Shown piece after piece: positions 1 through 44,433 of a stretch of DNA of 44,433 nucleotides. Numbering within the stretch: the stretch's first letter is position 1; each line of letters starts with the position of its first letter. Position numbers and translations under genes: made by a program. This stretch comes from SAR324 cluster bacterium (GTDB taxonomy: Bacteria; SAR324; JACQKK01): assembly GCA_022573975.1 (NCBI GenBank), contig JACZSY010000005.1:1-44433 (forward strand), read 5' to 3'. The notes under the pieces were generated by a model. It had not been told where the DNA came from. It did no database searches and saw only the letters and a program-made list of their open reading frames with translations.

Positions 1-643
1 CAAGACGGATTTTCACCATATCGCGGGGATAGGCATAAACTGCCGTATTCATTTTTCCCCGGCGCCGCCTCGAAGCGGGAAGTTCGGGTTCATAATACCC
101 GGTGAACAGATTCATTTCCGGCCCCCCTTCACTGACCGATTCGAAAAAATGAAAACGCTCCCCAATCCTGGAAGAGAGGGCCAAAGGAGACGGCGCGTTG
201 AGGAATTCCTTGCGGAACAACTTCATCGAGGCGATCATTTCCCCCGGGGTATAGACCAACCGGCCGTATTGAAAGGTGTCGCTGGAGGACAGCCGGTTGT
301 AGTATGCGATGGAATGGTCGACCGCCCGCAGCATGGATTTCTTGTCCCCATCGTCGAACCAGTTCCTGGTGTCCGGGGATTCCACCTGGATGAAGCCATT
401 GGGGAAAAAGTTTGCCGGAAAGACCCCCCCGGGAAGGCCGTCCCTGGCGTCCCCGCAGGCGGTGATCCACATCAGCAGGAGCGGCGCCATCAACCGGCCC
501 GCGAGTTTGATTCCCCGCGCCACCCTGGCCAGCGGCTTGTTGCCGGGGCGGCGCCTTGCTAGATTTGAAACGGCCGGCAAGCGCGGTTTGGAGGCGATGC
601 GCGAAACCGATCGGCAAAAGAAGTTTATCGTGGTGATTGGCAT
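1..643 (-). CDS. mltA: Membrane-bound lytic murein transglycosylase A (MltA), 5' part only
   Basis: MltA is an outer-membrane lipoprotein that cleaves murein glycan strands and leaves 1,6-anhydro ends. The gene runs off the left edge, so only about 214 codons are present and the catalytic Asp region is outside. Visible are a basic N-region, a hydrophobic stretch ending in the lipobox I-T-A-C (Cys about residue 63), and the family signature F-T-G-Y-Y-E-P at about residues 180-186. The ATG used here places the lipobox unusually deep; an in-frame GTG at 523 would give a normal signal peptide of about 22 residues and is a good alternative. Neither start has a clear ribosome site. It diverges from lpxK across 168 bases. 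Family assignment is good but rests on one signature. Confidence 0.75.
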   Translation of the reverse strand, partial: MPITTINFFCRSVSRIASKPRLPAVSNLARRRPGNKPLARVARGIKLAGRLMAPLLLMWITACGDARDGLPGGVFPANFFPNGFIQVESPDTRNWFDDGDKKSMLRAVDHSIAYYNRLSSSDTFQYGRLVYTPGEMIASMKLFRKEFLNAPSPLALSSRIGERFHFFESVSEGGPEMNLFTGYYEPELPASRRRRGKMNTAVYAYPRDMVKIRL

Positions 644-811
644 GGAGTGTTTCGAGCGCATGACTGCTGCTTGACGGTTGGGCGCCGGCCGGACTCGTTC
701 TGGGGTCCGAATTCGTTTCCGGTGAGCGGCTTTTTCAATGGCCGCCAATTTCCTCATCCATTTTTGCCGCAAACCATGGTGGGTATGCAACCTTGAATTT
801 ATGAAAAATTG

Positions 812-1954
812 ATGACCCCGGCCAAATCCAGCGGAAATCCCTTCTTTCAGCCACCCTTTTGGAGCAGGCCATTCCTGTTTCCGGTGGGCTTGGCCTATGG
901 TGTCTTGGTGCGATTTCGTCTTTTCCTGTTTCGGCTCGGCGTGTTGCGCCAGTTCCGGGCCGCCTGTCCGGTCATCGCCGTGGGGAACCTGACGGTGGGG
1001 GGCACGGGCAAGACGCCCATGGTGGATTTTTTGCTGAGGGCGTCCCAGCAGGCCGGAAAACGGCCGGTGGTGCTCAGCCGCGGCCACGGCCGCCGAAGCA
1101 GGTCGCGCCTTTCGCGCTCCAGGTCGGACGAACAATGGGCGCCCGATGCGGTTGGCCTGGGGGACGAACCCGCCCTGTTGTCACTGCGCAATCCGGGCGT
1201 CCCGGTTTATGTTGGGAAGCGGCGGGCGGAAACGGCCCGGCTGGCGGCGCTGTGGGATGCGCCGCAGCTGATCGTGCTGGACGATGCCTACCAGCATCTG
1301 CGCCTGGCCAGGGATCTCAACGTTTTGTTGATCGACGGCGAGCATGGCCTGGGCAATGGGCGGATGTTGCCCCTGGGGCCGTTGCGGGAGCCGCCGGGCG
1401 CCATGGGCAGGGCCGACGTGGTGCTCCTCACCAAAACCGGCCCCGGGGAGGCCTCGCCGTTGCGGGAAATGTTGGCCCCCCACCTGGCGGCGCATGTTCC
1501 CGTGTTCACCTGCCAATACCAGCCGCGCCTCCTCGGGGTGGCGGATGGGTCGAGGGAATATGCTCCGGAGGCCTTGCGGGGTCGAACGGTGCGGCTGGTG
1601 TGCGGCATCGCCCGGCCGGACGGATTCGCATCCACCGTGGAAGCCCTGGGCGCCCGGGTGGACAGGCTATGGGCCTTCCCCGATCACCATCCCTATCACC
1701 TTGAGGACATACGCCTTTTGGACCAGGCCCTGGAGGAGGTTGTGGATGCCGGGGAGCACGAAGCGCGGGAGAACGCCGATTCCACCGCCCCTCCCGGCCT
1801 GCCGCTGTGGCTGACCACCGAAAAGGACGCGGTCAAGCTGAGGGGCCGGCTGAAAAACCCAGGACGGTTGGGGGTGTTGGAGATGGCGATGGTGCCCGAA
1901 CCGGACGCGCAGGCGTTTTTTTTTAATTTCATCCGAAAATGCGGGATGCTATGA
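812..1954 (+). CDS. lpxK: Tetraacyldisaccharide 4'-kinase LpxK
   Basis: LpxK phosphorylates the 4' position of the tetraacyldisaccharide 1-phosphate to make lipid IVA, a late step of lipid A synthesis at the inner membrane face. The 380-residue product has an N-terminal hydrophobic stretch (about 21-42), the P-loop G-N-L-T-V-G-G-T-G-K-T at about 58-68, and the D-D-A-Y-Q-H-L motif of the family. It is longer than the usual 320-350 residues, partly through an Arg/Ser-rich insert (R-S-R-S-R-L-S-R-S-R) after the R-G-H-G motif and an acidic stretch near the C-terminus. The ATG at 812 is used; a TTG lies directly before it. It begins the plus-strand housekeeping run that continues with def. Confidence 0.95.
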   Translation: MTPAKSSGNPFFQPPFWSRPFLFPVGLAYGVLVRFRLFLFRLGVLRQFRAACPVIAVGNLTVGGTGKTPMVDFLLRASQQAGKRPVVLSRGHGRRSRSRLSRSRSDEQWAPDAVGLGDEPALLSLRNPGVPVYVGKRRAETARLAALWDAPQLIVLDDAYQHLRLARDLNVLLIDGEHGLGNGRMLPLGPLREPPGAMGRADVVLLTKTGPGEASPLREMLAPHLAAHVPVFTCQYQPRLLGVADGSREYAPEALRGRTVRLVCGIARPDGFASTVEALGARVDRLWAFPDHHPYHLEDIRLLDQALEEVVDAGEHEARENADSTAPPGLPLWLTTEKDAVKLRGRLKNPGRLGVLEMAMVPEPDAQAFFFNFIRKCGML

Positions 1955-2085
1955 TGACAGGTGGGTGCAGGCACCGGCGGCATGGCGATGTTTTGCCGGG
2001 CACCAACGGGAATCCTCCGCATCACGGGCCATTTCGGCCCCAGCCCAACTTTCGGTCAACCCACTAAAAAATAACTTGGAAATCG

Positions 2086-2622
2086 ATGGCCCTGCTGCAG
2101 GTTTTCAAATTTCCGCATCCGGTGCTCAAGCAACACGCCAAAACCGTCACCCGGTTCGATGACGAGCTGCGCCGTTTGGCGGACAACATGCTGGACACCA
2201 TGTACGAGGAAGGGGGAATTGGCCTGGCGGCCAATCAGGTGGGACAATTGAAGCAGGTGGTGGTGATGGACTTGCGCGCCGAGGATGAGGACGATGCGGA
2301 AAAACCCCGCCCGGCCCGGAATAAAGAACCCCGCGTCTTCGTCAATCCGAAGATGTTGGAATCCAGGGGAGAAATCGTCACCGAAGAGGGCTGTCTCAGC
2401 GTGATCGACTTCACCGCGGAGGTGAAAAGAAAACAATGGATCCGGGTGGCGTATCAAACCGCCGAAGGGAAAGAGCGGGAAGAAGCCTTCGAGGATCTGG
2501 CCGCGGTTTGCCTGCAACATGAAATGGACCACCTGCAAGGCCGGCTCTTCATCGACCATCTGTCTCCCCTGAAACGGGGAATGATCAAGAAACGGCTGTC
2601 CAAGATCGCCAAAAGCGCCTGA
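2086..2622 (+). CDS. def: Peptide deformylase
   Basis: Removes the N-formyl group from the initiator methionine of nascent proteins in the cytoplasm. All three family motifs are present: G-I-G-L-A-A-N-Q at about 44-51, E-G-C-L-S with metal ligand Cys103, and H-E-M-D-H at 145-149, whose two His bind the metal and whose Glu is catalytic. The length of 178 residues is normal. A short charged insert (E-D-E-D-D-A-E-K-P-R-P) occurs before the R-V-F-V-N-P segment. The 131-base gap after lpxK shows no strong promoter or terminator, so co-transcription is possible. The usual partner fmt is not next to it. Confidence 0.96.
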   Translation: MALLQVFKFPHPVLKQHAKTVTRFDDELRRLADNMLDTMYEEGGIGLAANQVGQLKQVVVMDLRAEDEDDAEKPRPARNKEPRVFVNPKMLESRGEIVTEEGCLSVIDFTAEVKRKQWIRVAYQTAEGKEREEAFEDLAAVCLQHEMDHLQGRLFIDHLSPLKRGMIKKRLSKIAKSA

Positions 2623-2694
2623 TCGCGGACGCCGTGCCTGCCGGGAAATTTTCCGGGAGAAATGCTTCCTTTCCGGCCCAGGGAGGGAATGGGA

Positions 2695-3273
2695 ATGGAC
2701 CAACCCACCATGCGCATTACAGGAAATTTCCTCAAACCGGGAACGCGTCTTGCCGATTGGCCCCGTCCGATGACATTGGCGGTGCTGTCCGCCGTCTGGA
2801 TACTGTTCTGGTCATCCCTTGGCCCGGCCGTCCCGCCGGCCCTTGGCCAGCCGCGAAAAGCCGAGGCGGAAAGGTCCAAGACCGAAATGGCGAAAGCCGA
2901 GGTGATCGTCGGCAAGGAAGTGATCCGCGTGGACGTGGCCGATACCCCGAGCCTCCAATCCAAGGGGTTGGGGGGGAGGAAGCGGCTGGCCCCCAACGCG
3001 GGGATGCTGTTCGTGTACACGGAGAAAGGCCGTCACGCATTCTGGATGCGGGGCATGTTCATTCCCATCGACATCATCTGGCTGGACAACCGCCGGGTGG
3101 TTCACATCGAGCGGGACGTGCCCCCGCCCCCTCCCGGCACTCCGGAATCCAAGCTGACCACTTACGCTTCCCCCAGCCCCGCCAATCTGGTGCTGGAACT
3201 GGCCGCGGGCCGGGCCAGGGAACTCGGGCTGAAAGTCGGCAGCCAGGTGACCTTCCGGTTCAACGTGCCTTGA
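2695..3273 (+). CDS. DUF192 family exported or membrane-anchored protein
   Basis: The C-terminal 110 residues match the DUF192 family: a T-P-x-L-Q-x-K-G-L-G-G-R-K-x-L stretch, G-M-L-F-V-Y, F-W-M-R-G-M-F-I-P-I-D-I-I-W-L and the N-L-V-L-E-L-A-A-G end. The function of the family is unknown; members are typically small and often secreted. The N-terminus has a hydrophobic segment (about residues 27-43) ending near P-A-L-G-Q, which could be a signal peptide or anchor. I chose ATG 2695 because GGGAGGG at 2681-2687 sits 7 bases before it; ATGs at 2662 and 2689 are in frame but poorly spaced. A Pro-rich loop (P-P-P-P-P-G) interrupts the domain. It lies between def and tmk with short gaps, so it is probably in the same transcript. 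Confidence 0.88.
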   Translation: MDQPTMRITGNFLKPGTRLADWPRPMTLAVLSAVWILFWSSLGPAVPPALGQPRKAEAERSKTEMAKAEVIVGKEVIRVDVADTPSLQSKGLGGRKRLAPNAGMLFVYTEKGRHAFWMRGMFIPIDIIWLDNRRVVHIERDVPPPPPGTPESKLTTYASPSPANLVLELAAGRARELGLKVGSQVTFRFNVP

Positions 3274-3292
3274 GCCGCGGGAGGGAAAGCAA

Positions 3293-3970
3293 TTGACCGC
3301 ATCGAAAGAAAAACCCACCATCAGGGGGAAATTCATCACCTTCGAGGGCATCGACGGATGCGGAAAATCCACCCAGGCCCGGCGGCTGGCCCAACGCCTT
3401 CGCCAACAAGGACACAAGGTGCTGGAAACGCGGGAGCCGGGGGGCACGCCGATCGGCCGTCAACTGCGCTCGGTGCTGCTCGACCCCGGCAACGACGCCA
3501 TGAGCGCCACTTGTGAACTGCTGCTGTATCTGGCCGACCGCGTGCAACATCTCGATACGGTGATCCGCCCAGCACTGCAACGGGAAGAAACGGTGATCTG
3601 CGACCGCTTCCACGATGCGACCGTGGCCTATCAGCAGCATGGCCGCGGCCTGGACCTGGCCTCCCTGGGGGGCTTTTTGGAAAAAGAAGTATTGTCCACC
3701 ACGCCCGACACCACCTGGTGGCTCGATCTGGAAGTGGAGCTGGCCCAGCGCCGCATTCAACAACGAATCCGCGGCCAGGGCGGAAATGAACCCCGCGAAA
3801 GCCGGCTGGACGATGCGGGCCGGGAATTTCATGAGCGGGTGCGTTCAGGGTACGCCGCGATCCACGGGTCGGAGCCGGGGCGGATGGTGCGCGTTCCCGC
3901 CACGGGAGACGAGGCGGAAATCGATGCCACTATTTGGAACCTGCTGAGCCAGCGGTACGACCTGCGATAA
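3293..3970 (+). CDS. tmk: Thymidylate kinase
   Basis: Converts dTMP to dTDP with ATP for DNA synthesis. The P-loop E-G-I-D-G-C-G-K-S-T lies at about 18-27, the D-R-F-H-D-A-T-V-A-Y-Q motif (DRY/AYQ of the family) in the middle, and an Arg-rich lid (R-I-Q-Q-R-I-R) near 165. Its 225 residues include a short N-terminal extension of about 10. The start is a TTG preceded by GGGAGGG at about 3278-3284, with good spacing; no better ATG exists upstream of the P-loop. The stop is 8 bases before holB, and tmk-holB is a common bacterial pair because both serve DNA replication. Confidence 0.96.
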   Translation: MTASKEKPTIRGKFITFEGIDGCGKSTQARRLAQRLRQQGHKVLETREPGGTPIGRQLRSVLLDPGNDAMSATCELLLYLADRVQHLDTVIRPALQREETVICDRFHDATVAYQQHGRGLDLASLGGFLEKEVLSTTPDTTWWLDLEVELAQRRIQQRIRGQGGNEPRESRLDDAGREFHERVRSGYAAIHGSEPGRMVRVPATGDEAEIDATIWNLLSQRYDLR

Positions 3971-3978
3971 GGACCCAG

Positions 3979-4977
3979 ATGGCTTTTAAAGATATTGTTG
4001 GCCAATCCGAGGCGATCGGGCTGTTGCGCGGAGCAATGCACCGGGAGCGGATTCCCTCGGCCTACCTGTTTCTGGGTCCGCGCAACATTGGCAAACGCAC
4101 CACCGCGCTGACCCTGGCCAAAGCCCTCAATTGCCGGGAGGCCGCCGGAGACAGTTGCGACGCCTGCCCTTCCTGCCGGAAAATCGACGAGCAGGTTCAC
4201 CCCGACGTGGAGACGGTGTCCCCCGACGGGCGGTTTATCAAAATCGGCCAGGTACGCGAGGTGACCAACCGCCTGGCGCTGATTCCTTTCGAGGCCGCCA
4301 AGCGGGTGATCGTTTTCTCGCAAGCCGGGCGGATGCAAGACCCGGCGGCGAATGCCATGCTCAAAACCCTGGAGGAACCCCCCCTGAACACCTTGCTCAT
4401 CCTTTGCGCCGAAAGGGCCGCCCAGTTGCCGGAGACCATCGTTTCGCGATGCGTGCCGGTTCGGTTCGGACTGCTCGGCCCATCGGATACGCGGGCGCTG
4501 CTGGAAAGCGCCCCGAAGCTGGACGCCAAATTGCTGGACTTTTCCATCCGGTTTTCCCAGGGACGCCTGCGCCCCGAGCTGCCGGCCCGGGCAGAACAAT
4601 GGATGGAAATTCGCGACGAGATGATCAAGGGCATGGAAGGGCTGAACCGCCCCGTGTTCACCCAGCTTTCCCAGCAGATGGCCCGCTGGGGATCCAATGA
4701 GGATTGGCGGTTTGTGTTGGAATGGCTGGAGTCCTGGTTCCGGGACCTGGTCTTTCTGGCCGAAGGCATCGGCCCGGCGAGGCTGATCAACGGCGACCGC
4801 CTGGAGGAAATGCGCAACTGCGCCCAATGGTTCGATGGGGAGCGCGCCCAAAAGTGCTACCGGCGGGTGCTGGACACCCGCGACGCCATTGGAATCAACG
4901 CCAACAAGACCCTGGCCCTGGAGGCGATGTGGCTGGGTTTCAAGGATGAAATCCGTCAGGCGCGGGCTGGCGCCTGA
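3979..4977 (+). CDS. holB: DNA polymerase III delta' subunit
   Basis: The delta' subunit belongs to the clamp-loader complex that opens the sliding clamp at primed DNA. The 332-residue product begins M-A-F-K-D-I-V-G-Q and has the AAA+ layout: a Walker A-like segment G-P-R-N-I-G-K-R at about 33-40, a four-Cys zinc site (Cys52, 60, 63, 66), the L-K-T-L-E-E-P-P motif and the S-R-C sensor region. The first Walker glycine positions are altered (P-R-N-I-G-K-R instead of G-x-x-G-x-G-K-T), as expected for a subunit that need not hydrolyse ATP. The start at 3979 follows AAGGA and lies 8 bases after tmk. Confidence 0.93.
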   Translation: MAFKDIVGQSEAIGLLRGAMHRERIPSAYLFLGPRNIGKRTTALTLAKALNCREAAGDSCDACPSCRKIDEQVHPDVETVSPDGRFIKIGQVREVTNRLALIPFEAAKRVIVFSQAGRMQDPAANAMLKTLEEPPLNTLLILCAERAAQLPETIVSRCVPVRFGLLGPSDTRALLESAPKLDAKLLDFSIRFSQGRLRPELPARAEQWMEIRDEMIKGMEGLNRPVFTQLSQQMARWGSNEDWRFVLEWLESWFRDLVFLAEGIGPARLINGDRLEEMRNCAQWFDGERAQKCYRRVLDTRDAIGINANKTLALEAMWLGFKDEIRQARAGA

Positions 4978-4997
4978 ACTTGAAAAAGGAGGGGAAA

Positions 4998-5639
4998 ATG
5001 CAACTCCATGGAGGAACCAAAGCACCCGGCGGCAACCACCGGAAAAACCACCGGAAAAACCACCGGGAAAGACACAGGAGAAAACACCGCGCCGAGGCTG
5101 GAAATTCACCCGGCGGAAGCCGGAGCCCGATGTTTCACCGCGTCGCGCCGGCCGTGGCTCCGATCCTGGCCATGTTGGCCATGTTGACCATGTTGACCAT
5201 GTTGACCATGGCGGTTGCGCTGACCGCCTTCCCGGCGCGCACCGCATGGAGCGCGCCGAATTTTTTCGAGAAACGAAAAATCGAGCTTCAGGCCCTGGAA
5301 GCCTTCAAGGAAATCATCGGCCGCTGGCGCGAAGAGGTCTATTTCGAGTTGTACGATTCCGGCATGGAGGAAAGCCAGGGGCGCATTTCGCGCCAGGATT
5401 TCGCCCAACGCATGGTGGAACTCAGTTGGGTGCCGCAGGGAGAACTCAATCCAAAATTTCTCCACCTCCGCTATCATTTCCGCACCATGGTCTATGTGAA
5501 GGCCCGGGTTTCCTACCGGCACAAGTTCGACCAGACCCGCAGCTTCTCCAAGGATCAAACCATGGTGATGGTGTGGGAAAAAGGACAATGGCGGATAGAC
5601 CTGATCGAATTGATCCGCTCCCCCTATTCCGGCGTCTGA
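4998..5639 (+). CDS. Hypothetical exported protein with repeat-built N-terminus
   Basis: No family recognised. The 213-residue product starts after a strong ribosome site (AAGGAGGGG at about 4986-4994). The N-terminus is very basic and His-rich because of three 12-bp DNA repeats that encode N-H-R-K units, followed by a hydrophobic stretch made mostly of M-L-T units from 9-bp repeats, ending near A-R-T-A-W-S-A; this looks like a signal peptide with an expanded N-region. The mature part (about 90-213) is a small soluble domain rich in aromatic residues, with F-E-K-R-K-I-E-L-Q-A-L-E-A-F at its start and a C-terminal W-E-K-G-Q-W-R-I-D-L-I-E segment. It directly follows holB (20 bases), so is likely co-transcribed. 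Real gene likely, function unknown. Confidence 0.8.
   Translation: MQLHGGTKAPGGNHRKNHRKNHRERHRRKHRAEAGNSPGGSRSPMFHRVAPAVAPILAMLAMLTMLTMLTMAVALTAFPARTAWSAPNFFEKRKIELQALEAFKEIIGRWREEVYFELYDSGMEESQGRISRQDFAQRMVELSWVPQGELNPKFLHLRYHFRTMVYVKARVSYRHKFDQTRSFSKDQTMVMVWEKGQWRIDLIELIRSPYSGV
5034..5069 (+). repeat. Three 12-bp tandem repeats in the 4998 gene
   Basis: The unit aaccaccggaaa is present three times head to tail, the last copy with one change. In frame it encodes N-H-R-K, N-H-R-K, N-H-R-E and builds the basic N-region of the exported protein. Confidence 0.9.
5171..5206 (+). repeat. Four 9-bp tandem repeats in the signal peptide of the 4998 gene
   Basis: The unit catgttgac occurs four times (first copy catgttggc). 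In frame it encodes repeated M-L-A/T and makes up much of the hydrophobic core of the signal peptide, so copy number would change the core length in steps of three residues. Confidence 0.9.
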
Positions 5640-5808
5640 ACCGGGCGGGGAGGTTCCATCGCACACGGTGCGGCGCCTGGGGAGGGGGGGGCGTCAATTG
5701 CGCACCGGGTGGATTCCTGATACCTTGAATTCCGCCGGCCTGTTGGCCGGCGATGCGATATGGGGAACGCTCTATTACAGTCAGCAACAATTACCAAGGC
5801 AGGCGCAA

Positions 5809-5919
5809 ATGGATTTTGGTCCTATTACTATCTCTTTCATGTACTTCGGCCTTGCCGTGGTGGTGGTGACGCTGGTGGTGTACGGATTGGTGCATATCAA
5901 CACCCGGGGCAATTCCTAG
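5809..5919 (+). CDS. Possible 36-residue single-span membrane peptide
   Basis: A short frame beginning M-D-F-G-P-I-T-I-S-F encodes one clear transmembrane segment (F-M-Y-F-G-L-A-V-V-V-V-T-L-V-V-Y-G-L, about residues 10-27) and a short polar tail. AGGCAGG at about 5797-5803 gives a plausible ribosome site. The pattern of a short polar N-terminus followed by one helix is typical of small membrane proteins, but no family is recognised and the frame stays open upstream to 5668, so a longer product or a chance frame is possible. It follows the 4998 gene by 169 bases. Confidence 0.4.
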   Translation: MDFGPITISFMYFGLAVVVVTLVVYGLVHINTRGNS

Positions 5920-5939
5920 CGCCGGCGCCCTTTCCCCCC

Positions 5940-5999
5940 GTCTTTAGCGAAACCGTCTTTAGCGAAACCGTCTGAAGCGAAACCGCCTGAAGCGAAACC
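5940..5999. repeat. Four 15-bp tandem repeats between convergent genes
   Basis: Four exact 15-bp steps: gtctttagcgaaacc twice, gtctgaagcgaaacc, gcctgaagcgaaacc. They fill the gap between the small membrane frame and the end of the ABC permease. No spacers, so not CRISPR. Confidence 0.92.
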
Positions 6000-6014
6000 C
6001 ATCCGCCGGCCCCC

Positions 6015-6047
6015 GATGGGCCACTGATGGGCCCCCGATGGGCCACG
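6015..6047. repeat. Three 11-bp tandem repeats
   Basis: Units gatgggccact, gatgggccccc and gatgggccacg follow the 15-bp array almost directly and end just before the permease stop codon at 6062. Confidence 0.8.
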
Positions 6048-6061
6048 CAGGGGCGCTTCGC

Positions 6062-8584
6062 CTATTCCTCCCGCAGCACCTCCAAGGGTTTTTTCATCAA
6101 TACGTCCAGGTTTCCGGCCAACCCGGTGACGGTGATCACCAGCACCGCCACCGCGCAGGTGATCAGATAGACCCAAAGCGAAAAGTCCCACTTCCCTTGA
6201 AAGAGGAAGGTGACCAGGCCCCAGGAGAGGCCACCGGCCGCCAAGGCGCCCACCACGCTGGCCAGCGTTCCTTCCAGCAGGTATTCCAGCGCCAGCACCC
6301 TCGCCACCGCCAGCCTGGTGGCTCCCAGGGTTTTCAGCAGCACCACTTCCCGAACCCGTTGGAACTTGGTGGTGGCCACGGAGGCGATGAGCACGATCAA
6401 TCCAACCGCGATGCAAAAACCCGCCATGAAGCGCAGCACCAGTCCGATCCGTTCCATGAAGCCCTGCACGATCTGGAAGATCATGGCCACGTCGAAGCCG
6501 GTGACATTGGGCATGCGCACCACCACGTCGCGCTGCAAGGCCACCCGAGTCTCCTCGTCATCCACCCGCACCGGCGAGACATACATGGCCGGCGCCCGCT
6601 CCAACGCGCCGGGCAGATAGACAAAGGTGAAATTGGCGCGCCGGTTGAGCCAATCGATCTTGCGGATGCTGGTCACGGTGGCGGTCACCCTGACGCCCTG
6701 AATGTTCACCGTGAGCGTGTTCCCCACCTCGAGCCCCACCGATTCCGCGTACCAGTTGGCCAGGGACACCTGATGCCCCGGAATGTCCGGGTCTTTCCCG
6801 AAGCGCCCGGACACCACCTCCTCGCCCGGCTTCAGTTGCCCGCGGTAGGTGAAGGCGAATTGAGTGCGCATATGACGGCGGCGGTGGTCGTCCTTCTCCT
6901 CGCTGGGCAGGGTGGTTCGGCCATTGATCCCCACCACCCGGCCGCGGACGATGGGAATCATTGGGGGGTTGGGAATTCCGTGCGCGGCCAGCACCTGGCG
7001 GAAATCTTCCCGCTGCCCGGGTTGAATATCCAGGAAAAAAAGGTTGGGTTGATCGACCGGGGAGTTGGCCGCCACCTGCCGCAGCAGGTCTTGTTGAATC
7101 AGGAACACCGACAACAGCAACAACACCCCCAGCCCCAGCGACATCACCACGGTGACGGTCTGATTTCCCGGACGGTACAGCCCGGCCAACCCCTGCCTCA
7201 ATTCGAAGCGAGACGGTTTTGGCAGCCACCGCAGCAGCATCAGCATGCCCAGCGAAGCCAGGAACAAACCCAGCACCGCGGCGGAGATTCCCAGCATGAA
7301 CAAACCCGCCGCCTTGGTGAATCCCGCCTGCCACACGGCCAGCAGCCCGGCCATGGCGAGCATCGAGAGGGGAGAGAGCAAGGCGTTCAACCATTGCCAG
7401 CGCCCGGGCGGGCGGGGTTCCACATGGCGGCGGAAGAGGCGGCCGGGGGGCACCTTGCGCACGGCCCAGAGGGGGGGCAGGGCGAACCAGAGCGTGGTCA
7501 GGGTGCCGATGGCCAGGCCCTCGGCGGCGGCGGCCAGGGGCCAATCGAGGGACACTTCCACCGGCAGCAGATCCGCCAGCAGGAACGGCAAGGCCCATTG
7601 CACGGCAAACCCCAGGGCCACCCCCAACAGGCTGCCGGTCACGCCGATGGCCAAGGCCAACAGCAGGTATATCGAAAGCAGGTTGCCCGAGGTCGCGCCC
7701 AGGCATTTCAGCACCGCCAGGGTGTCCATTTTCTGCGCGACGAAGGCCCGCACGGCGCCGGCCACGCCGATGCCCCCCAGCAGGAGCGCGGTCAGGCCGA
7801 TCAGGTTGAGATAATCGGTGAGCCGAACCAGGAACCGCGCGGCCTGGGGGCGCATCCGGTCAAAGGTTTCCACCGCGGCAAAGGATTTGGGGAGCCGCAG
7901 GCGCAGGGCATCGGCCACCGCTCCGGGCTTCCTGCCGGGCGGCACCTTGACCATGGCCGAATAGAGAATGCGGCTTTTCACCGAGAACAAGCCGGTGGCG
8001 TCGCCGCCGCGGCCGGTCATCAGCACCCGCGGCCCCAGATTGAAAGCCTGCACCGGACTGTCCGGCTCGCGCAGCAGCACGTCCGCGATGCGGAAGGATT
8101 TGGCGCCGATGACCAGCGTGTCCCCCAGCTTCAACCCCATTTTGAGGAGCAGGGAATTGTGCACCAGCACGGTGCCGTCGCCGAGCAGTTGGCGGAAGGG
8201 CCGCCCCGAGCCGGTGATCACCTCCCCGTACAACGGATAGCCGTCTCCCACGGCGCGGACGCTCATGGGCTGAACCCGCCCCGAAGCGGGGGCGCGGGCC
8301 ATGGACACCATCTGGCGGGAATGAACGATCACCGCCCCTTGCGCCCGCAGCCACTCCAGCGCCCGGCGTTCTTCCGGAGTGAACGCCGTGCGGCTGCGCA
8401 CGATCAGGTCCGCGGCCATCAGGGTGCGGGACTCGCTCTCCAGGCCCCGTTGCAGATTGAAGGAAAAAGACTTGACGGCCACCAGCCCCCCCACCCCGGC
8501 GGTGATGCAGAGCAGGAACACCACCAGCCGCCGCCAGGAGGCCCGCACCTCCCTGGCCAGCATGAGCAGGCTCCAGGTGTTCAT
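6062..8584 (-). CDS. FtsX-type ABC transporter permease (YbbP-like)
   Basis: An 840-residue inner-membrane permease with a YbbP-like layout: one N-terminal membrane segment (about 20-40), a large periplasmic domain, a central group of segments with the first FtsX domain, further segments, a second periplasmic domain and a C-terminal FtsX domain whose last segments read L-W-V-Y-L-I-T-C-A-V-A-V-L-V-I-T. This is the architecture of predicted exporters or lipoprotein and lipid handling permeases (YbbAP, LolCDE, MacB relatives). Its start codon overlaps the stop of the ATPase gene (ATGA, 8581-8584), which implies translational coupling and a shared complex. The substrate cannot be read from the sequence. 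Confidence 0.9.
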   Translation of the reverse strand: MNTWSLLMLAREVRASWRRLVVFLLCITAGVGGLVAVKSFSFNLQRGLESESRTLMAADLIVRSRTAFTPEERRALEWLRAQGAVIVHSRQMVSMARAPASGRVQPMSVRAVGDGYPLYGEVITGSGRPFRQLLGDGTVLVHNSLLLKMGLKLGDTLVIGAKSFRIADVLLREPDSPVQAFNLGPRVLMTGRGGDATGLFSVKSRILYSAMVKVPPGRKPGAVADALRLRLPKSFAAVETFDRMRPQAARFLVRLTDYLNLIGLTALLLGGIGVAGAVRAFVAQKMDTLAVLKCLGATSGNLLSIYLLLALAIGVTGSLLGVALGFAVQWALPFLLADLLPVEVSLDWPLAAAAEGLAIGTLTTLWFALPPLWAVRKVPPGRLFRRHVEPRPPGRWQWLNALLSPLSMLAMAGLLAVWQAGFTKAAGLFMLGISAAVLGLFLASLGMLMLLRWLPKPSRFELRQGLAGLYRPGNQTVTVVMSLGLGVLLLLSVFLIQQDLLRQVAANSPVDQPNLFFLDIQPGQREDFRQVLAAHGIPNPPMIPIVRGRVVGINGRTTLPSEEKDDHRRRHMRTQFAFTYRGQLKPGEEVVSGRFGKDPDIPGHQVSLANWYAESVGLEVGNTLTVNIQGVRVTATVTSIRKIDWLNRRANFTFVYLPGALERAPAMYVSPVRVDDEETRVALQRDVVVRMPNVTGFDVAMIFQIVQGFMERIGLVLRFMAGFCIAVGLIVLIASVATTKFQRVREVVLLKTLGATRLAVARVLALEYLLEGTLASVVGALAAGGLSWGLVTFLFQGKWDFSLWVYLITCAVAVLVITVTGLAGNLDVLMKKPLEVLREE

Positions 8585-9279
8585 CCGGCCGCCTTTTGCT
8601 GGGGGTGTTCCACCAAACGGTCCCCGTCGATGCGTCCGTCCAGCAGGTTTACGATCCTTTCGGCCGCCTTGGCGATGCCCGGATCGTGGGTCACCAGGAT
8701 CATGGTGGCCCCTTCTTCGCGGTGCATCCGGCGCAGCAGGGCGATGATCGTCTCTCCGGTCTGGCTGTCCAGGTTGCCGGTGGGCTCATCGGCCAACAGC
8801 ACGGGAGGGCGGCAGGCGAAAGCCCGGGCGATGGCCACGCGTTGCTGCTCCCCCCCGGACAATTGCGCGGGGTAGTGGGCGGCGCGTTGGGAAAGGCCCA
8901 CCTGCTCCAGCAGTTCCCCCGCGCGGCGCGGCGCGGCTCCCAGGCGCATGATTTCCATCGGCACCTGCACGTTCTCCTTGGCCGTGAGCGTGGGGATGAG
9001 ATGGTAGGATTGAAAGACGAACCCGATATTGGCCCCCCGGAACCGGGCCAGTTGATCCTCGTTCATCTCCGTCAGGGCGGCGCCATTGATTCGCACCTCC
9101 CCGCTCGAAGGGCGGTCCAACCCGGCCATCAGACCCAGCAGGGTCGATTTCCCGCTGCCCGACGGACCCATCACCGCCACGAATTGGCCTTTCGGGATTT
9201 CCAGGGTGAGCGGATGCAAAACGGTCAGCGGGACGCCACCCATCAAAACCGTACGGCTCAAATCGACCAGTTTGATCAT
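8581..9279 (-). CDS. ABC transporter ATP-binding protein (YbbA/LolD-like)
   Basis: The nucleotide-binding partner of the FtsX permease at 6062-8584. The 232 residues contain Walker A G-P-S-G-S-G-K-S-T at about 38-46, the Q-loop F-V-F-Q-S-Y-H-L-I-P-T-L, the signature L-S-G-G-E-Q-Q-R, Walker B with L-A-D-E-P-T-G-N-L-D and the switch His in V-T-H-D. The Q-S-Y-H-L and G-N-L-D forms are typical of the LolD/MacB/YbbA branch. The ATG at 9279 is preceded by AGGTGAGG and starts the conserved domain; the reading frame remains open far upstream but that part has no family similarity. The pair probably moves a hydrophobic substrate through the envelope by mechanotransmission rather than classical import. 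Confidence 0.93.
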   Translation of the reverse strand: MIKLVDLSRTVLMGGVPLTVLHPLTLEIPKGQFVAVMGPSGSGKSTLLGLMAGLDRPSSGEVRINGAALTEMNEDQLARFRGANIGFVFQSYHLIPTLTAKENVQVPMEIMRLGAAPRRAGELLEQVGLSQRAAHYPAQLSGGEQQRVAIARAFACRPPVLLADEPTGNLDSQTGETIIALLRRMHREEGATMILVTHDPGIAKAAERIVNLLDGRIDGDRLVEHPQQKAAG

Positions 9280-9775
9280 CGCCTCACCTGATTGGAACCG
9301 GCCGCCATGGCCGGCGAAGCGGCCCGCGCTGCTGCCGCGGGCGGAAGGAACTGACCCGGATCGGGTATTTCCCCAGGCAAAACCATTTCCTCCGCCAGGG
9401 GAAAACCCAAGGGCGCCGCGATTTCGCCCCTGCGGCGGATCACCGGGAATGTGGTTTTTTGCCGGAATTTCGGCCTTGCACGAAACCACATGGGCCATGC
9501 GAACGTTTTTACAGGAAAATTCTACACGCAAGGCCGGAAAACAACAAAGAGCTTCCCGGCGGAACCGGTGGCAAGGGATTTTTCGCACGGCGGGCGCGCG
9601 TCCGGGAGGGGAAGCCTTCCAAGGTTGCGCCTCCGCCCCACGGGCGCCTGGCGCGGTGGCCGCGGGGTTCTCCCGGCCGCCCGCCGCGCCGTATTTAACG
9701 TTTTCCACAATCGCCATCCCATGATAGAGTGCAACACTCCCCATCAAAATTGACCTGGCAAGGACACCGAATCCA
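9280..9775. other. Gap between the divergent ABC operon and the hydratase gene
   Basis: No gene is supported in these 496 bases. Near the right end a weak plus-strand promoter can be proposed, TTTCCA then 17 bases then TAGAGT at about 9706-9734, which would drive the hydratase gene. The left part presumably carries the promoter of the ABC operon, but no good match is visible. Confidence 0.4.
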
Positions 9776-10543
9776 ATGGATCTGCAATCGGTCATTGAAT
9801 CGATCTGGGAATGCAAGCGGCAGGGAATTCACTATCCCCCGGAATGGAAGGGGAAGTTCTCTCTCCATGATGGATACCAGGTTCAACTGGGCATTCTGGA
9901 CATGCAACTCAAGAACGGCGCCCGGCTGGCCGGGTGGAAGGTGGGCCTGGTGGCCAAGGCCATTCAGGATCAACTGGATATTCACCAGCGGGTGTTCGGC
10001 CACTTCCTCGAAAACGACCATCTCCCCACCGGGGTGTCCCTCGAATTCGACGACCTGTTGGCGCCATTGTTCGAGACGGAACTTTGCGTCACCCTCGGTG
10101 CTCCACTGAAAGGCCCCGGCGTCACCCCCGAAGCGGCCCGGGCCGCCATCTCGGCGGTGGCCCCCGGCATCGAGTTGGTGGAAAAACGGGGAGATTTCGC
10201 CGGAGACCTCCCTTTGACCATGGCCGACAACGTGCAGCAGAAATATTTCATCACCGCCCCCCCCACCGAACCGCTTCCGCCGGGGGATGTGCTGAGCAAG
10301 GCGGTGGTGGAAGTCCTGATCAACGGGGAAACGGTGGACAGCGGCAGCGGAGAGGATATCATGGACGGGCCGGAGGGTTCGGTGGCCTGGCTGGCCAACA
10401 AACTGAGCGAATTCGGCAAAAAACTGGAAAAAGGGCAGCAAATCATGACCGGCTCCTTCACCCGCCAGCATCCCATCGCCAAGGGAGACCTGATCGAAGT
10501 CAACTTCACCCCCTATGGATCGGTGAGGGCCGAATTTCAATAG
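9776..10543 (+). CDS. 2-keto-4-pentenoate hydratase / oxalocrotonate decarboxylase family protein (MhpD-like)
   Basis: Member of the FAH superfamily group of 2-hydroxypentadienoate hydratases and 4-oxalocrotonate decarboxylases, which act on short keto-acids from meta-cleavage of aromatics. The 255 residues fit the family length. Visible motifs are G-W-K-V-G-L-V near residue 59, the metal-binding pair in E-T-E-L-C-V-T-L-G near 101, P-G-I-E-L-V-E-K-R in place of the usual I-E-I-V-D-S-R, then M-A-D-N and W-L-A-N-K-L. No ring-cleavage dioxygenase or thiolase lies beside it, so the real substrate is open. Next is a HAD phosphatase gene 85 bases on. Confidence 0.82.
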   Translation: MDLQSVIESIWECKRQGIHYPPEWKGKFSLHDGYQVQLGILDMQLKNGARLAGWKVGLVAKAIQDQLDIHQRVFGHFLENDHLPTGVSLEFDDLLAPLFETELCVTLGAPLKGPGVTPEAARAAISAVAPGIELVEKRGDFAGDLPLTMADNVQQKYFITAPPTEPLPPGDVLSKAVVEVLINGETVDSGSGEDIMDGPEGSVAWLANKLSEFGKKLEKGQQIMTGSFTRQHPIAKGDLIEVNFTPYGSVRAEFQ

Positions 10544-10628
10544 GGACCGCCGGGGGGGAAAAACGCCGCCCCGATTCACCGCTTGGGCCGTAATCCGGCA
10601 TCGGCCAACATCCCAACCGCGCGAAGCC

Positions 10629-11060
10629 ATGCGAATCGTGTTCGACATGGACAATACCTTGGTGGATGAATTGGGCGCCACCACGCGCCCGGGCATGGTG
10701 GAGTTGCTGGAACGATTGAAGGCGGAAAAACACACCCTCATCCTATGGACCAGTTCCGCCAAATGGCGGGCCACCGCCATCTTGAAGGATCACGGTCTGG
10801 CCCGCTTTTTTTCCGAGACGCGTTTCCGGGAAGACTACGATCCGGACAATACGGGCAAGCCCAAGGACATCCGGGAAGTAAAGGGCGACATCCTGATCGA
10901 CGACGACCCCAAACCGATCGCCTACCTCAAGACCATCGGGAAGCCCGGTTTCCTCATCTCCGCATTCCGGCAGGGGGCCGCGCCCGATCCGGAGGAGTTG
11001 CAACGGCTCTACCAGGCCATTGCCAAGGCGGGAAGCTGGTGGCGGAAAATTCTCGCTTGA
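10629..11060 (+). CDS. HAD-family phosphatase, small
   Basis: A 143-residue haloacid dehalogenase fold enzyme. Motif I is F-D-M-D-N-T-L-V at the very N-terminus (nucleophile Asp and general acid Asp), motif II is the Thr/Ser of L-W-T-S-S, a Lys follows in the G-K-P-K-D segment, and motif IV is I-D-D-D-P. No cap domain fits in this length, so a protein or large-substrate phosphatase of the FCP/NIF-like or NagD-like type is possible, but the substrate is unknown. It lies 85 bases after the hydratase and 61 before the SH3-domain gene, all on the same strand. Confidence 0.85.
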   Translation: MRIVFDMDNTLVDELGATTRPGMVELLERLKAEKHTLILWTSSAKWRATAILKDHGLARFFSETRFREDYDPDNTGKPKDIREVKGDILIDDDPKPIAYLKTIGKPGFLISAFRQGAAPDPEELQRLYQAIAKAGSWWRKILA

Positions 11061-11121
11061 CACACGGGCGGCCAGGGAGGATCCAGCCCCGCGCCAACCC
11101 AGCGGCGCCCGGAAAAATTCC

Positions 11122-11724
11122 ATGATCCGCTTGATCAAAATCACAGGATGGACCCCTGCCGCCCGGGAAAACCGGCTGAAGGCCGTGGCGGACTGGATGC
11201 GCGGCCACGGGTGGGAGATGACCGATTTTTCGGCGGAGGCGGGCAGCGCCTTCTTCGAACGCGCCGCGGGGGCGCCCCGGCTGGGTTGGTTCGATGCCAC
11301 CCGCTGGCTGCCGGGCCCGGTCTCCTGGCGGCCCTGGGAGTTGTGGGCGGCGATCCGGGCCGACCCCCGCCTGCTGCTTCCCCCCGCCCTGCTGGCGCTG
11401 CTGGTGACGGCGGTGGTGATGGTGGCCGCCGCGCTGGAAGTTCCACGGCCCGGAGCGCCGCCCGGGCCGGCTTCCGCGCTGCAAAAAACCCAACGCGAAG
11501 CGCCCGAAAGCTGGTGGGTGGTCACCTCCGTCCGGCTGAACGTGCGCGAAGCGCCCACCACTCAATCTCAGGTGGTGGGCATTCTCTACCAGGATCAAAG
11601 GGTGCTGGTACGCACCGAGGTCGATGCCAACTGGGTGGAAATCGAACTGCCGGAGCGGGGATTCGTGGCCCGGAAATTCGTCCGGGCCAAGCCGGCCGGC
11701 GCGGCGGAAAAGGAGCGTCCTTGA
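11122..11724 (+). CDS. Membrane protein with C-terminal bacterial SH3 domain
   Basis: The 200-residue product has an unrecognised cytoplasmic N-terminal part (1-80, rich in Trp and Arg), one transmembrane helix at about 84-106, a short Pro/Ala linker and a bacterial SH3 domain at about 134-190 with the S-V-R-L-N-V-R-E-A-P core. Such domains usually bind peptidoglycan or peptides in the periplasm, which fits a bitopic protein with the SH3 part outside. The ATG at 11122 is used because the segment before it has no features; the ribosome site is weak. Function unknown. Confidence 0.8.
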   Translation: MIRLIKITGWTPAARENRLKAVADWMRGHGWEMTDFSAEAGSAFFERAAGAPRLGWFDATRWLPGPVSWRPWELWAAIRADPRLLLPPALLALLVTAVVMVAAALEVPRPGAPPGPASALQKTQREAPESWWVVTSVRLNVREAPTTQSQVVGILYQDQRVLVRTEVDANWVEIELPERGFVARKFVRAKPAGAAEKERP

Positions 11725-11839
11725 ACAATTGCGGCCCGGGGGGTTGATCCAAAGGGGAGGGGCCGGGCGGAGGGAGGGCGCGCCGGTTTCATCCTACGGG
11801 CCGGCTCGAGCGCCATGCCGGGGGGAGCGAAGCCGCGCC

Positions 11840-11869
11840 TTGTTTTTGAGAGCGGCGCTGTTTTATGAT
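11840..11869 (+). promoter_or_regulatory. Likely sigma70 promoter for the crotonase gene
   Basis: TTGTTT at 11840-11845, an 18-base spacer and TATGAT at 11864-11869. The start codon follows about 55 bases later. The 200-base gap before the crotonase gene supports separate transcription. Confidence 0.5.
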
Positions 11870-11924
11870 AAGCGGAGACTGACGGCATTCATCCATCACC
11901 CTTTTTCACGCACCGGCGCATTTG

Positions 11925-12722
11925 ATGACCGATACCATTACCGAAAAAATACAATTCCGGGTCGAGGACTCCATCGGCTGGCTGATATTCAACAACCCCA
12001 GCCGGCACAACGCCATGTCGCTGGACATGTGGGAGGCGGTGCCCCGGGTGATGGAAATCTTTCTGGCCGACGAGGCGGTGCGGGTGATCGTGCTGCGGGG
12101 CGCGGGGAATCGCGCCTTTGTTTCCGGAGCGGACATTTCCGAGTTCGAGTCGGTGCGCTCCTCGGAGGCGGAAACGATCAAATACGATGCCGTGGGCGAC
12201 ATGGCCACCGATGCCTTGGCCCATTCCAGCAAACCGACCCTCGCCATGATCGATGGCTATTGCATCGGTGGCGGGGTGGGGATCGCCATTTCCGTCGACG
12301 TGCGGATCGCATCGGACACCTCGCGCTTTGGCATCCCCGCGGCCAAGCTGGGCGTGGGCTATCAGCATCCGGGGGTGAACAAGCTGATGCAACTGATCGG
12401 CCCGTCCTTCACCAAGGAAATATTCTTCACCGCCCGCCAATTTTCCGCCCAGGAGGCCCTCGCCATGGGGCTGGTCAACCGGGTGGTGGCCGCGGAGCAG
12501 CTGGAAAATTATGTGCGGGAGTATGCCGGCGCCATTGGCGGGAACGCGCCCCTCACCATCCGGGCGGTCAAGGCCACGGTGGACGAGTTGGTGAAGGATG
12601 CCGGGGCCCGGGACCTTTCCGGGGCCGAAGCGTTGGTGGAGGCCTGTTTCAGCAGTGAGGACTATGTGGAAGGACGCCGCGCCTTCATGGAAAAACGAAA
12701 ACCGGAATTTCGCGGCGTCTAG
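11925..12722 (+). CDS. Enoyl-CoA hydratase/isomerase family protein
   Basis: Crotonase-fold protein of 265 residues acting on an acyl-CoA thioester. The oxyanion-hole segments are G-A-D-I-S-E-F at about 68-74 and G-Y-C-I-G-G-G-V-G at about 111-119. Against mitochondrial enoyl-CoA hydratase the first catalytic Glu (Glu144, in P-E) aligns with Ala139 in F-G-I-P-A-A-K-L-G, while the second (Glu164) is kept as Glu165 in T-K-E-I-F-F-T. The first-Glu loss is seen in many annotated hydratases of this I-P-A-A-K/R-L-G branch, so the reaction could be isomerisation or another crotonase chemistry. ATG 11925 is chosen; a TTG precedes it in frame. Confidence 0.9.
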   Translation: MTDTITEKIQFRVEDSIGWLIFNNPSRHNAMSLDMWEAVPRVMEIFLADEAVRVIVLRGAGNRAFVSGADISEFESVRSSEAETIKYDAVGDMATDALAHSSKPTLAMIDGYCIGGGVGIAISVDVRIASDTSRFGIPAAKLGVGYQHPGVNKLMQLIGPSFTKEIFFTARQFSAQEALAMGLVNRVVAAEQLENYVREYAGAIGGNAPLTIRAVKATVDELVKDAGARDLSGAEALVEACFSSEDYVEGRRAFMEKRKPEFRGV

Positions 12723-12762
12723 CAATCGCGCCGGACGGCGAAGGCCGGCGCCGAAAGCCGGT

Positions 12763-13338
12763 TCAGCGAACCCGCCGGAACCACGGCCGGGACTTGTGCC
12801 GCCGTGTTTTGAGTCCCCGCGCCTTTGGTGGCCTCGCCTTGAGTCCCCGCGCCTTGAGTCCCCGAACGGCGCGGGGCGGCGGGGCTTTGCGCCGCAGGCC
12901 GGGCTTCTGGACGTACACCAGCCGGGCGAGCCATCGGTGCGGCATGCGGTTGTCCGGGTCGGGCACGGCGTAATGTTCCGTCTTGGCGCTTCCCGGCAGC
13001 AGCCGTTCTCCCCGGCCCAAGACCCACAGTTTGCCGCCATAGGCCTGGCCCACCGGATCGATCACCATCAGTTCGACCACCAGGAAACGGCGGCTTTCCG
13101 CGCAGCCGTTTTCCACCCGCACCGTAACCCAGTCGAAATGGTCCAGCACGCCATCGCGGTCCCGCATGGCTATCACCGAAAATTTCAGGCATTTGTCCAG
13201 CGTAATGGTCTCCCCGGGCAGCAGACCCCGCGGCTTGGACCATGCCATTGCGCCAAAACCCGGTAGCAGAAAACAGAATAGCAGCAACCCCGCCACCAGC
13301 AGGGAAACGGCGGCCGTTTTTCCGGCGGAATGGCCCAT
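12763..13338 (-). CDS. Hypothetical exported protein with repetitive basic C-tail
   Basis: No family recognised. The ATG at 13338 follows a perfect ribosome site (GGGGAGGGAACCG) and opens a classic signal peptide: M-G-H-S-A-G-K then a hydrophobic core to about G-F-G-A-M-A-W-S. The mature domain (about 40-150) has L-P-G-E-T-I-T-L-D-K-C-L-K near its start and two or three Cys. The last 40 residues are a string of R-G-L-K-A-like pentapeptides, very basic, encoded by 15-bp DNA repeats. The frame is open upstream to 13518, where it would add a 60-residue part built from 33-bp repeats; another start there follows GAGGAG, so a longer form is possible. Divergent from mutL. Confidence 0.72.
   Translation of the reverse strand: MGHSAGKTAAVSLLVAGLLLFCFLLPGFGAMAWSKPRGLLPGETITLDKCLKFSVIAMRDRDGVLDHFDWVTVRVENGCAESRRFLVVELMVIDPVGQAYGGKLWVLGRGERLLPGSAKTEHYAVPDPDNRMPHRWLARLVYVQKPGLRRKAPPPRAVRGLKARGLKARPPKARGLKTRRHKSRPWFRRVR
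12811..12870. repeat. Four 15-bp tandem repeats in the C-tail of the 12763 gene
   Basis: Units gagtccccgcgcctt, tggtggcctcgcctt, gagtccccgcgcctt and gagtccccgaacggc run without gaps. On the minus strand they encode the R-G-L-K-A style basic pentapeptides. Confidence 0.9.
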
Positions 13339-13390
13339 CGGTTCCCTCCCCGGCGGGAGGGGGCGGACGCCCTGGCCGCTCAACCGCCCC

Positions 13391-13474
13391 AATTTCACCG
13401 AGACCATCCGGCCTAAAATGGCCAATTTCACCGAGGCCATCCGGCCCCATACCCCTATCCGGCCCCATGCCGCC
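13391..13474. repeat. Two 33-bp tandem repeats overlapping two 18-bp repeats
   Basis: A 33-bp unit starting aatttcaccgagaccatccg occupies 13391-13423 and recurs at 13424-13456 with a few changes. Its 3' part, atccggccccatacccct, is repeated again at 13457-13474. If translated on the minus strand this gives two G-R-M-x-S-V-K-L units. Confidence 0.85.
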
Positions 13475-13731
13475 CCCCATATCAATCCACGCCATTCGCT
13501 TGTTTTCGCCATTGTCATTCTCCTCGGTCGATCCCGTCGGGTGGAACGTCTTCATGGAGGGGGAATGCAAGAAAAACACCTCCGCTCCGGTTGAGGGGTT
13601 GCGGGCTTTGGCGGGGTTCGGCGGCGCGCCAGGGCGGGAGCCTGCAACCCGCGCCGCCCGGCCCGGGCCCGCCGGGCGCGTCACGGCGGACTGAAGCCGG
13701 CCGCCGGGGAGAGGATGGCCGCCGCCGTGCG

Positions 13732-13767
13732 GAAACCCCGCGTGAAACCCCGCGCGGAACCCCGCGG
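13732..13767. repeat. Three 12-bp tandem repeats upstream of mutL
   Basis: Units gaaaccccgcgt, gaaaccccgcgc and ggaaccccgcgg, about 120 bases before the mutL start codon. Confidence 0.85.
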
Positions 13768-13887
13768 AAGAAATCTCAGGTTGCCTCCCGCACCCAAACG
13801 CGCGTAAATACGAGAAGGGATGGAATCGAGGAAGGATCGTTCCACCCCGGACACCAATCGAGGCCAAACCCATTCAAGGAACCCGGC

Positions 13888-15825
13888 ATGGGCGAAACGG
13901 CGGACAGACGGGAGGCGCCACCCGCCATTTGCGTGCTCCCCGATGCGGTGATCAACAAAATCGCCGCCGGGGAGGTGGTGGAGCGGCCGGCTTCGGTGGT
14001 CAAGGAGTTGATGGAAAACGCCCTCGACGCCGGCGCCGGAAAGATATCGGTGACCCTCACGGAGGGCGGAAAAAATTCCATCACCGTGCTGGACAACGGG
14101 TGGGGAATGGGGGAGGCCGACGCGGAGATGTGCATCCAGCGTCACGCCACCAGTAAAATCCGGGACGAATCCGAACTGGCCAGCATCGTCACGCTGGGTT
14201 TCCGGGGGGAGGCGCTGGCTTCCATCGCGGCGGTGTCCAGGTTTGAAATGACCACCTGCGCCGATGAGCAGGCCGGAGGGCTCCGGCTGGAGGTGGAAAA
14301 CGGCCTGGTGGTCTCGAAAACGCGGATTGGATTTCCCCGCGGCACCAAGATCGTGGTGGAGGATCTATTCGGCAACACGCCGGCGAGGAAAAAATTCCTG
14401 CGCGGCCAATCCACCGAATTTCAACACGTGCAGACTTTTTTCACCCAGTTGACGCTGGGCCATCCCGGGGTGCGTTTCCGGCTGACCCACAATGGGCGCC
14501 TGGTTCACGACCTGCCCCGCTGCGGCACCCTGCACGAGAGGGTGTATCAGGTCTTCGGGCGCGAAATGAGCGACGGCCTGATCCCGGTGGCGGCGAGGGA
14601 AGGCTCCCTGGGTTTCGACGGGTTGATCTCCCACCCCTCCCATTCCAGGGGTTCGCGCCGCTGGCAATACCTGATGCTCAACGGCCGGCCCATCCGGGAC
14701 ACCCGCATCAACCACGCGGTCTACCAGGCCTACCGGACGCTGTTGATGAAAGGGCGGCATCCGGCCTATTTTCTCAACCTGCGGATCGACCCCTCGGAGG
14801 TGGACGTGAACGTCCATCCCACCAAGACCGAGGTGCGGCTGCGCAACCCCCAATTCGTCCACACGGTATTTTCCCGGCATCTTCACAGCGGGTTGAAGGA
14901 GGCCACCCGCCGGGAAATCTGGCCCGGGGGCGAGACGTCCGCGGTGTCCGCGCCAGGGCGGGAATCCACGGCCGCGCCGGGAGCCGGTCAGTTGAGGGAG
15001 CCGGCCCTGCCGGCCGGACAGGCGCCGGGCGGGGGGGAGCCTCCAGGGGCGGCCCTGCCGCCGGCCTTCCCCGTGCGGAAGCCCGGCACGGCGGACGACG
15101 GGCCATTGTTCTCCGGGGAAGCGGCCTTCCCCAACCAGGGGCCGGCACCGGCGGAGCACCCGTTTTCCAGCGACGCCTTCCATTTTCAACCCCTCACCTC
15201 CCCGGCGGAGGAGGGTGCGCCGGAGCCTGCCGCCGGGCTGATCGAGGACGACATCTCCGTGCTCTCGCAGTTCCACGCCACCTACATTCTGGCCCAACGG
15301 CGCGACAGCCTGGTGCTGGTGGATCAGCATGCCGCCCATGAGCGCATCCTGTTCGAAAACATCCGCTTGCAGTACTACAACAAGACCCCGCTCAGCGAGA
15401 CCTACCTGATTCCCCTCACCCTGGAACTGAGCACCCAGAACGCGCTGCTGCTGGAGCAATACCTGCCCCAGTGGAACCAGCTCGGATTCGAAATCGAGCC
15501 TTTCGGACGAAACGCCTTCCAGGTGCGCCAAGTGCCCGCTTTGCTGTCCGGGAAGGACATCGGGGCGCTGGTGCTGGAAGTGCTGGACGAATTGGCCCTG
15601 TTCGGCAAAAGCGGACGGCTGGAAGAAGCGATCAATGAAATCATGGAACGAATGGCCTGTCACAGCGCCATTCGGGCCGGCATGCATTTGAGCCGGGAGG
15701 AAATGGAAGGTCTGCTGGCCCAGTTGAAGGGGATGGACATCAATCTGTATTGCCCCCACGGGCGGCCGGTGTGGATCGAGATCACCCTTCCCGAGTTGGA
15801 AAAACGCTTCAAGCGCATCGGCTGA
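13888..15825 (+). CDS. mutL: DNA mismatch repair protein MutL
   Basis: MutL couples mismatch recognition by MutS to strand removal. The 645-residue product has the GHKL ATPase at the N-terminus (Glu40 and Asn44 in K-E-L-M-E-N-A-L-D-A-G, D-N-G-W-G-M at 69-74, G-F-R-G-E-A-L at 104-110), a Pro/Ala-rich linker around 350-440 and a C-terminal dimerisation and endonuclease domain. The endonuclease motif D-Q-H-A-A-H-E is at about 479-485, with A-C-H-S-A-I-R-A-G near 590 and C-P-H-G-R-P near 622. MutL should therefore nick DNA itself, as in organisms without MutH/Dam-directed repair. The ATG at 13888 has AAGGA 7 bases before it; the frame is open further upstream without similarity. Confidence 0.96.
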   Translation: MGETADRREAPPAICVLPDAVINKIAAGEVVERPASVVKELMENALDAGAGKISVTLTEGGKNSITVLDNGWGMGEADAEMCIQRHATSKIRDESELASIVTLGFRGEALASIAAVSRFEMTTCADEQAGGLRLEVENGLVVSKTRIGFPRGTKIVVEDLFGNTPARKKFLRGQSTEFQHVQTFFTQLTLGHPGVRFRLTHNGRLVHDLPRCGTLHERVYQVFGREMSDGLIPVAAREGSLGFDGLISHPSHSRGSRRWQYLMLNGRPIRDTRINHAVYQAYRTLLMKGRHPAYFLNLRIDPSEVDVNVHPTKTEVRLRNPQFVHTVFSRHLHSGLKEATRREIWPGGETSAVSAPGRESTAAPGAGQLREPALPAGQAPGGGEPPGAALPPAFPVRKPGTADDGPLFSGEAAFPNQGPAPAEHPFSSDAFHFQPLTSPAEEGAPEPAAGLIEDDISVLSQFHATYILAQRRDSLVLVDQHAAHERILFENIRLQYYNKTPLSETYLIPLTLELSTQNALLLEQYLPQWNQLGFEIEPFGRNAFQVRQVPALLSGKDIGALVLEVLDELALFGKSGRLEEAINEIMERMACHSAIRAGMHLSREEMEGLLAQLKGMDINLYCPHGRPVWIEITLPELEKRFKRIG

Positions 15826-16118
15826 CCCGCCCGCGGGGGTCTCCCCCCTGCCGCCCTTCCCTCACCCCGCCAGGGATGCCGGGCCCGCGGCCCGCCAATC
15901 TATTATTTCCCGCAAGACGGATTTTTCCCCGCCAGCCCGTGCGCATCCAAGGCCCAATGGCGGATCACGGCCCGATTGGGCGGAAGGCGGCGGAGGTCCC
16001 CAACACCAGGGAAGCGCCTGCCGCACCCCGATATCACTGGGAGAAGGATTGGATAAAGAAAGCAACGCACCGGGCGCCGGCGGTACGCCGCGCGGGTGGA
16101 AGGGGGAGACTCCGGTGC

Positions 16119-18764
16119 TCAGCTGGTGGCCTCGAGGGGTTCCGAACGCTGGGGGGGGCCGTCGGCCAGCACCACCCTGTTGCGTCCCTGTTCCTTGGCC
16201 AGGTACAAGGAGTCGTCCGCCGCCTTGATCAGTTCTTCCACCGAATTGGCGTCCTCGTCGAAGGTGGACACGCCCAAACTCGCCGAAACGTAACCGAGGG
16301 GCTGTTTTTCGCCATTGGGGAATTTTTCCTCCTCGATGGTGCGGCGCACCTTCTCGGCCACCACCAAGGCCATTTCCTTGCGGGTTTCCGGCAGCACCAA
16401 CACGAATTCCTCCCCGCCGTAGCGGGCGGCCAGGTCCGAGGAGCGCACCGAAAGGGCGAGGATGCGCCCGATGCCCCGCAGCACCTCATCGCCGAACTGG
16501 TGGCCGTTGGTGTCGTTGTAATGCTTGAAGTTGTCCACGTCCAGCATGATCAACGAGCAGGGTTTTCCGGTCTGGCGGGAGTATTCGATCTGGGTTTCGA
16601 GGAATTCGTCGAAATGTTTACGGTTGGCCAGCCGGGTCAGTGCATCGGTGTAAGCCTGGCGTTGGGCCTGGTCCATGGTGTGGTGCAGCGACTCTTCCTT
16701 GCGGTGGGATTGCAGCAGGGATTTCACCTTGAAGCGCAGGTCGAAAATGGAAAACGGTTTTTCCAAAAAGTCGTTCACGCCCCGTTCGACCGCGATGGTG
16801 CGTTCGGCGAAGTCCTTGTACAACCCGCTGACGGCGAGAATCGGGCAGGTGTGCCGCCGGTTTTGCAGCAGGGCGGCCAGCACCCGGTGGTTGTTCCATC
16901 CCGATTCGACGATGTCCGGATCGATGATGATCAAATCGGGCTTGAAATCCTCATAATTGTCCAGGAATTCATAGGGATTGTCCGTGGACAGAATGATGGC
17001 CTCGGGCCAAAGATGGTCGATCACGCCCTTGGTGATCATCCGGTCCATGTCCAGGCTGTCCATGATCACCACCCGGTTCGGGCGTTCCTCGCCGGAGCGT
17101 TGCAGACGGGGAAGCACGACCTTGATAATGCCCTGCTTCTTGTCCCCCATGAACTGAATGGAGCCCTGGTACTGGGAAATCACCTTGCGGGCCAAGGGAA
17201 TTCCGATCAACAACCCCATCCTGCCCTTCAATTGGCCGTCGAGGGGATTGAGGTTTTTCAGGGTGGGACCCTGGTAGGAAAATTCGATGGTCAATTGATC
17301 CGATTTTTCCTCAAATTCGGCCTCGACGTTCAGGGGGGACTTTTTCTTCCCCACCAGCAGGGCCTGTTCGATGATCAGGCTGAAGATGCGCCGAAACTGC
17401 GCGGCGTCGCCGTTCAGGGTCATGGGTTCCTCGGGCAGTTTGACCTTGAACTTGATGGCCCTCTGTTTGGCGTACCCCGCCATGGATTCCATGGATTCTC
17501 CGAGGATTTCCTTCAAATCCACCGGTTCGCGGCCCAGCTTGGTGAGGTCGTTTTGCAGTTCGATCAGATACCCGATGTTTTCGGTGATCAGCTTCAGAAG
17601 TTCGCCCTGCTCATAAATGGCGTCGAGCTCGATTTTGAGCTCTTTTTTGGGGATCTCCTGATAGGTCTGGTTCAGTTTGCCCGAATGGGTCAGGATTTTT
17701 CGGATCGGCGCGGTCAGTTCCGATGAGATGGCGGTGAGCGTCTCGGTTTTCAGCAAGTCGGTGCGTTGCATCTCCTGGTAGGTTTCCTCCAGGCTGGCCA
17801 GGGCGTTCCGGATTTCCTCGTTTTTCATCTCCAGGATTTTTTCCTGCGCCTTTTCCAATGAAATATCGGTCATCTGAAAGGCGACGTTTACCAGGGAGTG
17901 GTCCGCGGCGGTGATCGGCGTCACCGTCACCAGCAGCACCAAGGTCTCCTCCTCGCCCGTCTTGGACCATTCACCCTGCCAGGGCGTGCCGAACTCATGC
18001 TTGGGGTAATCGCTCAGATCGAAGTCTTTCACCAGCTTCATGATTTTTCCGCCGCCCCCGTTTAATTCGATATCCAAATCCTGCAACATTTTGCTGGCGG
18101 CGGGATTGTGGTGAATGATCTCCCCATCGGTATTCGTGATCAACACGGCGGCATTGCTGGATTCGATCACATTGGAATACAGCTTGATCTCTTTCAGCTT
18201 GTCCTGAATGGTCGATTCGAGCTTGGTGGTGGCCGTGGCGAATTCCTGCACCTCCAGCACCGAATCCTCATACAACTTGGCGCGGGCCGAGGTTTCGCCC
18301 AGCTTGGCGTACATGATGTGGGAGAAGGTGGTGTAAAACTCGACCACCAGCTTGGGATTGGCGGACCAGCGCCGCAGGAACGAGGTGGACACCCGCACCA
18401 GCCTGGACGGCGTTTCCGTCACCACGTCGGCCGAGCGCGGCTGATCGCTGACCACGGCGAATTCACCCACCACATCCCCGGGCGTGTTGAAGCGGATGAT
18501 GACCTTTTCTCCGGATTTGACGGCCAGCGATCCCTCCAGCAGGAAGAACATGTCATCGTCCAGGGCGCCTTCATGGATCAGTGAAACGTCCGGGGGGGCT
18601 TCCAGATACTCTCCGGATTTCAACACCATCCGCAGCGTTTCCGCGGTCATGGTCTTGAAATAACGGCACTGGATCAAGCCGTCCACGATCTCGTCCGTCA
18701 GATCGCTGTGCGCCGCCAGCAAAACTCTCTTATTGAAATCGGATTTTTTCGCTTTTGATTTCAT
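16119..18764 (-). CDS. cNMP-binding / PAS / pseudo-histidine-kinase / receiver / GGDEF protein
   Basis: An 881-residue cytoplasmic signalling protein with no membrane segment. Domains in order: cyclic-nucleotide-binding fold (about 30-150, with V-V-G-E-F-A-V-V-S-D), coiled linker (160-195), PAS (about 195-305), coiled coil (305-340), HisKA-like helices (340-415), ATPase-like domain (430-555), receiver (565-685, phosphoacceptor Asp615, Lys669 in F-L-E-K-P-F) and GGDEF (705-870). The GGDEF active site is G-G-E-E-F at 783-787 with an inhibitory R-S-S-D site at 774-777, so it should make cyclic di-GMP. The kinase His is replaced: S-S-E-L-T-A-P stands where S-H-E-L-R-T-P is expected (Ser348), and N- and G-boxes are weak. 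Confidence 0.92.
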   Translation of the reverse strand: MKSKAKKSDFNKRVLLAAHSDLTDEIVDGLIQCRYFKTMTAETLRMVLKSGEYLEAPPDVSLIHEGALDDDMFFLLEGSLAVKSGEKVIIRFNTPGDVVGEFAVVSDQPRSADVVTETPSRLVRVSTSFLRRWSANPKLVVEFYTTFSHIMYAKLGETSARAKLYEDSVLEVQEFATATTKLESTIQDKLKEIKLYSNVIESSNAAVLITNTDGEIIHHNPAASKMLQDLDIELNGGGGKIMKLVKDFDLSDYPKHEFGTPWQGEWSKTGEEETLVLLVTVTPITAADHSLVNVAFQMTDISLEKAQEKILEMKNEEIRNALASLEETYQEMQRTDLLKTETLTAISSELTAPIRKILTHSGKLNQTYQEIPKKELKIELDAIYEQGELLKLITENIGYLIELQNDLTKLGREPVDLKEILGESMESMAGYAKQRAIKFKVKLPEEPMTLNGDAAQFRRIFSLIIEQALLVGKKKSPLNVEAEFEEKSDQLTIEFSYQGPTLKNLNPLDGQLKGRMGLLIGIPLARKVISQYQGSIQFMGDKKQGIIKVVLPRLQRSGEERPNRVVIMDSLDMDRMITKGVIDHLWPEAIILSTDNPYEFLDNYEDFKPDLIIIDPDIVESGWNNHRVLAALLQNRRHTCPILAVSGLYKDFAERTIAVERGVNDFLEKPFSIFDLRFKVKSLLQSHRKEESLHHTMDQAQRQAYTDALTRLANRKHFDEFLETQIEYSRQTGKPCSLIMLDVDNFKHYNDTNGHQFGDEVLRGIGRILALSVRSSDLAARYGGEEFVLVLPETRKEMALVVAEKVRRTIEEEKFPNGEKQPLGYVSASLGVSTFDEDANSVEELIKAADDSLYLAKEQGRNRVVLADGPPQRSEPLEATS

Positions 18765-19306
18765 TGGGCATTCAATGGCCAGGAAAGCGTCCCACCCCCA
18801 TAGCCAAGTGCATTGTGTATAAGGAAAAAAAAAAAAACGCCACCCCTAACTGACAAAACGCACGATATTCCTGATCGGTGCGTTGTTTTCTGGCCCTTTT
18901 GAGGATTTTTTCACTCAACCGGGCGCGACCCCCTGTCAAATAAGCAAGGAAGAGGCCACATCACGGCCTGAATGACTGAAGGATGGTGGAAATCGGTGTT
19001 GATGAGAACCCGCCACGCCGTTCCTCCCCATGCATCCCCCCCCCCCCCGCATTTTTCTTTTCCAGCACGTTTGATTTTTTGGGAATTTCTCCACCCGAAA
19101 ATCAAATCCTTCCCTACCCGTCTCGCAAACCACCGGTGCTTTGGTAACCCTCATTGCCCCGGGGAAAGCGGCCGGTAAAATTTCCAACCCCGATGACCCT
19201 TCCCTCCTTCTCGCGGAGCGAGGGGACGGCGATGGCCGTTCGAGCGGGAATATTGAGGGAGCCTCACCGTTTTTCCCCCCTCCGCTCCCCCCGGAACCCT
19301 CTCCCC
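18765..19306. other. Gap upstream of the GGDEF gene with two homopolymer tracts
   Basis: 542 bases without a supported gene and lower in GC than their surroundings. A 13-A tract lies at 18825-18837 and a 13-C tract at 19036-19048. On the minus strand TATACA (18816-18821) lies next to the A/T tract and could be a -10 box for the GGDEF gene, but no matching -35 is at the right distance. An imperfect inverted repeat at 18857-18884 is listed separately. Confidence 0.5.
18857..18884. promoter_or_regulatory. Inverted repeat upstream of the GGDEF gene
   Basis: AACGCACGAT, a 7-base centre, then ATCGGTGCGTT: ten base pairs with one bulged G. It lies about 95 bases before the GGDEF start codon. It could be an operator or an RNA hairpin; nothing in the sequence decides this. 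Confidence 0.35.
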
Positions 19307-20701
19307 CTATAGATTCGCGCTGAGGCCATAGGCCACGGCGGTGGCTTCGAACACCGATTCGGAAAGGGTGGGGTGCGCGTGCACGGTGGCCAGGATTTCC
19401 TCATAGGTCGCTTCCAGACGCATGGCCAAGCCCAGTTCGGCCACCAGTTCCGTGACTTCGGGCCCGATCAGATGCGCGCCCAGCAACTGGCCGTAGGGCT
19501 CTCCGAAAATCAGCTTGACCATGCCATCCAGGTGCCGGATGGCGTTGGCTTTCCCCGAGGCCGCATAAGGGAAGCGGCCCACCCGGAATTTCAACCCCTG
19601 TTGCTGGCATTGTTGTTCGGTGAGTCCGATCGACGCCACCTGGGGCTGGCAATAGGTGCAGGCGGGAATTTGCCCGTAATCCACCGGCCGCCCTGGGCGG
19701 CCCGCGATCACCGCCACCGCCGCCTCGGCTTCCGCGGAAGCCTTGTGGGCCAGCAGTTGACGGCCGGCCACATCCCCGATGGCGAAAATATGGCGGATAT
19801 TGGTGCGATATTCAGCGTCCACCGGAACAAATCCCTTTTCGGTCTTCACGCCCGCTTTTTCCAACGCCAGCCCCTCCAGCACCCCTTCCATGCCGACGGC
19901 GATCAATCCCATATCGCATTCCAGCGAGGTGGCCGTCTGGCCTTTTTTCAGGGTGGCGGTCACTTTTCCCTTCTTCACCTGGAACGATTCCACCGAAGTG
20001 CCAGTGTAACAATGGATGCCTTTTTTGCGGAAGGCCTTGTCCAGTATGCCGGCGATTTCCGAATCCTCGCTGGGGAGCAGTTGGGGCAGCATCTCCACCA
20101 AATGCACTTCCACTTCGAACGTTGAAAAGTAATAGGCGAACTCCACTCCGATCGCGCCGGCCCCGACGATCAGCAGCCGTTTGGGAAATTTTTTCAAGAC
20201 CAGGGCGCCGCGGTAATCGAGCACCGTTTTGTTGTCCACGGGAAAGGCCGGAATCGCTTTCGGCCTCGCGCCCGTGGCGATGATGATATGTTTTGCCTCC
20301 ACCGCTTGGCGTTTCCCAGCCGGATCGGTGATGTCCAACTGCCGCGGCGAGGAAAACCGTGCCGTGCCGGGCAAATGGGTCACCTTGTATTTTTTAAGCA
20401 GCGCGGCCACTCCCCGATTCATCTTGTCGGCCACTTTGCGGGAACGCTCCACGATTTTTCCCGTATCGAAACCGATCTTTCCCACCTTGAAGCCATAGGC
20501 CTCGGCCTCGCTCAACGCCTCGTACAATTCCGCATTGCGCAACAGGGCCTTGGTGGGGATGCACCCCCAGTTGAGGCAAACCCCGCCCAGTTTTTCTTTT
20601 TCGACCACCGCGGTGTTGAGGCCGGCCTGTGCGGCCTTGATGCCGGCCACATACCCGCCTGGCCCCGATCCAATCACCAGGACGTCAAACTGATTGTTCA
20701 T
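19307..20701 (-). CDS. lpd: Dihydrolipoamide dehydrogenase
   Basis: E3 flavoprotein of 2-oxoacid dehydrogenase complexes or the glycine cleavage system; it reoxidises dihydrolipoyl groups with NAD+. The 464-residue product has the FAD motif G-S-G-P-G-G-Y at about 11-17, the redox disulfide in G-G-V-C-L-N-W-G-C (Cys42, Cys47), the NAD motif G-A-G-A-I-G-V-E near 177, the second FAD site A-I-G-D-V-A-G near 310 and the catalytic H-A-H-P-T-L-S-E at 441-448. It stands alone: no E1, E2 or gcv gene is adjacent, so its complex cannot be named from context. The 5' leader has no strong ribosome site. Confidence 0.95.
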   Translation of the reverse strand: MNNQFDVLVIGSGPGGYVAGIKAAQAGLNTAVVEKEKLGGVCLNWGCIPTKALLRNAELYEALSEAEAYGFKVGKIGFDTGKIVERSRKVADKMNRGVAALLKKYKVTHLPGTARFSSPRQLDITDPAGKRQAVEAKHIIIATGARPKAIPAFPVDNKTVLDYRGALVLKKFPKRLLIVGAGAIGVEFAYYFSTFEVEVHLVEMLPQLLPSEDSEIAGILDKAFRKKGIHCYTGTSVESFQVKKGKVTATLKKGQTATSLECDMGLIAVGMEGVLEGLALEKAGVKTEKGFVPVDAEYRTNIRHIFAIGDVAGRQLLAHKASAEAEAAVAVIAGRPGRPVDYGQIPACTYCQPQVASIGLTEQQCQQQGLKFRVGRFPYAASGKANAIRHLDGMVKLIFGEPYGQLLGAHLIGPEVTELVAELGLAMRLEATYEEILATVHAHPTLSESVFEATAVAYGLSANL

Positions 20702-21086
20702 GAGAAAATTTCAAGGGTTGAATGATGGGAACGGAAAGGTCGCGCCGGCAACCCCCAATCCGGGAAAAGGATGCCCGGAAGCACGCGGATAAACTAAAAC
20801 GGAACCGGAAAAATGTGGCTCAATCTATCTCACGGACGCCCCCAAGGCAAGCCGACGGACGTGGGGGAGGCAGAGGAAGGGGCGGTGCGCCCGGCCTCCC
20901 GGATTTCGATCCCTTCCCTCCGCTGTTTTACCCCAAGGCCCGTGAGTGGAGCCGGGGTCTATAAAAGGCTTTCCCCGGCGGATGGCGGGGATGAGGATCG
21001 AACCCAGGCGCGCGGGAAAATTTCAATCCCAGCACCTGGCCGCCAGCGGCGGGGAAGGCGCCGGCGAAAAATATTCCCGCAAGGAT
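20702..21086. other. Gap between lpd and the TPR lipoprotein gene
   Basis: 385 bases that hold the leader of lpd (minus strand) and the 3' side of the lipoprotein operon. I see no gene, hairpin with a U-run, or good promoter match. Confidence 0.4.
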
Positions 21087-22448
21087 TCAATCCAGGGTGT
21101 GCAGGAGAAAGAACTTGGTTTGTCCGGCCCGCAGCTTCACATTCTTGATGATTCGGGTGGACACGACCCCTCCCCCGCTGGAGGTATATTCCACCGTCAG
21201 GGAATGAGTCCCCGGAGGGAGGCTCAGCCGGCCGATCAATATCCGGTCCGGCAGCGTTCTCCATGAGCGGACGTCGGCCACTTCGGTGACTTCCGCCAGC
21301 ACCGAACCGGCGATGGAGGCCAGCAATCCCATTCCGGCGCCGCCACGGGCCTCGGCTTCTTTTTCCGCGGCCTTGCGCACCAGGTACTTGACGGTGGCCC
21401 TGGCGATGGCCTTTACGGCAATTCGCGTTTTGCGGTTTTCCAGGCTCGCCATGGCGATGACGCCCAGCGGTTCCACCAGCTCCAGGGTGGTTCCTCCAAG
21501 GCCGTCAACCCGAATCCGGGCGCCGCTGATCCGATAGGGCACCTTCTGATAGCGTGGAAAGGCGATCTTGACGACAAATCCATCGGGCATGGGCGCCCGA
21601 ATATGGTGTTCCACCTTTACGGGGCTCTGGCCGGCGAAATGGATGAAATAGAGATGGCCTTTCTTGCGCTTTTCCCGAAGGGGGATGAGGTCGGTGGAGG
21701 GAAAAAGGCCCTTGGCCTCCTGGACCTCCTGGCTGCCCATGAACGACGCCGTGGTCAACAGGTTGGAACCCAGCAAGGCAGGAACGCCCACGCCGTAGTT
21801 GGTTTGGAAATCACCCTTGAAGGCCTTGTAGGCCAGCTTGTTGGAAATGTAGGCGTCGTTCAACTCATCGCGGGAGCCCCCCATTTCGTAGAGCACCCCC
21901 ATCAGCATCCTGGCGAAGGCGTCCTCCGTATAAACGTTTTTCTTGCCTTCCTCGTACCGGCTGTTGATCACCACCAGCTTCAGGTTGACCTTGCGCGCCT
22001 CCACCAGGGCGCCTTCCACGTCGCCCAGCTGGACATAATTGAGCGCCCGGAAGATGTTGATGATGACGGACTCGAAATCTTCGCCACTGTACGGGATGGT
22101 GTTGTCGTTGATGAGGAAGGAGGCGGCGATCCTGGAGACCGATTCGGTGTACAAATCATCGATGCGCCGCTCGGCTTGTTCGAAGGCCTGGTTGCTCTTT
22201 TTGAAGCTTCCCGCGTAATGGTAGAGAATCCCACGGTCCAGGTTGAAGAGCACAAGGTTGCGGTCGCCGTATTCCTTGCGGTTTTTTTCCACCAGCTTGG
22301 CGGCGGCGTCATACTTCCCCGATCGGGCCAGGCCGTTGATCTTGAGATAAATCGACTGGTCCTGGGCACAGGATGCCATCCACACCATCGCCGCCAAAAA
22401 CAGGCCAAGGCGGAAACCGCATTTAACCAATATTGACACTTTCAACAT
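21087..22448 (-). CDS. TPR-containing outer-membrane lipoprotein (COG3014-like, LpoB-associated)
   Basis: A 453-residue lipoprotein. ATG 22448 is chosen because GGGGAGGT lies 7 bases before it; it opens a signal peptide ending in the lipobox M-A-S-C. After the Cys comes a region of helical TPR-like repeats (about 30-190, with F-N-L-D-R-G-I-L-Y-H-Y-A-G and a F-R-A-L-N-Y-V-Q-L-G-D-V-E-G-A-L unit), a Gly/Ala-rich segment and a C-terminal beta-rich domain. This matches the family found next to LpoB-like genes in several Gram-negative groups; its role is not established. It follows the lpoB-like gene by 33 bases, and the two very likely form one operon and act together in cell-wall or envelope work. 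Confidence 0.82.
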   Translation of the reverse strand: MLKVSILVKCGFRLGLFLAAMVWMASCAQDQSIYLKINGLARSGKYDAAAKLVEKNRKEYGDRNLVLFNLDRGILYHYAGSFKKSNQAFEQAERRIDDLYTESVSRIAASFLINDNTIPYSGEDFESVIINIFRALNYVQLGDVEGALVEARKVNLKLVVINSRYEEGKKNVYTEDAFARMLMGVLYEMGGSRDELNDAYISNKLAYKAFKGDFQTNYGVGVPALLGSNLLTTASFMGSQEVQEAKGLFPSTDLIPLREKRKKGHLYFIHFAGQSPVKVEHHIRAPMPDGFVVKIAFPRYQKVPYRISGARIRVDGLGGTTLELVEPLGVIAMASLENRKTRIAVKAIARATVKYLVRKAAEKEAEARGGAGMGLLASIAGSVLAEVTEVADVRSWRTLPDRILIGRLSLPPGTHSLTVEYTSSGGGVVSTRIIKNVKLRAGQTKFFLLHTLD

Positions 22449-22481
22449 CCCAACACCTCCCCGGTTGATGAAAACCCGCAT

Positions 22482-23087
22482 TTAAAACCTGAGCTTGGAT
22501 TTTTCGATGAATTTCTTGATTTTCTTGTCTCCGATCCAGACTTTCGTGTTGGTCTCCACGTTGATCAATTCCAGGTTGATCTGGTAAAACATAATCCGTT
22601 TGCCGCCTTCCTGGTCCGAGATGGTGTTCAACTCGCCGGTGAGGATGAAATCGGCGCCCAATTCCCGGCCGATCGCCGCGGGATTGCCGACACTTCCGGT
22701 TTGCTGATCGGCACGTTCCGCCCGTATCGCTTTCTTTTGCTCGCTATCGGCCACCACCGTCACCCTGCCAGATCGCAGAAAGGCCCGTTCCAGGTCTTTC
22801 ATGAAGGTTCGCGTGTTGATGTGCTCGCTGCTTTTGTTTTTCACCCCAAGTGTCATCACCGCGGGATTTTTGCCTTTTTTCTGGATCCATTGATTGATCC
22901 ACGGCCAGGACAGGCTGTCCTTGATCATTTCCTTGGACACCAGCTGGGAGTCCGTGTCGTTCCAACGGCCGCTCAAATCCTTCACTTCACCAGCCTCCAT
23001 CCGGGAGACTTTTTTCCCGCATGAGGCCGCCAAAAAGGCCACGGCCAATAAAATTACCATCCAGCGATATCTATAAATTGCGTTCAT
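22482..23087 (-). CDS. LpoB-like penicillin-binding protein activator lipoprotein
   Basis: LpoB-type lipoproteins sit in the outer membrane and stimulate class A penicillin-binding proteins. The 201-residue product starts M-N-A-I-Y-R-Y-R-W, has a hydrophobic core and the lipobox L-A-A-S-C (Cys about 24), and continues with the family's W-N-D-T-D-S-Q-L-V-S-K-E-M segment, the R-T-F-M-K-D-L-E-R-A-F-L-R-S-G block, G-A-D-F-I-L-T-G-E-L-N-T-I and a C-terminal N-L-E-L-I-N-V-E-T-N-T-K-V-W. The long disordered linker of enterobacterial LpoB is absent, as is usual outside that group. GGGAG lies upstream of ATG 23087. A strong promoter is at 23197-23225. Confidence 0.88.
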   Translation of the reverse strand: MNAIYRYRWMVILLAVAFLAASCGKKVSRMEAGEVKDLSGRWNDTDSQLVSKEMIKDSLSWPWINQWIQKKGKNPAVMTLGVKNKSSEHINTRTFMKDLERAFLRSGRVTVVADSEQKKAIRAERADQQTGSVGNPAAIGRELGADFILTGELNTISDQEGGKRIMFYQINLELINVETNTKVWIGDKKIKKFIEKSKLRF

Positions 23088-23534
23088 GTTTTTCGATCTC
23101 CCAAAGGTGAGCGTGGATACTCCCCCCGCCAAGGTTCAAAAGGGTGGACATTCCCGGGATTGAAGCTTCCCTGATACCCTGTTTCAACAACGCAACATCA
23201 TATTCCATGCGGCTTTCTTTTTCAAACAGCCAACCGAAATGGTGGAATCGCTTTAAACGCGCCACTTTTGGGTATTCCCGGCTGGGAGAAAAAGGTTGCG
23301 GGGCTGGTCCATCGCGGTTTTCCGCGCCCATCCTGACTCCGCCTGGCCGCATCCGGTGCATGGCGCGCGGGAACAAGCACCTGCAAAAGAAAAAGCCGAT
23401 ACACGCCGATGGCGGATGCCGGTTTTCACCCGATCCGCGTTGATCGGCGGTTTGACGGCGCCAAGGAGCAACAAGGGGGGATGTGCCGGGTTTCAGCCTG
23501 TCCGTGATCCCTCCGGACGATGCCGGATGGCGCC
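23088..23534. other. Gap holding the lpoB operon promoter
   Basis: 447 bases between the receptor gene stop and the lpoB-like gene, both minus strand. The right-hand part is the 3' side of the receptor gene and shows no clear terminator; the left part holds the promoter at 23197-23225 and a leader of about 100 bases. A short frame running into lpoB (ending near 23071) was judged not to be a gene. Confidence 0.5.
23197..23225 (-). promoter_or_regulatory. Strong sigma70-type promoter of the lpoB operon
   Basis: On the minus strand TTGAAA (23225-23220), a spacer of exactly 17 bases and TATGAT (23202-23197). Each box differs from consensus at one position. Transcription would start near 23190, giving a leader of about 100 bases before the lpoB-like ATG. 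Confidence 0.7.
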
Positions 23535-25748
23535 TCAACGCTTTTTCTTCCCCCCCTGTTTTTTCTTCCCGCCCCATGGCGTCCAGCGCAGGGTCAACAG
23601 CCCTCTCCTTCCGGGCGGGGGAAAATTGTCTTTTTCCGCGTAGGTGACGTTCCCCAGGTTTCGCCCTTCCAGCGAGACCTGGAAGTATTGGCCGAGGGAA
23701 ACGGAGATCCCGCCGTCGTAAACCGTGAAGGGCCTCAGAAAAATTGTATTGAGGGCATCCACGTACCGTGTCCCCTTGTGGCGGACTTGCAGCCAAAGAT
23801 GCTTCCCGCCCCGCCGCCAGTCCATGGAAACCTTCCACAGCCGGTCTGGAACGCCGGGCACCCGCTTTCCATTGGTGCGGGGATCGACCGCATCGTTTTC
23901 CAGGATCACCGCCCGGGTGCGGGTCCAGGCCGCGTCCATGGAAAATTTGGACGTGAAACGCAGATTCAAGGCCGCCTCGACGCCGGTGGAACGCGTGCGC
24001 GAAACGTTCTCGAAGCGGAACAAACTTGAGCTTTCCGGAGCGGGGAGGGAAATGATGTTGTCGGTGGTGTCCTGCCGGAAATAAAGGGCCTCGCCAAAAA
24101 GCCATTTTCCCCATTCCAGGAAGATGCCCCCGTCGCGGGAAATCGAGTTCTCCGGCCGCAATGCCGGATTGGCCACCGAATCGCCGCTGAAGGCTCCCGG
24201 ATCGTGAAGTTCATAGAGGGTCGGCGGACGGTACCCGGTGGCCACGCTGCCCTTGAGGCCGAATCCTCCGTACAGCGCTTCGCTGAAGGCGGCTCTTCCG
24301 GTGGTGACGGCGTCCAACCCGGACAGGCGGTCATGGCGCAGCGCGGTTTCCAGCGTGCCGGCGTCCCGGTTGAGCGTCCAGGCGGCGTAAATGGCGTAGG
24401 TGTTCCTCTCGGCGCGGAAGGCCCGGTCGTCCAGCACCTGCCGGCTCACGGCCCCGCCGATGCGGAGCTTGGCGCGCTCCCTCCACCGCTCCCACCAGGC
24501 CTCCCCCCCGAACCGGCCGTCGTCGAAAGCGGGGTGGTTGCTTTGGTCCATGGTGGTGTTTTCGATCCGTTGGGAGGAAAGCCGCTCCAGGTGAAGCTTC
24601 CAGCCGAGGGCTTCCGGCGCCGATTCCGGATCGGTTTCGGAATCGCTCCCGCCGGAGAGCGGGATCCCGTCTTCGTACCCCAGCCGGAATCGGCGCCGTT
24701 TTTCCCGGCCGAAAGGGCGGGGGTTTTCCACCCCTCCCAAGCCTTCGCGGCGGTAAGCTTCCAGCAAAGCTGAAATTCGTCCCTCCCGCCCCCGCCGCCA
24801 GTCCAGTTCGAGCGTGGCGATGGTTTTCTCGTTGCAGCGCCGCTCGAAGTACCCTCCTCCCTGGGGCACCGAGCAGCGTTGCGCGCCGGACGGGGTGGTG
24901 TTCGTGGCCGCCGCCCCATCGGGATCGTAATAGATATACCTCCCTTTGGTTTTGCGGAAATTGAAATGAAGGCCCAGGGAGCTTTCCGGCCCTCCCCCCG
25001 CCTCCAGGGGTTGATTCCAGAAAAAATCGCTTTCGAGAAAACCGTGGCTCCCCACTGTGCCGGCCACTACCAGGACAGGCTTTTCAGGCCGCCGGGTGCG
25101 GATGATGATGACCCCCGCGGCCGCTCCCGGTCCGTAAAGCCCCGAGGCGGCCCCCCGCACCACTTCGATCGATTCCACGCGGGAGAGGGAGATGCCGGCG
25201 AGGTCCAATCCGCCGCGGCCCTGGTTTCCGCGGGCCGATGCTTCATTTTGTTCACCGCCCAACGGAAAGCCGTCCAGGAGGATCAGCACCTGATTGCTGC
25301 GGCTGCCCCGGATGGTCACCCGGGTGGGGGAGAGATCGTCGCCGCTCCGGGTCAGGCTGAGTCCGGGTATATCCTCCAGCACGTCCGCCACGGTTTTCTG
25401 GGTGTCCTTGAATTTTTCACGGGTGATCACGGTGCGGGCGCCGGCCTTGAACCGGCCGGTGAGGAAGGGAGGCGGCCGATCTGGCTCCGGGGCCGGGCGC
25501 ACCTCCGTTTCTCCCCCCTCCACCTTGAATTCCGATTCTCCCTGGTCCCGTTGCTGACCCATCGCCCGCCCGCCGGGCGCGAGCCATGCCGAAGCAAAAA
25601 CAAAGAAAATGAGACCCCACGGAATGAATCCACGCCGGGGGCCGGGGGGGGGATGCTCCGGGCCGCGCGGCCCCCGCCCGGACGGCCGCGGAAAATTCCC
25701 TTGGCGCAAACGGTGGCGGAGCCTTTGGGATGAAGCCGGTGCATTCAA
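23535..25748 (-). CDS. TonB-dependent outer-membrane receptor
   Basis: A 22-stranded barrel receptor for TonB-driven uptake. A signal segment (F-I-P-W-G-L-I-F-F-V-F-A-S-A-W-L) is followed by the plug domain with T-V-A-D-V-L-E-D-I-P-G-L, R-V-T-I-R-G-S-R-S-N-Q-V-L-I-L-L-D-G, and V-E-S-I-E-V-V-R-G-A-A-S-G-L-Y-G-P-G-A-A-A-G-V-I. The barrel includes G-Y-R-P-P-T-L-Y-E-L and ends in L-T-L-R-W-T-P-W, after which an added G-G-K-K-K-Q-G-G-K-K-K-R tail breaks the usual terminal aromatic. The start is uncertain; TTG 25748 overlaps the tonB stop (TTGA) and is used. The plug resembles BtuB/FepA types. The nearby cobalamin riboswitch makes a corrinoid a candidate ligand, by inference only. Confidence 0.88.
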   Translation of the reverse strand: MNAPASSQRLRHRLRQGNFPRPSGRGPRGPEHPPPGPRRGFIPWGLIFFVFASAWLAPGGRAMGQQRDQGESEFKVEGGETEVRPAPEPDRPPPFLTGRFKAGARTVITREKFKDTQKTVADVLEDIPGLSLTRSGDDLSPTRVTIRGSRSNQVLILLDGFPLGGEQNEASARGNQGRGGLDLAGISLSRVESIEVVRGAASGLYGPGAAAGVIIIRTRRPEKPVLVVAGTVGSHGFLESDFFWNQPLEAGGGPESSLGLHFNFRKTKGRYIYYDPDGAAATNTTPSGAQRCSVPQGGGYFERRCNEKTIATLELDWRRGREGRISALLEAYRREGLGGVENPRPFGREKRRRFRLGYEDGIPLSGGSDSETDPESAPEALGWKLHLERLSSQRIENTTMDQSNHPAFDDGRFGGEAWWERWRERAKLRIGGAVSRQVLDDRAFRAERNTYAIYAAWTLNRDAGTLETALRHDRLSGLDAVTTGRAAFSEALYGGFGLKGSVATGYRPPTLYELHDPGAFSGDSVANPALRPENSISRDGGIFLEWGKWLFGEALYFRQDTTDNIISLPAPESSSLFRFENVSRTRSTGVEAALNLRFTSKFSMDAAWTRTRAVILENDAVDPRTNGKRVPGVPDRLWKVSMDWRRGGKHLWLQVRHKGTRYVDALNTIFLRPFTVYDGGISVSLGQYFQVSLEGRNLGNVTYAEKDNFPPPGRRGLLTLRWTPWGGKKKQGGKKKR
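23538..23573. repeat. Two 18-bp tandem repeats at the 3' end of the receptor gene
   Basis: Two 18-bp units encode G-G-K-K-K-Q and G-G-K-K-K-R directly before the stop codon, on the minus strand. Confidence 0.8.
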
Positions 25749-27025
25749 GGACGGAAACGGAGGGTTTTTCGCCACAGCACGCGCACCGGCCGGCCATTCG
25801 CCCGGGGGGGGGTGAACACCGCCTTGGCATAGGCCTCCCGCGCGGCGGCCCCGAACCCCCATCCGGACGATTCGCGCACCACCACCACCCGCATCACCTT
25901 TCCGTCCGGCCCAACCAGTATCTCGAGCACCACGCTCCCCCCTCTTCCCAACCGGCGTGCCCGATCCGGGTAGAGCGGGCGGGGAAGTCCACCCAGGATC
26001 CCGAACCCCGCATCCAATGTCTCCGGACGATGGGGAGAAAACCCGGGCGGGCGGGCGCCGCCGCTTCCGCCGGAGTTACGGGCGGTGACGGCCACCGGGG
26101 AAGGGCCGGGCGCGGAGGGCTCCCGCGGCGAGGAGGAATGCGAGTCCTCCCGTTCCTCCCGGGCCGGAGGGGAGGCGGAGGCTTCGAACGAAACCCGGGC
26201 GGTTCGCAGGGCCGGAGCCGCCAGCAAGTCCGGCGAAGGTGGCGGGTTGGAGGCCGCCAGTGATATCCCATGACGGATCGACGCGGTTTCGTTCCGCGGG
26301 CGGTACGGAGGAGAGCGGAGCCGGGAGGCCTCCACTGCCGGTGGCGGTGCGTTTTCGGGTAGTGCTTTTTCGGGCGGTGTTATTTTGGGTAGTGTTTTTT
26401 CAAGCCGTGTTTTTTCGAATGCCGTTGTTTCGGTCACCGGGGCAAGAGACACCGCGGCTGGAGACATCGCGGCAAGAGACATCGCGGCAAGAGACACCGC
26501 GGCTGGAGACATCATGATTTCGGACACCGGGGTTTCGGACAGGGCGTCTCCAGGGGGAGCAGGAAGCCGGGAGGTTGGCCGGATATCCCGCACGCGTTCC
26601 GGGGCCGGTTCGGCCACGGGTGGCGCGAGGCTGGCCGCGTCCAGTTCGGGACGCTTTTGCTTGGGTGGGGTGGCGGCCCGGCGGCGGGGGCGGTGTTGGT
26701 GGAAGGCCTGTTTCGAGACGGCGCTTTTTTGTGCGGGGCGCTTTTTCCGGGCGGATCGGCCAGCGGGGGTCCGCGTGGCCCCGGGTGGCTGAGGGGGCAA
26801 CCGAACCACCTCCAGCAACACCTCCGGCGTTTCGGCGCCAAGCCGTTGGTGGCGGGCCGCCATCCATTCGACGGACGACACCATCGCCAGCCCGGCGGCG
26901 GCGCTCAGCAGCCACCGCGCCGCGGGCAACCACCGCGCCGCGGGCAACCACCGCGCCGGGGGCGCCCATCCCTTCATCCGAGCCGGGATCGCTTTTGACA
27001 TTGTCGCAAGGGTGCGGGTAAGCAT
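25745..27025 (-). CDS. tonB: TonB energy-transducing protein with long repeat-built linker
   Basis: TonB links the ExbB-ExbD motor to outer-membrane receptors. At 426 residues it is far longer than the usual 220-280. The N-terminus carries R-W-L-P-A-A repeats leading into a membrane helix at about 39-57. A long Pro/Ala/Arg-rich periplasmic linker follows, including 13 pentapeptide units at about 162-226 (S-P-A-A-V, S-L-A-A-M, then acidic L-E-K-T and P-E-K-A types). The C-terminal TonB domain (about 345-426) has L-Y-P-D-R-A-R-R-L-G-R-G-G-S-V-V-L-E-I-L-V-G-P-D-G-K-V and ends F-T-P-P-x-x-N-G-R-P-V. Its stop overlaps the receptor start; it diverges from exbB. Confidence 0.9.
   Translation of the reverse strand: MLTRTLATMSKAIPARMKGWAPPARWLPAARWLPAARWLLSAAAGLAMVSSVEWMAARHQRLGAETPEVLLEVVRLPPQPPGATRTPAGRSARKKRPAQKSAVSKQAFHQHRPRRRAATPPKQKRPELDAASLAPPVAEPAPERVRDIRPTSRLPAPPGDALSETPVSEIMMSPAAVSLAAMSLAAMSPAAVSLAPVTETTAFEKTRLEKTLPKITPPEKALPENAPPPAVEASRLRSPPYRPRNETASIRHGISLAASNPPPSPDLLAAPALRTARVSFEASASPPAREEREDSHSSSPREPSAPGPSPVAVTARNSGGSGGARPPGFSPHRPETLDAGFGILGGLPRPLYPDRARRLGRGGSVVLEILVGPDGKVMRVVVVRESSGWGFGAAAREAYAKAVFTPPRANGRPVRVLWRKTLRFRP
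26347..26541. repeat. Thirteen 15-bp tandem repeats in the tonB linker
   Basis: Thirteen consecutive 15-bp steps. The left six resemble gtgttttttcgaatg; the right seven resemble tcgcggcaagagaca, and tcgcggcaagagaca is found twice identically at 26467-26496. Each encodes five linker residues on the minus strand. Confidence 0.92.
26912..26965. repeat. Three 18-bp tandem repeats near the tonB start
   Basis: The unit ccaccgcgccgcgggcaa occurs twice exactly and once with changes. It encodes R-W-L-P-A-A on the minus strand, just before the membrane helix of TonB. Confidence 0.9.
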
Positions 27026-27047
27026 GGCCTAGCCGTGCCGGGGCAGG

Positions 27048-27095
27048 GTGCGGTTTCCTGTGCGGTTTCCCGTGCCGAATCCGGTTGCGCACCCG
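27048..27095. repeat. Four 12-bp tandem repeats between tonB and exbB
   Basis: Units gtgcggtttcct, gtgcggtttccc, gtgccgaatccg and gttgcgcacccg fill part of the 159-base divergent promoter region. Confidence 0.8.
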
Positions 27096-27184
27096 GTTGC
27101 GGACTTTGGTGGCCTGACGGGCGCGGCAACCGGCGCCGCATCCGGGGCGGGAATTCCGGGCGAACGATTTATCGAAAATTCCAC

Positions 27185-27850
27185 ATGTCTTTGATCCCCA
27201 CCCTGATCAGCGAAGGCGGCCCTTTGATGCCGCTGATTGTGTTGGCCGCCCTGGCCGGTTACGTGTTGGCCTGTGAGCGGCTGCTGGTCTGGGCGGGCTG
27301 GCATTGGCGGGACCGTCCGCTGCTCCGGGTAAACAACGGCGCCGAGCTGGCCGGGCGGTTGAAAGAGTTGGCGGCCAAGGCGGACCTCACGCCTTACCGC
27401 AGAATTTTGACTCAGGCCCTTTATGCGGCCAGGTATCCTCCGGACAAACGGGAAGCCGCCGTCCAGGCGGCGGTAATGGGGCAAATTTCCAAAGTGGAGG
27501 CGCGCATCAGCACCATCGGCTGGCTGGGTACGATTCTGCCCCTGCTGGGACTGCTGGGCACCGTGTCCGGAATGATCACCACCTTTGAGCAACTTTCGGT
27601 CACCACATCGCGCCAGGTGCTCTCGGTGGGACTCTCCGAAGCCCTGTGGACCACGGAGGTGGGATTGATCGGGGCGCTGCCCCTGTTGGCGGCGCATCAT
27701 TTGTTGAGCCGGCTCAAGGCCCGCTGGTTGAACCACCTTGAAAGGTCGTTGTCGCTGATCGCCATCACCGCGCGGGCAACGGCCGCCAAGGCGGGCGGGC
27801 GGGGAAAATCCCTCCAACCGGCGCAACCGGGGACGCGTGATGAACCTTGA
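27185..27850 (+). CDS. exbB: ExbB/TolQ-family proton-channel protein
   Basis: Inner-membrane motor subunit that, with ExbD, uses proton flow to energise TonB. The 221 residues have an N-terminal helix with P-L-I-V-L-A-A-L-A-G-Y-V-L-A-C-E-R, a cytoplasmic loop and the paired helices of the family with G-W-L-G-T-I-L-P-L-L-G-L-L-G-T-V-x-G-M-I and the A-L-W-T-T-E-V-G-L segment. The ATG at 27185 is chosen because it begins directly before the first helix. It overlaps exbD by 11 bases, which argues for coupled translation. The divergent tonB gene and the receptor show that this set serves outer-membrane uptake rather than Tol-Pal. Confidence 0.92.
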   Translation: MSLIPTLISEGGPLMPLIVLAALAGYVLACERLLVWAGWHWRDRPLLRVNNGAELAGRLKELAAKADLTPYRRILTQALYAARYPPDKREAAVQAAVMGQISKVEARISTIGWLGTILPLLGLLGTVSGMITTFEQLSVTTSRQVLSVGLSEALWTTEVGLIGALPLLAAHHLLSRLKARWLNHLERSLSLIAITARATAAKAGGRGKSLQPAQPGTRDEP

Positions 27851-28316
27851 CCGATTCCGGCGGGAGGCCGGCGCTCCCTCGGTGCCTCTCACACCCTTGA
27901 TCGACGTGCTCTTTCTCATGATCATCTTCCTGGTGCTGGGCGGCAGTTTCGACACGGTGGAAACCGTCCGCCTTCCCGAAGCCTCCGGCCAACCGGCCAC
28001 GGGAAACGCCTCCACGCTGCGGCTGGAATTGCGCCCCGATGGACGATTGTGGATGGAGGGAAAACCCCTCGCCGCCGAAGATACGATTTCCGCCATCCGG
28101 GCGCTTGGGCCGTCCGCGGTGTTGTTGCTGCCGGACCGGCAGGCGCGGGTGGGGCCGCTGATGCGGTGGTACGACCGCATCCGCAAGGCCCTCGGCATCC
28201 CGGTGCAAATCGGGGTTCGCCCGCCACGGGAAGTTTCGCCGGTTTCGCGGGGTCCGCGGAATTCTCGGGAATCTCGGGATTCTCGGGGATCTTCTGTGCG
28301 CGATCCCGGGCGCTAG
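27840..28316 (+). CDS. exbD: ExbD-family TonB motor subunit
   Basis: Forms the core of the ExbB-ExbD motor. The single helix begins P-L-T-P-L-I-D-V-L-F-L-M-I-I-F, with the essential membrane Asp at residue 22. The periplasmic part has the usual R-L-P-E-A and the A-V-L-L-L-P-D-R-Q-A-R-V-G-P-L motif. The 158 residues end in an Arg/Ser-rich tail from about 134 that contains 9-bp DNA repeats encoding S-R-E/D, a feature not typical of the family. ATG 27840 (GTG directly before it) lies inside the exbB end. The stop overlaps by 4 bases the stop of the convergent riboswitch-controlled membrane gene. Confidence 0.92.
   Translation: MNLDRFRREAGAPSVPLTPLIDVLFLMIIFLVLGGSFDTVETVRLPEASGQPATGNASTLRLELRPDGRLWMEGKPLAAEDTISAIRALGPSAVLLLPDRQARVGPLMRWYDRIRKALGIPVQIGVRPPREVSPVSRGPRNSRESRDSRGSSVRDPGR
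28262..28288. repeat. Three 9-bp tandem repeats at the exbD 3' end
   Basis: Units ttctcggga, atctcggga and ttctcgggg encode N-S-R, E-S-R, D-S-R in the ExbD tail. Confidence 0.8.
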
Positions 28317-28867
28317 CCGATGGATGGCCTGGCAGTGGAAAGCCCGGCGGGCGTCAGCTCCTTCCGCAACACCGGAAACCATCGCTCCGCCAGGGCGAAA
28401 CCCCCGAACAGCAGCACGGTATACATCACGTCGCCGGCCAGGGTGTTGCCAAAGAACGGAATGGCGGCCACGAATGCGGAGACCAGCCCCGCGCCAGTGA
28501 ACGGATAGAGACCGCCCGCCAGCCACACGCCGAAATTGGTGACCACGAAGAACACCAGCGAGGCCGATAGCGCCGCCCCCCCGATCCAAACCGGGTTCAA
28601 CCGCGAACGGATGGCCAGCCCCATGCCGGAAATGAGGAGGATGGCGGCATAAACGAAGGGCATTCCCCCATGAAAACCGATCAACAGATCGCTGAGCAGC
28701 ATCGCCGCCAGGGGCGCGCCGAAGGCGACGGCCCGGTGCTGGAAATACGCGCCGCCGAACAGGGCCATCGCGGCGATGGGGGTGAAGTTGGGGGGATGCG
28801 GCAACAATCGCGAAGCCGCGGCCGCCAATACGATGGCGGCCAGCACATACAAGCGGGATTTCATCAT
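28313..28867 (-). CDS. Small polytopic membrane protein, DUF6580-like, under cobalamin riboswitch control
   Basis: A 184-residue integral membrane protein with five or six helices. The segments N-F-T-P-I-A-A-M-A-L-F-G-G-A-Y-F, L-A-A-M-L-L-S-D-L-L-I-G, V-F-F-V-V-T-N-F-G-V-W-L-A-G-G-L-Y-P and A-A-I-P-F-F-G-N-T-L-A-G-D recall the putative transport family DUF6580, which has the size of ECF transporter S-components; that assignment is from memory. ATG 28867 follows GGAG with 7-base spacing. The leader of about 460 bases contains a cobalamin riboswitch, so the protein probably handles a corrinoid or a cobalamin precursor. Neighbouring TonB-system genes support an uptake role. Transport function is inference. 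Confidence 0.82.
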   Translation of the reverse strand: MMKSRLYVLAAIVLAAAASRLLPHPPNFTPIAAMALFGGAYFQHRAVAFGAPLAAMLLSDLLIGFHGGMPFVYAAILLISGMGLAIRSRLNPVWIGGAALSASLVFFVVTNFGVWLAGGLYPFTGAGLVSAFVAAIPFFGNTLAGDVMYTVLLFGGFALAERWFPVLRKELTPAGLSTARPSIG

Positions 28868-29134
28868 CACTTTGCTCCGGCAGTGGTTGATATCCGGTTC
28901 AATGCTCACCCGAGCCCTCATGGACGGGAAAGCGGGGCGGCGGGAGGCCGCTTCCAGCTTGGGGCGTCATGGCGGACAGGCCGCCGCCCCAGGGCCAAAT
29001 TTCGCCATGAGGCGCCAGCGCGGACTTTCCGCATTTCCTGGCGGGACCCATGGGCGGTTACCGGTGAACGGGAAAGGGCGAAATACGGGACGGATCACCA
29101 GCCCTCCCATTCCACGAGAAGCGACAGGGTAAAG

Positions 29135-29330
29135 CGGGTCGCGGGCCGGTATCCTGGCTGACAGCCTCGATCGCGCCCGGCTTCCCATCGCCGCCGGGTC
29201 TTCCTCCGGCGGAAATGGCTTCATGGGCGCGCGGGACTGATCACAGTGGCGGGTCCACGCCGGATTTTCACCGGCTTCCCGAAGCGGCCGGCATTCATCG
29301 TTTAAAATCATGCGGCCGCCCGTGACCTTC
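29135..29330 (-). promoter_or_regulatory. Cobalamin (B12) riboswitch
   Basis: Read on the minus strand, the leader has the characteristic cobalamin-aptamer blocks in order: GGGAAGCCGGTGAAAATCCGG near 29283-29263, the B12 box region GACCCGCCACTGTGATC near 29254-29238, GGAAGC in GGGAAGCCGG near 29187-29178 and AGCCAGGATACCGGCC near 29160-29145. It precedes the small membrane protein gene by about 270 bases, and that stretch can form stems such as GGGGCG with CGCCCC before the start codon. Riboswitches of this class usually shut off expression when adenosylcobalamin or a related corrinoid is bound. The edges are approximate. Confidence 0.93.
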
Positions 29331-29344
29331 AATTACGTTCCAGC

Positions 29345-29374
29345 AACTTACCGCCCATCCGGAGCCGGAGTCAA
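29345..29374 (-). promoter_or_regulatory. Possible promoter of the riboswitch transcript
   Basis: On the minus strand TTGACT (29374-29369), 18 bases, TAAGTT (29350-29345). The predicted start near 29338 is just where the aptamer begins, which fits, although the -10 box is weak. Confidence 0.45.
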
Positions 29375-29683
29375 GATGGATTCGCCCAGGGGACACCCCA
29401 GGATTAAACGGCCAGGGAGCGAAAGCCGCGATGGCCGGCACGGACAGGGAGGCCCGCGCCCACGGTTATCTTGATGAGGATTTCCGGCGCTTTCAGGGAT
29501 GATGGACACTGCTCCTTGCCCCGCCCCAGGCCCGGCGCATGAAACAAGTGACAGCTTTTCGCGATCCATGCCATGATTTAGCATCATGCGGCTGCATGGG
29601 CCATGGCTGGGCCCGGACCCAAGGCGCCCCGCAAGCGCCAGGAACACCGGGGGCGCGGCCGCATTATTGGCGGTTTGTGTTCG

Positions 29684-29735
29684 CTGCTTTTTTTCGGTGC
29701 TTTTTCGGTGCTTTCTTCTGCGCTTTCTTCTGCGC
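29684..29735. repeat. Imperfect 11/12-bp tandem repeats upstream of mnmG
   Basis: Repeated tgctttttcgg then tgcgctttcttc units, two of each kind with small length changes. They end about 35 bases before the mnmG start codon. Confidence 0.7.
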
Positions 29736-29769
29736 CCAATCGACGGCGCCTTTTTTTGGCGGAATTTCC

Positions 29770-31686
29770 ATGAGCGGAAACGGCGGGTTCAACAATAACG
29801 GTTATGACGTGATCGTGGTGGGCGCGGGGCACGCGGGATGCGAGGCGGCCCTGGCGGCGGCCCGGATGGGATGCGAAACCCTGCTGCTGACCATGTCCCT
29901 CGACACCGTGGCGCACATGCCCTGCAACCCGGCCATCGGGGGGCTGGCCAAGGGCAACCTGGTCAAGGAACTCGATGCGCTGGGCGGGGAAATGGCCATG
30001 GCCGCCGACGCCACGGGCATTCAGTTCCGGGTGCTCAACCGCTCAAAAGGCCCGGCGGTGTGGGGCAGCCGCTGCCAATCCGACATGTTCCGCTACCGGG
30101 CGCGGATGAAAGCCGCGGTGGAGGGGCAAGACCGCCTCACCCTGCGCCAGGGCGCCGTGGAGGCCCTGGAATGCGAGGGGCGCCGCGTGACCGGCCTGCG
30201 CACGGCCGATGGCGTCGAATACTCGGGACGCACCGTGATCATCACCGCCGGCACCTTCCTCAACGGGCTGATTCATGTGGGACACACCCAAACCGAGGCG
30301 GGACGGGTGGGCGAGGCGCCCTCCAAGGCGCTTCCCGCATCCATGGCCGGCCTGAAGCTGGAGCTGGGCCGGCTCAAAACCGGCACCGTCCCCCGGCTGC
30401 GCGAGGACACCATCGACTGGAGCGGCCTGGAGGAACAACGCGGGGACGATCCGATCCGCAAGTTTTCCTTCTGGGACAGCCGGGTCGAACTGCCCCAGGT
30501 CTCCTGCCATATCACCTACACCAACGGGGAAACCCACCGGGTGATCCGGGACAATCTGGAAAAATCCGCCCTCTATGGCGGGGCCATCACCGGCGTGGGG
30601 CCGCGTTATTGTCCCTCCATCGAGGACAAGGTGGTCAAGTTTCCGGACAGGGAGCGCCATCAAATTTTCCTGGAACCCACCGCGCTGGATTCGGGGGAAA
30701 TCTACCCCAACGGCCTCTCCACCAGCCTGCCCGAGGAGGTGCAACTGGCCTATCTGCGCACCATCCCGGGGCTGGAGCGGGTGGAAATCGTGCGGCCCGG
30801 CTATGCGGTGGAATACGATTACGTGCTGCCGGTGCAACTGCGCCACACCCTGGCGCTGAAGGATGTGCCCAACCTGTTCATGGCCGGGCAGATCAACGGC
30901 ACCACGGGCTACGAGGAAGCGGCCGCCCAGGGCCTGATGGCCGGCATCAACGCCGCGCTGCAGGCGCGGGGCGACCCCCCTCTGGTGCTGCGCCGCGACG
31001 AGGCTTTCATCGGCGTGCTGATCGACGACCTGATCACCAAGGGCACCGACGAGCCCTACCGCATGTTTTCCTCCCGGGCCGAATACCGCATCTCCCTGCG
31101 CGAGGACAACGCGGACCTGCGCCTGAGCGCCAGGGGGCATGCCGTGGGGCTGCTGCCAGAAGAGCGGCATCGGCGGGTGGAAGAAAAGCGGCGGCGGATT
31201 CATGCCCTCAACGCATCGCTGGAAAGCATCCACCTGACGCCCACGCCGGAAGTCAACGGCGAACTGGAGGCCCAGGGACAACCCGCCATTAAAACCGCGG
31301 CCACCGCGGCGGAACTGGTGAAACGTCCGCAAATGCGGCTGGACGACCTGCCCCGGCTGTCCTTTCTGGCCGGCCGGCTGGAGCTGGCGTCATACCCGGA
31401 GGCCGTGCGGGAGCAGGTGGAAATCGGCATCAAGTATGCCGGTTACATCCAAAGGCAGTCGGCCCAAATGGCTGTCTTCGACAGGCTGGAATCGATCCGC
31501 CTGCCCGATGAGATGACCTACCAGGGCCTGTCCGGCCTGTCCCTGGAGGTGGTGCAAAAGCTGGAGCATCACCGCCCCGCCACCCTGGCCCAGGCCAGCC
31601 GCATCAGCGGGATCACCCCGGCGGCGATCACCCTGCTGGCGGCCTATCTCAACACGGCCGCGAGAAACCGCCGCAAAGCATCCTGA
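29770..31686 (+). CDS. mnmG: tRNA uridine-5-carboxymethylaminomethyl modification enzyme MnmG
   Basis: With MnmE, MnmG (GidA) installs the cmnm5 group on wobble uridine 34 of several tRNAs using FAD, folate and glycine. The 638 residues match the family length. The N-terminal FAD motif is [12 protein letters not shown] near 16, followed by [12 protein letters not shown], the M-G-x-E-M-A-like G-G-E-M-A segment, [18 protein letters not shown], the second dinucleotide region [16 protein letters not shown] and the C-terminal [12 protein letters not shown] tRNA-binding part. ATG 29770 follows GGCGGA. The frame is open upstream but that part is unlike the family. mnmE is not adjacent. Confidence 0.97.
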
Positions 31687-31695
31687 ACGGCGCAT

Positions 31696-31728
31696 CCTTG
31701 CGTCCGGCGCCCGGTGCCGGACGCAAGG
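31696..31728 (+). terminator. mnmG: Perfect 13-bp hairpin after mnmG
   Basis: CCTTGCGTCCGGC and its exact complement GCCGGACGCAAGG are separated by 7 bases, starting 9 bases after the mnmG stop. The stem is very strong, but only GTGTGGCTTTGG follows, not a U-run, so it may block transcription weakly or protect the mRNA 3' end. Confidence 0.6.
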
Positions 31729-31792
31729 TGTGGCTTTGGCCCCAACGGCGGGCCGGGCGGGGATCGCGGGGAGGTTCAAGGCGCGGTTATTC

Positions 31793-31822
31793 TTGACTTT
31801 TTCCTCCCTTTTCCCCGATGAT
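31793..31822 (+). promoter_or_regulatory. ilvE: Probable ilvE promoter
   Basis: TTGACT (31793-31798), 18 bases, GATGAT (31817-31822). The predicted start at about 31829 lies directly before the large hairpin at 31832-31877. Confidence 0.5.
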
Positions 31823-31831
31823 TGCATCTTT

Positions 31832-31877
31832 CCCCACTGCTCCCGGAAGGCGCTTCGCCATTCCGGGAGCAGCGGGG
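31832..31877 (+). promoter_or_regulatory. Long hairpin in the ilvE leader
   Basis: CCCC, A, CTGCTCCCGGAA pairs with TTCCGGGAGCAG, C, GGGG: 16 pairs with one A/C mismatch, and the loop itself can fold (GGC with GCC). A second, smaller hairpin CCTTCC-TTGC-GGAAGG follows at 31905-31920. No U-run follows either and no leader peptide rich in Leu/Ile/Val is visible, so this is not a classical attenuator. Confidence 0.6.
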
Positions 31878-31960
31878 TTGCAGGGGCGTGAGAAGCGGGA
31901 ATTTCCTTCCTTGCGGAAGGGTTCCGGCACCCCCACCACCACCAACGCGTAAAGGAGCCC

Positions 31961-33100
31961 ATGGAGTTCAAAATCAATTCCGTGCCCATGGCGGAACGCC
32001 GCCCCAAGCCCGAGGACGAAAGCAAGCTCGGTTTCGGAAAAATCTACAGCGACCACATGTTCACCATGAAATGGACGCAGGAGATGGGTTGGAGCGCACC
32101 GACGGTAGGAAAGTTCGAGCCGTTGACGCTGTCTCCCGCGGCGTTGGTACTTCATTACGGGCAGACCATTTTCGAAGGATTGAAGGCCTACCCCAATCAG
32201 GACGGCACCATCAACCTGTTCCGCGCGGAGGACAATTGCAGCCGGTTCAACAGGTCCGCGGCCCGGCTGGACCTTCCCCTGTTGGACCAGGGGGTGATGT
32301 TGGAGGCCATCGAGGCCCTGCTGGAACTGGATCACGAATGGATGCCGCGCTCTCACGGCACCTCGTTGTACATCCGGCCCACCATGATCGCCACGGAGCC
32401 TTACATTGGGTTGAAATCCGCATCGGAGGTGCTGTTCTTCATCATCACCGGTCCGGTGGGCGCCTACTATCCCGAGGGATTCAACCCGGTCAAGATCATC
32501 GTCAGCGAAGAATACTCCCGCGCGGGCCCCGGCGGTCTGGGCGCGGTGAAAACGGCGGCCAACTACGCGGCCAGCCTGCTGGCGGAAAAGGAAGCGATCA
32601 GGGCCGGTTATACCCAGGTGCTCTGGCTGGACGCCGCCGAGCGGAAATTCATCGAGGAAGTGGGTGCGATGAACATTCTGTTCAAGATTGGCGGAAAGGT
32701 GGTATCCCCACCCCCCGGCGGCACCATCCTGGACGGCATCACACGCGATTCGGTGCTGAAGCTGTTGAGAAGCTGGGACGTGCCGGTGGAGGAATATCGG
32801 CTCACCATCGGCGAGGTGATCGAAGCCCAGGCCAATGGCACCCTGGAAGAGGTATTCGGCGCCGGCACCGCGGCGGTGATTTCGCCGGTGGGTCACCTGC
32901 ACTACCAGGATCGAACCTATGAGATCGGCGGAGGCCAAATCGGGCCGTTGTCGCTCAAGCTCTTCGACGAGTTGATGGGCATCCAGTATGGCTCCCGGCC
33001 CGATCCGTTCAACTGGATCCGCGAAGTGGCTCCGGCCGGGATGAAACAAACACCGGCCCGGGAAAGCGCGTCCACCCAATTGGCCATGGCCAAGCCCTGA
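31961..33100 (+). CDS. ilvE: Branched-chain amino acid aminotransferase
   Basis: PLP enzyme that interconverts leucine, isoleucine and valine with their 2-oxo acids. The 379 residues and motifs are those of the longer BCAT type shared with eukaryotes: M-F-T-M-K-W-T, L-H-Y-G-Q-T-I-F-E-G-L-K-A-Y, R-P-x-x-N-x-x-R-F-like F-R-A-E-D-N-C-S-R-F-N-R-S-A, the PLP lysine in G-L-G-A-V-K-T-A-A-N-Y-A (Lys197), F-I-E-E-V-G-A-M-N and the phosphate-binding S-P-P-P-G-G-T-I-L-D-G-I-T. The ATG at 31961 follows AAAGGAG. It has its own probable promoter and a structured leader. Confidence 0.97.
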   Translation: MEFKINSVPMAERRPKPEDESKLGFGKIYSDHMFTMKWTQEMGWSAPTVGKFEPLTLSPAALVLHYGQTIFEGLKAYPNQDGTINLFRAEDNCSRFNRSAARLDLPLLDQGVMLEAIEALLELDHEWMPRSHGTSLYIRPTMIATEPYIGLKSASEVLFFIITGPVGAYYPEGFNPVKIIVSEEYSRAGPGGLGAVKTAANYAASLLAEKEAIRAGYTQVLWLDAAERKFIEEVGAMNILFKIGGKVVSPPPGGTILDGITRDSVLKLLRSWDVPVEEYRLTIGEVIEAQANGTLEEVFGAGTAAVISPVGHLHYQDRTYEIGGGQIGPLSLKLFDELMGIQYGSRPDPFNWIREVAPAGMKQTPARESASTQLAMAKP

Positions 33101-33141
33101 GGTGGCCGCCGCTTCATCCGCGCAGCGGTGGTTGGGAGCGC

Positions 33142-33175
33142 ATGATGTTTCGCGCCACATGATGTTTCACGCCAC
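33142..33175. repeat. Two 17-bp tandem repeats
   Basis: atgatgtttcgcgccac followed directly by atgatgtttcacgccac, one base different. Confidence 0.85.
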
Positions 33176-33207
33176 CGCATTTTCCCTCCGCGGTGGCGCG
33201 AAACCCC

Positions 33208-33327
33208 GGAGTGCGAAGCACCGTGTTTTGAAGCACCGTGTTTTGAAGCACCGTGTTTTGAAGCACCGTGTTTTGAAGCGCCTTGTTTTGAAACTCCAGG
33301 GCTTGAAACTCCGATGTCCGAACCCCG
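33208..33327. repeat. About eight 15-bp tandem repeats
   Basis: The unit gtgttttgaagcacc is present three times exactly at 33223-33267, with diverging copies before and after (ggagtgcgaagcacc, gtgttttgaagcgcc, ttgttttgaaactcc, agggcttgaaactcc, gatgtccgaaccccg). The central copies are the most alike and the edges are degraded, as expected if copies are gained and lost in the middle. Confidence 0.93.
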
Positions 33328-33460
33328 GTGGCCCGCGGCGCCGCGGACTGCGCTTCCGCCATTACGGACGGGCGGAAGGGCGGGTGCTCCCATGTCCGCC
33401 CGCTCACGCTTCAAGGGGAGCCGCCCGTTGGGTTGATGGGGCGGAAAGGGGTTGGGCATC

Positions 33461-33490
33461 GTCACTGAATGTCTCGTCACTGAATGTCTT
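33461..33490 (+). repeat. Two 15-bp tandem repeats spanning a start codon
   Basis: gtcactgaatgtctc and gtcactgaatgtctt. Each contains ATGTCT; the second ATG is the start used for the 33484 gene and the first opens a four-codon frame whose TGA touches that start. Confidence 0.85.
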
Positions 33491-33996
33491 TGGATGGATG
33501 CATCTTGTATAAGCAGCGTAAGAATTTACTGGATGTTTATCAGGTCGGCGCGAACCGGGTCGGAATTTTCCGGGAATCTTTCGAGCGGGTGATGGAACTG
33601 GATGGTTTCGAACTGACGCCATCGGGGGAAGTTCATGAGATCTGGGATTTCACCAATTCCATCTCCGGCCTGCGCGGCCGCCTGATCAACGTGGATGGAT
33701 ACCTGGGCGATTCAACGCTGACCCTGACCACCCAGGGCCGGGCCTATCTCGTCACGCGCCAGGAATTCACGCTGGGATTGCTCTTTCCCGGTGCTCCCCG
33801 GCGCCTCAAGCTGAGCGAAATCCGTTACCGGGTGCTCCCCGACAAGGAACAGCGCGCCGCGCTGCCCCTGCTTTGGCCCGTCGGCGCCGTGGACCGGGTG
33901 ATTCGCCACCGCTTCCGGAACATCATCATCCTGGAGGACGGGTTTTTCCTGGAACAAATCGGATTGCGCGGAAAGGTGGAGTCCGCGGGAATTTGA
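33484..33996 (+). CDS. Hypothetical protein, 170 residues
   Basis: No family recognised. The product is soluble, with no signal peptide or membrane helix, and predicted to be beta-rich (alternating hydrophobic residues such as G-R-L-I-N-V-D-G-Y-L, S-T-L-T-L-T-T-Q-G-R-A-Y-L-V-T-R). It ends 81 bases before gatA on the same strand. The ATG chosen lies within a duplicated 15-bp element and has no clear ribosome site, so the true start could be further downstream. Codon use and lack of stops make it a credible gene, with function unknown. Confidence 0.7.
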   Translation: MSLDGCILYKQRKNLLDVYQVGANRVGIFRESFERVMELDGFELTPSGEVHEIWDFTNSISGLRGRLINVDGYLGDSTLTLTTQGRAYLVTRQEFTLGLLFPGAPRRLKLSEIRYRVLPDKEQRAALPLLWPVGAVDRVIRHRFRNIIILEDGFFLEQIGLRGKVESAGI

Positions 33997-34077
33997 AGGA
34001 AGATCCCCCGCCTCGCCAAAAACCCCGCCTTGGCCTCCCCAGCCGCATCTTCCCTGCAACGAGGAGCTGGAATTTCG

Positions 34078-35544
34078 ATGGAGTTATGCGACCGGCCCAT
34101 CCACGCTCTTTTTGCACAGCGGCTGGCCGGGGAGACCACCGCCGTCGAGATCGTGCGCTCCGTGTTGAACCGCATCGGCAAGATGGAACCCCGGCTGCAC
34201 GCCTACATCACGCTCACCCGCGATGGGATGTTGGAAAACGCCGAGGCCGCCGACCGCCGGCTGGCCGATGGTGTTCCGCTTTCCCCCATCGATGGCATGC
34301 CCCTGGCGCTGAAAGATATTTTCTGCACCCAAGGCATCGAAACCACCTGCGGTTCGCGCATCCTGAAAGGCTTTCGCCCTCCCTACGACGCCACCGTGGT
34401 CCAGCGGCTCAAGGCCAAGGGGCTGAACCTGGCCGGGAAAACCAACATGGACGAGTTCGCCATGGGTTCGTCCACGGAAAATTCCGCTTATGCTCCCACC
34501 CGCAATCCCTGGGACCTCTCCCGCGTGCCGGGCGGTTCCTCCGGAGGATCGGCCGCCGCCGTCGCCGCCGGGGAGGCACTGGCCGCCCTGGGCACCGACA
34601 CCGGCGGCTCGATCCGCCAGCCTTGCGGGTTCACCTCCCTGGTCGGCCTCAAACCCACCTACGGGCGGGTCAGCCGCTATGGGATGATCGCCTTCGCCAG
34701 TTCGCTGGACCAATGCGGCGTGATGACCCGGGACACCACCGATGCCGCCTTGCTGCTGGGCCTGATCGCGGGGCACGATCCCCGCGACGCCACCTCCGCC
34801 GTCCGCCCCGTGCCCGATTACCAGGCCGCCCTGGGGAAAGACCTGAAGGGCAAGCGGATCGGCCTGGTGCGGGAGTTTCAGTCCTGGAGCGGGTTGCAGC
34901 CGGCCGTGGCGGAGGCTTTCTCGGACAACGTGGACACGCTCCGCGCATTGGGCGCCGAAGTCGAGACGGTGTCCCTGCCTTCGCTGGAATATGCCATCGC
35001 GGTGTATTACATCCTGGCTCCCTCCGAGGCTTCCTCCAACCTGGGGCGCTATGACGGCGTGCGTTTTGGCCCAAGGACCGCCGGGGCCAAAAACATGCGC
35101 CAGTTGTTCGCCCGCACACGCCAAGAGGGCTTTGGGCCGGAGGTCAAGCGGAGGATCATGCTGGGCACCTTCGCGCTTTCGGCGGGGTATTATGACGCCT
35201 ATTACCTGCGGGCGATGCGTATCCGGGAAATGCTGCGGGCCGATTTCGCCAAGGCCTTCGGGCAGGTTGACCTGATCGCCTGCCCCACCTCGCCGGCGCC
35301 GGCGTTCAAATTGGGCGAGAAAACCGGCGACCCGTTGCTGATGTACATGGTGGATGCCTTTACCCTGCCCGCCAACCTGGCCGGGGTGCCGGCCGTTTCG
35401 GTGCCCGGCGGGTTTTCACCCGAAGGCCTGCCACTGGGATTGCAGTTGATGGCCACCCACTTCGCCGAAGGCGAGTTGCTGCGGGCCGCCCATGCCTTCG
35501 AAAGCGCCACGGAACACCACCGGCGCCGGCCGGAACTCGATTGA
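34078..35544 (+). CDS. gatA: Glutamyl/aspartyl-tRNA amidotransferase subunit A
   Basis: GatA releases ammonia from glutamine for conversion of Glu-tRNA(Gln) and Asp-tRNA(Asn) by GatCAB. The 488 residues carry the amidase signature with the Ser-cisSer-Lys triad at the usual numbers: Lys79 in L-A-L-K-D, Ser154 in G-G-S-S-G-G-S and Ser178 in D-T-G-G-S-I-R-Q-P. The ATG at 34078 follows GAGGAG with good spacing; the open frame before it is unrelated. gatC is not found directly before it and gatB is not within the window, so the genes are split. A general amidase is possible but the full-length match to GatA (R-Y-G-M-I-A-F-A-S-S-L-D-Q) is strong. Confidence 0.95.
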   Translation: MELCDRPIHALFAQRLAGETTAVEIVRSVLNRIGKMEPRLHAYITLTRDGMLENAEAADRRLADGVPLSPIDGMPLALKDIFCTQGIETTCGSRILKGFRPPYDATVVQRLKAKGLNLAGKTNMDEFAMGSSTENSAYAPTRNPWDLSRVPGGSSGGSAAAVAAGEALAALGTDTGGSIRQPCGFTSLVGLKPTYGRVSRYGMIAFASSLDQCGVMTRDTTDAALLLGLIAGHDPRDATSAVRPVPDYQAALGKDLKGKRIGLVREFQSWSGLQPAVAEAFSDNVDTLRALGAEVETVSLPSLEYAIAVYYILAPSEASSNLGRYDGVRFGPRTAGAKNMRQLFARTRQEGFGPEVKRRIMLGTFALSAGYYDAYYLRAMRIREMLRADFAKAFGQVDLIACPTSPAPAFKLGEKTGDPLLMYMVDAFTLPANLAGVPAVSVPGGFSPEGLPLGLQLMATHFAEGELLRAAHAFESATEHHRRRPELD

Positions 35545-35581
35545 TGGAAGGCGGAACCGGGGCGCGGAAAGAAGAGCGGTC

Positions 35582-35872
35582 ATGCTGATCCGCGTCACCC
35601 AGGCCGATTTCGACCAGGCGGCGGAGGTGCTCCCCTCCGAGGCCTTTCCTTCGATGCATCAGGAGTTCGCCGCCAATTTCGCGCTGCGGCGCGCCTTCCC
35701 CTCCGCCGCGGTGATCCGGGTGGACCGGTCGGGAATCGAAATCGATGGGAAGCGATTTCACCGTCCCTGGATGCTGCACAAGCGACACCGGCCCTATCGC
35801 TTCAAGCTGAGCCGATCGAGGCTATGGGTGCGAATCCACGATCTGATGGGCGTTTTTTACAGGGAGGGATGA
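35582..35872 (+). CDS. Hypothetical protein, 96 residues
   Basis: Small soluble protein without recognised family. It begins M-L-I-R-V-T-Q-A-D-F-D and has a basic central part (H-R-P-W-M-L-H-K-R-H-R-P-Y-R) rich in Arg, His and Trp, which might bind nucleic acid, although no motif supports this. The ATG at 35582 is preceded by GAAGAG. It starts 37 bases after gatA on the same strand and is probably co-transcribed. Confidence 0.65.
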   Translation: MLIRVTQADFDQAAEVLPSEAFPSMHQEFAANFALRRAFPSAAVIRVDRSGIEIDGKRFHRPWMLHKRHRPYRFKLSRSRLWVRIHDLMGVFYREG

Positions 35873-35953
35873 TGGGGGAGGGAGGCGAGCCCGGCGGAGT
35901 GGCCGGCCATGGCCCGGCCGCGGGCGCTCACTGGCGGTGATTACTGGCGGCGT

Positions 35954-36355
35954 TCATTCCCGGTGCTTTTCGATCCAACGGATGTTCTGTTCCACCGATT
36001 TCCACCCCTGGCGCCACAGCCTGCCCTTGCCCCATAGCCCGAGGTTAAAGGGATGATAAGGGTTGGAGAATCTTGAGCGGCCATCCATGCGGGCCTTCCT
36101 GCCCTCGTCTTTGGCCGATTGCTTGGCCTGGGCCCGCTGGGTTTCCTTGACCCCGCCCAATTCATGGAAACGTTGCAGGATTTCCTGGCGTTTGCGGGGG
36201 CTGGTTTCCTCCTTGGCCCGATCCCGCAGCCGGGCCAGTTCGCCGCCCACCTTACGGTTCCGGTAACCGCTGAAACGCCAAACCAGGGCCAAAACCACCA
36301 AGGCCAGCACGATCAAAACCGCCGGGTCGAAAAAAATCCTGGCATCCATGTCCAT
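35954..36355 (-). CDS. Hypothetical single-span membrane protein
   Basis: 133 residues. The start ATG follows GGGGGAA. An N-terminal helix (V-L-I-V-L-A-L-V-V-L-A-L-V-W, about 13-27) is followed by a cytoplasmic, highly charged helical region (R-D-R-A-K-E-E-T-S-P-R-K-R-Q-E-I) and a C-terminal part rich in Trp, Gly and basic residues (N-L-G-L-W-G-K-G-R-L-W-R-Q-G-W). The layout suggests an inner-membrane anchor with a basic tail. No family recognised; 36385-36444 just upstream is a 15-bp repeat array. Confidence 0.7.
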   Translation of the reverse strand: MDMDARIFFDPAVLIVLALVVLALVWRFSGYRNRKVGGELARLRDRAKEETSPRKRQEILQRFHELGGVKETQRAQAKQSAKDEGRKARMDGRSRFSNPYHPFNLGLWGKGRLWRQGWKSVEQNIRWIEKHRE

Positions 36356-36384
36356 GCTTCCCCCGCCGTCCTGGGCGGTACTAT

Positions 36385-36444
36385 GCGGTTTACAGCGACG
36401 CGGTTTACAGCGATGCGGTTTACAGCGAAGCGGTTTGCGGCGAA
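36385..36444. repeat. Four 15-bp tandem repeats
   Basis: gcggtttacagcgac, gcggtttacagcgat, gcggtttacagcgaa and gcggtttgcggcgaa. They occupy most of the 96-base gap between two minus-strand genes, directly upstream of the 35954 gene. Confidence 0.93.
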
Positions 36445-36451
36445 TAAATCA

Positions 36452-37057
36452 TTACAGATTTTCCCGCGGGTGTTTGGCCATGTCCCGGCCGGCCTGTCCG
36501 GCTTCCACCCCTTCGATCTGATCGGCTATCATCCGGCCCATCGAGGGCAGCCGGGAGCGTTCGATTTGGGCGGTCTGCTCCCACAACCTGGAACGCACCA
36601 GGGCTTTCGAGCAATGCAGAAAGGCCTCATGGACCTCCACCAGCAGCCCTGTGCTGGGAATCTTGCCATTGACGGCCTGGGACTCGAGCCGCGAGCCGCC
36701 GGCCACGATGCGCGCCCGGCCGTTGATGCGCAGGGTTTCATTCACGCCCGGAATCATGAAAATCAACCCGACCTGAGGATTTTCGAGGATGTTTCTCATG
36801 CCATCCAGGCGGTTGTTGCCGGGCCGGTCCGGAATGAGTAGGGTTTTATGGTCCACCACCTTCACGAAACCGGGAGCATCGCCTTTCGGGGAGACATCGG
36901 CCCGCCCATCGGCCGAGGCGGAACCGATCAGCAGAAACGGGCTCAGGGCGATGAAATTCCTGCAATGGACGTCCAATGCGGGCATCACCTTGCGCCGCGC
37001 CCGCTGCGAAGTTTCTCCATAGAGCGCTTCCAATTGGGATAGATCGTTGATTTCCAT
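36452..37057 (-). CDS. Pyridoxamine 5'-phosphate oxidase family protein
   Basis: Split-barrel flavin-binding family protein of 201 residues, like the MSMEG_1061 type. Visible blocks are F-L-L-I-G-S-A-S-A-D-G-R-A-D-V-S-P-K-G-D, L-L-I-P-D-R-P-G-N-N-R-L-D-G-M-R-N-I-L and V-G-L-I-F-M-I-P-G-V-N-E-T-L-R-I-N-G-R-A, which shape the FMN or similar cofactor pocket. The C-terminal part (F-L-H-C-S-K-A-L-x-R-S-R-L-W) also belongs to the family. The exact activity is unknown; members are often called general stress or putative FMN proteins. ATG 37057 follows AGGAG with 6-base spacing. Confidence 0.9.
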   Translation of the reverse strand: MEINDLSQLEALYGETSQRARRKVMPALDVHCRNFIALSPFLLIGSASADGRADVSPKGDAPGFVKVVDHKTLLIPDRPGNNRLDGMRNILENPQVGLIFMIPGVNETLRINGRARIVAGGSRLESQAVNGKIPSTGLLVEVHEAFLHCSKALVRSRLWEQTAQIERSRLPSMGRMIADQIEGVEAGQAGRDMAKHPRENL

Positions 37058-37369
37058 GCCCGGCTCCTGGCTGGTGGGAAAATATGCTGGAGGAGAAAAA
37101 TGAACCACCGCGCCGCGACCGGCGAGGTGTCGAAACATCGGTTTTTATTTGCCGCAAGCGGCGGGGAATGGCCCCGTACGAAAAGATTCACCGCCCCCGG
37201 CGCCCTCCCCGTTCGGGATTATTAAGGCATAGATCGGCGCGATTGTTAAGCCGTCGTTCCCACTGGCGGTGGGGGGTTGAGTCCCGGCCCCCGTATTGGA
37301 TAGGATAGGGCGCAATCGGGATGATTTGGAGGACATCCTTCTTTTCCAATCATAAAAAAGCGGATTGCC
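37058..37369. other. Divergent promoter region before the DUF1272 gene
   Basis: 312 bases. A plus-strand promoter can be proposed: TTGAGT (37277-37282), 18 bases, TAGGAT (37301-37306), 64 bases before the DUF1272 start. No gene, repeat array or strong hairpin is seen. Confidence 0.4.
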
Positions 37370-37552
37370 ATGGCGTTGGAAATGAAAACGGAATGCGAAA
37401 AATGCCAGGCTGGACTTCCCTGGAACGCGGAAGCCCACATATGCAGTTTTGAATGCACGTTCTGTCCATCCTGCACCGAGGAGATGGATGCGGTGTGCCC
37501 CAATTGCGGAGGAGAACTGCTGACCCGCCCCAGGCGGCGTCCGCTCTCCTGA
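37370..37552 (+). CDS. DUF1272 zinc-ribbon protein
   Basis: A 60-residue protein that matches the DUF1272 family almost end to end: M-x-L-E-M-K-T-E-C-E-K-C then A-H-I-C-S-F-E-C-T-F-C-P-S-C and V-C-P-N-C-G-G-E-L. The nine or so Cys form at least two zinc-binding pairs (C-x-x-C near 9-12, 32-35 and 43-46). The family role is unknown; proteins of this type may bind RNA or act as small zinc proteins. It stands alone between a flavin-type gene and rlmN, with its own likely promoter. Confidence 0.9.
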   Translation: MALEMKTECEKCQAGLPWNAEAHICSFECTFCPSCTEEMDAVCPNCGGELLTRPRRRPLS

Positions 37553-37741
37553 CGGGATCGCCCGAAATCACCGCCGGATTTCACCGCTCGATTTCACCGC
37601 GGGACAGCCACGCCCGGTTCATCACCGGACTTTCCACCCCGCCCCCCGCGCGCCCGCTCCGAACCGGGATGGGAGACCCGTCCAATCCGGGAAACCATGG
37701 GGGCGGCCCTGGAAGGGTTCCGGGAGCGGTTTGGCGGGCGG

Positions 37742-38917
37742 CTAGCCCGAAGCCCTTTCCTCGGGTTCCATCCCTTCCCTGGCGGGAATCTTTCCCGCGA
37801 ACGCTCCACCGGTGACCAGTTGGCCGCAGGCGGCCTGTATGTCCTGGCCCTTGGAAATCCGCAACGTGGTCAGCAACCCCTTGTTCAGCAGCACTCGCTG
37901 AAATTCGCGGGCGTGTTCCATGGAGGGGGCCTGGAAGGCGCTGCCGGGATGGGGGTTGTAGGGAATCAGGTTGACCTTGCATTTGAAGCCATGAAGCAGG
38001 CGCACCAGCTTGCGGGCATTGTCCAAGCCGTCGGTGACGTCCTTCAACAAGACGTATTCGAAAGTGATCCTGTAGCGGTTTTCCGAAGTCAACTGGCGGC
38101 AGGCGTCCAATACCGCCTCGATGTTCCAGCGCCGGTTGATCGGCATCAGCGCGGCCCGCATCTCGTCGGTCACGCCATTGAGAGAGACCGCCAGATTGGC
38201 GCGCACGCCATCGCGGGCGTAGCGGAGAATGGCCGGCACCAGGCCGGAGGTGGAAACCGTGAGCCGCCGCGCCGAGAGGCAGAATCCGGTGTCTTCCTGC
38301 AGGATGTTCAAGGCGTCCATCAGGTTGTCGTAATTGTGCAGCGGCTCGCCCATGCCCATGAACACGATGTTGCGCACCTCCTTTTCCGGCGGCAGGTGGC
38401 GCGCCACCTCCACCACCTGTTGCACGATCTCCCCCGCGCTCAGGTTGCGCATCAATCCCATGGCCGCCGTGGCGCAGAACACGCACCCCATGGCGCAGCC
38501 CACCTGGGTGGACACGCAGACCGTGTATTGGGTGCGGTTGGGCATCAGCACGGTCTCGATCACCGCGCCGTCATCGAGCCGGAAGGCGAATTTGAGGGAA
38601 CCGTCCCGGGAGGTCAGCCGGGAGTCCAAGGCCAACCCCCCCAGGTGGAAGTGCATGCTCAGGGTGGCGCGCAGTTCCTTGGACAGGTTGGTGGCCTGGC
38701 TCCAATCGGCGATTCGGTGATGGTAGAGCCACTGGAAAACCTGCCGCGCCCGGAACGGCTTTTCGCCCTTGGCGGAGAACCAGCCATGGAGGGCCTCCAG
38801 GGTGTAGTTCTTGATATTTTCCGGGGGTTTGCCGGTGTCCATGTTCGTGCCGGTGTCCATGGATTTCCTTGCGGCCGCTTCCCGATCGCGGCTGGTGGAT
38901 GGGATGTGGGCGCCCAT
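37742..38917 (-). CDS. rlmN: 23S rRNA (adenine-2503-C2)-methyltransferase / tRNA A37 methyltransferase RlmN
   Basis: Radical SAM enzyme that methylates A2503 of 23S rRNA and A37 of some tRNAs. The cluster motif C-A-M-G-C-V-F-C is at about 141-148, G-M-G-E-P-L-x-N-Y near 194, and the methyl-carrying Cys at about 364 in A-A-C-G-Q-L. The 391 residues include an N-terminal extension with two M-D-T-G-x units encoded by 18-bp repeats; the conserved part starts near N-I-K-N-Y-T-L. Possible starts are 38917, 38860 and 38842. It begins 1 base after the psd stop, so the two are co-transcribed. Confidence 0.96.
   Translation of the reverse strand: MGAHIPSTSRDREAAARKSMDTGTNMDTGKPPENIKNYTLEALHGWFSAKGEKPFRARQVFQWLYHHRIADWSQATNLSKELRATLSMHFHLGGLALDSRLTSRDGSLKFAFRLDDGAVIETVLMPNRTQYTVCVSTQVGCAMGCVFCATAAMGLMRNLSAGEIVQQVVEVARHLPPEKEVRNIVFMGMGEPLHNYDNLMDALNILQEDTGFCLSARRLTVSTSGLVPAILRYARDGVRANLAVSLNGVTDEMRAALMPINRRWNIEAVLDACRQLTSENRYRITFEYVLLKDVTDGLDNARKLVRLLHGFKCKVNLIPYNPHPGSAFQAPSMEHAREFQRVLLNKGLLTTLRISKGQDIQAACGQLVTGGAFAGKIPAREGMEPEERASG
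38829..38864. repeat. Two 18-bp tandem repeats at the rlmN 5' end
   Basis: ttgccggtgtccatgttc and gtgccggtgtccatggat. On the minus strand they encode two M-D-T-G-x-x units, each with an ATG that could start RlmN. Confidence 0.85.
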
Positions 38918-38918
38918 T

Positions 38919-39776
38919 TCAATCGGTCCCCGCGGTTCCCGTGAAATAGCCGATGGTCTGGCCCATGCGCACCGGGTCCCCTGCCCGCAATGCGGACATT
39001 TCGGTTTCTCCGGGACGGGTCAACAGGATCACCGTGGAGCCAACCTGAAACCGGCCCACCTCGTCACCGGCTTCGACTTCGAATACAGGGTTCAAGGTGT
39101 GGGTGAACGCCGCCGCGCCGGAACGATTGGTGACCAATGGATGATAAACCAGCCGGATGCCTCCCACAACCGTGGCGCCGACGGCCACCAGCGCCACCTC
39201 GCCCAGGGGCGCTTCCAGCAAAGCCGTCACCCGCTCATTGCGGGAAAACAACCGGGGTACGCCCTGGACACCCAGGGCGCCGACGGTCCACAAGTCCCCT
39301 GGGACATAGGCGAACCGGCGAATCGTTCCGCGGCAGGGGCTATGGATGCGGTGGTAGTCCCGGGGCGAAAGATAGAGTGTGAGCGCCTGACCGCCATCGA
39401 ACTTTTCCCACCCCTCCACGCCCCTCAGCAATTCGGAAAGGGAATAGGCTTTTCCCTTGGCCTGGATCAACTTTCCCCCGCTCACCCGGTGCAGGGACAG
39501 CACGGTGCCGTCCACCGGACTGACCAGCGGCGACCCGGAGGAATCGATGGGCCGGGCGCCGGGTTTCAGTCCCCGGGTGAAAAACGCGTTGAAGGTACGG
39601 AACCCGCCGGAAGGCGCCTCGAAATCGCCCATGTCGATCCGGAACCAGCCGGCGTAAAGGCGGATTCCAGCGCCCAGCAGCCAGCGCGGCCAGGGGGTAT
39701 CGGCGAAGATTCCCATCAGCCGGCTGAACAACCGCTTGGGGAACCAACGGAAAAAGAGAAAATAAAGGGTGGACAT
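38919..39776 (-). CDS. psd: Phosphatidylserine decarboxylase
   Basis: Makes phosphatidylethanolamine from phosphatidylserine at the inner membrane. The 285-residue proenzyme has the family's F-N-A-F-F-T-R-G-L-K-P-G-A-R-P-I, catalytic Asp89 in S-P-V-D-G-T, L-Y-L-S-P-R-D-Y-H-R-I-H-S-P with His142 and His145, and the self-cleavage site V-G-S-T (Ser247), where the usual form is L-G-S-T. Cleavage would give the pyruvoyl prosthetic group. It lies between ftsH and rlmN on the minus strand. The 96-base gap after ftsH contains two hairpins. pssA is not in the window. Confidence 0.95.
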   Translation of the reverse strand: MSTLYFLFFRWFPKRLFSRLMGIFADTPWPRWLLGAGIRLYAGWFRIDMGDFEAPSGGFRTFNAFFTRGLKPGARPIDSSGSPLVSPVDGTVLSLHRVSGGKLIQAKGKAYSLSELLRGVEGWEKFDGGQALTLYLSPRDYHRIHSPCRGTIRRFAYVPGDLWTVGALGVQGVPRLFSRNERVTALLEAPLGEVALVAVGATVVGGIRLVYHPLVTNRSGAAAFTHTLNPVFEVEAGDEVGRFQVGSTVILLTRPGETEMSALRAGDPVRMGQTIGYFTGTAGTD

Positions 39777-39790
39777 GCCCGATCCGCCGC

Positions 39791-39843
39791 AGGAATTATT
39801 CCTGGGGGTTCCCTGAGTGGAGTGCGCGGAATAATCTCCGCGC
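39791..39843 (-). promoter_or_regulatory. Two hairpins between ftsH and psd
   Basis: AGGAATTATTCCT at 39791-39803 is a 6+6 palindrome around one base, and GCGCGGA-ATAATC-TCCGCGC at 39824-39843 is a 7-bp stem with a 6-base loop. Neither is followed by a clear U-run on the minus strand, so processing sites or weak terminators are equally possible. Confidence 0.45.
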
Positions 39844-39872
39844 GGTATGGTTTCTACGCCGGCGGGCCGGTT

Positions 39873-41777
39873 TCAACCGGCCTGGGGTTCGATCTGCAGC
39901 AGGGAACGAAGATCGTCTCCTTCCACGGTTTCGTTTTCGATCAGGTTCTTGGCCAGGGTGTGCAGGTTGTCGATTTGATCTTTCAGCAGGCCCAGTGCTT
40001 TCTGATAGCTGGAATTGACGATTTTATTCACCTCCTGGTCGATCAGTTCCGCGGTGTCTTCCCCGTATTTGAGGTCCATGCCGATGTCCTTCCCCAGAAA
40101 GTGGTGTTCCTCCCCTGTATCCAGGGTGATCGGTCCGATGACATCGCTCATGCCCCATTGGGTCACCATGTTCCGGGCGGTCTGGGTGGCCTGTTGAATG
40201 TCGTTGCTGGCGCCCGTGGTGATCGCTTCCTCTCCAAAGATCAGTTCCTCGGCCGCCCGGCCGCCCATGGCCACCATGATCGAGGCGATGAGGTATTCCC
40301 GGTCATGATTGTGGAGTTCCTCCCGTGGCAAAAAAGAGGTCAACCCCAGGGATTGGCCCCTGGGCACGATGGTCACTTTGTGCACCGGGTCCGCCTTGGG
40401 CAGCAGCGTGCCCACGATGGCATGGCCGGCTTCGTGATAGGCGGTGTTCCGCTTTTCCGCATCGCTCATCAACATGCTGCGGCGTTCCGGCCCCATCAGC
40501 ACCTTGTCCCTGGCCCACTCCAGGTCCTTCAAATCGATCTGGTTCTTGTTTTTCCTGGCGGCGTATAGGGCGGACTCGTTGACCAGATTGCGCAGGTCGG
40601 CCCCCGAAAAACCGGGCGTTCCCTTGGCGATCACCGACAGGTCGATCCCGCCGGCCAGTTTGACCTTGGCGGAATGGATGCCCAGGATGCGCTCGCGGCC
40701 CCGCACATCCGGCAGGGGCACGGTGACCGTGCGGTCGAAACGCCCGGGGCGGAGCAGGGCGGGATCGAGCACGTCCACCCGGTTGGTGGCGGCTATGATG
40801 ATCACCCCCTCGGAGGTGTCGAAGCCGTCCATTTCCACCAACAGTTGATTGAGGGTTTGCTCCCGCTCGTCATGACCGCTCCCCAGGCCCGCCCCCCGGT
40901 GGCGGCCCACCGCGTCGATCTCATCGATAAAGATGATGCAGGGGGCGGTTTTGCGTCCTTCCTCGAAAAGATCCCGCACGCGGCTGGCTCCGACGCCAAC
41001 GAACATCTCCACGAAATCCGAACCGCTGATGGTGAAAAAGGGAACATTGGCCTCCCCCGCCACGGCCCGGGCCAACAGGGTCTTGCCCGTGCCGGGCGGA
41101 CCGATCATCAAAATCCCCTTGGGAATCTTCCCTCCCAATTTGCGGAACCTTTCCGGGTCTTTCAGAAATTCGATGATCTCCACCAGTTCCTCCTTGGCTT
41201 CCTCCACTCCGGCCACATCGGCGAAGGTCACCCGCGTACTGTTCTCGTCCACGCGCCGCGCCCTGCTTTTTCCCAGGGAGAACAAGCGGTTTCCGCCCCC
41301 CTGCATGCGGCGCATGAAGAAAAACCAGACGGCGATCAGGAAAATGAAAGCCCCCCACTGTAGAAAGATGGACAGGTACCATGGATTTCCGGCATCGGGC
41401 TGGACGGTGATTTTCACATTTTGCTTTTGCAGGGCCGGCACCAGATTGGGGTCCTTGGGGATATTGACCATGAACCCGGTGCCGTCCATTTGAAATCCTT
41501 CGATCTGGCTGCCTGAAATGATCACGCTCGACACCTGTCCGGATTTCACCCGGTGAAAGAAGTCGCTATAGAGGATTTCCTGGGCCGGTTTGCGAGTGCC
41601 GGACATCATGTTCATGATCACGATCGCCAGCACGATTACCGCCAGGCCAATCATGAAATTTTTATTCCGTGGGTTCAATATCCCTCGACGGTTGGGGTTG
41701 ATGTCATTCCGCTCGGGCGGTGGCGGGAAACTCCGGTTGGGGGCCGCCCCCGCCATCGGCGCCGGAGCCAGGCCCAT
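39873..41777 (-). CDS. ftsH: ATP-dependent zinc metalloprotease FtsH
   Basis: Membrane-anchored AAA+ protease that degrades misfolded and regulatory membrane proteins, including LpxC in enterobacteria. The 634 residues show a Pro-rich N-terminal extension (about 1-40), a first membrane helix (41-57), a periplasmic domain with [12 protein letters not shown], a second helix (about 136-154), Walker A G-P-P-G-T-G-K-T at 226-233, Walker [11 protein letters not shown] near 281-290, the second region of homology with R-P-G-R-F-D-R and the zinc site H-E-A-G-H at 448-452. The N-terminal extension makes the start uncertain. A good promoter lies at 41825-41853. Confidence 0.96.
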
Positions 41778-41824
41778 ATTCCCGCCAAAACGAATATGCC
41801 CAAATAAAAAGACGCTTACCTGAA

Positions 41825-41853
41825 ATCTTAAAATCGCAGTGAGGCGAAGTCAA
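41825..41853 (-). promoter_or_regulatory. ftsH: Probable ftsH promoter
   Basis: On the minus strand TTGACT (41853-41848), 17 bases, TAAGAT (41830-41825). Transcription would start near 41818, about 40 bases before the start codon. Confidence 0.65.
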
Positions 41854-42054
41854 ACCCCTTCGGCAAGGCCGGTTGGAAATTCAGGCCGGTTGGCCGAATC
41901 CGCAAATGGCTCCCATGCCCGCTCCGAAGGCCGGCAAGGCCTCCTGAAAGGAGGATACATCGTTTCCGAAACGGGAAACCGGCCTCCCTCCGGCAACCAC
42001 GGTCCGTCCCAACCGCCCCTCCCTTTGATCCGGATCTCCCCTCCGCCGGCGCGC

Positions 42055-43125
42055 TTACCGGCCCGCGGGGAGGATGGCCATGCAATCCCCATAGCTGAAG
42101 AACCGGTAATCATGGGCGATGGCCAGGCCATAGGCGGCGAGGAGCTGTTCGCGGCCATGAAAGGCGGAAACCATCAACATCAAGGTGGTGCGGGGCTGGT
42201 GAAAATTGGTGATCAATCCATCCACCACCTGGAAGGAAAAAGGAGGGCGGATGTATAGGTCGCTCCAACCCGCGAAGCCGTCGGGGCGGCCCTCCCGCCA
42301 CCAACTCTCCAAGGCGCGCACCGTGGTGGTGCCCACGGCGATCACAGGCTGGCGCCTGGCTTTCGCCTCTTGGATGGCGGCGCTGGTGCGTTGGGGAATT
42401 TCGAACCATTCGCGGTGCATGACATGACTGGAGAGATCCTCGTCCTGGATCTTGGCGAATGTGCCGATGCCCACGTGAAGGGTCAACTCGGCCAAGGCAA
42501 TGTCCCGCGAACGCAGGCCGTCCAGCACCGCGGGCGTGAAATGAAGCCCGGCCGTTGGCGCGGCGATGGCGCCATCCACGGCGGCGAACACTGTCTGATA
42601 GGCGCCGCGGTCCGCCTCATGCTGGGCGGCATCGCCGGCATCGCGGCGGATATAGGGGGGCAGGGGGATCATGCCATGGCGCTCCAGGCGCTTTCGCAGC
42701 GTTCCGGCATCGGGGAATTCGAGCCGCCAATGGCCCTCCCCGGTGCGCTCGATGGCCCTGGCTGAAATCTCCCCTCCGGAGAATTGCAGCGTCATCCCCG
42801 GTTGGATGCGCCGCGCGTTGCGGATCATGGCCCGCCAGAGCCCCGGCCGCTCTTCTTCCACCAGCAAGGCGTCGAGCGCGCCGCCGCCAGGAAGGCTGCC
42901 GAAAAGACGCCGCGGCAGCACCCGGGTGTTGTTGACCACCAACAGGCATCCTCCGGGAAACCGCTCCTGCAACAGCGCCGGCAGTTCACGGAAGGTGTGG
43001 TGGGCGATGGAGTCCAGGCCCCGCCGCAGCAACAGCAGCCGGGAGCGATCCCGTTCCGCCACCGGGCTTTGCGCGATGAGATGAGGGGGGAGGTCGTAAT
43101 GATAGAGGTGCAATCCAGCGGACAT
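42055..43125 (-). CDS. queA: S-adenosylmethionine:tRNA ribosyltransferase-isomerase
   Basis: Transfers and isomerises the ribosyl part of SAM onto preQ1 in tRNA to make epoxyqueuosine. The 356 residues start M-S-A-G-L-H-L-Y-H-Y-D-L-P and contain the family landmarks L-I-A-Q-x-P, V-V-N-N-T-R-V-L-P-R-R-L-F-G, Y-Q-T-V-F-A, G-A-I-A-A-P-T-A-G-L-H-F-T, L-H-V-G-I-G-T-F and I-A-V-G-T-T-T-V-R-A-L-E-S. ATG 43125 lies 8 bases after the preceding gene's stop; the longer open frame upstream belongs to an antisense-like shadow of that gene. Other queuosine genes (tgt, queG) are not in the window. Confidence 0.97.
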   Translation of the reverse strand: MSAGLHLYHYDLPPHLIAQSPVAERDRSRLLLLRRGLDSIAHHTFRELPALLQERFPGGCLLVVNNTRVLPRRLFGSLPGGGALDALLVEEERPGLWRAMIRNARRIQPGMTLQFSGGEISARAIERTGEGHWRLEFPDAGTLRKRLERHGMIPLPPYIRRDAGDAAQHEADRGAYQTVFAAVDGAIAAPTAGLHFTPAVLDGLRSRDIALAELTLHVGIGTFAKIQDEDLSSHVMHREWFEIPQRTSAAIQEAKARRQPVIAVGTTTVRALESWWREGRPDGFAGWSDLYIRPPFSFQVVDGLITNFHQPRTTLMLMVSAFHGREQLLAAYGLAIAHDYRFFSYGDCMAILPAGR

Positions 43126-43133
43126 GGCCGGCT

Positions 43134-43724
43134 TCAATTCACCAGCAGGGTTTCCTGCTCCTGGCCGCAGTGCTGGCAGACCGTGGCCAGCAGTTCGATG
43201 GCCTTCTTGCAGTTCTCGCAGGATTTGTGATCCCACCCGGAATGTTCCTTGGGCTTGAGGGCCGATAGCAGCCTGTGCTCCACGGAGGGATTGCCTCCCT
43301 CGCTCTGGGATTGGTAGGCGCGGGTTTGTTGTTGCAATTTCATCCGCAACCGGGTGGTCAGTTCCTGGTAGTTGCGGTGATAGGATCTGAACTCGCGAAC
43401 CGTCCTGAACAAGCCGGCGAACAGGGCGAAACACAGCGAAACCATCAGCAATGAAATCCAGCCAAGCGCATGGGGGTCGAACAGGGAGTAGAACGAGAAT
43501 CCGGCCAGGATCAGGGTGAATCCGAAAAATCCGGCGATGCTGATCTGGAAAATCTCCACGATCACACGATGCTGGTATTCGTGAAGCTTCAGCAGACTTT
43601 GACCATTTCCGCGGAAGGGTTCCTTCTTTTCGGGGGACCCCAGGTTTCCGCTCAACAAAGCCCTGATGGCGAAAATCCATCGCTCCGGCAGCATCTTGCG
43701 TAATTTCATGGATACTGAAGGCAT
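43134..43724 (-). CDS. Two-helix membrane protein with C-terminal zinc ribbon
   Basis: 196 residues, no family recognised. A basic N-terminus is followed by two membrane helices (about 62-80 with G-F-F-G-F-T-L-I-L-A-G-F-S, and 86-105 with L-G-W-I-S-L-L-M-V-S-L-C-F-A-L-F), a helical cytoplasmic region and a C-terminal zinc ribbon C-E-N-C then C-Q-H-C-G. The start may be the ATG at 43724 or that at 43709; neither has a strong ribosome site. It has a well-formed promoter at 43805-43832 and precedes queA by 8 bases, so it heads that transcript. Confidence 0.78.
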   Translation of the reverse strand: MPSVSMKLRKMLPERWIFAIRALLSGNLGSPEKKEPFRGNGQSLLKLHEYQHRVIVEIFQISIAGFFGFTLILAGFSFYSLFDPHALGWISLLMVSLCFALFAGLFRTVREFRSYHRNYQELTTRLRMKLQQQTRAYQSQSEGGNPSVEHRLLSALKPKEHSGWDHKSCENCKKAIELLATVCQHCGQEQETLLVN

Positions 43725-43804
43725 TTTTTTAATTTCGAATCATCCGCCCGGGAAAAATCCCGAACGAGGCCCTGAGGAAACTCCATGCTTCACACTTGCC
43801 GATA

Positions 43805-43832
43805 ATTATACGCAAGACGTGTTTTTAGGCAA
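43805..43832 (-). promoter_or_regulatory. Promoter with perfect -10 for the zinc-ribbon gene and queA
   Basis: On the minus strand TTGCCT (43832-43827), 16 bases, TATAAT (43810-43805). The leader is about 75 bases and contains the small hairpin CGGGA-TTTT-TCCCG. Confidence 0.7.
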
Positions 43833-43963
43833 GGCTTGCAAAAGCTGGCCGTGCTCAAAATCCTCCGGGGCCATCCCCGGCAAACAGCGCCCCTCCGGAA
43901 AAAATAGGCGCCGGCGGCCCGGCGCGAGCCACCACGATCGGTTCCACCCCGCCAAGTTGTCCC

Positions 43964-43993
43964 TTGACACGGACTCGGAGCGGCGATTAGAAT
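43964..43993 (+). promoter_or_regulatory. tRNA-Asn promoter
   Basis: TTGACA (43964-43969, exact consensus), 18 bases, TAGAAT (43988-43993, one mismatch). The tRNA begins about 31 bases after the -10 box. Confidence 0.8.
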
Positions 43994-44024
43994 TTCATCA
44001 TTGGACCCTGCCTCGAGCCCTTTT

Positions 44025-44096
44025 TCCCCGATAGCTCAGCGGTAGAGCGGGTGGCTGTTAACCACTAGGTCGTAAGTTCGAATCTTACTCGGGGAG
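44025..44096 (+). tRNA. tRNA-Asn (anticodon GTT)
   Basis: A full cloverleaf: acceptor TCCCCGA paired with TCGGGGA, D-arm GCTC/GAGC with AGCGGTA loop, anticodon stem GGTGG/CCACT with loop CTGTTAA (anticodon GTT at 44057-44059), variable AGGTC, T-arm GTAAG/CTTAC with loop TTCGAAT, and discriminator G. CCA is not encoded. A promoter precedes it and a terminator follows it. Confidence 0.95.
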
Positions 44097-44107
44097 CTTG
44101 ATTTTAC

Positions 44108-44145
44108 GGGCTTTGACACAAATTTCTGTCAAGGCCCTTTTGCTT
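44108..44145 (+). terminator. Rho-independent terminator of tRNA-Asn
   Basis: GGGCTTTGACA, an 8-base loop, TGTCAAGGCCC (one G-U pair), then TTTTGCTTT. It starts 11 bases after the tRNA. Confidence 0.9.
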
Positions 44146-44286
44146 TGGATCACCCCCGAGCCGCCTGAAGGCCGGCTTATGGGTGACAAATTCCACCGGC
44201 CATGTTTTTTTGGCGGTGTGTGGTGGATCGTCCGTTGGGTCGCTTTCATCGCTCCTTTGGGTGCCGCCACTGTTCTCACCACCATC

Positions 44287-44331
44287 CCAGCCAATAATCT
44301 CCCAGCCAATAATTTCCCAGGAAAGAATGTC
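44287..44331 (+). repeat. Three 15-bp tandem repeats at the start of the 44327 gene
   Basis: ccagccaataatctc, ccagccaataatttc and ccaggaaagaatgtc. The third, diverged copy contains both the AGGA ribosome site and the ATG start codon. Confidence 0.88.
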
Positions 44332-44433
44332 CCACAATGACGACCCCCTGGTCTTCAGCACCGGCGGCATCCCTCCTCAAAACTGCTCGTCATGCGGCAA
44401 GCATCCCTGCGTCTGTCCGCCGGCGGGGGAGAT
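44327..44433 (+). CDS. SUI1/YciH-like translation factor, 5' end only
   Basis: The window ends after 35 codons. The visible part begins M-S-H-N-D-D-P-L-V-F-S-T-G-G-I and continues with a C-S-S-C-G-K-H-P-C-V-C zinc-type segment. This resembles the N-terminus of bacterial YciH/SUI1 (eIF1-like) proteins, which read L-V-Y-S-T then a C-x-x-C ... C-x-C segment before the conserved SUI1 domain; that domain lies beyond the window. AGGA at 44319-44322 precedes the ATG. The assignment rests on the short N-terminal pattern only. Confidence 0.55.
   Translation, partial: MSHNDDPLVFSTGGIPPQNCSSCGKHPCVCPPAGE

Follow-up and report, generated by a model that had tools for sequence, protein, structure and literature searches.

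The locus described here lies in a 44,433-nucleotide stretch of DNA from a SAR324 cluster bacterium (contig JACZSY010000005.1), hereafter called the window. On its minus strand, a cobalamin riboswitch aptamer (29127..29338) precedes the gene for a small protein of the DUF6580 family (28313..28867), which we propose to be an inner-membrane carrier of cobamides. A sequence-only reading of this DNA had recognized the aptamer on that strand, and the Rfam covariance model RF00174 confirmed it with a full-length match (model positions 1 to 189 of 189; 66.9 bits, E = 1.7e-14) above the gathering score of 31.5 bits. This is the sole cobalamin aptamer that the model finds in the window, running from 29338 to 29127 ahead of DUF6580, and the neighboring receptor operon has none, as had been claimed. 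No terminator-like site was found on the minus strand between the aptamer and the DUF6580 ATG, and the riboswitch leader folded barely better than shuffled sequences (z = -1.1), with no clear expression platform.

The small gene is surrounded by a TonB system. Opposite and convergent to it, on the plus strand, are genes for an ExbB-type proton channel subunit (27185..27850; PF01618, 75 bits), which shares 66% identity across 179 aa with its ExbB counterpart at locus L060, and for ExbD (27837..28316; PF02472, 45.3 bits), whose end overlaps that of the DUF6580 gene by 4 bp. Because exbB-exbD run convergent to it, the riboswitch can govern only the DUF6580 gene, in agreement with the sequence-only reading. 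A TonB-family protein with a long low-complexity linker is encoded on the minus strand (25745..27025; PF03544, 58.3 bits) by a gene containing tandem 15-nt and 18-nt repeats. Also on the minus strand is the gene for a TonB-dependent receptor with plug and barrel domains (23535..25862, start codon uncertain); each member of the set named earlier is matched by Pfam domains. The top NCBIfam model for the receptor is TonB-B12 (TIGR01779), at 125 bits and far under the equivalog cut-off of 599.7, and orthologues occur at loci L060 and L073; its gene context suggests that it is a corrinoid receptor.

The DUF6580 open reading frame encodes 184 aa, or 202 aa from an alternative upstream ATG at 28921. 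PF20221 (DUF6580) is the only Pfam family that the protein matches (180.8 bits, E = 3e-53; gathering score, 27 bits), and the S-component models PF12822 and PF07155 gave no match. Its AlphaFold model (pLDDT 94.9) has a six-helix S-component-like fold, and the top eight Foldseek matches in the PDB are all S-components, with TM-scores of up to 0.64/0.70. The E-values of these matches are 0.57 and above, and the fold call therefore leans on the TM-scores and on how uniformly the hits fall among S-components. When DUF6580 profiles were compared with the PDB, the one structure matched was 6fnp_A (E = 9.8e-4 and 2.2e-4), which is CbrT, the cobalamin S-component of Lactobacillus delbrueckii ECF-CbrT (PMC5997447). 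No other chain appeared up to an E-value of 10 in a PDB copy that possibly lacks a BtuM chain, and phmmer with the window protein as a single query found nothing in the PDB, CbrT being reached by the profile alone. The predicted fold and the link to CbrT back the earlier description of the protein as having the size of an ECF S-component.

The protein also resembles BtuM of Thiobacillus denitrificans, a small protein with the six-helix S-component fold found in Gram-negative bacteria, which is linked to BtuB and takes up B12 in genomes without an ECF module (PMC6072759). BtuM, however, has an invariant cobalt-ligating cysteine. One cysteine is common to 43 of 52 DUF6580 homologues, in a column corresponding to window position 131 within the helical segment 125-134, where the window protein, which has no cysteine at all, carries an alanine. 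Lacking this cysteine, the window lineage is not BtuM.

To ask whether DUF6580 accompanies B12 riboswitches in other genomes, we used 50 DUF6580 loci that had been collected by protein pattern alone, disregarding riboswitches. A cobalamin riboswitch lies within about 5 kb at 18 of them. Their 436 kb contain 19 aptamers, whereas the aptamer density of 58 relative genomes predicts 0.13; chance co-occurrence is rejected on this estimate, and would be with a fivefold higher background as well. The remaining 32 loci have no riboswitch nearby; in Bdellovibrio (L014 and L018), for example, DUF6580 is adjoined by acetyl-CoA synthetase and Dus genes. A common arrangement is riboswitch-BtuB-DUF6580: the order riboswitch-TonB-dependent receptor-DUF6580 recurs in L008, L013, L020, L022, L025, and L029, and TonB-B12 is mostly the top model for the receptors of these operons. 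B12-using enzymes are neighbors as well, with metH immediately downstream of DUF6580 in L020 and the order nrdJ-DUF4430-DUF6580 in L027 and L056, which resembles nrdJ-cbrS-cbrT-pduO in L. delbrueckii. BtuF-like proteins and ATPases with the DUF71-B12 motif are also found among the neighbors.

In the host's own bacterial family, all three genomes found to encode DUF6580 have a riboswitch ahead of it, and at L061 the whole set (riboswitch-BtuB-like receptor-ExbB-ExbD-TonB-DUF6580) stands behind one riboswitch. At L073, in the relative G009, the synteny of the window is retained, including the exbB-exbD, tonB, and receptor neighbors, and DUF6580 is replaced by a fused S/EcfA/EcfA' protein plus EcfT. 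This ECF transporter and that of a second relative, G006 (L071), lie behind a cobalamin riboswitch, like DUF6580 in the window, but they are complete transporters with an S-domain unlike DUF6580. Since profile comparison found no similarity between DUF6580 and that S-domain, we term the exchange a same-slot replacement and not orthology. A binning artefact is disfavored, since this layout, or its version with an ECF transporter, recurs in two relatives.

We searched the host genome, a draft assembly of 428 contigs at 93% completeness, for B12-related genes, with absences scored by single-family searches. It encodes MetH and a PduO-type adenosyltransferase. The sequence-only reading had seen no btuCDF, which is indeed absent from the window, and across the genome BtuC-type permeases (FecCD) gave just two weak matches (21.8 and 21.3 bits), below the 26.5-bit cut-off. 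Among 35 other DUF6580 genomes, 4 have a strong FecCD match and 31 lack a strong BtuC-like permease. Separately, the genome has a second cobalamin riboswitch, which precedes a lipoprotein gene. This lipoprotein was considered as a possible BtuG relative; it matched no Pfam family and nothing convincing in the PDB, and its model was poor (pLDDT 45.8).

Riboswitch linkage, the synteny of relatives, the CbrT match, the fold, and the gene neighbors strongly support a role for DUF6580 in corrinoid uptake, and we consider it very probable that the protein provides the inner-membrane step of cobamide (vitamin B12) uptake in a B12-auxotrophic Gram-negative bacterium. In the proposed mechanism, the TonB-dependent receptor, powered by its dedicated TonB-ExbB-ExbD, would take corrinoid into the periplasm. 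DUF6580, as a solitary S-component-type cobamide carrier, would bind it at the periplasmic face and, needing no ECF ATPase module, move it across, probably through the toppling motion that has been suggested for BtuM. The cytoplasmic PduO-type adenosyltransferase and MetH would then trap the corrinoid. We infer transport itself, its substrate, the lack of an ATPase partner, and trapping as the driving force and energy source. When cobalamin is plentiful, the riboswitch would turn off the carrier only. As in BtuB-BtuCDF, a TonB-dependent receptor would feed a riboswitch-controlled inner-membrane corrinoid importer, but here that importer would be a single small protein in a genome with no BtuC-type permease over the cut-off. 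The compact non-BtuCD route suggested earlier is supported by the lack of a BtuC over the cut-off, by homologues behind B12 riboswitches, and by the ECF transporter at the same slot; of the refuting conditions named in the sequence-only reading, none that computation could address turned out to apply.

Riboswitch-linked genes of other bacteria include precursor and cobalt transporters, and the substrate of DUF6580 could be cobalt, or else a precursor or degradation product of corrinoids (cobinamide, alpha-ribazole, or a lower-ligand base), instead of a complete cobamide. Consistent with this, cobinamide is also taken up by ECF-CbrT (PMC5997447), and five PP-loop ATPases adjoining DUF6580 carry the DUF71-B12 motif (PMC3541065), hinting at remodeling of foreign cobamides. 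We nevertheless regard this as unlikely: no CobS was found in the host genome, G002, or G007, which leaves these bacteria no way to finish free precursors; at other loci DUF6580 has BtuB-like receptors and B12-using enzymes as neighbors; and the sole structural relative by sequence binds cobalamin as well as cobinamide.

Slightly less likely still is that DUF6580 is an S-component using an ECF module (EcfT and two ATPases) encoded elsewhere, like ECF-CbrT. The sequence link to CbrT, the complete ECF transporter at the DUF6580 slot in L073, and an EcfT (CbiQ family) over the cut-off in 6 of the 35 other DUF6580 genomes would fit. In E. coli, CbrT by itself failed to sustain growth on B12 (PMC5997447), so a CbrT-like sequence alone is no proof of module-free transport. 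However, CbrT belongs to PF12822 and requires its module, whereas DUF6580 constitutes PF20221 and is mostly found in genomes lacking EcfT: there was no match in the 93% complete draft of the host (G000), nor in G002 or G007, and 29 of the 35 other genomes have none over the cut-off. Moreover, the AXXXA motif by which helix 1 of S-components binds EcfT (PMC11109136) is not conserved in DUF6580: even a loose regular expression accepting any helix-1 position finds it in just 7 of the 52 sequences, one of them the window protein. It is improbable that DUF6580 acts as a membrane sensor, as a chaperone, or in corrinoid modification: the S-component fold does occur in sensor kinases and MreD (PMC11109136), and the cysteine of the 43 homologues could do corrinoid chemistry, as in BtuM, but DUF6580 has no attached signaling domain, stands at a transporter's place in a conserved locus, and belongs to genomes that usually lack BtuC and EcfT.

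Returning to a cobamide carrier, many B12-dependent Gram-negative bacteria have BtuB and no BtuCDF, and their inner-membrane importer is mostly unknown (PMC6072759). DUF6580 offers a concrete candidate for many such genomes; our literature search found no paper naming the family. It occurs in Bacteroidota, Chlorobiota, Ignavibacteria, Planctomycetota, Omnitrophota, and Bdellovibrionales, and we see roughly even chances that it forms a widespread class of module-free cobamide carriers with the S-component fold, in which a 20-kDa protein without an ATPase replaces an ECF transporter at the same locus and most members, unlike the window lineage, may ligate cobalt via the conserved cysteine. That one conserved locus holds an entire ECF transporter in a relative and just one small protein in the window amounts to a natural experiment asking if S-components can move vitamins by themselves, and comparing DUF6580 members with and without the cysteine would directly test whether transport requires cobalt ligation.

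A covariance search found one cobalamin riboswitch in the window (29338 to 29127, minus strand), a full-length match to RF00174 at 66.9 bits (E = 1.7e-14), which confirmed the aptamer proposed in the sequence-only reading. Downstream on the same strand is a 184-residue ORF (28867 to 28313) matching Pfam PF20221 (DUF6580; 180.8 bits, E = 3e-53), which is labeled a "family of unknown function"; no NCBIfam model matched the protein. Convergent to this gene are exbB (27185 to 27850) and exbD (27837 to 28316), beyond which, on the minus strand, lie a TonB-family gene (25745 to 27025) and a TonB-dependent receptor gene (23535 to 25862). The top NCBIfam model for the receptor was TonB-B12 (TIGR01779), at 125 bits against a cutoff of 599.7. 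By Rfam and Pfam, the gene layout described earlier is correct. The tonB linker (26435 to 26968) contains in-frame tandem repeats, with a 15-nt unit present five times in register and an 18-nt unit three times. Past the receptor are an LpoB-like lipoprotein gene (22482 to 23132; PF13036, 137 bits) and then an unmatched lipoprotein-like ORF (21087 to 22481).

The sequence-only reading proposed looking for the same gene behind B12 riboswitches in other genomes, and such homologues were found. Scanning 84,980 species genomes with a protein pattern, which is blind to riboswitches, yielded 51 DUF6580 loci (individual fetched loci carry L-numbers) spread over many phyla. A cobalamin riboswitch was present at 18 of the 50 loci searched with Rfam, giving 19 aptamers in 436 kb compared to 0.13 expected by chance from the background density in 58 relative genomes (62 riboswitches over the cutoff in ~206 Mb). 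The DUF6580-B12 association is far above chance. In 12 of these 18 loci, DUF6580 is preceded by the riboswitch on its own strand, and the gene between the two encoded a TonB-dependent receptor in L008, L013, L020, L022, L025, and L029. TonB-B12 was the top receptor model in L013, L020, L022, and L025, as well as for the divergent receptor of L009. Close neighbors also point to B12: metH directly follows DUF6580 in L020, BtuF-superfamily periplasmic binding proteins lie nearby in L008, L026, and L055, and an adenosylcobalamin-dependent ribonucleotide reductase is near DUF6580 in L027 and L056, in the order nrdJ, DUF4430 protein, DUF6580 (L027:1588-5519 and L056:550-4162). All five PP-loop ATPases adjoining DUF6580 (L008, L011, L028, L050, and L060, the last at L060:1926-2642) carry the E-x-G-E-F-H signature of the DUF71-B12 subgroup, whose role in B12 salvage was predicted from clustering with B12 transport genes (PMC3541065); these five extend that link. 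L027 comes from a Patescibacteria-labeled bin of ~0.8 Mb and L056 from another uncultured bacterium.

The earlier remark that the protein has the size of an ECF S-component was borne out by comparisons of profile and predicted fold. A 44-sequence DUF6580 profile matched a single PDB chain up to an E value of 10, 6fnp_A (E = 9.8e-4), as did an 18-sequence profile without the window protein (E = 2.2e-4). This structure shows ECF-CbrT, which serves L. delbrueckii as its ECF transporter for cobalamin (PMC5997447). There, cbrT sits in the cluster nrdJ-cbrS-cbrT-pduO, resembling the nrdJ context of DUF6580 in L027 and L056. AlphaFold modeled the window protein confidently (pLDDT 94.9, pTM 0.88), and the best eight Foldseek matches in the PDB were all ECF S-components (ThiT, FolT, RibU, and others), with probabilities of 0.57 to 0.91 and TM scores up to 0.64/0.70 but E values of at least 0.57. 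The evidence that DUF6580 adopts the predicted S-component fold is thus good but not overwhelming. A cysteine occupies position 131 of the window protein's numbering, within the helical stretch 125-134 that follows the last loop, in 43 of 52 homologues. Since S-component topology places the N terminus inside, we infer that this position is at the periplasmic end, the substrate-binding side of S-components. In BtuM, the known solitary B12 carrier, an invariant cysteine ligates cobalt (PMC6072759), whereas the window protein and its L060 homologue have Ala at position 131 and the L061 homologue has Ser. The cysteine may act like that of BtuM in most DUF6580 members; in that case it was lost in the lineage of the window, where transport cannot rely on it.

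Within the taxonomic family of the window's bacterium, DUF6580 was found in 3 of 10 genomes searched (the window genome, G002, and G007), preceded by a cobalamin riboswitch in all three. In G002 (L061), one riboswitch (802-984) leads receptor, ExbB, ExbD, TonB, and DUF6580, and the receptor matches TonB-B12 at 298.5 bits. In G007 (L060), the riboswitch is followed by the DUF71-B12 ATPase and DUF6580, with convergent exbD-exbB and, further out, tonB-receptor, matching the window arrangement (56% identity between receptors and 66% between ExbB proteins). Another relative, G009 (L073), has the receptor (463 bits to the window protein), TonB (61 bits), and ExbB (192 bits) in the same order and orientation, also adjoining a cobalamin riboswitch, but the DUF6580 position is taken by a protein in which a membrane domain is joined to a pair of ABC ATPases; EcfT/CbiQ comes next. 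In G006 (L071), a riboswitch precedes the same kind of fused protein and EcfT. Because L073 carries an ECF transporter in place of DUF6580 and EcfT is absent from all three DUF6580 genomes, one bacterial family fills the same slot either with an entire ECF transporter or with a DUF6580 protein on its own, and in the genomes seen the two are mutually exclusive. The fusion's membrane domain has no sequence similarity to DUF6580, a divergence that S-components commonly show, and the two are analogous replacements. The fusion itself is an unusual triple one, joining an S-like membrane domain and both ECF ATPases in one long ORF, with a cobalamin riboswitch ahead of it and EcfT after it (regions L073:4387-8051 and L071:3284-7833).

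The window genome (a 4.38-Mb draft in 428 contigs, 93.4% complete) encodes B12-dependent methionine synthase and a PduO-type adenosyltransferase, and no CobS was found in this draft. The organism is therefore a B12 user that probably cannot complete B12 synthesis or salvage free precursors. No btuCDF importer had been visible in the window, and across this draft genome FecCD (BtuC family) gave only two weak matches, both under the cutoff; CbiQ/EcfT gave none. Both searches work, since most well-known control genomes were positive.

On present evidence, the reading of the locus as one for corrinoid uptake is right, the locus observation is real, and DUF6580 is very probably the inner-membrane step, which would place it with the solitary S-component-fold B12 carriers exemplified by BtuM. 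The receptor, powered by its own TonB-ExbB-ExbD, would bring corrinoid into the periplasm; DUF6580 would bind it and topple across the inner membrane, and adenosylation and enzyme binding would trap it. A mode of action free of an ECF module is supported because no EcfT was found in the window genome or its relatives G002 and G007, nor above the cutoff in 29 of 35 other DUF6580 carriers, and because AXXXA, the EcfT-binding motif (PMC11109136), is poorly conserved in DUF6580. It is weakened by the inactivity of solitary CbrT in E. coli (PMC5997447). Strong FecCD matches occurred in just 4 of the 35 carriers. No paper found names DUF6580, and the older B12 comparative-genomics literature might hold an earlier prediction.

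The window genome has exactly two cobalamin riboswitches above the cutoff. The second (111.7 bits) lies upstream of genes for a ~460-residue lipoprotein and a 151-residue lipoprotein, in the region L059:7658-9954 (G000:C169:33657 to the contig end). The larger had no database match and a poor predicted model; it is possibly a BtuG-like surface B12-binding protein. Its homologues follow riboswitches in L067, L069, and L074.
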